The translations under genes and the position numbers were made by a program. DNA of 39,153 bases, taken from positions 1 through 39,153 of the forward strand of contig JALEOU010000114.1 of the NCBI GenBank assembly GCA_022766945.1, given 5' to 3'. Below are positions 1 through 39,153 of the stretch, one piece after another (position 1 is the first letter of the stretch; each line of letters opens with the position of its first letter). This DNA is from Fusicatenibacter sp. GTDB taxonomy: Bacteria; Bacillota; Clostridia; Lachnospirales; Lachnospiraceae. The notes under the pieces are model-generated. The model worked only from the letters and a program-made list of their open reading frames with translations, did not search any database and was not told the origin of the DNA.

Positions 1-2
1 CA

Positions 3-86
3 CGGAGCATGATTATGAAGGTAGAGCGTGATGAGCTGGTTGAGGAACTGCTCAAAGAGTACATCAAAAATGAATCCTGGAAGTGA
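3..86 (+). CDS. ireB: IreB family (UPF0297) protein, C-terminal end only
   Basis: Partial gene cut by the window edge; the last 27 codons are visible and end with TGA at 84-86. The residues include [18 protein letters not shown], which matches the conserved tail of the UPF0297/IreB family (Arg-Asp-Glu-Leu/Ile-Val/Leu-Glu-Glu-Leu). IreB is a small dimeric protein phosphorylated by the Ser/Thr kinase IreK in Enterococcus, where it dampens cephalosporin resistance. In Firmicutes it is very often directly upstream of ruvX and a DUF1292 gene, exactly as here, which supports the call. The gene start and any phospho-Thr site are outside the window. Confidence 0.8.
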
Positions 87-97
87 GCGGCCAAGTC

Positions 98-535
98 ATG
101 AGAATAATGGGATTGGATTACGGCTCAAAGACAGTAGGGGTGGCAGTCAGTGACCCTTTGGGTTTTACTGCCCAGGGAGTGGAAATTATCCGCAGAAAAT
201 CGGAAAATAAGCTTAGGCAGACGCTTGCAAGGATTGAAGAGCTGATTCGGGAATATGGCGTGGAAATGCTTGTTCTGGGATTACCTAAGCACATGAATAA
301 TGATATGGGAGAGCGGGCTGCAAAATCCATGGAATTTCAGGAGATGCTGAAAAAAAGGACAGGCCTGCCTGTTGTTATGTGGGATGAACGGCTGACCACA
401 GTGGAAGCGGACCGGACGATGATGGATGCGGGGATTAGAAGAGAACACCGGAAGGAGTATGTAGATATGCTTGCAGCAGTATTTATACTGCAGGGATATC
501 TGGATTATCTTGCCAATCAGAAACCGGAAGAGTAG
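98..535 (+). CDS. ruvX: RuvX/YqgF putative Holliday junction resolvase / pre-16S rRNA nuclease
   Basis: 145 residues, the usual length for YqgF/RuvX. The RNase H-like fold signatures are present: [15 protein letters not shown] (Asp7), [11 protein letters not shown] (about residues 59-69), the DERLTT block (Glu97) and [11 protein letters not shown] (Asp123), giving the expected acidic residues. YqgF processes the 5' end of 16S rRNA in E. coli; the resolvase role is inferred from fold. I chose ATG 98 because GGAAGTGAG at 80-88 sits about 9 bases upstream; an alternative GTG at 83 would overlap the ireB stop and lacks a ribosome site. It lies 11 bases after ireB and 19 bases before the DUF1292 gene, so it is in one operon with them. 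Confidence 0.93.
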
Positions 536-554
536 TTGGATAAAGGAATATTGT

Positions 555-815
555 ATGGAAAGAATAACTTTTGTTGCAGATGATGGAAGCAGTGTAGAAT
601 TTTACGTGGAGGAACAGACCAGAATCAATGGGACAAACTATCTTCTGGTATCAGACTCTGCGGAAGATGAGGCGAATGCCTACATCCTGAAAGATATCTC
701 AGAGGATTCCGAGGCAGAGGGAGAATATGTCATGGTAGAGGACGATGTGGAGTTTGATGCTGTATCCGGCATATTCGCTTCCATGCTTGAGGGAGACGCG
801 GATATTACATTTTAG
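555..815 (+). CDS. DUF1292 family protein (YrzB-like)
   Basis: 86 residues, very acidic. It starts MERITFVADDGSSVEFYVEEQ and contains the NYLLVSD and DEANAYILKDI blocks typical of DUF1292 (B. subtilis YrzB). No function is established for the family. The ATG at 555 is preceded by AAAGGA at 542-547; upstream in-frame codons run back into ruvX and are not used. The family is nearly always found as the third member of the ireB-ruvX-DUF1292 cassette, as here. It is likely cytosolic, with no signal or membrane segment. Confidence 0.88.
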   Translation: MERITFVADDGSSVEFYVEEQTRINGTNYLLVSDSAEDEANAYILKDISEDSEAEGEYVMVEDDVEFDAVSGIFASMLEGDADITF

Positions 816-846
816 TGCTCGGAACGAAATTACGCGGAGGTGCTAG

Positions 847-2511
847 TTGAAAAAGAATAGTGCAAGCAAGTTAAAAATCATTCCGCTTGGAGGCCTTGAG
901 CAGATCGGAATGAATATTACCGTTTTTGAATATGAGGACAGTATCGTAATTGTTGACTGCGGTTTGGCTTTTCCGGAAGATGATATGCTGGGAATTGATC
1001 TGGTAATTCCGGATGTAACTTATCTGAAAGAAAACATTGACAAGGTGAAAGGCTTTGTCATTACCCATGGACATGAGGATCATATTGGCGCATTGCCCTA
1101 TATCCTCAAAGATATCAATGTACCGATTTATGCAACCAAGCTGACCATCGGTTTGATTGAAAATAAACTGAAAGAGCATAATCTGCTCCGAAATACAAAG
1201 AGAAAAATCATCAAGCACGGACAATCCATCAATCTTGGTGCGTTCCGGATTGAATTTATTAAAACGAACCACAGTATTGCAGATGCGGCAGCACTGGCCA
1301 TTTATTCGCCGGCAGGCATTGTGGTTCATACAGGAGACTTTAAGGTGGATTATACCCCGGTCTTCGGTGATGCGATTGATCTGCAGAGATTTGCAGAGAT
1401 CGGAAAGAAAGGGGTACTGGCTCTGATGTGTGACAGTACCAATGCAGAGCGTCAGGGCTTCACCATGTCAGAGCGCACGGTGGGCAGAACCTTTGATAAT
1501 CTGTTCTCCGAACACCGGGATTCCAGAATTATTATTGCGACGTTTGCATCGAACGTGGACCGTGTGCAGCAGATCATTAACTCTGCCAACAAATACGGGC
1601 GGAAGGTTGTGATCGAAGGACGCAGTATGGTAAATGTGATCTCTACCGCACAGGAACTGGGATATATCAATATTCCTGAGAATACACTGATTGAAGTGGA
1701 ACAGATGAAGAACTACCCGGATGAGCAGATGGTATTGATTACGACCGGAAGTCAGGGTGAGTCCATGGCGGCACTGTCCCGCATGGCGGCGCATCTTCAC
1801 AAGAAGATTTCCATTCAGCCGGGAGATACTGTGATTTTCAGCTCTCATCCGATACCCGGAAATGAGAAAGCTGTTTCCAATGTGATTAATGAGCTGTCAG
1901 CACAGGGTGCCAATGTGGTATTTCAGGATGTTCATGTTTCCGGACATGCCTGCCAGGAGGAAATCAAACTGATTTACTCTCTGGTGAAACCAAGATATGC
2001 AATCCCTGTGCATGGGGAATACCGTCATCTGAAGGCGCAGTCTGAGCTGGCATTAAGTCTTGGTATACCAAAAGAAAATATTTATGTCATGTATTCCGGA
2101 GATGTGCTGGAGATGGATGAAACCGGAGCGGCAGTCACCGGAAAGGTTCATACCGGTGCGATCATGGTAGATGGACTTGGAGTCGGCGATGTTGGAAATA
2201 TTGTTCTGCGTGATCGTCAGCATTTGTCGGAAGATGGTATTATGGTGGTTGTACTGACACTGGAGAAGAGAAGCAATCAGCTTCTGTCAGGTCCTGATAT
2301 TGTGTCCCGCGGTTTTGTCTACGTACGGGAGTCAGAAGACCTCATGGGAGAAGCCCGCCTTGTCGTGGAGGAAGCACTGGATGGCTGTCTCTCACGCAAT
2401 ATCTCGGATTGGGGCAAAATCAAATCCACCATCAAAGATTCTCTTGGCGATTACGTGTGGAAGAAGACCAAGAGAAGACCAATGATCCTGCCGATCATTA
2501 TGGAGGCGTAA
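847..2511 (+). CDS. rnj: Ribonuclease J
   Basis: 554 residues, the normal length of RNase J1/J2. It is a metallo-beta-lactamase/beta-CASP nuclease: the HGHEDH motif is at residues 74-79, with further ligands at His142 (KTNHSIAD) and Asp164 (HTGDFKVD), and the beta-CASP region includes ITTGSQGE and FSSHPIPGNE. It should have 5'-3' exonuclease and endonuclease activity on mRNA and rRNA. Start is TTG at 847 with GGAGGT at 836-841 six bases upstream; no ATG is available at the family's N-terminus. All active-site residues are intact, as in RNase J1. A YlbF-family gene follows 4 bases later, so the two are probably co-translated. Confidence 0.95.
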   Translation: MKKNSASKLKIIPLGGLEQIGMNITVFEYEDSIVIVDCGLAFPEDDMLGIDLVIPDVTYLKENIDKVKGFVITHGHEDHIGALPYILKDINVPIYATKLTIGLIENKLKEHNLLRNTKRKIIKHGQSINLGAFRIEFIKTNHSIADAAALAIYSPAGIVVHTGDFKVDYTPVFGDAIDLQRFAEIGKKGVLALMCDSTNAERQGFTMSERTVGRTFDNLFSEHRDSRIIIATFASNVDRVQQIINSANKYGRKVVIEGRSMVNVISTAQELGYINIPENTLIEVEQMKNYPDEQMVLITTGSQGESMAALSRMAAHLHKKISIQPGDTVIFSSHPIPGNEKAVSNVINELSAQGANVVFQDVHVSGHACQEEIKLIYSLVKPRYAIPVHGEYRHLKAQSELALSLGIPKENIYVMYSGDVLEMDETGAAVTGKVHTGAIMVDGLGVGDVGNIVLRDRQHLSEDGIMVVVLTLEKRSNQLLSGPDIVSRGFVYVRESEDLMGEARLVVEEALDGCLSRNISDWGKIKSTIKDSLGDYVWKKTKRRPMILPIIMEA

Positions 2512-2515
2512 TACC

Positions 2516-2851
2516 ATGGAGAAAATATCAGAATGCCTGGATCAGTTGATTCTTGAGATGAGAGAAAGCCGGGCATATCAGAATTATCTGTGGCTGGAAG
2601 AGGAACTCGAAAAAGACCCGGAACTAAAAAGCCGGGTCGATGAGTTTCGTGCAAAAAATTATCAACTCCAGCAGGCAGAGAATGTGGATTTGTTTGAAGC
2701 GGTAGATTCCCTGGAGCGGGATTCTTATGAACTGCGAAAGAACAGAAAGGCGAATGCGTATCTGGAGGCAGAACTGGAAGTCTGTAAAATGGTGCAGAAG
2801 GTGCAGCAGAGAATCACGGATGAAATACGAATCGGTGTACCGGAGTATTGA
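2516..2851 (+). CDS. YlbF/YmcA family protein (RNase Y-associated Y-complex type)
   Basis: 111 residues, mostly predicted helical, beginning MEKISECLDQLILEMRESR and with the family core YLWLEEELEKDPELKSRVDEF. In B. subtilis, YlbF, YmcA and YaaT form a complex that directs RNase Y cleavage and affects competence, sporulation and biofilm formation. Here the gene sits 4 bases after RNase J, which puts two mRNA-decay factors in one transcript. There is a good ribosome site in the 3' end of the RNase J gene (GGAGGCG near 2502-2508). The stop overlaps the TTG that begins the longer version of the next reading frame. Which paralogue it represents cannot be decided from sequence alone. Confidence 0.85.
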   Translation: MEKISECLDQLILEMRESRAYQNYLWLEEELEKDPELKSRVDEFRAKNYQLQQAENVDLFEAVDSLERDSYELRKNRKANAYLEAELEVCKMVQKVQQRITDEIRIGVPEY

Positions 2852-2916
2852 CAAAAGCTGCCAGGGATCACAGGAAGAAGTATGCCTGGTGCAGCGTAAG
2901 GATGGAAGGAGTATCT

Positions 2917-3339
2917 ATGACCAGAAAAAAGAGTGATGCGGGGTATCGGGCTGCATTGACCGGGGTGAAGGGAATGATCCGTCTGCTGATTTATGTTTGT
3001 ATTGCCTTTTTGATTATTCTTGCGGGCAAAAATTCCTACAGCTTCGGATACAGTGTATTTTATCAGAAACCGGTAGCGTCTGCTGCAAAAGGACAGGATG
3101 TGACGGTAGAAACCCGTGCCGGAATGGATGGCAGAGAGGTCTGGGAACTCCTCACGGATAAAGGTTTAATTGATGAAAGCATCTGGGTGTTTGAGACACA
3201 GTATATCTTGTCAGGTTATCACGGCAAGCTGCAGGCAGGAACCTATATTCTGAACACTTCTCAGACTGTCGACGAGATGCTTGAGATTCTTGCAGGAGTC
3301 AATACAGAAGGACAGCCGCAGGCGGAGGAAGAAGAATGA
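2917..3339 (+). CDS. MltG/YceG-like single-pass membrane protein without the lytic domain
   Basis: 140 residues. A basic N-terminus is followed by one membrane helix (about residues 21-38, LLIYVCIAFLIILAG), then an extracytoplasmic LysM-like region. That region resembles the N-terminal part of YceG/MltG endolytic transglycosylases (EVWELLTDKGLID, LQAGTYILN, TVDEMLEIL). True MltG proteins run to about 330-380 residues and have a catalytic Glu domain after this; here the frame ends at a Glu run, so no transglycosylase activity is expected. ATG 2917 is chosen for its GGAAGGAG at 2904-2911; the frame is open back to TTG 2848. Its place between the DUF1292 region and trmR matches yrrL (mltG) of Bacillus. 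It may be a cell-wall-binding accessory protein. Confidence 0.78.
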   Translation: MTRKKSDAGYRAALTGVKGMIRLLIYVCIAFLIILAGKNSYSFGYSVFYQKPVASAAKGQDVTVETRAGMDGREVWELLTDKGLIDESIWVFETQYILSGYHGKLQAGTYILNTSQTVDEMLEILAGVNTEGQPQAEEEE

Positions 3340-3367
3340 CATCATTATCCTATTCCGGAGGTATCCT

Positions 3368-4069
3368 ATGATTGTTGAGGAAAGAATGGTGACATATATC
3401 AATTCTCTGGATACCGGTCATACACCGTTTCTGGAAGAACTGGAGAAGCAGGCGAAGGAAGACCGCGTGCCGGTGATCCGACGCGAGATGCAGAGTTTCC
3501 TGAAAGTATTTTTGAAGATGAAAAAACCAAAGAGAATCCTGGAGGTAGGAACTGCCGTAGGATTCTCTGCTGTTTTCATGGCCGAGTACGGGGAATCGGA
3601 TGCACAGATCACCACAATCGAAAATTTTGATAAGAGAATTCCCATTGCCAGAGCGAATTTTGAAAAATCAGGATTTGCGGATCGGATCACGCTGATGGAG
3701 GGAGATGCAGCAGAAGTGATGAGGACGCTGGATGGTCCTTATGATTTTGTTTTCATGGATGCGGCGAAAGGACAGTATATTCATTTCCTTCCGGAAGTGC
3801 TTCGCCTTCTGGATCAGGAGGGTGTGCTGATTACAGACAATGTGCTTCAGGATGGAGATGTGATTGAATCCCGCTTTGCCGTAGAGCGGAGAAATCGGAC
3901 GATTCACAGGAGAATGAGAGAATATCTCTATGAATTAAAACACAATCCCGGGCTGCTCACCTCCATTATCCCGTTGGGAGATGGAATCGCTGTGACGGTA
4001 AAGGGATCACATAAGACGGAGGAAGAGAATGAAGAAACCGGAGTTACTGGTACCTGCGAGCAGCCTTGA
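3368..4069 (+). CDS. trmR: tRNA 5-hydroxyuridine methyltransferase TrmR (YrrM-like O-methyltransferase)
   Basis: 233 residues, a class I SAM-dependent O-methyltransferase of the COMT/family 3 type: motif I ILEVGTAVGFSAVFMAEY (about residues 59-76), DFVFMDAAKGQY with the metal-binding Asp, and ITDNVL. In B. subtilis, TrmR (YrrM) methylates 5-hydroxyuridine at tRNA position 34 to 5-methoxyuridine. Start ATG 3368 has GGAGGT at 3357-3362 just upstream. The last 41 bases overlap the start of the U32 gene that would make the hydroxyuridine substrate, so the two steps look translationally coupled. The Glu/Thr-rich tail (from about residue 217) comes from that overlap. A small-molecule catechol-type methyltransferase is the alternative, but gene context favours tRNA. 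Confidence 0.88.
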   Translation: MIVEERMVTYINSLDTGHTPFLEELEKQAKEDRVPVIRREMQSFLKVFLKMKKPKRILEVGTAVGFSAVFMAEYGESDAQITTIENFDKRIPIARANFEKSGFADRITLMEGDAAEVMRTLDGPYDFVFMDAAKGQYIHFLPEVLRLLDQEGVLITDNVLQDGDVIESRFAVERRNRTIHRRMREYLYELKHNPGLLTSIIPLGDGIAVTVKGSHKTEEENEETGVTGTCEQP

Positions 4070-5255
4070 AGTGCTCAAAGTTGCTGTGATATTTGGAGCG
4101 GATGCGGTATATATCGGAGGAGAAGCTTTTGGACTGCGCGCGAAAGCGAAAAACTTTTCCATGGAAGATATGAAAGAGGGAATCCGTTTTGCACATGCTC
4201 ATGGAGTGAAAGTCTATGTGACAGCCAATATTCTGGCGCACAACAGGGATCTGGAAGGCGTGCGGGCGTATTTTCGGGAGTTGAGAGAGATCGGACCGGA
4301 TGCACTGATCATCTCGGATCCGGGCGTTTATATGATAGCGAAGGAAGTTTGTCCGGAGATTGAGCGTCACATCAGCACACAGGCAAACAATACCAATTAT
4401 GGGACCTATCTTTTCTGGCATGAACTTGGTGCAAAGCGTGTAGTGTCCGCGAGAGAATTGTCCCTGGCGGAGATTAAAGAAATCCGCAGACAGATACCGG
4501 AGGATCTGGAAATTGAAACTTTTATCCACGGTGCAATGTGTATTTCTTATTCCGGACGTTGTCTGTTATCCAATTATTTTACGGGACGGGATGCCAATCA
4601 GGGCGCCTGCACGCATCCGTGCCGCTGGAAATATGCGGTGATGGAAGAGTCCCGTCCCGGAGAATATCTTCCGGTGTATGAAAATGAGCGGGGAACATTC
4701 ATCTTTAATTCAAAGGATCTCTGCATGATTGAACATATTCCGGATCTTCTGGATTCAGGTATTGACAGTTACAAAATTGAGGGGCGGATGAAAACAGCGC
4801 TCTATGTGGCAACTGTTGCACGGACATACCGAAAGGCGATTGATGACTGCCTGAAGAATCCGAAACTCTACGAACAAAATCTTCCCTGGTATCGGGATCA
4901 GATTTCAAACTGTACGTATCGCCAGTTTACCACCGGATTCTTCTATGGAAAACCCGGTGAGGATGCACAGATCTACGACAGCAATACGTATGTAAAGGAA
5001 TATACGTATCTTGGAATTGTAGGAGAGCGGGATGCAAACGGACGTTATGCGATTGAGCAGAGAAATAAATTCTCCTTAGGTGAGCAGATTGAGATCATGA
5101 AGCCGGATGGAGAAAACATCGCTGTGACCGTGCGCGGAATCTGGGACGAAGATGGAAATCTCATGGAAAGTGCTCCACATCCAAAGCAGAAGCTTTTTAT
5201 CGACCTTGGTATGGAAATGAACGAATTTGATATCCTGCGCAGGCAGGAAGAATAA
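4029..5255 (+). CDS. trhP: U32 peptidase-family protein, tRNA U34 hydroxylation (TrhP/YrrO type)
   Basis: 408 residues, close to B. subtilis YrrO (TrhP2). The U32 signature runs through ETFIHGAMCISYSGRC, with four conserved cysteines at 171, 178, 194 and 198 that probably bind an Fe-S cluster; the C-terminal part is a small beta domain. TrhP proteins are needed for prephenate-dependent hydroxylation of tRNA wobble uridine. ATG 4029 has GGAGGA about 6 bases upstream and lies inside the end of trmR. B. subtilis has two adjacent U32 genes (yrrN and yrrO); only one is present here. The stop codon is already inside the downstream hairpin terminator. Generic annotation as collagenase-like protease is likely misleading. 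Confidence 0.88.
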   Translation: MKKPELLVPASSLEVLKVAVIFGADAVYIGGEAFGLRAKAKNFSMEDMKEGIRFAHAHGVKVYVTANILAHNRDLEGVRAYFRELREIGPDALIISDPGVYMIAKEVCPEIERHISTQANNTNYGTYLFWHELGAKRVVSARELSLAEIKEIRRQIPEDLEIETFIHGAMCISYSGRCLLSNYFTGRDANQGACTHPCRWKYAVMEESRPGEYLPVYENERGTFIFNSKDLCMIEHIPDLLDSGIDSYKIEGRMKTALYVATVARTYRKAIDDCLKNPKLYEQNLPWYRDQISNCTYRQFTTGFFYGKPGEDAQIYDSNTYVKEYTYLGIVGERDANGRYAIEQRNKFSLGEQIEIMKPDGENIAVTVRGIWDEDGNLMESAPHPKQKLFIDLGMEMNEFDILRRQEE

Positions 5256-5295
5256 AAGAAGCCGGATGCTTTTTGGGCATCCGGCTTCTTTTATT
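5251..5295. terminator. Perfect bidirectional intrinsic terminator between convergent genes
   Basis: A 19-bp perfect stem (5251-5269 with 5277-5295) and a 7-base loop. The arms begin AATAAAAGAAG and end CTTCTTTTATT, giving an A tract on one side and a U-rich tract on the other for both directions. The TAA of the U32 gene (5253-5255) and the TAA of tldE (complement of 5291-5293) both lie inside the stem, so one element ends both transcripts. Confidence 0.93.
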
Positions 5296-6559
5296 CTCCT
5301 GAAATGCAGACATCTGTGAGGTACACAACGCGGGGAACGATACAGTCATTGATCTGCCGCGTCTCTTTCGAAAAACGAAGATTTCCAAGTACTTTGGAAA
5401 AGTTTGCGGAAACAGAGCCGCCGGATACGGAATGACGGTGGACGCCGTCACTCTCATATCCGAGACGAATCTCTCCGCCGAAATATCCCGTGACAGGATC
5501 CATCTGAAAAGCACTGAAATCCGTCACCTCCAGATGAGGAAGTGCCCGGAGTTCCGATTCACTCATGGTACCTCCGGATACCTGAAGATTATTGCGGGAT
5601 GTGGTGTCTTTCATTCCGATATAATAAGCATGCTGGTTTCTGCCCCAGAAGGATTTGCAGACGCCGTCCTCAAAGAGTACACGCTCGGTTACCGGATTTC
5701 CATCCGGGTCGTACGGTTCGTTTTTGGTGGAACCATTCAGGAAGGGGAGCAGGCGGATGTTCAGCGGATCCGCTGCATCGCCGGTGATTTTTTCACCGAT
5801 TTTGGCTTTCCCGACGCCCATATACTGGTTGGAAGCATTGGTGTGGGCAGTGAAGTACTGGAAAAATTCTGCCACGTCATCTCCGCTCAGCAGGAGATTG
5901 GCATGTTCATTTTGTCTGGTTGGAACGGCGTTTAGTCTCTGATGGCCGCTGATGAACATATCTTCTACTTCTGCGGTGATTTCTTCCGCCGGTTTGTCTG
6001 CAAAGCGAAGCACTTTGAGGAGCTCAATTTCATGGCCGTCTTTCCAGGTATTGATGACAGCCTCAACTTCACAGGAAAAGCTGGAAAAGCTTACATCGAC
6101 ACCCTGGGAATTCACAATGTGCGTCTTGTTTTGCGTGACAAAGATTTCGTAGGAATTGAGTTTTTCATCTGCTTTGGCAGACACGGACTGCATGCCCCGG
6201 ACAATTTTTACGAGCTGTTCGTTCAGGTCCACATCCAGGCCCACAGCTTTGCAGGAATGTCCGGATACAATGGGATACCAGGGATTCTGGACGAACTTCG
6301 CTGCAAACAGTGCGGATGCGATTTCCTTTTGCATTTCGGCAGAGGTACAGGTGGGATGAATTTCCTTTGTGGCACTGCCGCGGTATTTTTGGTCATCACT
6401 GTCCACATAGACAGTGACAAAGGTATGTGTTACATTTTTTGCGCGGCTCATATCGAGCTTCTGACCGATGAAGAAGGCTTCCCGGGAAAGAGTAGTCGTC
6501 TGGCGGATCAAAAAGTCGCTGGCGCCGCTTTCTTTTAAGAGCTGATGTAATTCTTTCAT
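5291..6559 (-). CDS. pmbA: TldE/PmbA-type subunit of the TldD/TldE metalloprotease
   Basis: 422 residues, the family's length. It has the PmbA fold blocks and the C-terminal SGGSVSANFSKVLGNLRF region, but no HExxxH motif, as expected for the non-catalytic partner TldE. TldD/TldE is a heterodimeric protease that trims unfolded peptides, matures microcin B17 and degrades CcdA antitoxin in E. coli. The start ATG overlaps the tldD stop by one base (TAATG), so it is translated after tldD in a two-gene operon. No RiPP gene is adjacent; the physiological substrate is unknown. Confidence 0.9.
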   Translation of the reverse strand: MKELHQLLKESGASDFLIRQTTTLSREAFFIGQKLDMSRAKNVTHTFVTVYVDSDDQKYRGSATKEIHPTCTSAEMQKEIASALFAAKFVQNPWYPIVSGHSCKAVGLDVDLNEQLVKIVRGMQSVSAKADEKLNSYEIFVTQNKTHIVNSQGVDVSFSSFSCEVEAVINTWKDGHEIELLKVLRFADKPAEEITAEVEDMFISGHQRLNAVPTRQNEHANLLLSGDDVAEFFQYFTAHTNASNQYMGVGKAKIGEKITGDAADPLNIRLLPFLNGSTKNEPYDPDGNPVTERVLFEDGVCKSFWGRNQHAYYIGMKDTTSRNNLQVSGGTMSESELRALPHLEVTDFSAFQMDPVTGYFGGEIRLGYESDGVHRHSVSGGSVSANFSKVLGNLRFSKETRQINDCIVPRVVYLTDVCISGE

Positions 6560-7980
6560 TAACCTAACCTCACTTTACATTTCAGATACGGGCCTCCGTC
6601 ACTGACTTTTACCCATTCTTTATGACCTTTTCCGCAGGCTCCGGAGCCAAATAATTCCATATCGCCGGAAACCATGGAGATACTTTTCAGAAGATCCGGA
6701 ACGTAACCGGTCAGCACAACAGGAGATACCGTTTTTCCGGTCAGCTTTCCGTGTTTGATTTCCCGACCAATGGAAACCATACACTGAATGCCCCAGTGCT
6801 TGGGATCTTCCATGCCGGACTCCATACCGTCGAGCAAATAACCGTCTTCAATGGATGCGATCATATCTTCCAGTGTGTCGGTACCCGGCGTGAAAAAGGT
6901 ATTTGTCATACGGGTATAGGCCTTACGCTCGAAGCTTTCTCTCTTTCCGTTTCCGGTGGGAACAGTGTGCAGGCGCATAGCGCTCAACACATCGCTGATT
7001 CCGGTAACCAGGGTACCGTGGTCGATGATAGTAGTATCACAGCCGAGTGTTCCCTCATCATCGAACAGATAACTGCTGACCTGGGAAGCGCTGGCAGCGC
7101 CGTCTTTCATACAGGTAATATTGGAGGCAACCTGCTTTCCGATGTAATCCTTAGCAAGAGCGCGCTCTTTGACAAACATATCCATCTCAACTCCATGTCC
7201 AAAAGCTTCATGAGCGATCAAACCAGTCACTTCCGGTGTTGTGATGACGTCGTACATACCGGGAACGACAGGATCGGCATAGAGTTTGTCATGCAGCAGG
7301 GAGAGCACTTTCTCTACAGAAGAATCCATCTCATCGAGAATTTCCGCACCTTTGAGTCCGGAGAAGGTACAAAAGCCCATGTCCTGCTTTCCGTTGCCGG
7401 TACCGATAGCTGCTTCCATTCCTTCCGCGTAGGCATAAGACTGCATCAGGTCTTTGCTGGAAGAGAGGAACATTTTGCTGACATGAGCAAAGTCCATGGC
7501 CGCCTGAAATTCAAGAATACCCTCATGGGCGGCACCGGCATCACTGATTTTTTTCAGATGATCGAGGATCTCACCTGCAGAAAGGGTTTCCGGATCCACG
7601 GAAATCTCATTTGTCATGGCTTGTGTGATGGCTTCTTCGTGAAGCAGAGGAGATTCCATCTTCGAAAGCCCCATCTGTTCCAACAGTTTCAGTTCGCTTT
7701 TCAGTACAGATGTGATTTCAGCGGCGAGGGCGTTTACGTCTTCACACTGGTTAAAAGAGTATTCGCAGTAGCTGCCATTTTCATAGACGCGTACTACGAA
7801 GCCTCTTTCGTTAAAACTATAGTCTGCTACCGTGGTCTGACGCTGCCCGACGCGATAAGTGGTACCGGAAACATCTGTACATAATACACTGACATACGCA
7901 AACTCCTGATCCAGAAGGCGAATCAGTTCCCGGATCCTGGGTTTGACCAGGATCAGATATTCTGACATTTTCACTTGCAT
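6559..7980 (-). CDS. tldD: TldD-type zinc metalloprotease subunit
   Basis: 473 residues from ATG at 7980, chosen because AGGAGG lies 7 bases upstream (about 7987-7992). A longer reading frame back to 8046 would add 22 residues with no ribosome site and would start inside the promoter. The zinc motif HEAFGH is at residues 257-262 within GLIAHEAFGHGVEMD, and the C-terminal GSGACGKGH block could supply the further ligand seen in TldD. This is the catalytic half of the TldD/TldE complex. It is transcribed from 8018-8046, directly opposite the fatty-acid operon promoter. Confidence 0.92.
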   Translation of the reverse strand: MQVKMSEYLILVKPRIRELIRLLDQEFAYVSVLCTDVSGTTYRVGQRQTTVADYSFNERGFVVRVYENGSYCEYSFNQCEDVNALAAEITSVLKSELKLLEQMGLSKMESPLLHEEAITQAMTNEISVDPETLSAGEILDHLKKISDAGAAHEGILEFQAAMDFAHVSKMFLSSSKDLMQSYAYAEGMEAAIGTGNGKQDMGFCTFSGLKGAEILDEMDSSVEKVLSLLHDKLYADPVVPGMYDVITTPEVTGLIAHEAFGHGVEMDMFVKERALAKDYIGKQVASNITCMKDGAASASQVSSYLFDDEGTLGCDTTIIDHGTLVTGISDVLSAMRLHTVPTGNGKRESFERKAYTRMTNTFFTPGTDTLEDMIASIEDGYLLDGMESGMEDPKHWGIQCMVSIGREIKHGKLTGKTVSPVVLTGYVPDLLKSISMVSGDMELFGSGACGKGHKEWVKVSDGGPYLKCKVRLG

Positions 7981-8017
7981 AAGCAATCCTCCTAACATAA
8001 TAACTGACGTTGCTACT

Positions 8018-8046
8018 ATCATAGTCTTTTCCTGAACAGAAAGCAA
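8018..8046 (-). promoter_or_regulatory. Sigma-A-type promoter for tldD-tldE
   Basis: Read on the minus strand: TTGCTT at 8041-8046, a 17-base spacer, and TATGAT at 8018-8023. The tldD ribosome site lies about 25 bases downstream of the -10 element. It is back to back with the fatty-acid promoter, with 13 bases between the two -35 boxes. Confidence 0.72.
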
Positions 8047-8059
8047 CCCAAAAAAGTGC

Positions 8060-8100
8060 TTGACAAACAGTACGGCAGCGAATATACTTTGAATGTCAAA
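8060..8100 (+). promoter_or_regulatory. Fatty-acid operon promoter with overlapping FabT-type operator
   Basis: TTGACA at 8060-8065, a 17-base spacer and TATACT at 8083-8088 make a near-consensus sigma-A promoter. The perfect inverted repeat TTTGAATGTCAAA (8088-8100) shares the last base of the -10 box and covers the expected start point near 8095. Its TTTGA-N3-TCAAA form matches the core of the operator bound by FabT, the MarR-family repressor of fatty-acid genes in streptococci and lactococci. Binding here would block transcription initiation. No MarR-family gene is in the window, so the regulator identity is inferred. Confidence 0.8.
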
Positions 8101-8131
8101 ACATTTTAAAACAAAAATAATGAGTTACCCG

Positions 8132-8182
8132 AAAAATGAGCCTGATGTCGATTTTTCCGTGCTTCGCACTCCCAAAATCGAC
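8132..8182 (+). repeat. Palindromic repeat element, copy 1 (3' arm decayed), in the fabH leader
   Basis: An outer stem GTCGATTTT (8147-8155) with AAAATCGAC (8174-8182) encloses a small GTGC-TTC-GCAC hairpin (8159-8169). Bases 8134-8160 match the reverse complement of 31340-31366 at 25 of 27 positions, so this is a dispersed element rather than a unique leader. The 5' flank GAGCCTGAT (8138-8146) has no pairing partner after 8182, which suggests that the outer right arm has been lost. It lies in the roughly 117-nt fatty-acid operon leader, 29 bases before fabH. Confidence 0.75.
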
Positions 8183-8211
8183 GAAAATATAATTAAGTTA
8201 CGGAGAAATGG

Positions 8212-9180
8212 ATGAGTGGAAAGATCGTAGGCACCGGATCCTGTGTGCCGGATAAAATCGTGAGCAATGATGATTTGGCAAAAATCGTAGATACCAGTGA
8301 TGCCTGGATCCGTGAGCGGACGGGAGTGGCCAGACGCCATGTATCGGAAAACGAAACCGTTGTATCTATGGCATGCATTGCTGGCCAAAGGGCATTGAAA
8401 GACGCGCAGATGAAAGCGGAGGAACTGGATCTGATTCTGGTGGGAACATCTTCTTCCAGTACCATCTTCCCTTCAGCGGCCTGCGAGATGCAGCACAGGA
8501 TCGGAGCAGTTCATGCAGCCTGCATGGATGTGAGTGCGGCCTGTACCGGGTTCCTGGCAGTTTATCAGATGGGTCAGGCATACATTCGATCCGGAATGGC
8601 ACAGAAAATCCTGCTGATCGGCGCAGATACCTTAAGCCGTCTGGTTGACTGGACGGATCGCGGGACCTGCATTCTCTTTGGAGATGGCGCAGGTGCAGTC
8701 GTTCTTACAGCCGGCGGAGCGGAAACTGCCTGCGAAGTGATGCATTCAGACGGTCAAAAGGGGTCGGCACTTACCTGCGACAGTCGTTACAGAGATGGAG
8801 CCAGAGATCTGTCACAGGATCCTTCTACTTATATCCGTATGGATGGGAAAGCTGTTTTTCAGTTCGCGCTTTCGAGAGTTCCGGAGGTTATCCGGGAGAC
8901 ACTGGAAAGAGCAGGGTGTACCACAGAAGATATCGATTATTATGTTCTGCATCAGGCGAATATCCGGATTATTGATGGTGTGACCCGCCGGCTTCATGAG
9001 AAGGCAGAAAAATTCCCGTCAAATATTGAGGAATACGGCAATACCTGCGCTGCCAGCGTACCGATTCTCCTGGATGAGTTAAACCGGGCCGGGAAACTGA
9101 AAAAAGGTCAGAAACTGATTCTCTCCGGATTCGGGGCTGGCCTCTCCTGGGGAGCGGCTCTTCTGGAATGGCAGAAGTAA
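8212..9180 (+). CDS. fabH: 3-oxoacyl-ACP synthase III (FabH)
   Basis: 322 residues. FabH condenses an acyl-CoA primer with malonyl-ACP to start type II fatty-acid synthesis. The catalytic triad is intact: Cys111 (DVSAACTGFL), His247 (LHQANIRI) and Asn277 (EYGNTCAASVP). The conserved TDRGTCILFGDGAGA stretch is at about 148-162. Start ATG 8212 has ACGGAGA at 8200-8206; the ATG at 8208 is in another frame. It is the first gene of the operon; in many related species a MarR-type fabT precedes it, but not here. Whether it prefers acetyl-CoA or branched primers cannot be read from the sequence. Confidence 0.95.
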   Translation: MSGKIVGTGSCVPDKIVSNDDLAKIVDTSDAWIRERTGVARRHVSENETVVSMACIAGQRALKDAQMKAEELDLILVGTSSSSTIFPSAACEMQHRIGAVHAACMDVSAACTGFLAVYQMGQAYIRSGMAQKILLIGADTLSRLVDWTDRGTCILFGDGAGAVVLTAGGAETACEVMHSDGQKGSALTCDSRYRDGARDLSQDPSTYIRMDGKAVFQFALSRVPEVIRETLERAGCTTEDIDYYVLHQANIRIIDGVTRRLHEKAEKFPSNIEEYGNTCAASVPILLDELNRAGKLKKGQKLILSGFGAGLSWGAALLEWQK

Positions 9181-9193
9181 TCAAAGAACAGTG

Positions 9194-9218
9194 GTAATTT
9201 CCGGACTGTCCGGATTAC
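9194..9218 (+). other. Hairpin between fabH and acpP
   Basis: GTAAT followed by TTCCGGA, then CTG, then TCCGGATTAC: an imperfect stem with a TCCGGA core and a 3-base loop, without a U tract. It could be an RNA processing or stability element that lets acpP mRNA accumulate to higher levels than its neighbours. No direct evidence. Confidence 0.4.
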
Positions 9219-9263
9219 ATAGAAAACCGAAACAAAAAGGGAAAAAGAAAGGAAAACGAAATC

Positions 9264-9491
9264 ATGTTAGAAAAAGTAAAAGAAACCGTAGCAGAATCTC
9301 TTGGAGCAGATATTAACAGCATCGACGCAAATACCTCTTTCAAAGAGGATCTGGGTGCGGATTCCCTGGATCTTTTCGAGATGGTAATGTCTCTGGAGGA
9401 GTCCTGCGGTATTGAGATTCCGACAGAAGATCTGGAGCAGATGGTAACCGTAGGCGATGTAGCTGCTTATCTGGAAGAGCACAGCAAATAA
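9264..9491 (+). CDS. acpP: Acyl carrier protein
   Basis: 75 residues, acidic, with the phosphopantetheine attachment motif GADSLD (Ser34), followed by the LFEMVMSLEESCGIEIP helix II/III region that docks the fab enzymes. It carries growing acyl chains as thioesters. The ATG follows a GAAAGGA ribosome site. It lies in the fatty-acid operon between fabH and fabK, with about 80-95 bases of untranslated sequence on each side, more than between most other genes of the operon. Confidence 0.96.
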   Translation: MLEKVKETVAESLGADINSIDANTSFKEDLGADSLDLFEMVMSLEESCGIEIPTEDLEQMVTVGDVAAYLEEHSK

Positions 9492-9586
9492 ACAGTGCAA
9501 AGAGAAAGCGGGCGGACTTTTCGTCATAAATAAAGAACTGATACGCTGCATGTAAAAAGATAGAACACGCACTATGGAGGTTTGAA

Positions 9587-10525
9587 ATGAAAACAGAAGT
9601 GACAAAGTTACTGGGAATTGAGTATCCCATCATTCAGGGCGGTATGGCCTGGGTGGCTGAGCACCATCTGGCAGCGGCCGTATCTGAGGCAGGCGGCCTG
9701 GGATTAATTGGAGCATCTGCAGCTCCTTCAGAGTGGGTGCGTGAGCAGATTCGTGCAGCGAAAGAGCTGACAGACAAGCCTTTCGGCGTGAATATTATGC
9801 TGATGAGCCCTTATGCGGATGATGTGGCGAAGGTTGTAGCAGAAGAAGGAGTTAAAGTTGTCACAACCGGAGCCGGGAATCCGGAGAAATACATGGAAAT
9901 GTGGAAAAACGCAGGAATTCGCGTGATTCCTGTGGTTGCTTCCGTTGCACTTGCAAAACGCATGGAGCGGGCAGGGGCAGATGCAGTGGTTGCGGAAGGC
10001 TGTGAGTCCGGCGGACATATCGGTGAAACGACAACGATGGCGCTGGTTCCGCAGGTTGTCGACGCAGTACAGATCCCGGTCATTGCAGCCGGAGGAATTG
10101 CGGATGGCAGAGGAATCGCAGCAGCATTTATGCTGGGAGCAAAAGCGGTACAGATGGGAACACGTTTTGTTGCGACCAAAGAAGCAGTGGTTCATGAAAA
10201 CTATAAACACATGATTCTGAAAGCTAAGGATATCGATACCCGTGTGACGGGACGTTCTACCGGACATCCGGTTCGTGCGCTGCGCAACGACATGACACGC
10301 CATTATCTGGAGCTGGAGCAGCAGGGAGCACCGTTTGAAGAACTGGAAAAACTGACTCTTGGCGGACTTCGCCGGGCTGTTGTTGACGGTGATGTAAAAA
10401 CCGGAAGTGTGATGTCCGGTCAGATTGCAGGCCTTGTAAAGGAAGAGATGACCTGCAAAGAAGTGATCACAAATCTGATGAATCAGACAGAAAATCTTCT
10501 TAAAGGAGCGTTGGATTATGAGTAA
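9587..10525 (+). CDS. fabK: Enoyl-ACP reductase II (FabK), FMN-dependent
   Basis: 312 residues, a TIM-barrel flavoprotein of the nitronate monooxygenase/FabK family. The N-terminus LGIEYPIIQGGMAWV, the GCESGGHIGE block and the FMN-phosphate-binding segment VIAAGGIADGRG and AVQMGTRF are all present. FabK reduces enoyl-ACP to acyl-ACP using NAD(P)H, the last step of each elongation cycle. FabK enzymes are unrelated to FabI and are insensitive to triclosan, so this organism is expected to be too unless it also has FabI elsewhere. The ATG has TGGAGG about 6 bases upstream. Its end overlaps fabD by 8 bases. Confidence 0.94.
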   Translation: MKTEVTKLLGIEYPIIQGGMAWVAEHHLAAAVSEAGGLGLIGASAAPSEWVREQIRAAKELTDKPFGVNIMLMSPYADDVAKVVAEEGVKVVTTGAGNPEKYMEMWKNAGIRVIPVVASVALAKRMERAGADAVVAEGCESGGHIGETTTMALVPQVVDAVQIPVIAAGGIADGRGIAAAFMLGAKAVQMGTRFVATKEAVVHENYKHMILKAKDIDTRVTGRSTGHPVRALRNDMTRHYLELEQQGAPFEELEKLTLGGLRRAVVDGDVKTGSVMSGQIAGLVKEEMTCKEVITNLMNQTENLLKGALDYE

Positions 10526-11456
10526 AACAGCATTTCTCTTTCCGGGACAGGGAGCACAGATTGCTGGAATGGGAGCGGATTTTTATGAAAATTCGCCCAG
10601 ATCAAAAGAAATCTTTGATCTGGCCTCAGAAATCATCGGTATCGACATGAGAAAGCTGTGCTTTCAGGAAAACGATCTTCTGGATATCACAGAATTTACG
10701 CAGATTGCACTTCTGACTGCCAGCCTTGCGATGGAAGAAGCAGTGAGAGGGCAGGGAATCTCTCCGTCTGTTGCAGCGGGATTGAGCCTTGGGGAATACA
10801 ATGCCATCGTTTCTGCAAAAGGCATGGGGCCGGAGGATGCCATGAAAGTAGTGCGCAGGAGAGGAATGCTCATGCAGGAAGCTGTGCCGACGGGAGAAGG
10901 CGCCATGGCAGCGGTGCTTGGCCTTGAGGCATCCGCGATTGAGCAGGTACTTGGAGAGATGGAAGGTGTTTATATTGCCAACTACAATTGCCCGGGGCAG
11001 ATTGTAATTACCGGATATGCAGACGCAGTTGCAGAGGCTTCCGGGAAGCTGAAAAACGCAGGTGCGAAGCGCGTCCTGCCTCTTAATGTCAGCGGTCCGT
11101 TTCATTCTCCGATGATGAATTCTGCTGCCAAAGGTCTTCGGGAAGTACTTGGCGGTGTGAACTTTGGAAAACTGGAAATTCCTTATGTCACTAATGTGAA
11201 TGCGGAATACGTCTATGACAGTCAGCTGACAAGGGATCTTCTGATCAGGCAGGTGGCATCGAGTGTCCGTTGGCAACAGAGTGTGGAAGCGATGATTGCA
11301 GACGGTGTGGATACTTTTGTGGAGATCGGGCCGGGCCGCACGCTGACTGGTTTCCTTCGCAAGATCGACCGCAGCGTAACCTGCTATAATATCCGGACTT
11401 ATGAGGAAATGCAGCAGGTATGTGAAACGCTGGCAAACAGTGAGGAAGGCAGGTAG
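10518..11456 (+). CDS. fabD: Malonyl-CoA:ACP transacylase (FabD)
   Basis: 312 residues. It transfers malonyl from CoA to ACP. The N-terminal FPGQGAQ motif, the nucleophile elbow GLSLG (Ser90), and the partner His196 in GPFHSPMM are present. The C-terminal [16 protein letters not shown] block is typical. It overlaps the end of fabK by 8 bases, so translation is probably coupled, and fabG follows 5 bases downstream. Confidence 0.95.
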
Positions 11457-11461
11457 AAAAA

Positions 11462-12202
11462 ATGCCAGACAGAAAAATTGCAGTGGTAACAGGAGCCTCA
11501 AGAGGCATCGGAAGAGCGATTGCCCTTCGCCTTGCCAAAGATGGCGCTTTTGTGATTGTAAATTATAATGGATCCCGGGAGGCTGCAGAGGCAGTGCGGG
11601 ATGAGATCTGCAAAGAGGGCGGCGAGGGTGCCGTTATGCAGTGCGATGTATCGGATTATGCAGCCTGTGAAGCATGGATGAAGGAGATTGTGTCGACTTA
11701 TGGGCGAATTGATATTCTGGTAAACAATGCAGGCATTACAAAGGATGGACTTCTGATGGGAATGTCAGAGGAAGCATTTGATCAGGTCATTACTACCAAC
11801 CTGAAGGGGACCTTTAACTGCATCCGGTTTGCAGCGCGTCCGATGATTCGGGCAAAGAGCGGATGCATCATCAATATGGCATCGGTGGTTGGAGTAGCTG
11901 GCAATGCGGGACAGGCCAACTATGCGGCATCAAAGGCCGGTGTGATCGGCCTTACAAAGACTGCAGCGAAAGAGCTGGCTTCCCGTGGAATTCGTGTCAA
12001 TGCGATTGCACCCGGTTTTATTGAGACAGATATGACCAGTGTGCTTTCTGAAAAAGTCAAAGAGGCATCTGCTGCACAGATTCCGCTGGGACATTTTGGA
12101 AAAGCAGAGGATGTAGCAAACCTGGCTGCTTTCCTTGCTTCCGATGAGGCGTCTTATATTACCGGACAGGTGATCCACTGTGACGGCGGTATGGTCATGT
12201 AA
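11462..12202 (+). CDS. fabG: 3-oxoacyl-ACP reductase (FabG)
   Basis: 246 residues, a short-chain dehydrogenase. The NADPH-binding TGASRGIG is at residues 10-17, NNAG at 88-91, and the catalytic Ser141, Tyr154 and Lys158 (YAASK) are all present; the C-terminal CDGGMVM tail is standard for FabG. It reduces 3-oxoacyl-ACP to 3-hydroxyacyl-ACP. It sits 5 bases after fabD and is followed by an 83-base gap before fabF in which I see no gene. Confidence 0.95.
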
Positions 12203-12285
12203 TCCTTTTCCCCCAATCTATGTGGGAAGGCAAGAAAAAGCAGTTTCGCAGCGCAAGTATGGCAGAATGCAAGGAGTAAAGGAAT

Positions 12286-13521
12286 ATGAAGAGAAGAGTA
12301 GTGGTGACCGGCCTTGGCGCCGTAACCCCAATTGGAAATAATGTGGAAGAGTTCTGGAGCAGCGTGAAAGAAGGAAAATGCGGAATCGGACCGATTACCA
12401 GATTTGACACTTCCGACTACAAAGTACATCTGGCAGCAGAGGTGAAAGGCTTTGTGGCAAAAGAGCATATGGATTTTAAAGCGGCGAGACGTATGGGCCT
12501 TTTTTCACAGTATGCTGTAGCGGCTGCAAAAGAAGCATTTGCAGATGCGGGAATCGATATGAAACAGGAAGATCCTTACCGTGTAGGCGTGATTATCGGC
12601 TCCGGTGTGGGTGATCTGCAGGCTTGCGAGCAGGCGGAAGGAAAAATTCTCTCCTCTGGTCCATCCAGAGTGAATCCCTTTACCGTGCCGGTCATGATCG
12701 CCAACATGGCTGCGGGAAATGTGGCCATTGTTCTGGGAGCAAGAGGAAAATGCACGAGCGTTGTGACTGCCTGTGCGACAGGTACGAATTCCATCGGTGA
12801 TGCATACCGCGTCATAAGTTATAACGATGCGGATGTGTGTGTGGCCGGAGGTGCAGAGGGCTGTATCTGTCCGGTTGGAGTCGCAGGTTTTTCGGCTTTG
12901 ACAGCACTTTCTGAGAACCCGGATCCGGATAGAGCATCCATTCCTTTTGATAAGGAGCGCAGCGGATTTGTCATGGGAGAAGGAGCGGGTATTCTGGTAC
13001 TTGAGGAACTGGAACATGCAAAACGTCGCGGCGCTCATATTTATGCGGAAGTTGTCGGATATGGTTCTACCTGTGATGCAAATCATATTACCTCTCCGCT
13101 GGAGGATGGAAGCGGTGCCGCGAAGGCAATGGAGCTTGCGATGGAAGAAGCGGGCATTGAGCCTAAGGAAGTTACTTATATTAACGCACATGGAACTGCA
13201 ACCCATCACAATGACCTCTTTGAGACGCGGGCTGTGAAGAAGGCTTTTGGCGATGCGGCCAAAGACGTTGTGATCAATTCTACGAAATCCATGATCGGCC
13301 ATCTGTTGGGTGCGGCAGGCGGTGTGGAGGCGATTGTCTGTGTAAAATCAATAGAAGAAGGATTTATCCATCAGACAATCGGAACGACCGGGACGGACGA
13401 AGAGTGTGATCTGAATTACTGCATCGGTGCACCGGTGGAGAAACCGGTAACCTATGCGATGAGCAATTCGCTTGGTTTTGGAGGACACAATGCATCCCTT
13501 CTGCTGAAACGATTTGAATAA
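12286..13521 (+). CDS. fabF: 3-oxoacyl-ACP synthase II (FabF)
   Basis: 411 residues, a condensing enzyme of KAS I/II type. The catalytic triad is Cys163 (TACATGTNS), His302 (NAHGTATHHND) and His339 (KSMIGHLLGAAGG). It elongates acyl-ACP with malonyl-ACP. The C-terminal SNSLGFGGHNASLLLKRF is characteristic of FabF. ATG 12286 has AAGGAG/AAAGGA upstream. No fabB- or fabA-type gene is present, so any unsaturated fatty-acid route is not visible in this operon. Confidence 0.95.
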   Translation: MKRRVVVTGLGAVTPIGNNVEEFWSSVKEGKCGIGPITRFDTSDYKVHLAAEVKGFVAKEHMDFKAARRMGLFSQYAVAAAKEAFADAGIDMKQEDPYRVGVIIGSGVGDLQACEQAEGKILSSGPSRVNPFTVPVMIANMAAGNVAIVLGARGKCTSVVTACATGTNSIGDAYRVISYNDADVCVAGGAEGCICPVGVAGFSALTALSENPDPDRASIPFDKERSGFVMGEGAGILVLEELEHAKRRGAHIYAEVVGYGSTCDANHITSPLEDGSGAAKAMELAMEEAGIEPKEVTYINAHGTATHHNDLFETRAVKKAFGDAAKDVVINSTKSMIGHLLGAAGGVEAIVCVKSIEEGFIHQTIGTTGTDEECDLNYCIGAPVEKPVTYAMSNSLGFGGHNASLLLKRFE

Positions 13522-13524
13522 AGA

Positions 13525-13564
13525 AAATGGCTGCTGGTTTGAAGGGTAAGCACGGCAGCCATTT
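13525..13564 (+). other. Hairpin between fabF and accB
   Basis: A 10-bp perfect inverted repeat, AAATGGCTGC (13525-13534) with GCAGCCATTT (13555-13564), and a 20-base loop, starting 3 bases after the fabF stop. There is no downstream U tract, so it is not a strong terminator. It could trim or stabilise the mRNA at the fab/acc junction. Confidence 0.4.
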
Positions 13565-13598
13565 CGTGCAATGAAAGGATACGGAAAGGAGCAACAGT

Positions 13599-14063
13599 AT
13601 GGAAATAGAGCAGATTATGCAGCTGATTCAGAAGGTTTCTGATTCAACACTGACTGCATTTGACTATGAGGCGGATGGAGTAAGAATTACCATGGAGCAT
13701 GGCAAGATGACAGCTGCAGCGGCAGAAACTGCATCAGCAGCCGGGACGGTACAGCCGGCGGTATCAGAGACACCGGTGCAGAGTGCCCCAAAAGCAGCAT
13801 CTGTGCCCGGGGAAAGAGAAGATGTGAAAGAAAAGTTTGTGACATCTCCTCTGGTAGGAACATTTTATGCGGCTCCCTCCGAGGATGCAGCTCCCTTTGT
13901 GCAGGTTGGGGATGCCGTAAAGAAAGGTCAGGTTGTTGCGATTGTGGAAGCGATGAAACTGATGAATGAAATTGAAAGCGATTATGACGGCGTTGTCAAA
14001 GAGATCCTGGTGAAAAACGGCGAGATGGTGGATTATGGAAAACCGCTGTTTCGCGTGGGATAA
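13599..14063 (+). CDS. accB: Biotin carboxyl carrier protein of acetyl-CoA carboxylase (AccB)
   Basis: 154 residues. A short N-terminal domain, an Ala/Pro/Thr-rich flexible linker (about 38-75), and a biotinyl domain with the attachment motif EAMKLMNEI (Lys120). The domain opens with [15 protein letters not shown]. It carries carboxybiotin between the AccC carboxylase and the AccDA carboxyltransferase. The ATG follows AAAGGAG. It is in the usual Firmicute order accB-fabZ-accC-accD-accA. Confidence 0.95.
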
Positions 14064-14089
14064 CACAAGGGCAGATTGGAGAAAAGCAT

Positions 14090-14527
14090 ATGAACAGTTT
14101 AACGACGAAACAGATTCAGGAGATTCTTCCCCACAGACATCCTTTTCTTCTGGTGGATTATGTTGAAGACTACACCCCGGGCGAGTTTGCAGTGGGATAT
14201 AAATGTGTGACATACAGAGAAGATTTTTTTGCAGGTCATTTTCCGGCAGAGCCGGTTATGCCGGGTGTGCTGATTGTAGAGGCACTGGCGCAGGTGGGAG
14301 CAGTCGCAATTCTTTCGCTGGAAGAAAACAAAGGGAAAATTGCTTTCTTTGGCGGCATTAATAAATGCCGGTTTAAAGGGAAAGTAAAACCGGGTGACAA
14401 ACTGCGTCTGGAGACAAAAATTATTCGCCGCAAAGGGCCCATGGGTGTTGGCGAGGCAACGGCGTCTGTGGACGGAAAAGTCGTAGTGACCGGAGAATTG
14501 ACCTTTATGGTGGGAGATGCCGAATGA
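14090..14527 (+). CDS. fabZ: 3-hydroxyacyl-ACP dehydratase (FabZ)
   Basis: 145 residues, a hot-dog-fold dehydratase. The N-terminal [13 protein letters not shown] signature, catalytic His50 ([13 protein letters not shown]) and Glu64 ([10 protein letters not shown]) are intact. It dehydrates 3-hydroxyacyl-ACP to trans-2-enoyl-ACP. The start has GGAGA upstream. Its last four bases overlap the accC start (ATGA), so the two are translationally coupled. Confidence 0.95.
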
Positions 14528-15879
14528 TCCGAAAAGTTTTGATTGCAAACCGCGGAGAGATTGCAGTCCGCATTATTCGTGCCTGCCGTGAGATGGGTAT
14601 CGAAACTGTGGCGGTCTATTCTGAGGCGGACCGTGAAGCGCTGCATACACAGCTGGCAGATGAGGCCATCTGCATTGGACCTGCGCCCTCCAGGGACAGT
14701 TATCTGAATATGGAACGAATCTTAAGCGCTACACTGGTATCCGGTGCGGATGCGGTTCATCCAGGGTTTGGTTTCCTCTCGGAAAACAGTCATTTTGCGA
14801 GGCGGTGTCAGGAATGTCATATTACTTACATCGGGCCAGATCCGGAAGTGATCGAAAAGCTGGGCAATAAATCAGAAGCCAGAAATACAATGATAGCTGC
14901 AGGTGTACCGGTCATTCCGGGAAGCAAAGACCCCATCTATGATGAGAAAAAGGGACTTGTCATTGCGCGGGAAATTGGTTTTCCGGTGATGATCAAAGCT
15001 GCTCTTGGCGGAGGCGGAAAGGGTATGCGTACTGCAGAAACAGAAGAGGAATTCTTAAGCTCCTTCCGGACTGCCCAGAAGGAAGCACAGATGGCGTTCG
15101 GCGATGGTACCATGTATGTAGAGCGTTTTATCAGCCATCCGCGCCATGTGGAATTTCAGATCATGGCGGACGGCATGGGAAACGTCATCCATCTTGGCGA
15201 GCGTGACTGCTCTGTTCAGAGAAATCATCAGAAAATGATTGAAGAATCCCCCTGTGCTGCGATCAGCGAGGAACTGAGAAAGAAAATGGGAGCGGCAGCT
15301 GTACAGGCGGCCAAAGCAGCCCATTACAAAAATGCGGGTACCATTGAATTCCTTCTGGAGCCGGACGGAAACTTTTACTTTATGGAAATGAACACCCGGA
15401 TTCAGGTGGAACATCCGGTGACCGAGTGGGTGACCGGACTGGACCTGATCAAAGAGCAGATTCGTGTGGCTTCCGGACTTCCCCTTTCCCTGAAGCAGGA
15501 TCAGGTGAAACTTAACGGTCATGCGATTGAATGCAGGATTAATGCGGAAAATCCGGAAAAAAATTTCATGCCGTGTCCTGGGCGTATCACGGATCTGCAT
15601 TTTCCGGGAGGGTTCGGTGTGCGTGTGGATACCTCGGTGTACAATGGTTATCAGATTCCGGCATATTATGATTCCATGCTGGCAAAACTGATCGTACACG
15701 GAAAGGACCGGAATGAAGCAATTGCCAAGATGCTCTGTGCCCTCGGCGAAGTGGTGATTGAGGGTGTTGATACCAATGTGGATTATCAGTATGAGATTTT
15801 GAATGATCCGGTATATCAGTCCGGAAAAATTGATATTGAGTTTCTTGAGCAGTTTATGGAAAAAAGAGCACATAAATAG
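14524..15879 (+). CDS. accC: Biotin carboxylase subunit of acetyl-CoA carboxylase (AccC)
   Basis: 451 residues, the standard length. The N-terminal [14 protein letters not shown], the ATP-grasp glycine loop [12 protein letters not shown] (about 158-169), [13 protein letters not shown], and [14 protein letters not shown] with the catalytic Glu/Arg are all present. It carboxylates the biotin on AccB using bicarbonate and ATP. It overlaps fabZ by four bases and is followed 68 bases later by the fused accDA gene. Confidence 0.96.
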
Positions 15880-15947
15880 TAAGCAGAAGCAGCACAGGAT
15901 TGTGAAATGCTTTCCGTTTTGGAATAAGACAAAAAGGAGAGAGCAAG

Positions 15948-17708
15948 ATGAAGCTGGAGCGTTATTTCAAAAAGACAATATTGAGAACTTCCCGGGAAGA
16001 AGAGGAGATGAAAGAAGCTTCTCCGAGCAGTGAACGGCCAGAAGCGCCCCAGGGCATCCTGAAAAAATGCAATGCCTGCAAGGCGGCGATTTTCACCGAG
16101 GATGTGAAGAAAAATTATTATATCTGTCCGAAATGTCACAATTATTTTCGCATGCATGCCTATCGCCGCGTGGAACTGATTGCAGATGAAGGGTCTTTTG
16201 AGGAATGGGATCGCCAGATGGAGATCAACAATCCCCTGAACTTTAAAGGCTATCCGGAAAAAATCGCTGCGCTGAAGGAAAAAACAAATCTGGATGAAGC
16301 AGTTACGACCGGAAGAGCAAAAATCAATGGGATTGATGTGGTGCTTGGAATCTGTGATGGACGCTTTCTGATGGCCAGTATGGGTGAAGTGGTCGGAGAA
16401 AAGATCACACGTGCGGTGGAACGCGCGACAGAGCTTGGACTGCCTCTGATCCTCTTCGCATGTTCCGGAGGAGCCAGAATGCAGGAGGGAATTGTCTCTC
16501 TGATGCAGATGGCCAAGACATCCGCGGCGCTCAAACGTCACAGCGAGGCGGGACTTCTGTATATCAGTGTGCTGACCGACCCCACAACCGGCGGCGTTAC
16601 GGCAAGCTGGGCAATGCTTGGAGATATCATTCTGGCAGAGCCGCATGCGCTGATTGGATTTGCCGGTCCGCGTGTGATTGAGCAGACCATCGGTCAGAAA
16701 CTTCCGAAAGGCTTCCAGAGAGCAGAATTTCTGGTAGAACATGGCTTTGTGGATGCCATTCTGGAGAGAGAAAATTCCAAAGAAGTGTTAAGTGAAATTC
16801 TTTCAATGCATGGATATGGTAAATGCTACCAGAATACCGGTCTTAGGGAAGAAAAGGACTCTTCTGCGTGGAAAGCAGCAATCCGGGAAACAAAAATAAC
16901 AGAGGCAGATCAGGATACGACAAAGAAAACAACAGCCTGGGAATGCGTTCAGAAGGCGAGGAAAAAAGACCGTCCTGTGGCAGGAGATTATCTCTCATTG
17001 CTTTTCCCGGATTTTATCGAGTTTCACGGTGACCGTTTGTTTGGAGAGGATGGAGCGGTCATTGGGGGAATTGCACGGCTTGGCGGTCGAGCAGTGACGG
17101 TTATTGCGGAAGCCAAAGGTACTGACACAAAAGAAAATATCCGGCGAAATTTCGGCATGCCATCCCCGGAAGGGTACCGAAAAGCACTGCGACTGATGAA
17201 GCAGGCGGAAAAATTTCACCGACCAGTGATCTGCTTTGTGGATACTCCGGGAGCTTTCTGCGGTATGGAGGCGGAAGAGCGCGGACAGGGAGAAGCCATT
17301 GCGCGGAATCTCTACGAGATGTCAGACTTAAAAGTACCGGTGCTTTCCATCGTGATTTCTGAGGGCGGTAGCGGCGGCGCTCTTGCACTGGCGGTGGCTG
17401 ATGAAGTGTGGATGATGGAAAATGCCATTTATTCGATTCTTTCTCCGGAGGGATTCGCTTCGATCCTTTGGAAAGACGGAAAGCGGGCAAAAGAAGCAGC
17501 AGAAGTGATGAAACTGACGGCCAGAGATTTAAAGGGACTTGGAATCATTGAAAAGATCATACCGGAACCGGAAGAATTCAATGCGGCAGCTCTGCCGGAA
17601 GTGTGTGAGAACCTGATAACGGAAATCGAAGCATTTCTGGAGAATTACAGCTCCATGGAGGAAACAGACCGGATCAGACGGCGATATCAGCGATTCCGCA
17701 GAATGTAG
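15948..17708 (+). CDS. accDA: Fused acetyl-CoA carboxylase carboxyltransferase, AccD (beta) plus AccA (alpha)
   Basis: 586 residues in one continuous frame. The N-terminal half is AccD: a four-cysteine zinc finger (Cys41, 44, 60, 63) then the beta carboxyltransferase with [19 protein letters not shown] and [11 protein letters not shown]. From about residue 327 it becomes AccA ([47 protein letters not shown]). The long helical N-terminal extension of E. coli AccA is missing. Most bacteria encode the two as separate genes; the fusion fixes a 1:1 ratio of the heterotetramer halves. It starts at ATG 15948 with AAGGAG 8 bases upstream. It is the last gene of the operon, followed by an intrinsic terminator. 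Confidence 0.94.
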
Positions 17709-17796
17709 AGTGACTGCTGCGACGGCAACGAACGCTGTGTGGTCTGAACAGTAATAATAGAGACAAATGCCTGTCTGGAAAACAAAAATGCATTTC

Positions 17797-17832
17797 AAAA
17801 AAGGTACAGCAAACGATAGCTGTGCCTTTTTT
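17797..17832 (+). terminator. Intrinsic terminator of the fatty-acid operon
   Basis: AAAAAAGGTACAGC (17797-17810), an 8-base loop, then GCTGTGCCTTTTTT (17819-17832): an 8-bp core stem with one G-U pair, extended by A/U pairs, ending in six U residues. It lies about 90 bases after the accDA stop; no gene is visible in that gap. Confidence 0.9.
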
Positions 17833-17874
17833 GCGTCGGGATTTTGTTTCGTGGGATTTCTGAACAGTCACTGT

Positions 17875-17899
17875 TTTTCCTTCAGATGCTGAAGGAAAA
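17875..17899. other. Perfect inverted repeat upstream of the DUF362 gene
   Basis: TTTTCCTTCAG (17875-17885), ATG, CTGAAGGAAAA (17889-17899): 11-bp perfect arms separated by 3 bases. The short spacer suits a dimeric DNA-binding protein, or it forms a tight RNA hairpin. A TATAGT hexamer (17925-17930) lies downstream but without a recognisable -35 at the right distance, so an activator-dependent promoter for 18010 onward is possible. Confidence 0.5.
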
Positions 17900-18009
17900 G
17901 ATAGAAATGTCCCTCTAATGGTGATATAGTGATGATATCAGGATTGCGTGAAAAGGCAGTACAGGCAGGCAATCCGTCATTGAATAAAAGTTGAGGAAAT
18001 GAACAGTAT

Positions 18010-19152
18010 ATGGAAAAAAATGAAAGTCTTCTGATACATGGAACCGATTACATGGAAATGACGAAAAAACTGCTGCAGGAGGCGGAACTGGAAAAGCAGA
18101 TTCCGGGACGTGAAAGCAGGATCGGGATCAAGCCGAATCTGGTGGCGCCCTCACCGGCAGAGTGGGGAGCCACAACCCATCCGGAGATTGTGGCGGGAAT
18201 TATTGAATACCTGCAGGGGCGGGGCTTTCATCATCTGGTTATTATGGAAGGCTCCTGGGTCGGAGACAGGACCAGTGAATCTTTTGAAGTGTGTGGATAC
18301 AGGGAACTTTCCGAAAGATATCAGGTTCCTCTGATTGATGCGCAGAAGGAACCATTTCTTTCCTGTGACTGCGGCGGACTGGAACTTCAGATCTGTTCCT
18401 GTGCAAAGCAGGTGGATTTTATGATTAATGTGCCGGTGATGAAGGGGCACTGCCAGACGAAGATCACCTGTGCACTGAAAAATATGAAAGGACTGCTGCC
18501 AAACAGGGAGAAGCGTCATTTCCATGCCATGGGGCTTCACCGGCCGATTGCACACCTTGGACTTGGGATTTCGCAGAACTTTATTGTGGTGGACAATATC
18601 TGTGGGGATCTGGATTTTGAGGACGGAGGGAATCCGGTGGTTATGAACCGGATCTTTGCGGGACAAGATCCGGTGCTGGTGGATGCTTTTGTCTGCGAGC
18701 AGCTGCACTATACAAAGGAAGAGGTTCCTTATGTGTTATTGGCGGAGAAACTGGGTGTGGGAAGTGCGGATCTCTCTCAGATGAAACTGCGGTATCTGAA
18801 TGAAGCAGGCACTGTACAGACCAGGATTTCGCAAAAGCGGAAAATCGTAGAGCTCAAAGACGCAGTGGAGGAAGTGGAATCCTGCAGCGCCTGTTATGGC
18901 TATCTGATTCCGACACTGGATCGCCTGAGAGAGGAAGGACTGCTTGGCAAACTGGCAGAAAAAATCTGTATCGGACAGGGTTTTCGCGGAAAAGAGGGAA
19001 ATCTTGGGATCGGAAGCTGCACCTCCTGTTTTTCTCATTCCCTGAAAGGATGTCCTCCCACAGAGGAGCAGATGTACGAATTTTTGAAAGCATACCTGGA
19101 ATGCGGTGCCGGAAATAATACGGATGGGGAAATAAACAGGAGTGAAAGGTGA
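18010..19152 (+). CDS. DUF362 domain protein with C-terminal cysteine pairs
   Basis: 380 residues. The DUF362 core is recognisable (IGIKPNLVAP, HPEIVAGIIEYL, VMKGHCQTKITCALKNMKGLLP, HLGLGISQNFIVVDNI, GQDPVLVDAF). DUF362 has no settled activity. The C-terminus has CxxC pairs at 292-295 and 337-340, plus Cys320 and Cys348, suggesting a metal or Fe-S site. Several other cysteines lie at 119-131. There is no signal peptide, so it is likely cytosolic. The ATG at 18010 has only a weak GAGGA site. The stop overlaps the GTG start of the AraC gene by four bases, so the two form a coupled pair; a redox or maturation role is only a guess. Confidence 0.8.
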   Translation: MEKNESLLIHGTDYMEMTKKLLQEAELEKQIPGRESRIGIKPNLVAPSPAEWGATTHPEIVAGIIEYLQGRGFHHLVIMEGSWVGDRTSESFEVCGYRELSERYQVPLIDAQKEPFLSCDCGGLELQICSCAKQVDFMINVPVMKGHCQTKITCALKNMKGLLPNREKRHFHAMGLHRPIAHLGLGISQNFIVVDNICGDLDFEDGGNPVVMNRIFAGQDPVLVDAFVCEQLHYTKEEVPYVLLAEKLGVGSADLSQMKLRYLNEAGTVQTRISQKRKIVELKDAVEEVESCSACYGYLIPTLDRLREEGLLGKLAEKICIGQGFRGKEGNLGIGSCTSCFSHSLKGCPPTEEQMYEFLKAYLECGAGNNTDGEINRSER

Positions 19153-20114
19153 AAACAGAAATTATTGAGGAATTGGCTAAAATCACGGAGGAAGAGCAGG
19201 CTTTTCTGTCCGGCAGTACGGAAATTGAAAAGGATCGTTATGTGACCGGCCCGAAATTGATTATGGATTCCGGAAAGCTTCTGGAGAGAGGAAAACTGAT
19301 TACGATCCGACCGCATACCCGGTTTGTTCATTTTCCGGCACACAGCCATAACTATGTGGAAATGATTTATATGTGTCAGGGAACTACCAGGCACATCGTG
19401 GACGGGGATGAGATCCGGCTGCAGCAGGGAGAACTACTGATTCTCAATCAGAACGCGGTGCAGGAAATATTTCCCGCCGGTGAGGGTGATATTGCAGTCA
19501 ATTTCATTATTCTTCCGGAATTTTTTGATCAGACGCTGGAGATGATGGGCGAGGAGGAGAATCAGCTGAGGGAATTTATTATCGGGTGTCTGAGAAGTAA
19601 AAAGACGCCTTTAGGATATCTGCATTTTGAAGTGGCAGATATCCTGCCGATTCAGAATCTTCTGGAGAATCTGGTCTGGACTCTTTTGAATCGTCAGCCG
19701 AATAAACGAAGTATGAACCAGATTACCATGGGGCTTCTGTTTTTGCAGCTTTTGAATTATACCGATCGTGTCCGGGTAGGGGAGCAGCACTTTGAGCAGG
19801 AGGTGCTGCTTGGAGTCTATCGCTATATAGAAGAACACTATCGGGAGGGCAGTCTGTCTGAACTGTCAGATGAGCTGCATTACGACCTCTGCAATCTGAG
19901 CAGGATGATCCGCAGACTGACAGGCAAAAACTATACCGAACTGCTTCAGAACAAGCGCCTTTCACAGGCGGCATTTCTTCTGGAGAATACCCGCCTTCCG
20001 GTAGCAGATATCGGAGAGCGGGTCGGATATGAAAACTTAAGTTATTTTCATCGGATCTTTAAAGAACGATTTGGGGTATCGCCGAAAAAATACAGAAAGG
20101 GAGAGGGCTTATGA
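19149..20114 (+). CDS. AraC-family transcriptional regulator with cupin sensor domain
   Basis: 321 residues. The N-terminal cupin-type sugar-binding half (HTRFVHFPAHSHNYVEMIYM, then LLILNQNAVQE) is followed by a C-terminal double helix-turn-helix (about 220-318, ending LSYFHRIFKERFGVSPKKYRKG). It starts at GTG 19149 with GGAG at about 19138-19141, overlapping the DUF362 stop. It sits about 300 bases upstream of rhaBAD, so it is a plausible rhamnose-responsive activator; E. coli RhaS/RhaR are the same family. The rhaB promoter has a good -10 but a poor -35, which fits activator dependence. Its direct target has not been shown. Confidence 0.88.
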   Translation: MKTEIIEELAKITEEEQAFLSGSTEIEKDRYVTGPKLIMDSGKLLERGKLITIRPHTRFVHFPAHSHNYVEMIYMCQGTTRHIVDGDEIRLQQGELLILNQNAVQEIFPAGEGDIAVNFIILPEFFDQTLEMMGEEENQLREFIIGCLRSKKTPLGYLHFEVADILPIQNLLENLVWTLLNRQPNKRSMNQITMGLLFLQLLNYTDRVRVGEQHFEQEVLLGVYRYIEEHYREGSLSELSDELHYDLCNLSRMIRRLTGKNYTELLQNKRLSQAAFLLENTRLPVADIGERVGYENLSYFHRIFKERFGVSPKKYRKGEGL

Positions 20115-20230
20115 TAAGAACATTTTGTACCCATCATATCAGAAACGTACAGGAACTAAGTGAAAGTCTGTGGAAATTTTCACCGTGTTCGGGCAAGCAT
20201 GTGGGGCAGAATTTATCATTCTTATTCTGA
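20111..20230 (+). pseudogene. N-terminal stump of a probable glycoside hydrolase family 2 gene
   Basis: An open frame of 39 codons starts with an ATG overlapping the AraC stop (ATGA). It reads MIRTFCTHHIRNVQEL and then SLWKFSPCSG, which resembles the opening of family 2 glycosidases (Arg-Thr-Phe near the start, then Leu-x-Gly-x-Trp-x-Phe). After about residue 33 the sequence stops resembling anything and ends at TGA 20228, so the rest of what would be a gene of well over 1.5 kb is gone. The overlap implies that it was once the third gene of a DUF362-araC-GH2 operon. Identification rests on a short similarity recalled by eye. Confidence 0.5.
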
Positions 20231-20299
20231 TTACTGCTAAGATTATTTTCGTTTTTTTATCATGCACTTTCCTGTTCTGTAAAAAGAGTCAGACATGCA

Positions 20300-20345
20300 A
20301 ATAAGGACACTTTTTTGATCAAAAGGTGTTCTTATTTTTTTTCGG
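20300..20345 (+). terminator. Intrinsic terminator ahead of rhaB
   Basis: AATAAGGACAC (20300-20310) pairs with GTGTTCTTATT (20326-20336) with one G-U position; the loop includes the self-complementary TTTTTTGATCAAAA. A long T tract follows to 20342. It ends the DUF362-araC transcript. The sequence between the GH2 stump and this hairpin (20231-20299) shows nothing recognisable. Confidence 0.88.
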
Positions 20346-20360
20346 TTTTTCCGCTATAAT
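20332..20360 (+). promoter_or_regulatory. Probable rhaBAD promoter with a consensus -10
   Basis: TATAAT at 20355-20360, 62 bases before the rhaB start. At the proper 17-base spacing the -35 is TTATTT (20332-20337), which is poor, and it lies inside the upstream terminator's T tract. A weak -35 fits an activator-dependent promoter, possibly served by the AraC protein encoded upstream. Confidence 0.55.
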
Positions 20361-20422
20361 GCAGTATAGAAAAGGGAACAGATCTGGCTGATGGCCAGAT
20401 GACAATGAGAAAAGGAGTGAAT

Positions 20423-21832
20423 GTGGCATTGTACGATTATTATCTCGCCGTTGATATTGGCGCTTCCGGCGGGCGTCACATGCTGGGACATATGGAGGGT
20501 GATCGGATGTGTCTGGAAGAGATCTATCGCTTCCCGAATGGACTTGTGGAGAAACAGGGAAAAAGCTGTTGGGATGCAGAGGCACTCTTCGGACATATTC
20601 TGACCGGCATGAAAAAATGCGCAGAGCTTGGAAAAATTCCAAAATCCATGGGAATTGATACCTGGGGGGTAGATTTTGCGCTTCTGGATGAGGAGAATCA
20701 CCTGCTCGGTGACCTTGTGGGATATCGGGATGTGCGGACTGATGGGATGGATGAAGAAGTATATCGCCTGATTCCGGAAGAGGAATTATATGCCCGTACC
20801 GGTATTCAAAAGCAGATCTTTAACACGGTCTATCAGCTGATGGCATTGAAAAAACAGCAGCCGGAACTGCTTGATAAGGCAGCAGCATTTCTGATGGTGC
20901 CGGACTATTTTCACTTTCTTCTGACTGGGATCAAGAAGCAGGAGTATACCAATGCAACTACGACGCAGCTGCTGAATCCGGAAACAAAAACCTGGGACTG
21001 GGAACTGATTGCGCGCCTTGGATATCCGGAACGGATATTCCTGCCGGTGGAAACCCCAGGCACAGAGGTTGGCCCACTGAAAGAGGAAGTGGCAGAGACT
21101 GTGGGGTATTCCTGCAAAGTGGTACTTCCCGCAACACACGACACCGGTTCTGCGGTACTGGCAGTACCGACAGCCGAAGAGCATCCGCTGTATATCAGTT
21201 CCGGTACCTGGTCTCTGATGGGAACCGAACTTCCGGAGGCGGACTGCAGTTTGCAAAGCAAACAGCATAATCTGACCAATGAGGGAGGATATGCTGGCCG
21301 CTTCCGTTATCTGAAAAATATCATGGGCCTATGGATGATTCAGTCCGTAAAAAAAGAGCTTCCGGAAGCGTATTCTTATGCAGATCTCTGTGCTATGGCT
21401 TCTAAGGAGCAGATTTCCTCCATCGTTGACTGCAATGATCAGAGATTTCTGGCACCAAAGTCGATGATTGAGGCAATTCGGGACTATTGCAGACAGAGCG
21501 GTCAGCAGGTACCGGAAAGCGCGGCAGAGTTGTCTTGTGTGATCTACAATAGCCTGGCAAAATGTTATGGTGAGACGATCGGGGAACTGGAAGCATTGAC
21601 AGGGCGCTTCTACTCCTGCATTCACGTGGTAGGGGGTGGTGCCAATGCAGGTTATCTCAACCAGCTGACAGCAAAGTCTACAGGGCGAACTGTCTATGCG
21701 GGGCCGACAGAAGCGACAGCAATCGGAAATCTGATGGCACAGATGCTTTTGGATGGTATCTGGGAGAATCTTAAGGAGGCCAGAAACTGTATTTTCCGGT
21801 CTTTCTCTGTGGAGACATACCAGCCAATATAA
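20423..21832 (+). CDS. rhaB: Rhamnulokinase (RhaB)
   Basis: 469 residues from GTG 20423, a FGGY-family carbohydrate kinase: N-terminal phosphate loop DIGASGGRHM (11-20), IDTWGVDFALLD, LPATHDTGSAVLAVP, SSGTWSLMGTELPE and HVVGGGANAGYLNQLTA. It phosphorylates L-rhamnulose. The frame is open to ATG 20399, but AAAGGAG at 20411-20417 suits GTG 20423 or TTG 20429; RhaB proteins normally begin only a few residues before the AVDIGAS block. It is the first gene of rhaB-rhaA-rhaD; the stop is 25 bases before the rhaA start. Confidence 0.93.
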   Translation: MALYDYYLAVDIGASGGRHMLGHMEGDRMCLEEIYRFPNGLVEKQGKSCWDAEALFGHILTGMKKCAELGKIPKSMGIDTWGVDFALLDEENHLLGDLVGYRDVRTDGMDEEVYRLIPEEELYARTGIQKQIFNTVYQLMALKKQQPELLDKAAAFLMVPDYFHFLLTGIKKQEYTNATTTQLLNPETKTWDWELIARLGYPERIFLPVETPGTEVGPLKEEVAETVGYSCKVVLPATHDTGSAVLAVPTAEEHPLYISSGTWSLMGTELPEADCSLQSKQHNLTNEGGYAGRFRYLKNIMGLWMIQSVKKELPEAYSYADLCAMASKEQISSIVDCNDQRFLAPKSMIEAIRDYCRQSGQQVPESAAELSCVIYNSLAKCYGETIGELEALTGRFYSCIHVVGGGANAGYLNQLTAKSTGRTVYAGPTEATAIGNLMAQMLLDGIWENLKEARNCIFRSFSVETYQPI

Positions 21833-21857
21833 AAAAGAAAAACAGGAGGAGCGTTTT

Positions 21858-23111
21858 ATGACGACAGAAGAAAGATACCAGATGGCAAAAGAGATTTACG
21901 CAAAGATTGGCGTAGACACGGACAAGGCCATTGAGATACTGAGAAATATTTCGATTTCCATGCATTGCTGGCAGGGAGATGATGTTGTAGGATTTGATCA
22001 GGATGGTCCGCTGACCGGCGGGATTCAGGCTACCGGAAATTATCCGGGAAAAGCAACGACACCGGAACAGTTGATGTTGGATATTGACAAAGCTTTCAGC
22101 CTGATTCCGGGAAAACACAAACTGAATCTGCATGCCTGCTATGCTGTTTTTGAGCCGGGAGAGTGGGCAGACCGCGATGCGTTGGAGCCAAAACATTTCC
22201 AGGCGTGGGTGGATTTTGCAAAGGAAAGGGGGATCGGACTGGATTTCAATCCTACCTTTTTCTCTCATCCCATGGTAAAGGATAATCTGACACTCTCAAG
22301 TCCGGATCCAAAGGTCAGAAAATTCTGGATCGATCACGGCAAAGCCTGCATCCGGATTTCCCAGTACTTTGCGGAGCAGACGGGCTTTCCGTGTACGATG
22401 AATATCTGGATACCGGATGGCTATAAGGATATCCCGGCAGATCGGCTCGGACCAAGAGCGCGTTTTAAAGATTCCCTGGATCAGATTCTCTCGGTGGACT
22501 ATGACCGAAGCAAAGTGTTTGTCTGCCTGGAGTCCAAAGTGTTCGGTATCGGTATGGAGTCCTATACGGTTGGCTCGTCGGAATTCACTGTAAATTATGC
22601 GGCTAAAAATGGCATTTACAGTCTGATGGACAATGGGCACTACCATCCGACGGAAGTTGTTTCGGACAAAATTTCATCCATGCTCCTGTTTAATGACAAG
22701 ATTGCTCTGCATGTCACACGTCCGGTGCGCTGGGACAGTGATCATGTGGTACTTTTCGATGATGAGACAAAAGAAATTGCCAAGGAGATTGTACGCAATG
22801 ATGCGGTAGACCGAGTGCTCCTTGCATTGGATTATTTTGATGCCAGCATCAATCGGGTGAGTGCCTGGGTGGTAGGAATGCGCAATATGCAGAAAGCTTT
22901 TCTGTATGCACTGCTTTCCCCAAATGAAGAGCTGAAAAAACTCCAGGACACCAACCAGTTCACAAAACTGATGATGTTTCAGGAAGAGCTGAAACTTTAT
23001 CCGTTTGGTGATGTGTGGAATTATTTCTGCAAAATCAATCAGGTGCCGGAAAAAGGTGACTGGTTCCGGGAAATTGAAGAGTATGAGAGAGAAGTATTAA
23101 GTAAACGCTGA
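21858..23111 (+). CDS. rhaA: L-rhamnose isomerase (RhaA)
   Basis: 417 residues, matching the 419 of E. coli RhaA. It interconverts L-rhamnose and L-rhamnulose. The conserved segments are MHCWQGDDVVGF, KLNLHACYAVFE, FNPTFFSHP, CLESKVFGIGMESYTVGS, NGHYHPTEVVSDKISSM and the metal-binding HVTRPVRWDSDHVV. ATG 21858 has AGGAGGA 7 bases upstream; the frame's 35 extra upstream codons overlap rhaB in another frame and have no ribosome site. Confidence 0.96.
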   Translation: MTTEERYQMAKEIYAKIGVDTDKAIEILRNISISMHCWQGDDVVGFDQDGPLTGGIQATGNYPGKATTPEQLMLDIDKAFSLIPGKHKLNLHACYAVFEPGEWADRDALEPKHFQAWVDFAKERGIGLDFNPTFFSHPMVKDNLTLSSPDPKVRKFWIDHGKACIRISQYFAEQTGFPCTMNIWIPDGYKDIPADRLGPRARFKDSLDQILSVDYDRSKVFVCLESKVFGIGMESYTVGSSEFTVNYAAKNGIYSLMDNGHYHPTEVVSDKISSMLLFNDKIALHVTRPVRWDSDHVVLFDDETKEIAKEIVRNDAVDRVLLALDYFDASINRVSAWVVGMRNMQKAFLYALLSPNEELKKLQDTNQFTKLMMFQEELKLYPFGDVWNYFCKINQVPEKGDWFREIEEYEREVLSKR

Positions 23112-23135
23112 ATCAGAGGAAGAGAGGGATAGAAG

Positions 23136-23963
23136 ATGAAGGTATTGGACGCATCATTTGTACAGGGATTTATCCGCATGGGATATGACGGTTTTTTGCA
23201 GAATTATCATGAAAGAAACGGAGGAAATCTGAGCTATCGGATCAAACAGGAAGAGGTGGAGTCTGTTCGTGAGAATTTCACACCAGATAAGCCCTGGCAG
23301 CCCATCGGAACCGAGGTGCCGCAGCTGGCCGGAGAATATTTTATGGTAACCGGCAGCGGCAAATATTTCCGTAATCTGCCGCTGGATCCAGAGGCAAATA
23401 CAGCCATCATCGAGGTGGATGAGAAAGGAGAAAACTATCGGATTGTCTGGGGACTGTGTAACGGCGGACGTCCCACAAGTGAGCTTCCGTCTCATCTGAT
23501 GAATCATGAGGTGAAGAAGCGGGTTTCCAATGGCAGACACCGCGTGATCTATCACGCACATCCGACCAATGTCATTGCCCTGACCTTTGTGCTTCCGCTG
23601 ACGGATGAAGTATTTACGAGAGAACTCTGGGAGATGGCAACGGAATGCCCGGTTGTCTTTCCGGATGGTGTTGGTGTCGTGCCCTGGATGGTGCCTGGCG
23701 GACGTGAAATTGCTGTGGCAACCAGCCGCCTGATGGAACAGTACGATGTGGCAATCTGGGCTCATCACGGAATGTTCTGCTCCGGAGAGGACTTTGATCT
23801 GACGTTCGGATTGATGCATACGGTGGAAAAAGCTGCTGAAATTCTGGTGAAAGTGCTGTCTATCCGTCCGGACAAGCTGCAGACCATCACACCGCAGAAT
23901 TTCCGTGATCTGGCAAAAGATTTCAAAGTAACACTGCCGGAAAAATTTTTGTATGAGAAATAG
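23136..23963 (+). CDS. rhaD: Rhamnulose-1-phosphate aldolase (RhaD)
   Basis: 275 residues, a class II zinc aldolase. The residues aligned with E. coli RhaD are in place: Glu116 (TSELPSH), His140 and His142 (YHAHPTN), and His211 (AHHGMFCSG). It cleaves L-rhamnulose 1-phosphate to dihydroxyacetone phosphate and L-lactaldehyde. It ends the rhamnose operon, with a bidirectional terminator 33 bases on. No rhamnose transporter or lactaldehyde reductase lies in the window. Confidence 0.96.
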   Translation: MKVLDASFVQGFIRMGYDGFLQNYHERNGGNLSYRIKQEEVESVRENFTPDKPWQPIGTEVPQLAGEYFMVTGSGKYFRNLPLDPEANTAIIEVDEKGENYRIVWGLCNGGRPTSELPSHLMNHEVKKRVSNGRHRVIYHAHPTNVIALTFVLPLTDEVFTRELWEMATECPVVFPDGVGVVPWMVPGGREIAVATSRLMEQYDVAIWAHHGMFCSGEDFDLTFGLMHTVEKAAEILVKVLSIRPDKLQTITPQNFRDLAKDFKVTLPEKFLYEK

Positions 23964-23996
23964 GATCCGGATTCAAAACTGAAAAAGCCAATCAAA

Positions 23997-24060
23997 AACC
24001 GTACATGCTTTTGGAAACAGTCTGCCATCCGGCAGTGTAATTTCACAGGCATGTACGGTT
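23997..24060. terminator. Bidirectional terminator between rhaD and the CorC-type gene
   Basis: A 12-bp perfect outer stem, AACCGTACATGC (23997-24008) with GCATGTACGGTT (24049-24060), flanked by AAAA on the left and CTTTTG on the right. The 40-base loop holds an inner CTGCC-ATCC-GGCAG hairpin. It lies between convergent genes and can end both. Confidence 0.85.
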
Positions 24061-24066
24061 CTTTTG

Positions 24067-25323
24067 TTAATCTGCGGCAGTATCATCGGGAGGTAATTTC
24101 TGAATGCGCACTTTCTCAATCCGGCGGTCTGCCATTTTCAGTACGGTTACTTCCAGGTGATCACAGCTGAAATGATCCCCTTCTTTCGGTACTTTTTCCA
24201 GTGCACCCATCACCCAGCCGCTGACAGTGAAGACATCAAATTCCTTGTCAATCTCCAGTTCCTCATAGACTTTGTCGATGCTGGCTGTTCCGGTGACGAT
24301 GTATTCTTCATCGGAAATCTTCTGAATCTCCTCCACGACAGAATCGTGTTCATCCCAGATTTCACCTACCAGTTCTTCCAGAATGTCTTCCATCGTAATA
24401 ATGCCATCGGTTCCGCCGAACTCATCAATAATAATTGCGATGTGTGATTTTTTCGCCTGCAGCATCTTCAGAAGTGGTCCGATTTTAGTGTTTTCCGTGA
24501 CAAAAAGAGCGGGACGGATAATGCTGCTTAAAGGCTTATTGGTATGGAATACGTGATTGTGGAAATCCTTTTGATAGACAATTCCGACAATGTGGTCAAT
24601 ATCTTCGTCGTACACCGGCAGACGGGAATAGCCGGTATCGGAAAACGTCTGAGCGATTTCCGCCTTGGTAGCGTCCAGCGAAATTCCAACTACATCGATA
24701 CGCGGTGTAAAAATCTCTGCCGCCTCCATTTCCATAAATCCGATAGCGTTCTGAATCAGATCACCTTCCTGATCATCGATACCGCCCTCCTGAGTCGCCT
24801 CCTCCACAATCGTCATCAGCTCTTCATCGGTGATGCCGTGATCATCGGAGGAAGTGATGATTTTGGACAAAAGCTTTTTCCAGAGAGAAAAGAGATAATT
24901 GAACGGAGTTAAAACCACCTGAAAGCAGCGAAGCAGCGGAGCGGTAAGCATCGCAACGGTTTCCGGGGATTCCTTTGCAATACTTTTCGGGGAAACCTCA
25001 CCGAAAATCAGAACTACTATGGTAGTAACCAGGGTAGAAACGCTGGCTCCGGATTCATTGCCAAGCAGTTTGATAAACATGACGGTTGTCAGAGAGGTGA
25101 GCCCGATATTCACAATATTATTTCCGATCAGAATCGTAGAGAGCAGATTATCAAAATTCTCAGACAGCTTCAATACAAGAACGGCTTTTGTATTGCCCTT
25201 TTCCGCCATGTTTTTGATCCGCACTTTGTTGAGCGCAGAGAATGCTGTCTCTGTGGCGGAAAAGTAAGCAGACAGCATTATACAGATTACAATCAGTATC
25301 AATGACACAGTGTCACTATTCAT
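24067..25323 (-). CDS. CNNM/CorC-family membrane protein with CBS pair (putative Mg2+/Na+ transport)
   Basis: 418 residues. The order is a CNNM (DUF21) membrane domain (about 5-150, with SAYFSATETAFSALN and FGEVSPKSIAKE), a CBS pair (about 205-325, with FTPRID and IDEFGGTDGIITMEDILEELVGEI), and a C-terminal CorC_HlyC domain (about 345-412). Such proteins are linked to magnesium export or resistance in bacteria; older names call them hemolysins. ATG 25323 is chosen for AGGAAG about 8 bases upstream. The frame is open to 25392, but that ATG sits in the loop of the leader terminator and would add an unlikely 23-residue tail. Expression appears controlled by the long leader described separately. 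Confidence 0.9.
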   Translation of the reverse strand: MNSDTVSLILIVICIMLSAYFSATETAFSALNKVRIKNMAEKGNTKAVLVLKLSENFDNLLSTILIGNNIVNIGLTSLTTVMFIKLLGNESGASVSTLVTTIVVLIFGEVSPKSIAKESPETVAMLTAPLLRCFQVVLTPFNYLFSLWKKLLSKIITSSDDHGITDEELMTIVEEATQEGGIDDQEGDLIQNAIGFMEMEAAEIFTPRIDVVGISLDATKAEIAQTFSDTGYSRLPVYDEDIDHIVGIVYQKDFHNHVFHTNKPLSSIIRPALFVTENTKIGPLLKMLQAKKSHIAIIIDEFGGTDGIITMEDILEELVGEIWDEHDSVVEEIQKISDEEYIVTGTASIDKVYEELEIDKEFDVFTVSGWVMGALEKVPKEGDHFSCDHLEVTVLKMADRRIEKVRIQKLPPDDTAAD

Positions 25324-25550
25324 AGAGTTCTTCCTTTCTTTGCGGATACAGACCCAAAACAGCACAAAAAGACATAACCTGCTCTCTACCATTGAAAGCA
25401 GATTATGCCTGAGATTTCCTTTCTATCAAAGCATCGTCGAGGCCCGGCGCCTGAATCGTCCATGTCTTAAGTAAATCCTTTCTGAAACAAGCCTTTCAGT
25501 ACAAAAGGTAATGACAAACTTATGTCCTTCGAGGCAATAAAATAATCTCC
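25324..25550 (-). promoter_or_regulatory. Structured 5' leader of the CorC-type gene, riboswitch-like, class unknown
   Basis: About 220 nt from the predicted start near 25547 to the ATG. On the minus strand the 5' end carries GAGATT (25541-25546). It can pair with AATCTC (25410-25415), enclosing some 125 nt of internal hairpins, including one with stem CTGAAA/TTTCAG closed by CCTTT/AAAGG (about 25473-25506). A strong intrinsic terminator follows directly. A closing stem followed by a terminator is the layout of a transcriptional riboswitch. I do not recognise the M-box, yybP-ykoY, cobalamin, ydaO or NiCo consensus in it. Confidence 0.6.
25366..25408 (-). terminator. Leader intrinsic terminator (attenuator) upstream of the CorC-type gene
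   Basis: Minus strand: GCATAATCTGCTTTC (25394-25408), a 7-base loop, GAGAGCAGGTTATGT (25372-25386), then CTTTTTG. All 15 positions pair if G-U is allowed. It lies between the promoter at 25554-25582 and the start codon at 25323, so it would stop transcription before the gene unless an alternative fold forms. Confidence 0.82.
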
Positions 25551-25553
25551 TGT

Positions 25554-25582
25554 ATTATATGGCAGATCTATCCAAATGTCAA
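25554..25582 (-). promoter_or_regulatory. Consensus sigma-A promoter for the CorC-type gene
   Basis: Minus strand: TTGACA (25577-25582), exactly 17 bases, TATAAT (25554-25559). Both hexamers are perfect. It fires into a roughly 220-nt leader, which suggests that control is exerted after initiation. Confidence 0.9.
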
Positions 25583-25653
25583 GAAAAAATTCGTTCCAGC
25601 GCTTGACAGCATTGAAATCTGGTGTAAATCATAGCAGAAAGTGGTAGTAAAAA

Positions 25654-26197
25654 GTGGAGAAAACACCGTCAAATGGATATGTTCGGGCCTTACACGATTG
25701 GAAATGGGGCGGAAATGACTATCGCATAACGGATGTGGACCAAAATGGCATTGTTTCTCTGAAATGGGTTGGCGACAATAACAGGGGATGCGGCATGCTA
25801 CGGGAGCAAATGATCGTGGAGAATATTCCGGAGGAACTTGACGCGCCGGGAGAATGGTATTATGAACGTAGGGAAGGCAGTGTTTGCAGAGAATGCAGAG
25901 AAACTGATAATCTGCGGCTGCAAATTTGAAGAAACCGGTTCCAATGCTGTGATGCTGAACCGATACAATAAAGGCCATGTGATCTGCCATAATGAAATGC
26001 ATCGGATTGGGGCGAGTGGTATTCTGATCGCCGGAAGCGAAGATGCTGTTCGTGATCCCTCCCATTGGGACCGAAACGATCATAAAACGGAGATTCATGA
26101 CTGGATGCAGGGACCTAAAAGTGAGAATTATTCGCGTGACTGCGTAATCAGTAAGAATCATATTTACGATATAGGAATGTACGAGAAGCAGGTCTGA
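25654..26197 (+). pseudogene. Degraded right-handed beta-helix carbohydrate-active protein (GH141-like)
   Basis: Two fragments in different frames. The first (25654 to about 25870) reads through GYVRALHDWKWGGNDYRI and VENIPEELDAPGEWYYERREG. The second (about 25862-26197) reads KAVFAENAEKLIICGCKF, TGSNAVMLNRYNKGHVI, GILIAGSEDAVRDPSHWDR and ISKNHIYDIGMYEKQ. Both resemble successive parts of large bacterial parallel beta-helix proteins of the kind seen in GH141 and related pectin or xylan enzymes. The part between them is mostly missing, the frame shifts at the junction, there is no ribosome site, and the end is lost. The gene is therefore dead: a large internal deletion plus truncation. The family assignment is by eye; the decay is clear from sequence. 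Confidence 0.7.
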
Positions 26198-26313
26198 ATT
26201 CAGATGATTTTATTAGAAAATACGATACCGTAACTACAGGGAAAATTGAGGTAGTAGTGGCAAGACAGATGCAGGAAGAACATATTTCCTGGGAAAAAGT
26301 TTGTGATTGTTAA
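26179..26313 (+). pseudogene. Unidentified C-terminal coding fragment
   Basis: An open frame overlapping the end of the beta-helix remnant in another frame reads REAGLNSDDFIRKYDTVTTG and then KIEVVVARQMQEEHISWEKV before TAA at 26311. The codon pattern looks protein-like but it has no start codon or ribosome site. I do not recognise the family. It is probably the tail of another gene brought next to the beta-helix remnant by the deletion that truncated it. Confidence 0.4.
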
Positions 26314-26322
26314 GCAGAAGAT

Positions 26323-26371
26323 ACAAAAAGTGCTGTCACATTATAATATTTTAGTGTGACAGCCTTTTTGT
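26323..26371. terminator. Bidirectional terminator downstream of uxaC
   Basis: ACAAAAAG-T-GCTGTCACA (26323-26340) pairs with TGTGACAGC-CTTTTTGT (26355-26371), with only the single T bulged, and a 14-base loop. It has A and U tracts on both sides. It ends the uxuA-uxuB-uxaC transcript, whose last stop is 29 bases away, and can end any reading from the pseudogene side. Confidence 0.9.
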
Positions 26372-26399
26372 ATAGAAGGTATTGTATTTTGAAAACTTC

Positions 26400-27797
26400 T
26401 TATTTTAGGAAGTAATTCACCGCATTGTTAAAGCTGATGTTTTCGATCATGCCCTTCAGGTAATCCATGTGAGCGGGATATTCACCGTTTTCTACCCAGT
26501 TACCAACGATATTGCAGAGAATTCTTCTGAAATATTCATGGCGAGGGAAGGACAGGAAACTTCTGGAGTCTGTCAGCATGCCAACGAAAGTAGACAGAAG
26601 TCCCATGCTGGAGAGCGTGATCATCTGCTCTTCCATACCAGGTTTGTGATCATTGAACCACCATGCAGTACCGAACTGTACTTTTGCTTTTACGCCCTCT
26701 GCCTGGAAGTTTCCGGCCATAGATGCCAGCATTGGATTGTCATTGGGGTTCAGAGAGTAGAGAACCGTCTTTGGAAGATGATCGTCCAGATCCATTGCAT
26801 TCAGAAGGGCACTGAGCATCGGAGCATAAGCAAAATCATTCATACTGTCAAATCCGGTGTCAACTCCAAGGGCCAGGAATCTTCTGGTGGAATTGTTGCG
26901 GAGTGCCTTGATGTGAATCTGCATTGCAATGTTGCGCTCGCTGTACAGACGTCCAAGTCCGACAAGGAGATATCCTTTGTACATACCAAGATCCTGTTCG
27001 GTTAATGCACCGCCATCCAGACGTTTGGCAAACACAGCATTTGCTTCTTCGGAAGTTGCCGGAACATAGAAGCACCCCTCAATACTGTGATCGCTTACAA
27101 CACAGCCTGCAGCGATAAAGTAGTCCAGACGCTTTGCAAGTGCATCCAGCATGTCATCGGCAGAAGTGATGTCCATATCTGCAGCTTCGGCGAGCTTCTG
27201 AACATAATCGGTAAAGTCGTCTTTTTCCAGATTGATGGCTTTGTCCGGGCGGAAGGAAGGCATAACACGGCAGGCGAAATTTTCTTCCTTCAGAGCGATA
27301 TGGCAGTGAAGATCATCTACCGGATCATCGGTTGTACACATGTAGGAAACATTCTGACCAAGGATCAGGTTGCGGACAGAAAATTCTTTTGTCTGCAGTT
27401 TGGCATTTGCCTCATCCCAAATCTCTTTTGCGGTAGCTTCGCAAAGCGGAGTGGTAATACCGAAGTATCTCTGAAGTTCCAGATGAGTCCAGTGATAAAG
27501 CGGATTTCCGATGGAATTTTCGATGGTTTTTGCAAAAGCGAGATATTTCTCATAGTCATCACCTTTGCCTGTGATCAGTTCCTCAGAAAATCCCATGGCA
27601 CGCATAGCACGCCATTTATAGTGGTCACCGCCCAGCCAGACCTGGGTCAGATTTTCCATCTGGACATCATCCAGAATTTGCTGTGGATTTAAGTGGTTGT
27701 GATAATCAAAAATCGGGGTATGTTCTGCAGCTTCGTGGTACAGCGTTTTTGCGGTATCGGTCTGCAGCAAAAAATCAGCATCCATAAAACTTTTCAT
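26400..27797 (-). CDS. uxaC: Glucuronate isomerase (UxaC)
   Basis: 465 residues, matching E. coli UxaC (470). It is an amidohydrolase-fold isomerase with the metal motif FDYHNHL (His33, His35) and blocks such as WLGGDHYKWRAMRAMG and SDHSIEG. It converts D-glucuronate to D-fructuronate, and galacturonate to tagaturonate. ATG 27797 has GGAGGA about 9 bases upstream; the frame runs 16 codons further with no ribosome site. It is the third gene of the minus-strand uronate operon, following uxuB by 122 bases. Confidence 0.95.
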   Translation of the reverse strand: MKSFMDADFLLQTDTAKTLYHEAAEHTPIFDYHNHLNPQQILDDVQMENLTQVWLGGDHYKWRAMRAMGFSEELITGKGDDYEKYLAFAKTIENSIGNPLYHWTHLELQRYFGITTPLCEATAKEIWDEANAKLQTKEFSVRNLILGQNVSYMCTTDDPVDDLHCHIALKEENFACRVMPSFRPDKAINLEKDDFTDYVQKLAEAADMDITSADDMLDALAKRLDYFIAAGCVVSDHSIEGCFYVPATSEEANAVFAKRLDGGALTEQDLGMYKGYLLVGLGRLYSERNIAMQIHIKALRNNSTRRFLALGVDTGFDSMNDFAYAPMLSALLNAMDLDDHLPKTVLYSLNPNDNPMLASMAGNFQAEGVKAKVQFGTAWWFNDHKPGMEEQMITLSSMGLLSTFVGMLTDSRSFLSFPRHEYFRRILCNIVGNWVENGEYPAHMDYLKGMIENISFNNAVNYFLK

Positions 27798-27828
27798 GGG
27801 TTTGTTTCCTCCATATCTTATGCTGGAA

Positions 27829-27886
27829 AACCGAAAAAGCGACACAGCCCGCTTGAAAGTAGAGCAGACGCGCCGCTTTTTTGGTT
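27829..27886. terminator. Terminator-like hairpin between uxuB and uxaC
   Basis: AACCGAAAAAGCG (27829-27841) pairs with CGCTTTTTTGGTT (27874-27886) with one mismatch, around a 32-base loop. On the minus strand the 3' arm supplies CGCTTTTTCGG. It may partly terminate transcripts after uxuB and set a lower level of uxaC. Confidence 0.5.
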
Positions 27887-27919
27887 GTGATTATTAGATA
27901 GAAATCGTGTGATGATGCT

Positions 27920-29548
27920 TTATGCAACAACAGCAGCCAGAGTATCAGCTACAGCTCCAGGTCCTTTGAGCATGGAAACAAAAGCGTCAAGCACTTTGCT
28001 GCACATACCGATCTCGCACAGATTTACACCGAAGATGCTCTCATTGGAGAGGAGCGGAGCAAGCTGTTTTGCAAGATCTTCTTTGGAGATCTCTTCGCCG
28101 AGTTTGAGATCCTGTACATAAGGACGAACAGTATCCAGACGCGGATCCGGGCTTAAGGTAAACTCTTCGCCTTTATCATTGATACCCATCAGATAACGCA
28201 GCCAGCCGGCAAATACAACCGGGATACATTTCAGATCGTCCACGTTGAGTTCCGGAGAAGCCATGTAAGCTTTGATGGTTTCACCGAAACGGATGGACAG
28301 TTTCTGGGAAGTATCAGTTGCGATACGCTGCGGAGTATCCGGCATAAATGGGTTCGGAATACGCACATTGAGAACTTCGTCGATAAATTTTTTCGGAGAA
28401 ATAATGCCGGGGTCGGTTACTACCGGCAGTCCTTCTGTATAGCCGATACGCTCAACCAGCTTGCGGAGGGAAGTATTTTTCATCTCTTCGCTGATCAGAG
28501 AATAGTCAAGCAGGCAGCCAAATACAGCCAGTGCGGTGTGCAGCGGGTTCAGGCAGGTGCAGACTTTCATGCGCTCGGTTTCGTTTACGGTTTCACGGCT
28601 TGTAAAGATGAAGCCGCCTTTGTCCAGAGCCGGACGGCCATTCGGGAAGGAATCCTCGATTACCAGGTACTGACACTCCTCAGCATTCACGAAAGGAGCA
28701 ACATAAGTATGCATGGTAGTGACAACCGGTTCGGGATCTTCCAGATTATCTTTCTTCAACATTTCCTGAATGGACGGATCGGGACGTGGGGTGATTTTGT
28801 CAATCATAGACCAGGGGAAGGATACCTTTGCAGGATCGTTGACGTAGGCATGGAACCCTGCCTTTACGACACCATTTTCTTCCCAGGTTTTTGCGAAAGC
28901 TTCAATTGCCTGATACAGTTTGTCTCCGTTATGAGAGCAGTTGTCCATGCTGACCATAGCGATTGGCTTTTCACCTGCAAGGTAACGCTCGTACAGAAGG
29001 GCAGATACTTTGCCGATATAGCTGGAAGCTTTTTCAGGTCCGTTTGCAAAATCAGCGGTGACTGCCGGAATCATTTCGCCACGTCCGTTTACCAGGCTGT
29101 AGCCTTTCTCAGTGATGGTGAACGTAGCCATCTGAAGAGAATCTTTGGTAAAGATTTCTTTGAGACGATCGAAATCAGCGGAGCCAGGACCGTCAGCGAT
29201 CAGAGACTCAGCGATACTTCCAACTACCGTTTTCTCTACGGAACCGTCCGCTTTCAGGGTAACCAGAACACTCAGATTATCGTGAGGTGTATACATTTTG
29301 CTGATAATTTCATAATCGAAACCTTCTGCGACAACGATACCACGATCCAGAACGCCTTCATTCAGAAGATTCTGAGCTACATTAGCCTGAAAAGCACGGA
29401 AAATGTTGCCTGCTCCGAAATGTACCCAGTAAGGATTTTCTTTGGTGCGTGCAACCATCGCTTCACGGTCATAAGCAGGAATCGCATATCCTGCATCAGC
29501 CCATGCTTTTGCGTCAGCAAGTCCGGCATTGTTCAGCTTTAATTCCAT
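27920..29548 (-). CDS. uxuB: Fructuronate reductase (mannitol dehydrogenase family, UxuB)
   Basis: 542 residues, a long-chain polyol dehydrogenase. N-terminal VHFGAGNIFRAFQ marks the nucleotide-binding fold; MVSMDNCSHNGD, FPWSMIDKITPRPDP and the catalytic-region KVCTCLNPLHTALA follow. It reduces D-fructuronate to D-mannonate with NADH. It is about 55 residues longer than E. coli UxuB. Tagaturonate reductase (UxaB) is the closest alternative, but the adjacent mannonate dehydratase favours UxuB. It starts 45 bases after uxuA, with AGGAAAAT just upstream of the ATG. Confidence 0.9.
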   Translation of the reverse strand: MELKLNNAGLADAKAWADAGYAIPAYDREAMVARTKENPYWVHFGAGNIFRAFQANVAQNLLNEGVLDRGIVVAEGFDYEIISKMYTPHDNLSVLVTLKADGSVEKTVVGSIAESLIADGPGSADFDRLKEIFTKDSLQMATFTITEKGYSLVNGRGEMIPAVTADFANGPEKASSYIGKVSALLYERYLAGEKPIAMVSMDNCSHNGDKLYQAIEAFAKTWEENGVVKAGFHAYVNDPAKVSFPWSMIDKITPRPDPSIQEMLKKDNLEDPEPVVTTMHTYVAPFVNAEECQYLVIEDSFPNGRPALDKGGFIFTSRETVNETERMKVCTCLNPLHTALAVFGCLLDYSLISEEMKNTSLRKLVERIGYTEGLPVVTDPGIISPKKFIDEVLNVRIPNPFMPDTPQRIATDTSQKLSIRFGETIKAYMASPELNVDDLKCIPVVFAGWLRYLMGINDKGEEFTLSPDPRLDTVRPYVQDLKLGEEISKEDLAKQLAPLLSNESIFGVNLCEIGMCSKVLDAFVSMLKGPGAVADTLAAVVA

Positions 29549-29593
29549 TGTAATTTTCCTCCAATCATTATATAGAACAAACAGAATTACGGA

Positions 29594-30670
29594 TTATTTG
29601 CTTCTTTTTGCGTTTTTGTCAATTGCTTCCCACAGACCGTTCAAATAGGTTGCACCAAGTGCTCGGTCATACAGACCATATCCGGGCATAGCAACTTCAT
29701 CCCAGATCATACGACCGTGATCCGGACGGATCGGTCCTTCAAATCCGATATCATACAGAGCTTTCATGATCTCATACATATCGAAAGTTCCATCGGAAGA
29801 AAGATGAGCAGCTTCCTCGAAGTCTGTCGGGGAGTTGAACTTCAGGTTACGAACATGTGCAAAATGGATTCTGCCTTTCAGGGAACGGATCATATCCGGC
29901 AGATCGTTCTCAAGATTGGTACCATAAGAACCGGAGCAGAAGGTAACGCCGTTGTGCGGGTTATCGACCATATCCATCATGCGGTGAATGTTTTTCTTGT
30001 TGATGATGATACGCGGAAGTCCGAATACGCTCCATGCGGGATCATCCGGATGAATTGCCATATTAATATCATACTGATCGCAAACCGGCATAATCTTCTC
30101 AAGGAAGTATTTCAGGTTAGCAAAAAGCTTTTCGTCATCCACATCTTTGTATGCGTCAAACAGTTCTTTTACGCGAGCCATACGCTCGGGCTCCCAGCCG
30201 GGCATTACGGTTCCGTTCATATCGCCCTGGATGGATTCGAACATCTTTTCCGGAACAAGTGCATCAACTGCTTCCTGCGTGTAAGCAAGAACAGTAGAGC
30301 CGTCCGATCTCATACGCGCCAGTTCGGTACGGGTCCAGTCAAACACCGGCATGAAGTTATAGCATACCAGATGGATGTCTTCCTTGCCCAGATTCTCCAG
30401 AGTTTCGATATAGTTGGCAATATACTGCTCACGATCCGGTGTACCGATCTTGATGGCATCGTGAATGTTAACGCTCTCGATACCGGCAACATGCAGACCA
30501 GCAGCTTCAACTTCTTCTTTCATAGCGCGGATCCGCTCGCGGCTCCAAACCTCTCCGGGTGCAGTGTCATAAAGCGTTGTGATTACTCCGGTCACTCCGG
30601 GGATTTGTCTAATCTGCTTTAATGTTACAGTGTCGAACTTGGATCCATACCAGCGAAGTGTCATTTCCAT
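29594..30670 (-). CDS. uxuA: Mannonate dehydratase (UxuA)
   Basis: 358 residues, a TIM-barrel metalloenzyme of the UxuA family: MTLRWYGSKFD at the start, MAIHPDDPAWSVFGLPRI, FCSGSYGTNLENDLP, HFAHVRNLK and RPDHGRMIWDE as the metal-binding strand ends. It dehydrates D-mannonate to 2-keto-3-deoxygluconate. The ATG has AAAGGAG about 10 bases upstream. It is the first gene of the operon uxuA-uxuB-uxaC, all on the minus strand. The enzymes for the next steps (KdgK, KdgA) and a uronate transporter are not in the window. Confidence 0.95.
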   Translation of the reverse strand: MEMTLRWYGSKFDTVTLKQIRQIPGVTGVITTLYDTAPGEVWSRERIRAMKEEVEAAGLHVAGIESVNIHDAIKIGTPDREQYIANYIETLENLGKEDIHLVCYNFMPVFDWTRTELARMRSDGSTVLAYTQEAVDALVPEKMFESIQGDMNGTVMPGWEPERMARVKELFDAYKDVDDEKLFANLKYFLEKIMPVCDQYDINMAIHPDDPAWSVFGLPRIIINKKNIHRMMDMVDNPHNGVTFCSGSYGTNLENDLPDMIRSLKGRIHFAHVRNLKFNSPTDFEEAAHLSSDGTFDMYEIMKALYDIGFEGPIRPDHGRMIWDEVAMPGYGLYDRALGATYLNGLWEAIDKNAKRSK

Positions 30671-31076
30671 GAGTGTTTTTCTCCTTTCGTTTGTGCGTTT
30701 TTGATAATACTATTGTAACCGATTCCGGAAAAAAAGCCATTGGTAAAATTGTGCAGTATATTGCAAAAATTGCGGTCTGCTGGTCAGGATGAAATGGATG
30801 GAAGGAGGAATCTTATGATGCGCTGCAAAAACAGAATAAGAGAAAGAGAAAACAGAGATTGTCAGGAAGAGAAAATGAAGGAAAAATTCAAAAATGAAGG
30901 AGCGTGAAATAAAAAAACTGGACAACAGATTAATGAGAAAAGAAGAAACGGAAAAATGTTTTTAGTTGAATTGACGAATATGACGCTTTGTACACAAGAA
31001 AATAAGGGATTATTTTGGATAATATAAACAAATTCTAAAGTCTGTTGGTGGAAAAAGAGAATCAAAGGAGAAGGGG
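30671..31076. other. A-rich intergenic stretch with uxuA promoter region and one doubtful small ORF
   Basis: On the minus strand, TACAAT (30712-30717) is a likely uxuA -10 without a good -35. Upstream is a partly palindromic box with the ends TTGTGCAGTATATTGCAAA (30749-30767) that could be an operator. On the plus strand, 30815-30907 encodes 30 residues (MMRCKNRIRERENRD and onward) with a strong GGAAGGAGG ribosome site but low-complexity, A-rich coding; I treat it as doubtful. The rest, to 31076, is strongly A-rich on the plus strand and shows no gene. Confidence 0.35.
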
Positions 31077-31106
31077 TTGAAATAAGAGAAACAATGGTGG
31101 TATGAT
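31077..31106 (+). promoter_or_regulatory. Promoter for the 54-residue peptide gene
   Basis: TTGAAA (31077-31082), an 18-base spacer and TATGAT (31101-31106), each one mismatch from consensus. The ribosome site AAGGAG is 44 bases downstream of the -10. Confidence 0.6.
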
Positions 31107-31166
31107 TTCTTTGCTGCAGGAAATAAAAAAGAAATTGCATTTTGAAACGAAAGGAGATAGTAAATC

Positions 31167-31331
31167 GTGACTGCTTTATCAGTAAATGCACAGAAAAATA
31201 TAGTAACAAAAAGTAAGGAAAACACAGAAAAGAAGAGCTTTTTCTCTTCTTTAAAAGAAGCTTTTGTACTTGCGGCTCCCGGAATAGAAGCTGCCATCGG
31301 AGCAGATAATTATCATTATCTGGAAAGATAA
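31167..31331 (+). CDS. Small orphan peptide of 54 residues, function unknown
   Basis: Starts at GTG 31167 with AAGGAG at 31151-31156, 10 bases upstream, behind a credible promoter. The N-terminal half is Lys/Asn/Ser-rich and polar (NAQKNIVTKSKENTEKK); the C-terminal half is a short amphipathic or hydrophobic stretch, SLKEAFVLAAPGIEAAIGAD, ending NYHYLER. No cysteines, no signal peptide and no membrane-length helix. A leader-like polar half with a distinct core-like half is compatible with a peptide precursor or a small regulatory protein, but no modification enzyme is adjacent. It is too short to judge by codon use; I do not recognise the family. Confidence 0.5.
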   Translation: MTALSVNAQKNIVTKSKENTEKKSFFSSLKEAFVLAAPGIEAAIGADNYHYLER

Positions 31332-31332
31332 T

Positions 31333-31366
31333 ATGAGCCAGGGAAAAATAGACATCAGGCTCATTT
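31333..31366 (-). repeat. Palindromic repeat element, copy 2 (internally deleted)
   Basis: ATGAGCC (31333-31339) pairs with GGCTCAT (31358-31364). The reverse complement of 31340-31366 matches 8134-8160 at 25 of 27 positions. The central hairpin and much of one arm present in the 8132 copy are missing here. It begins 2 bases after the small peptide gene's stop and could also act as its 3' hairpin, with a T run at 31376-31380. Confidence 0.72.
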
Positions 31367-31540
31367 GCAAATCCCTTTTTGTGTCCTCCGTGTTTTTCTG
31401 GCTATTTTTGAATTCTTCTGATAGAATATACTCAATGGGTGCGGCATAAGCGGTTTGCCCCCTTTGATAACGGATCGGCTGTCAAGGTTGAAGCTGCATT
31501 TTATTTGTATACGGCAGTTTTGCGTAAGAAGGAGAGAATT

Positions 31541-32419
31541 ATGCAGAAAAAGCTGGAGAGTACGTTTAGCAGACGTCAGTACATGATGTCCAGAGATTTT
31601 GAAATCTATTATTATAACGGGTATAAGCTATCTCCTGTGGAAGCACATCATCATGATTATTACGAGATTTACTTTTTTCTGGAGGGCTCTGTGGAAATCT
31701 GTGTGGAGGGACGTACACTTTCTCCGGCACCTGGAGATCTGGTGATTGTACCGCCGGAAAAGACACATTTTCCGCGGATTTTAAGCTATGAGAAACCCTA
31801 TCGGAGAATCGTGCTGTGGGTAGGTAAGGATTATATACAACACCTGTTGGAAGAGTCGGAAGATTATGGGTATTTATTTGGACGTGTGGATAAGCAGAAA
31901 GAATATCTGTACAAATTCAGTGCTGTTCAGTCGAATCAGCTGCAGGGAATGGCTTTTCGAATGATTGAGGAGAGCTGGGGCGAACGATATGGAAAAAGGA
32001 CGGCACTGCTCCTTCTGCTCAATGAGCTTTTGCTGGCACTTAACCGCACGGTGTATGAACAGAAGCACAGAAACCGCAAGCGTTCCGGACAGGAGGAGCA
32101 GGTATACCAGATGATCTGCAGTTTCATTAACAGCCATCTGGAGGAGGATTTGTCGCTGGATCGTTTATCCAAACAGTTTTTCCTGAACAAATATTATATT
32201 GCACATTTGTTTAAGGATAAAGTAGGGATGTCCGCACATCAGTATATCACCGGAAAGCGTCTTGCAGCCTGCAAGGACGCAATGCTTGGAGATGAACCCA
32301 TCGGTCAGATCTGCCACCAGTATGGATTTTCGGACTACACCAGTTTCTACCGGAGGTTTAAAAAAGAGTACGGAATTTCGCCCAAGGAGTACAGACAAAG
32401 TCACCAGCTGGAAGAGTAA
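31541..32419 (+). CDS. AraC-family transcriptional regulator
   Basis: 292 residues from ATG 31541, which has AAGGAG at 31529-31534. The N-terminal cupin half has the HHHDYYEIYFFLEGSVE metal/sugar pocket pattern and LVIVPPEKTHFPR. The C-terminal helix-turn-helix pair runs from about residue 190 to the end (LSLDRLSKQFFLNKYYIAHLF, then DYTSFYRRFKKEYGISPKEYR). It lies about 870 bases from uxuA on the opposite strand, so it may regulate the uronate operon, or another locus. It faces the 77-residue gene tail to tail with only 17 bases between stops and no terminator. Confidence 0.88.
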   Translation: MQKKLESTFSRRQYMMSRDFEIYYYNGYKLSPVEAHHHDYYEIYFFLEGSVEICVEGRTLSPAPGDLVIVPPEKTHFPRILSYEKPYRRIVLWVGKDYIQHLLEESEDYGYLFGRVDKQKEYLYKFSAVQSNQLQGMAFRMIEESWGERYGKRTALLLLLNELLLALNRTVYEQKHRNRKRSGQEEQVYQMICSFINSHLEEDLSLDRLSKQFFLNKYYIAHLFKDKVGMSAHQYITGKRLAACKDAMLGDEPIGQICHQYGFSDYTSFYRRFKKEYGISPKEYRQSHQLEE

Positions 32420-32436
32420 AACAATGGTGTCATGGG

Positions 32437-32670
32437 TCAGTTTGTCATTTCGTGAATGGATTCAAGCATGGAAATATCGGAGTCAGTCAGCTTTAGATTG
32501 GAAACCATATGTTTTCCCTCCGGAGTGGTAACCGTAATTTCGATAATCGTGCCTTCCTGGAGGGTCTGGGAAGAAAGATCTTCCATAAAACGGATAAATT
32601 TTGGGTGATTGCAGGCAAACTGGTCCCGGAGATTTTTCAGTTCCATAAGCTTTTTGGGATTTATATTCAT
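32437..32670 (-). CDS. Conserved hypothetical protein, 77 residues
   Basis: Begins MNINPKKLMELKNLRDQF, followed by NHPKFIRFMEDL, IIEITVTTPEGK and an acidic end. I recall similar short proteins in Lachnospiraceae genomes but know no function. The start is supported by AAGGAAGGA about 8 bases upstream; an overlapping ATG at 32677 is in another frame. It probably has an N-terminal helix pair and a C-terminal beta hairpin, with no membrane segment. It has its own promoter and a short structured leader. Confidence 0.75.
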   Translation of the reverse strand: MNINPKKLMELKNLRDQFACNHPKFIRFMEDLSSQTLQEGTIIEITVTTPEGKHMVSNLKLTDSDISMLESIHEMTN

Positions 32671-32701
32671 TTTTCATTCCTTCCTTTCGTTTTACTGGAA
32701 A

Positions 32702-32790
32702 ATGATGTCTGGAGAGAGCTTTTTTGTTGTAACTTTCGGAGTTCTGACATCATGTAAAATTGATTTTATCACAGTCTTGCCAAATTGCAA
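32702..32790 (-). promoter_or_regulatory. Promoter and hairpin leader of the 77-residue gene
   Basis: Minus strand: TTGCAA (32785-32790), 16 bases, TAAAAT (32763-32768), so the start is expected near 32756. The leader opens with ATGATGTC (32746-32753), which pairs perfectly with GACATCAT (32702-32709), so most of the leader is closed into one stem-loop at the RNA's 5' end. An inner AACT/AGTT hairpin is also possible. It may be a stability or control element. Confidence 0.5.
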
Positions 32791-32874
32791 AGGAAAGATT
32801 GGAAGTATCGGCTGTGAATAGAAAAGAAGAGAATAGACATACTGTCTGTAAAGAATGACAGGCGGAGGGAAGAT

Positions 32875-33384
32875 ATGAACAGGAAATACAAAAGCAGGGA
32901 ATCTGTGAACAGATGGAAATGCCGCGCGGCTGAATATTTGGTTTTGTTTCTCATCGGATATTGTATCTATCTTGCCATCGAGGTAACTTATCGTGGATTT
33001 AGCTACCGGCTGATGGGACTCTCCGGCGGTGCGGCATTGATGGGGATCGGAATTTTAAAAGATCTCGGGCTGGATGAGTTTTCACTGCCGGTTCAGATGA
33101 TGGTAGGTGCAGTGCTGATTACAGCTCTGGAATTGTATTCGGGGATGTATGCGCTTCTGGTATTGAACGTGCGGATGTGGGATTACCGCGGGATCTGGAT
33201 GAGTCAGTGCCAGGGATTGATCTGCCCTCTGTTTTCCTTTCTGTGGTTTTTACTCTCGGGAGTGGGAATTGTGGTGGCAGATGTCTGTGACTACTATCTC
33301 TTTCAGGGTGAGAGAAGACCCATCTACCGTATACTTGGGAAAAAGTTTGCATTGCCTGAAAGAAAGTCAGTACAATCCCGTTGA
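32875..33384 (+). CDS. CmpB-like (putative ABC transporter permease, PF06541 type) membrane protein
   Basis: 169 residues with about four hydrophobic segments (about residues 19-36, 42-60, 72-95 and 108-135). The stretch LELYSGMYALLVLN, then MWDYRGIWMS and LFSFLWFLLSG, follows the pattern of the CmpB family, which has a conserved Trp-Asp-Tyr motif after a membrane helix. The family is named as a putative ABC transporter component but no substrate is known, and no ATPase gene is adjacent. The ATG follows GGCGGAGGGAAG. A small AGACA-TAC-TGTCT palindrome lies about 40 bases upstream. Confidence 0.72.
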   Translation: MNRKYKSRESVNRWKCRAAEYLVLFLIGYCIYLAIEVTYRGFSYRLMGLSGGAALMGIGILKDLGLDEFSLPVQMMVGAVLITALELYSGMYALLVLNVRMWDYRGIWMSQCQGLICPLFSFLWFLLSGVGIVVADVCDYYLFQGERRPIYRILGKKFALPERKSVQSR

Positions 33385-33419
33385 GCACTGCTAAAACTGA
33401 TCTTGTTCTTGAAACTTGC

Positions 33420-33467
33420 GTCAACACAAAGAGGTATCCGAAAAAACGGATACCTCTTTGTGTTGAC
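33420..33467. other. 21-bp perfect hairpin downstream of the CmpB-like gene
   Basis: Bases 33420-33440 are exactly complementary to 33447-33467, with a loop of AAAAAA. Arms begin GTCAACACAAAGAGG and end CCTCTTTGTGTTGAC. No U tract follows, so it is not a typical intrinsic terminator, although its position 36 bases after a stop codon would suit one. It could be a dispersed element or an mRNA 3'-end stabiliser. Confidence 0.75.
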
Positions 33468-33568
33468 CACAATATATCATATTTCCGGAAAATGTCAGAC
33501 TTTTTTGAAAGACAAAAGCAGGAAAAGTTCTGGAAAGTTTGCAAAAAACACCTTGTGTCGGGCCGGCG

Positions 33569-33596
33569 TTGAGATTAAAATATAGAATGATACAAT
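33569..33596 (+). promoter_or_regulatory. Probable fbp promoter
   Basis: TTGAGA (33569-33574), 16 bases, TACAAT (33591-33596), about 84 bases before the fbp start. The stretch 33468-33568 shows no gene. Confidence 0.55.
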
Positions 33597-33679
33597 CAAA
33601 CGTGGATATGTTTTTGGGGTGAGGGTGAAAAGGGAACTTTATTGATTGAGTGATTTCGAAAACAGGAAAGGGGGAACTT

Positions 33680-35629
33680 ATGATAAAAGAAGAAAAGAAT
33701 TATCTGGAGTATCTTGCGGAATTATATCCGACGATTGAGAAAGCGGCTACGGAGATCATTAATCTGCAGTCGATCATCAACCTGCCAAAGGGGACAGAGC
33801 ATTTTTTGTCGGATATCCATGGGGAATACGAGGCATTTTCCCATGTGCTTCGAAACGGTTCCGGTGCGGTCAGAAAGAAGATTGATGATGTTTTTGGCCA
33901 TACGCTGGGGATCGCAGACAAGCGGGCACTGGCCACACTGATTTATTATCCCACGGAAAAACTGGAAGAAATCAAAAAGCAGCATCAGGATACAGAGGAC
34001 TGGTATAAAGTTATGCTGTACCGCCTGATCGATATCTGTAAAGTGGTATCTTCTAAGTATACACGTTCCAAAGTGCGCAAAGCGCTGCCGGCTGATTACG
34101 CCTATGTGATTGAGGAACTGATTACAGAGAAACCGGAAGTGCTTGACAAAGAAGCATATTATGAAACGATTATTCAGACGATTCTGGAAATCGGGAGTGC
34201 GGAAAATTTTATCATTGCAATGGCGGAACTGATTCAGAGAATGGTTGTGGACCACCTTCATATTATCGGTGATATATTTGATCGGGGCAGAGAGCCGTAC
34301 AAGATTATGGACTGTTTGCTGAATTACCATTCTGTGGATGTGCAGTGGGGAAACCATGATGTACTGTGGATGGGTGCGGCAGCCGGACAGATGGCATGTA
34401 TCGCCAATGTGATCCGGATCTGCCTTCATTACGGGAATCTGGATGTGCTGGAAGACGGTTATGGAATCAATATGCTTCCGTTGGCTACGTTCGCGCTGGA
34501 GACTTATCATAGAGACCCATGTACCTGCTTTATCGCAAAAGGCATGGAAGATGAGCAGAGCCAGGAGGCAATGCTGGAGCGAAGAATGCACAAAGCCATT
34601 ACGCTGATCCAGCTGAAACTGGAGGATCAGCTGATCCGCGAGAATCCGGAATATGGTATGGAGAACCGGCTGCTTCTGGACAAGATCGATTATGAGCACA
34701 AGACCATAGAAATCGATGGGGCTGTTTATGAACTGCGTGACACCGATTTTCCGACTGTGGATCGCGAGCATCCCAATGTGCTCACTGAGCAGGAAAAGGA
34801 AGTCATGGAAAAACTAAGCGCTGCTTTCCGGAAAAGTGAAAAACTTCAGAAACATGTCGATTTCCTGCAGAAACAGGGAAGCCTCTATAAAGTATACAAT
34901 GGAAATCTGCTGTATCACGGATGTATGCCCATGAATGAGGACGGGACCTTAAAAACGGTGATGGTGGATGGAAAACCATATCAGGGGAAAGCACTGTACG
35001 ATGTTTTGGAATATCATGTCAGACGTGCCTTTTTCGATCGTGATCCCGTGATGCGGGAAAAGGGACGGAATACTTTCTGGTTTTTGTGGACGGCACCGGG
35101 TTCTCCGCTGTATGGCCGCGACAAAATGACCACCTTTGAGCGGTATCTGATTGCGGACAAAGCAACGTGGAAGGAGACAAAAAATGCTTATTACCGTCTG
35201 ATAGAACAGGAAGCCACCGCAGATATGATTCTGGAAGAGTTCGGTCTTTCCGGTGAAAATGTGCATATTATTAACGGACATGTTCCGGTTCACCAAAGCG
35301 CCGGTGAAAGCCCTGTCAAATGCAACGGCAAAGTGCTGATTATTGATGGAGGTTTCTGCAAAGCGTACCATAAAGAAACCGGTATCGCTGGCTATACGCT
35401 GATCTATAATTCCTACGGACTTACATTGACTGCTCATGAGCCTTTTGAATCTACAGAGAAAGCGATTCATGAAGAGACGGACATTGTTTCCAGACAGGTT
35501 GCTGTGCGTCTCAGCCAGAAACGCCAGCTGGTAGGAGACACCGACAATGGAAGACGGATTCGTCAGAGAATTGCAGAACTGAAAGAGCTGATTGAGGCGT
35601 ACCGTACCGGAGAGATTAAAGAGAGATAG
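33680..35629 (+). CDS. fbp: Class III fructose-1,6-bisphosphatase
   Basis: 649 residues, the size of the Firmicute FBPase III family. It is a calcineurin-like metallophosphatase: SDIHGEY (Asp45, His47), GDIFDRG (Asp198 region) and GNHD (224-227) supply the metal ligands; NGHVPVHQSAGESP and IDGGFCKAYHKETG follow in the C-terminal half. It hydrolyses fructose 1,6-bisphosphate to fructose 6-phosphate for gluconeogenesis, useful when growing on rhamnose or uronates. ATG 33680 is chosen because AAAGGGGG lies 5 bases upstream; the frame's 10 extra codons from 33650 have no ribosome site. Confidence 0.95.
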   Translation: MIKEEKNYLEYLAELYPTIEKAATEIINLQSIINLPKGTEHFLSDIHGEYEAFSHVLRNGSGAVRKKIDDVFGHTLGIADKRALATLIYYPTEKLEEIKKQHQDTEDWYKVMLYRLIDICKVVSSKYTRSKVRKALPADYAYVIEELITEKPEVLDKEAYYETIIQTILEIGSAENFIIAMAELIQRMVVDHLHIIGDIFDRGREPYKIMDCLLNYHSVDVQWGNHDVLWMGAAAGQMACIANVIRICLHYGNLDVLEDGYGINMLPLATFALETYHRDPCTCFIAKGMEDEQSQEAMLERRMHKAITLIQLKLEDQLIRENPEYGMENRLLLDKIDYEHKTIEIDGAVYELRDTDFPTVDREHPNVLTEQEKEVMEKLSAAFRKSEKLQKHVDFLQKQGSLYKVYNGNLLYHGCMPMNEDGTLKTVMVDGKPYQGKALYDVLEYHVRRAFFDRDPVMREKGRNTFWFLWTAPGSPLYGRDKMTTFERYLIADKATWKETKNAYYRLIEQEATADMILEEFGLSGENVHIINGHVPVHQSAGESPVKCNGKVLIIDGGFCKAYHKETGIAGYTLIYNSYGLTLTAHEPFESTEKAIHEETDIVSRQVAVRLSQKRQLVGDTDNGRRIRQRIAELKELIEAYRTGEIKER

Positions 35630-35646
35630 TGTGAATTTTAACGTCG

Positions 35647-35673
35647 CAGCCCGGGGGATTTACCTCTGGGCTG
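35647..35673 (+). other. Hairpin after fbp
   Basis: CAGCCC (35647-35652) pairs with GGGCTG (35668-35673), with an inner GGGG/CCTC pairing. It is GC-rich but followed by no U tract, so it may be a weak or factor-dependent terminator. The region from there to 35767 shows no gene. Confidence 0.45.
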
Positions 35674-35767
35674 TACGATTGCAGAAAAGCAGTAAAGATG
35701 CAGTTAGAAAGCAATTCTGAACAATAAGTGAAACACAGCGTCCGTTGGAACAAGGTTGATTTCCCTC

Positions 35768-35796
35768 TTTTCAATTAACCAATGCAATGGTATAAT
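35768..35796 (+). promoter_or_regulatory. Probable promoter of the ywlC-rpiB-upp cluster
   Basis: TTTTCA (35768-35773), 17 bases, TATAAT (35791-35796), about 84 bases before the Sua5/YwlC start. A perfect -10 with a four-of-six -35. Confidence 0.6.
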
Positions 35797-35879
35797 CGGA
35801 ATAGTGAACTGGAATCCGGATGAGCAATCACAGATTTTACGTTCAGAGATTCCATAGTAGAAAGAAGAAGGAATGAACC

Positions 35880-36929
35880 ATGAAGGCATGGATTGCCAAG
35901 ATGACAGAAGAGCAGATAGATTATCAGGCTGTGGAAAAGGCCGGAAAAATGCTTCTGGAAGGCCAGCTGGTGGCATTTCCGACAGAGACCGTGTATGGCC
36001 TTGGAGGAAATGCGCTGGATGCAGAGGCATCCAGGAAGATTTATGCTGCCAAAGGGCGTCCGTCGGATAATCCCCTGATCGTTCACATCGGCAGGATGGA
36101 AGATCTGGAAAGGATCGCAAAGGAGATTCCGCCGTCTGCCCGTGCTCTGGCGGATGCATTCTGGCCGGGGCCTCTTACGATGATTTTTCCGAAAACAGAT
36201 GCGGTGCCGTTCGAGACGACAGGCGGTCTTGACAGTGTTGCAGTGCGTTTCCCAAGCCATAAGGTGGCGAATGCACTGATTCTGGCAGCGGGAGGATTTG
36301 TGGCGGCACCAAGTGCCAATACCTCGGGAAGGCCAAGCCCGACAACGGCGGAGCATGTGATCGAAGATCTGGGAGACAAGATTCCATGCATCCTTGACGG
36401 CGGCATGGTACAGATTGGTCTGGAGTCTACGATTGTTGACTTTACCGAGAAAATTCCCACGATCCTGCGGCCTGGTTATTACAATCAGGAAATGATGGAA
36501 GCTGTGATTGGACTTATGAGAATGGATCCGGGAATTCAAAACGAATCGGAACATGTACGGCCTAAAGCTCCCGGTATGAGATACAGGCATTATGCTCCGA
36601 AAGCGGAGCTGACGATTGTTCAGGGAAACACAGCGCATGTGATCGAAAAGATAAATGATCTGGCGCAAAAAAACTGTGCTCTGGGGAAAAAAGTTGGAAT
36701 CATCTGTACAGATGAGACTGCGGAAAGATATCCGATGGGCGATGTGAAAAGTATTGGAATGCGATCCGATGAAGAGACGATAGCACGTCATCTCTTTGGC
36801 ATTCTGAGGCAGTTTGATGATGACCAGGCGGATGTGATATACTCAGAGGCGTTTGATACACCGCGCATGGGACAGGCAATTATGAACCGTCTGCTCAAAG
36901 CAGCCGGGCATAAAGTGTTAGAGGTATAG
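35880..36929 (+). CDS. ywlC: L-threonylcarbamoyladenylate synthase (Sua5/YwlC)
   Basis: 349 residues, two domains. The N-terminal YrdC domain (about 12-205) has PTETVYGLGGNA, the substrate-binding KGRPSDNPL (58-66), FWPGPLTMI and APSANTSGRPSPTTAEHV; the C-terminal Sua5 domain (about 230-349) opens with the linker APGMRYRHYAPKAE. It makes threonylcarbamoyl-AMP from Thr, bicarbonate and ATP, the first step of t6A37 tRNA modification. AAGAAGGA is 8 bases before the ATG. It is followed 2 bases later by the phosphatase-like gene, the same order as ywlC-(ywlD)-ywlE-ywlF in B. subtilis. Confidence 0.94.
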   Translation: MKAWIAKMTEEQIDYQAVEKAGKMLLEGQLVAFPTETVYGLGGNALDAEASRKIYAAKGRPSDNPLIVHIGRMEDLERIAKEIPPSARALADAFWPGPLTMIFPKTDAVPFETTGGLDSVAVRFPSHKVANALILAAGGFVAAPSANTSGRPSPTTAEHVIEDLGDKIPCILDGGMVQIGLESTIVDFTEKIPTILRPGYYNQEMMEAVIGLMRMDPGIQNESEHVRPKAPGMRYRHYAPKAELTIVQGNTAHVIEKINDLAQKNCALGKKVGIICTDETAERYPMGDVKSIGMRSDEETIARHLFGILRQFDDDQADVIYSEAFDTPRMGQAIMNRLLKAAGHKVLEV

Positions 36930-36931
36930 AT

Positions 36932-37402
36932 GTGAAACAATATGAAAGAATAATATTTGTGGATGCAGATGATACGTCGCGTGCACCGATGGCAAAAGCA
37001 ATCCTGCAGAAAAAGACACTTCCCTGGCCGATGGAAATAATATCCCGCGGCCTTGTGGTGTTATTTCCTCAGCCGGTGAATCAGAAAGTGGAAGCTGTTC
37101 TGGTGCGAAATGGCTGCACGGCGAAAGACCATGTAACCGTACCGCTTTCCGACGAGGATATCAATGAGAAAACATTGATTCTCACCATGGAGGAGAGCCA
37201 GAGAATCCGTATTCTGGAGCAATATCAGCAGGTACCGCATCTGGCGACGATCGCGGGATATCTTCGGATTAACGGTGATATTCCTGCTCTCTACGGGGAA
37301 CCTCTGCCGGAGTACGGTAAATGCTATGAGGTGCTGGACGCGCTGATCACGATGCTGATAAAACAACTGGCGGAAGAAGCAAAGGAGGAGAATGAGAAAT
37401 GA
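36932..37402 (+). CDS. Low-molecular-weight protein-tyrosine phosphatase homologue lacking catalytic residues
   Basis: 156 residues, aligning with the LMW-PTP fold and in the position of ywlE (arginine phosphatase). The phosphate loop, normally Cys-x5-Arg-Ser/Thr, here reads VDADDTSRAPMA: Asp11 stands at the nucleophilic Cys and Arg17 is kept. The distal loop that normally carries the general acid as Asp-Pro-Tyr/Phe-Gly reads DIPALYGEPLPEY, with Ala119-Leu120 in place of Asp-Pro. It should therefore be unable to form the phosphocysteine intermediate. It starts at GTG 36932 with AGAGG 7 bases upstream. It overlaps rpiB by four bases. A binding or scaffold role is possible. Confidence 0.82.
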   Translation: MKQYERIIFVDADDTSRAPMAKAILQKKTLPWPMEIISRGLVVLFPQPVNQKVEAVLVRNGCTAKDHVTVPLSDEDINEKTLILTMEESQRIRILEQYQQVPHLATIAGYLRINGDIPALYGEPLPEYGKCYEVLDALITMLIKQLAEEAKEENEK

Positions 37403-37833
37403 TAGCTTTGGGATGTGACCATGGCGGTTACGAGCTGATGCAGGAGGTAAAAGCTTATCTGGATAAAAAGGGAATCGCCTATCAGGATTTTGGATGTTAC
37501 AGTACACAGGCGGTGGACTATCCGGTGTATGCGAGAAAAGTTGGAGACGCTATTTTAAGCGGTGCATGTGAGAAAGGAATCCTGATCTGCGGAACCGGAA
37601 TCGGAATCTCCATCGCTGCAAACAAAATGCCGGGAATTCGTGCGGCACTTTGCACCGATTGTTTTTGTGCGGAGGCGACCAGACTTCACAATGATGCCAA
37701 TGTACTGGCAATGGGTGGCCGTGTGGTAGGGCCTGGCCTTGCAATCAAGATTGTGGAAACATTTCTTAACACTCCGTTTTCCGGTGAAGAGCGCCACGCG
37801 CGCAGAATTCATCTGATTGAGAACGAAGAATAA
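37399..37833 (+). CDS. rpiB: Ribose-5-phosphate isomerase B (RpiB)
   Basis: 144 residues, the family's length. GCDHGGYELM (Asp7, His8) binds phosphate, ICGTGIGISIAANK contains catalytic Cys64, and TRLHNDANVLAMGGRV follows with His97. It interconverts ribose 5-phosphate and ribulose 5-phosphate; close homologues can act on allose 6-phosphate. The ATG overlaps the stop of the preceding gene (ATGA). It feeds ribose phosphate toward PRPP, which the neighbouring upp enzyme uses. Confidence 0.94.
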   Translation: MIALGCDHGGYELMQEVKAYLDKKGIAYQDFGCYSTQAVDYPVYARKVGDAILSGACEKGILICGTGIGISIAANKMPGIRAALCTDCFCAEATRLHNDANVLAMGGRVVGPGLAIKIVETFLNTPFSGEERHARRIHLIENEE

Positions 37834-37865
37834 ATATCAGGAATGGGAGGACATAGGAGGAAGCT

Positions 37866-38495
37866 ATGGCAAAAACAGTTGTGATGGATCATCCGCTGAT
37901 TCAGCATAAAATTGGAATCATTCGAAAAAAAGACACCAGTTCCAAAGAATTCCGTGAAATGATCAGTGAGATCGCCATGCTGATGTGTTATGAGGCAACG
38001 AGGGAACTGCCTCTTTGCGATGTGGAAATCGAGACACCGATCTGCGGAACCACAGTGAAAGAGTTAGCCGGGAAAAAGATGGCGGTTGTTCCCATTCTCC
38101 GTGCCGGTCTTGGAATGGTAGAAGGGATGCTGACGATGATTCCTGCTGCAAAGGTGGGACATATCGGTCTGTATCGGGATCCGAAGACACTGGAACCGGT
38201 GGAGTATTATTGTAAATTGCCTTCCGATATAGCGAGCAGAGAAGTTTTTGTGACGGATCCGATGCTGGCTACAGGCGGTTCTGCTTCGGCAGCAATTACC
38301 ATGCTCAAGGCAAAAGGAGCGAAGAAGATTCATTTCATGTGCATTATTGCCGCGCCGGAAGGAATCAGAAAAATGCACGAGGAACATCCGGATGTGGATC
38401 TGTTCATCGGTGCGCTGGACGATCATCTCAATGACCACGGATACATTGTGCCTGGTCTTGGGGACGCAGGAGATCGGATTTTCGGAACAAAATAA
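37866..38495 (+). CDS. upp: Uracil phosphoribosyltransferase (Upp)
   Basis: 209 residues, identical in length to B. subtilis Upp. The PRPP-binding loop [14 protein letters not shown], the [11 protein letters not shown] block and the C-terminal uracil-binding [17 protein letters not shown] are present. It salvages uracil to UMP. The ATG follows AGGAGGAAGCT. It confers sensitivity to 5-fluorouracil in bacteria generally. It is 32 bases after rpiB and 22 bases before the dCMP deaminase, so it is probably one pyrimidine-salvage segment of the operon. Confidence 0.96.
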
Positions 38496-38517
38496 TCAGG
38501 AATTGCGGGTGTTGTAT

Positions 38518-39006
38518 ATGAGTAATAAAAGAGGGGATTACATTACCTGGGACGAATACTTTATGGGGGTTGCGAAACTGTCCGGTATGCGTTCCAAAGA
38601 TCCGCATACACAGGTGGGAGCCTGTATTGTCAGTGCGGATAATAAGATTTTGTCCATGGGATATAACGGATTCCCGATGGGATGCTCGGATGATGAGTTC
38701 CCGTGGAATCGGGAAAGTGAAAATCCGCTGGACAGCAAGTATCTGTACAGTACGCACAGTGAGTTGAATGCGATTCTGAATTACCGGGGCGGAAGTCTGG
38801 AAGGAGCAAAGATCTATGTTTCCCTCTTTCCATGTAATGAATGTGCCAAGGCAATCATTCAGTCAGGAATCAAAACAGTGATTTACGACTGTGACAAATA
38901 TGCGGATACACCGTCTGTCATCGCTTCCAAGCGGATGATGGATGCGGCCGGTGTGCGGTATTATCAGTATCAGCATACGAACCGCAAAATAGAAATAACA
39001 TTATAA
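38518..39006 (+). CDS. Deoxycytidylate (dCMP) deaminase
   Basis: 162 residues. It is a zinc-dependent cytidine-deaminase-fold enzyme: His80 and Glu82 in THSELNAILN, then Cys106 and Cys109 in LFPCNECAKAIIQSG. The RSKDPHTQVGACIV and GYNGFPMGCSDDEFPW segments place it with dCMP deaminases that make dUMP for dTMP synthesis, rather than with short cytidine deaminases. The usual His-Ala-Glu is His-Ser-Glu, a conservative change. The ATG at 38518 has only a weak AGGA 16 bases away; TTG 38512 or GTG 38509 may be the real start. Confidence 0.9.
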   Translation: MSNKRGDYITWDEYFMGVAKLSGMRSKDPHTQVGACIVSADNKILSMGYNGFPMGCSDDEFPWNRESENPLDSKYLYSTHSELNAILNYRGGSLEGAKIYVSLFPCNECAKAIIQSGIKTVIYDCDKYADTPSVIASKRMMDAAGVRYYQYQHTNRKIEITL

Positions 39007-39153
39007 CAGGAGAATAGTGTGAAAGAAAGTAGAGGACAACCATAAATGGGCGTACTTTACTAAGCTGTCTTAATCAGGCAACTTTTTAAACATTATATAT
39101 AGTGAATTAGATCAAGAAGCTAATGGTTCATCAGGAGGAAGTAATCCTTCTCG
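39007..39153. other. Window end, no assigned gene
   Basis: AT content rises after about 39050. A plus-strand frame with no start codon in sight reads SELDQEANGSSGGSNPS to the edge, while the minus strand has a short frame ending near 39113. Either could be the edge of a gene continuing outside; neither can be named. No terminator is visible after the dCMP deaminase. Confidence 0.3.

Follow-up and report, generated by a model that had tools for sequence, protein, structure and literature searches.

An acidic leader reading frame joined to an intrinsic terminator precedes CNNM/CorC-type genes in Clostridia: a candidate ribosome-mediated attenuator

The leader of a CNNM/CorC-type gene (corC) of Fusicatenibacter sp. 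contains a short upstream open reading frame (uORF) that runs into an intrinsic terminator. From the comparison with related leaders, we consider it probable that this leader is a ribosome-mediated transcription attenuator with an acidic leader peptide, by which the exporters would be made at ample Mg2+. The window, i.e., the whole stretch of 39,153 nt analyzed here (contig JALEOU010000114.1), had received an initial annotation in which this uORF (25463-25386, minus strand) was missed. The architecture, its conservation, its enrichment before corC and its reuse before ion-transport genes are read at the level of sequence. From these we infer translation of the uORF, masking of the hairpin by the ribosome, destabilization of the ribosome by its nascent chain (IRD), Mg2+ as the signal and the direction of the switch.

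The corC leader of Fusicatenibacter

The corC gene (P0001) lies on the minus strand at 24067-25323, with its start at 25323, and encodes a protein of 418 amino acids. The CNNM (DUF21), CBS pair and CorC_HlyC domains were all found above the Pfam cut-offs (175.2, 55.2 and 66.2 bits, respectively). The nearest named relative is the corC of F. saccharivorans (81%), and that of a MAG, L059, is 96% identical. The promoter of the sigma-70 type (25582-25554, minus strand) matches the consensus at 12 of 12 positions. It consists of a −35 box TTGACA at 25577-25582 and, after a spacer of 17 nt, a −10 box TATAAT at 25554-25559, both identified by a promoter scan and by reading the bases. In total, promoter-like sites are barely more frequent than by chance between 24000 and 27000 (8 versus 5.8 ± 3.1 in shuffles), and this is the only 12/12 site among the promoter matches listed for that region. 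Transcription generally starts about 7 nt past the TATAAT box; the start in the window is predicted by this rule rather than mapped. The leader measures about 220–224 nt from promoter to gene.

An intrinsic terminator was identified by a hairpin scan at 25370-25410 (minus strand), with 17 pairs if G-T is allowed and a 7-nt loop, and a U tract follows at 25366-25370 (hairpin scan and bases read). This hairpin is present in the minimum-energy fold of the leader, which as a whole folds slightly better than shuffled sequences (z −1.63; 13 of 200 shuffles as good). The presumed ribosome-binding site of corC, AAAGGAAG, was read at 25330-25337 on the same strand. The consensus promoter, the leader of about 220 nt before a CNNM/CorC gene and the terminator with its U tract had all been described in the initial annotation, which counted 15 bp in the hairpin, and these elements are confirmed here.

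About 800 bp separate the promoter from a gene that matches UxaC (uxaC; 26400-27845, minus strand). A frame between the two (25838-26197, plus strand) reaches 24.3 bits with a right-handed beta-helix model, the cut-off of which is 25.9, and is probably the remnant of a gene. The preceding gene in F. saccharivorans (L005) stops only a few tens of nt short of the corC promoter.

The predicted leader-peptide ORF of the window comprises 25 codons (25386-25463, minus strand; ATG GAC GAT TCA GGC ... TGG TAG) encoding MDDSGAGPRRCFDRKEISGIICFQW, and has the same position as the acidic uORFs of relatives. It covers the 5′ arm and the loop of the terminator, with its TAG (25388-25386) in the loop. A presumed ribosome-binding site, AGAAAGGA, was read at 25476-25483, 12 nt ahead of the ATG. 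The distance from AAAGGA to the uORF start is often 12–13 nt, both in the window (25483-25464) and in several relatives; this is longer than usual and may result in weak initiation. The acidic stretch begins with Asp-Asp in codons 2–3 (25455-25460) and is longer in most relatives. With just two acidic residues in codons 2–10, the window peptide is among the least acidic of the set and, judging from this composition, could represent a weak or altered form.

The uORF is 86% identical to that of its sibling L059, compared to 68% over 117 nt for the 5′ UTR, and its distal frame is shifted between the two. The comparison with the uORF of F. saccharivorans gave no coding signal (S 2.7/10.2, N 13.3/34.8). 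Because a codon-level signal is absent there, we argue for translation of the uORF in this genus from its position and the shared MDDSG start.

Conservation of the reading frame and room for an aptamer

In many of the leaders of 80 corC relatives we found a short ORF at the same position, mostly with a strongly acidic start. Such starts are MDDADSDEE, MDDADSDAE, MADIDADANPYCCI, MENADSDADPYP, MSEDAEGDAE and MADIDADANPY; in Oscillospiraceae-type genomes the uORF begins with MDEPPLP or MDEPPPS, and Ruminococcus-type loci have a uORF with SDDA..PY(H/R)S. Using one script throughout, we called a uORF acidic if at least three Asp or Glu occurred in codons 2–10 behind a Shine-Dalgarno-like site. The acidic or Pro-rich N-terminus of the IRD type, so defined and weak in the window with its two acidic residues, was found before 35 of the 78 usable corC genes; among the 122 other genes that these loci contain, the count was 7 (Fisher p 7.6e-11; loci not all independent). 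Two of these seven are copies of the same arrangement of uORF and terminator (in the following called cassette) before uppP in two Hungatella records. In the remaining 43 corC leaders no uORF of this definition was found, and 37 of the 78 were picked up by none of the three uORF criteria applied; some of these 37 are cassettes by eye (L005, L024, L055). Dependence among the loci concerns L007 and L008, which are identical in the leader, L006 and L017, and the Hungatella copies.

In a separate sample, 15 of 150 genomes of the family have a close corC orthologue (16 matches), and a uORF was found by script or by eye in 11 of these 16. L159 and L160 are not judgeable, L158 and L161 have none, and L153 has the terminator only. 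The L153 version, with promoter and terminator and without a uORF, is perhaps constitutive or differently controlled.

The uORF frame stays open to at most 9 nt from the hairpin in 44 of the 50 testable cassettes (59 in total), where base shuffles predict 23.6; none of 200,000 simulations reached this count. In 47 of 49 non-MDEPP cassettes, the stop codon falls within the hairpin, past it, or no more than 7 nt short of it, the exceptions being L006 and L017; this tally includes L037, in which the hairpin picked lies within the gene. In gap-free comparisons of 12 uORF pairs, pS exceeds pN in 10, with a strong excess in three (L028/L162: S 9.0/21.7, N 9.0/83.3; L043/L044: S 7.0/19.5, N 3.0/64.5; L029/L071: S 11.7/16.0, N 9.3/50.0). 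The uORFs of L006 and L017 are identical, with flanks of 82–85% identity. We preferred these pairwise comparisons to a pN/pS of 0.37, which was set aside as biased because the uORFs concerned had been selected by peptide. As far as such comparisons tell, there is codon-level selection on the uORF in several relatives. A short ORF under selection thus lies ahead of a premature terminator, the arrangement of a leader-peptide attenuator.

The coding signal in some relatives would also be expected if the uORF encoded a functional acidic microprotein and the terminator merely set basal expression. The uORFs range from 11 to 60 codons across the cassettes, however, their distal part is not conserved and the frame overlaps the hairpin, which makes this reading scarcely credible.

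The initial annotation had seen in the leader the layout of a transcriptional riboswitch, perhaps of an undescribed class. That it matches no known class was borne out: Rfam 15 yielded no match at gathering score in the window and none in 19 related loci, and a relaxed threshold yielded two matches in 25200-25700, far below the gathering scores and at chance level. The predicted 5′ UTR of the window before the uORF (25464-25548, minus strand) exceeds that of most relatives in length and shows no aptamer-like conservation. With predicted starts, it measures 83 nt in the window, 81 in L059 and 30 in F. saccharivorans L005, and the median is 34 nt in 37 of the 59 cassettes. The promoters of these 37, called as the best match without a shuffle control, have an exact TTGACA in 17 and an exact TATAAT in 21 cases. 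A median of only 34 nt ahead of the shared element leaves little room for an aptamer, and in the 37 cassettes with predicted starts no conserved aptamer structure was found ahead of the expression platform.

The long-range stem proposed in the initial annotation was borne out in part only. Both of its words, GAGATT (25544-25549) and AATCTC (25411-25416, within the uORF), were read on the minus strand, but the two nearest relatives do not retain their pairing. In L059, AATCTC is changed to AAGTTC, with one mismatch and one wobble against the unchanged GAGATT, and F. saccharivorans L005 has neither word. The first one or two bases of GAGATT would be untranscribed if transcription starts about 7 nt past TATAAT. 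On visual inspection, AGATTAT (25548-25542) complements ATAATCT in the terminator arm (25406-25400), and both words occur in L059. This pairing, which starts no further downstream than the predicted transcription start, could supply an additional, genus-specific layer. Complementarity between the 5′ UTR and the terminator arm is at chance level in the 37 cassettes (mean p 0.69); 35 of them have the terminator in their predicted fold. Given the short 5′ UTR and the lack of lead-to-arm pairing beyond chance, no sensor other than the ribosome is evident.

A new metal-sensing riboswitch, the RNA of which would bind an ion and select the terminator or an alternative fold, would agree with a terminator preceding a CNNM gene, with 5′ UTRs long enough for structure in the window's genus and with the AGATTAT/ATAATCT complement. 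Set against the missing Rfam match, a GAGATT/AATCTC stem that L059 and L005 do not retain, the short median lead with its chance-level pairing, and a reading frame as the conserved element, this explanation keeps only a slim chance. The leader of the window is, on these comparisons, probably not a riboswitch. Of the regulation first proposed, an attenuated leader is well supported and a metal-sensing RNA as its sensor is not, but cation sensing is still likely.

An Asp-rich uORF ahead of a terminator might also indicate an attenuator of the trp/his type that responds to aspartate starvation. Yet no antiterminator was found in the 37 cassettes, in which the stretch before the uORF was compared with the arm; the targets, ion transporters and UppP, have no relation to Asp; and the MDEPPLP versions are poor in Asp. 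Neither pathway-matched control codons nor an exclusive antiterminator were seen, and we regard aspartate starvation as a very improbable signal.

Cassettes before other genes

We searched 299 genomes of the family for the pattern MDDADxD and obtained 25 sites, compared to 5 for the reversed control. A ribosome site and a short frame accompany nine of the 25, of which five lie before corC, two before uppP and two before a P-type ATPase gene; the latter four all come from a pair of related genomes that includes at least one Hungatella. Exact matches to the terminator 3′ arm RGYTATGYCTTTTTG were not enriched (28 versus 54 for the reversed pattern). All 17 hairpin-bearing matches among them have a uORF (12 by script, 5 by eye), and the 11 without a good hairpin have none; not all species involved are independent.

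We also ran a covariance model (R1) of 29 terminators, which has no uORF part, over the 299 genomes. It matched at E ≤ 0.1 in 77 genomes, and the better 50 hits were examined. The match in the window (25363-25410) is to a hairpin that belonged to the training set. Outside of this set, 13 of the 20 examined hits with at least 34 bits have an acidic uORF reaching the hairpin; of the 14 among these 20 that lie at previously unmet sites, 7 do. The respective number for random positions is 14 of 1000. Below 34 bits, 1 of 20 new hits has an acidic uORF, and most resemble chance terminators. In the window's own genome, R1 detects the corC copy only.

In the alignment of the 29 terminators (A1; window 25410-25370), the letters of the stem base are kept before unlike genes (AGGCATARCC...GGYTATGYCTTTTTG) to a greater extent than termination requires, and the A-U and U-A pairs at columns 6–7 are nearly invariant. 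Both sides have changed in 7 of 11 terminator pairs, but this covariation was not counted as an argument because the alignment rows had been picked as hairpins.

A CNNM paralogue (FASAEIAVIS..), closest to the PaeA model and below its cut-off, follows the cassette in seven genomes and in one further case truncated by the end of its contig. In six genomes the gene behind the cassette encodes a P-type ATPase, two of them cut at a contig end and named by the N-terminus only; for the two proteins scanned, the best models are PMR1-type Ca, below the equivalog cut-offs. UppP and TrkH were found behind the cassette in two genomes each, and one of the uORFs before TrkH (L194), identified by eye, stops 14 nt upstream of the hairpin. 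Targets seen in a single case each are an ABC ATPase, a GNAT-membrane protein and, behind a weakly acidic uORF, an AI-2E-family transporter.

Outside the Asp-rich group, the strict MDEPP pattern had no match in 291 genomes of a class-wide sample. A GGTGA..MDEPP/MDQPP start occurs once each, always before corC, in 9 of 10 Oscillospiraceae-type genomes, which were reached through corC loci and chosen for having MDEPP or being likely to. Farther out in the phylum, 29 corC relatives were examined, of which L214 (MDDPVPRLC...) alone looks similar, and the leader DNA has no match in 4 of 7 genomes of the genus.

Several loci deserve separate mention. In Hungatella hathewayi (G052, contig C1, 6829804-6840358), a stretch of about 11 kb holds three cassettes with separate acidic uORFs, which precede uppP, corC (facing away from uppP) and a P-type ATPase gene. 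Two genes for AI-2E-family transporters, assigned by a match to AI-2E_transport in L193 and by resemblance in L170, have R1-type terminators; the uORF of L193 is weakly acidic (MNHAGSDAG...), and none was found at L170. L208 (G255) has a leader peptide, MKDNADSDAAPYHS, and a terminator with no gene close behind, which suggests an orphan cassette or a small RNA. We rejected L184, before a gene that we take to be DUF368-like, as its frame is a tRNA-Leu, and also the acidic frames in L218, L219, L222 and L231, which resemble the end of the upstream, presumably ybeY-like gene.

TrkH imports K+ and UppP is no transporter, and thus the regulon is not purely one of Mg2+ export. That the cassette also precedes other ion-transport genes suggests the ribosome itself as the cation sensor. 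A ribosome-dependent attenuator with an input other than Mg2+, such as polyamines, K+, Ca2+ on a DxDxD nascent chain, EttA-like factors or translation capacity, would agree with the mixed targets (PMR1-like P-type ATPase, TrkH, UppP, CNNM paralogue) and with the excess of Asp over Glu (0.40 versus 0.05 of codons 2–10 in 57 peptides chosen for acidity). It would also agree with the action of EttA on acidic nascent chains in E. coli, as reported in passages of PMC11282234. The MDEPPLP peptides before corC suit IRD better than DxDxD ion binding, however, and we consider a signal other than Mg2+ unlikely, if still worth weighing. More tentatively than the attenuator itself, and at somewhat less than even confidence, we propose that a portable leader-peptide cassette, made of an Asp-rich or Asp-Glu-Pro uORF next to an intrinsic terminator, uses the stability of translating ribosomes as a gauge of intracellular Mg2+ or total cations and turns on a cation-stress regulon in gut Clostridia at high cation levels, the inverse of MgtL. 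This regulon would include CNNM/CorC exporters, the P-type ATPase, UppP and, occasionally, TrkH and others.

Proposed mechanism and relation to known leader peptides

In the Mg2+-dependent attenuator that we propose, RNA polymerase would transcribe the short ORF and, immediately afterwards, the intrinsic terminator. With no ribosome near the hairpin, the terminator would form and corC would be off. A ribosome reaching the uORF stop at or inside the hairpin would block pairing of the 5′ arm, leading to read-through into corC; with the stop no more than 7 nt short of the hairpin, within it or past it, a finishing or passing ribosome would touch or cover this arm. In Bacillota, transcription may outrun the ribosomes, which would weaken such coupling. 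The Asp/Glu or Asp-Glu-Pro start would destabilize ribosomes at low Mg2+ (IRD, similar to MgtL). Because the acidic codons lie 40–110 nt upstream of the hairpin, a ribosome lost there would leave the terminator free. Ribosomes would be lost before the hairpin at low Mg2+, with the genes off, and would reach it at ample Mg2+, with the genes on, which would suit an Mg2+ exporter.

Passages of PMC11282234 describe the EPDP motif of MgtL and ribosome drop-off at low Mg2+ in E. coli and Salmonella, and state that di-acidic residues alone are insufficient for destabilization. Excerpts of two further papers report that Salmonella corC and mgpA are induced by high Mg2+ (PMC12421838) and that MpfA/CNNM proteins mediate Mg2+ efflux and protect against Mg2+ in Bacillota (PMC12815764). 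If drop-off or stalling at low Mg2+ instead caused read-through, the genes would be on at low Mg2+. This is the direction of MgtL and MgtQ according to passages of PMC11282234 and PMC8092293, and TrkH is an uptake system. But a search of 37 leaders turned up no antiterminator able to form once ribosomes have dropped off, the default fold of 35 of these leaders contains the terminator, and the link of CNNM proteins to efflux and the high-Mg2+ induction in Salmonella (PMC12815764 and PMC12421838, in the parts cited) point the other way. We judge this opposite sign quite unlikely.

The known systems resemble the cassette in part. MgtL, the leader peptide of mgtA in E. coli and Salmonella, is likewise a short uORF in an Mg2+-transport leader with early acidic and Pro residues (EPDP), and is thought to control transcription elongation via ribosome drop-off (passages of PMC11282234). 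In contrast to the cassette, it works via Rho-dependent termination and regulates an importer, which is on at low Mg2+. In the cassette, the uORF stop adjoins or is overlapped by an intrinsic terminator; the cassette occurs in Clostridia before exporter-type genes and is probably on at high Mg2+. The two are likened by architecture and not by sequence homology. MgtQ, before Salmonella mgtB, is a very short uORF whose translation is reduced by Asp2 and Glu5, residues through which an Mg2+ transporter is controlled; this uORF differs in acting on mgtB translation, in being intergenic and in being on at low Mg2+ (excerpts of PMC8092293).

YoaL, as presented in passages of PMC12421838, is a uORF before the CorC-domain Mg2+ protection gene yoaE/mgpA with the same sign as proposed here. 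A stop replacing its start lowers MgpA translation, and no terminator is described in those passages. E. coli YoaL differs from the cassette in overlapping yoaE and in being non-acidic (MDRHRRHFSIRPFNAC...). The N-terminal IRD of CorC (YbeX) shares the acid-induced destabilization and is proposed to raise CorC at high Mg2+ (excerpts of PMC12421838, citing Chadani 2021), but it lies within the coding sequence and not in a leader. The histidine leader peptide of hisS/hisZ in Bacillota is a short ORF before a premature terminator, as in the cassette; it differs in that an amino acid is sensed through its codons and in its targets (passages of PMC2965389). The words corC, hemolysin, CBS and magnesium do not occur in the text of PMC2965389, and a literature search, judged by titles, the beginnings of abstracts and some passages, returned no description of the cassette.

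Leader-peptide attenuators and IRD sensors are already known as such. The literature searched did not describe an IRD-like uORF joined to an intrinsic terminator, with targets of the exporter type and reuse across several ion genes in Clostridia. For leaders with a promoter and a terminator and no Rfam match, a uORF should be looked for before the label riboswitch is assigned. If the proposed mechanism is true, these leaders would form a natural set for probing the sequence rules of the sensor, and they would explain the switching-on of CNNM-family Mg2+ exporters in gut Clostridia. Destabilization of the ribosome by acidic nascent chains would then also be a regulatory sensor in these abundant bacteria, with an output opposite to that of the enterobacterial Mg2+ genes described so far in the excerpts cited, and with several targets.
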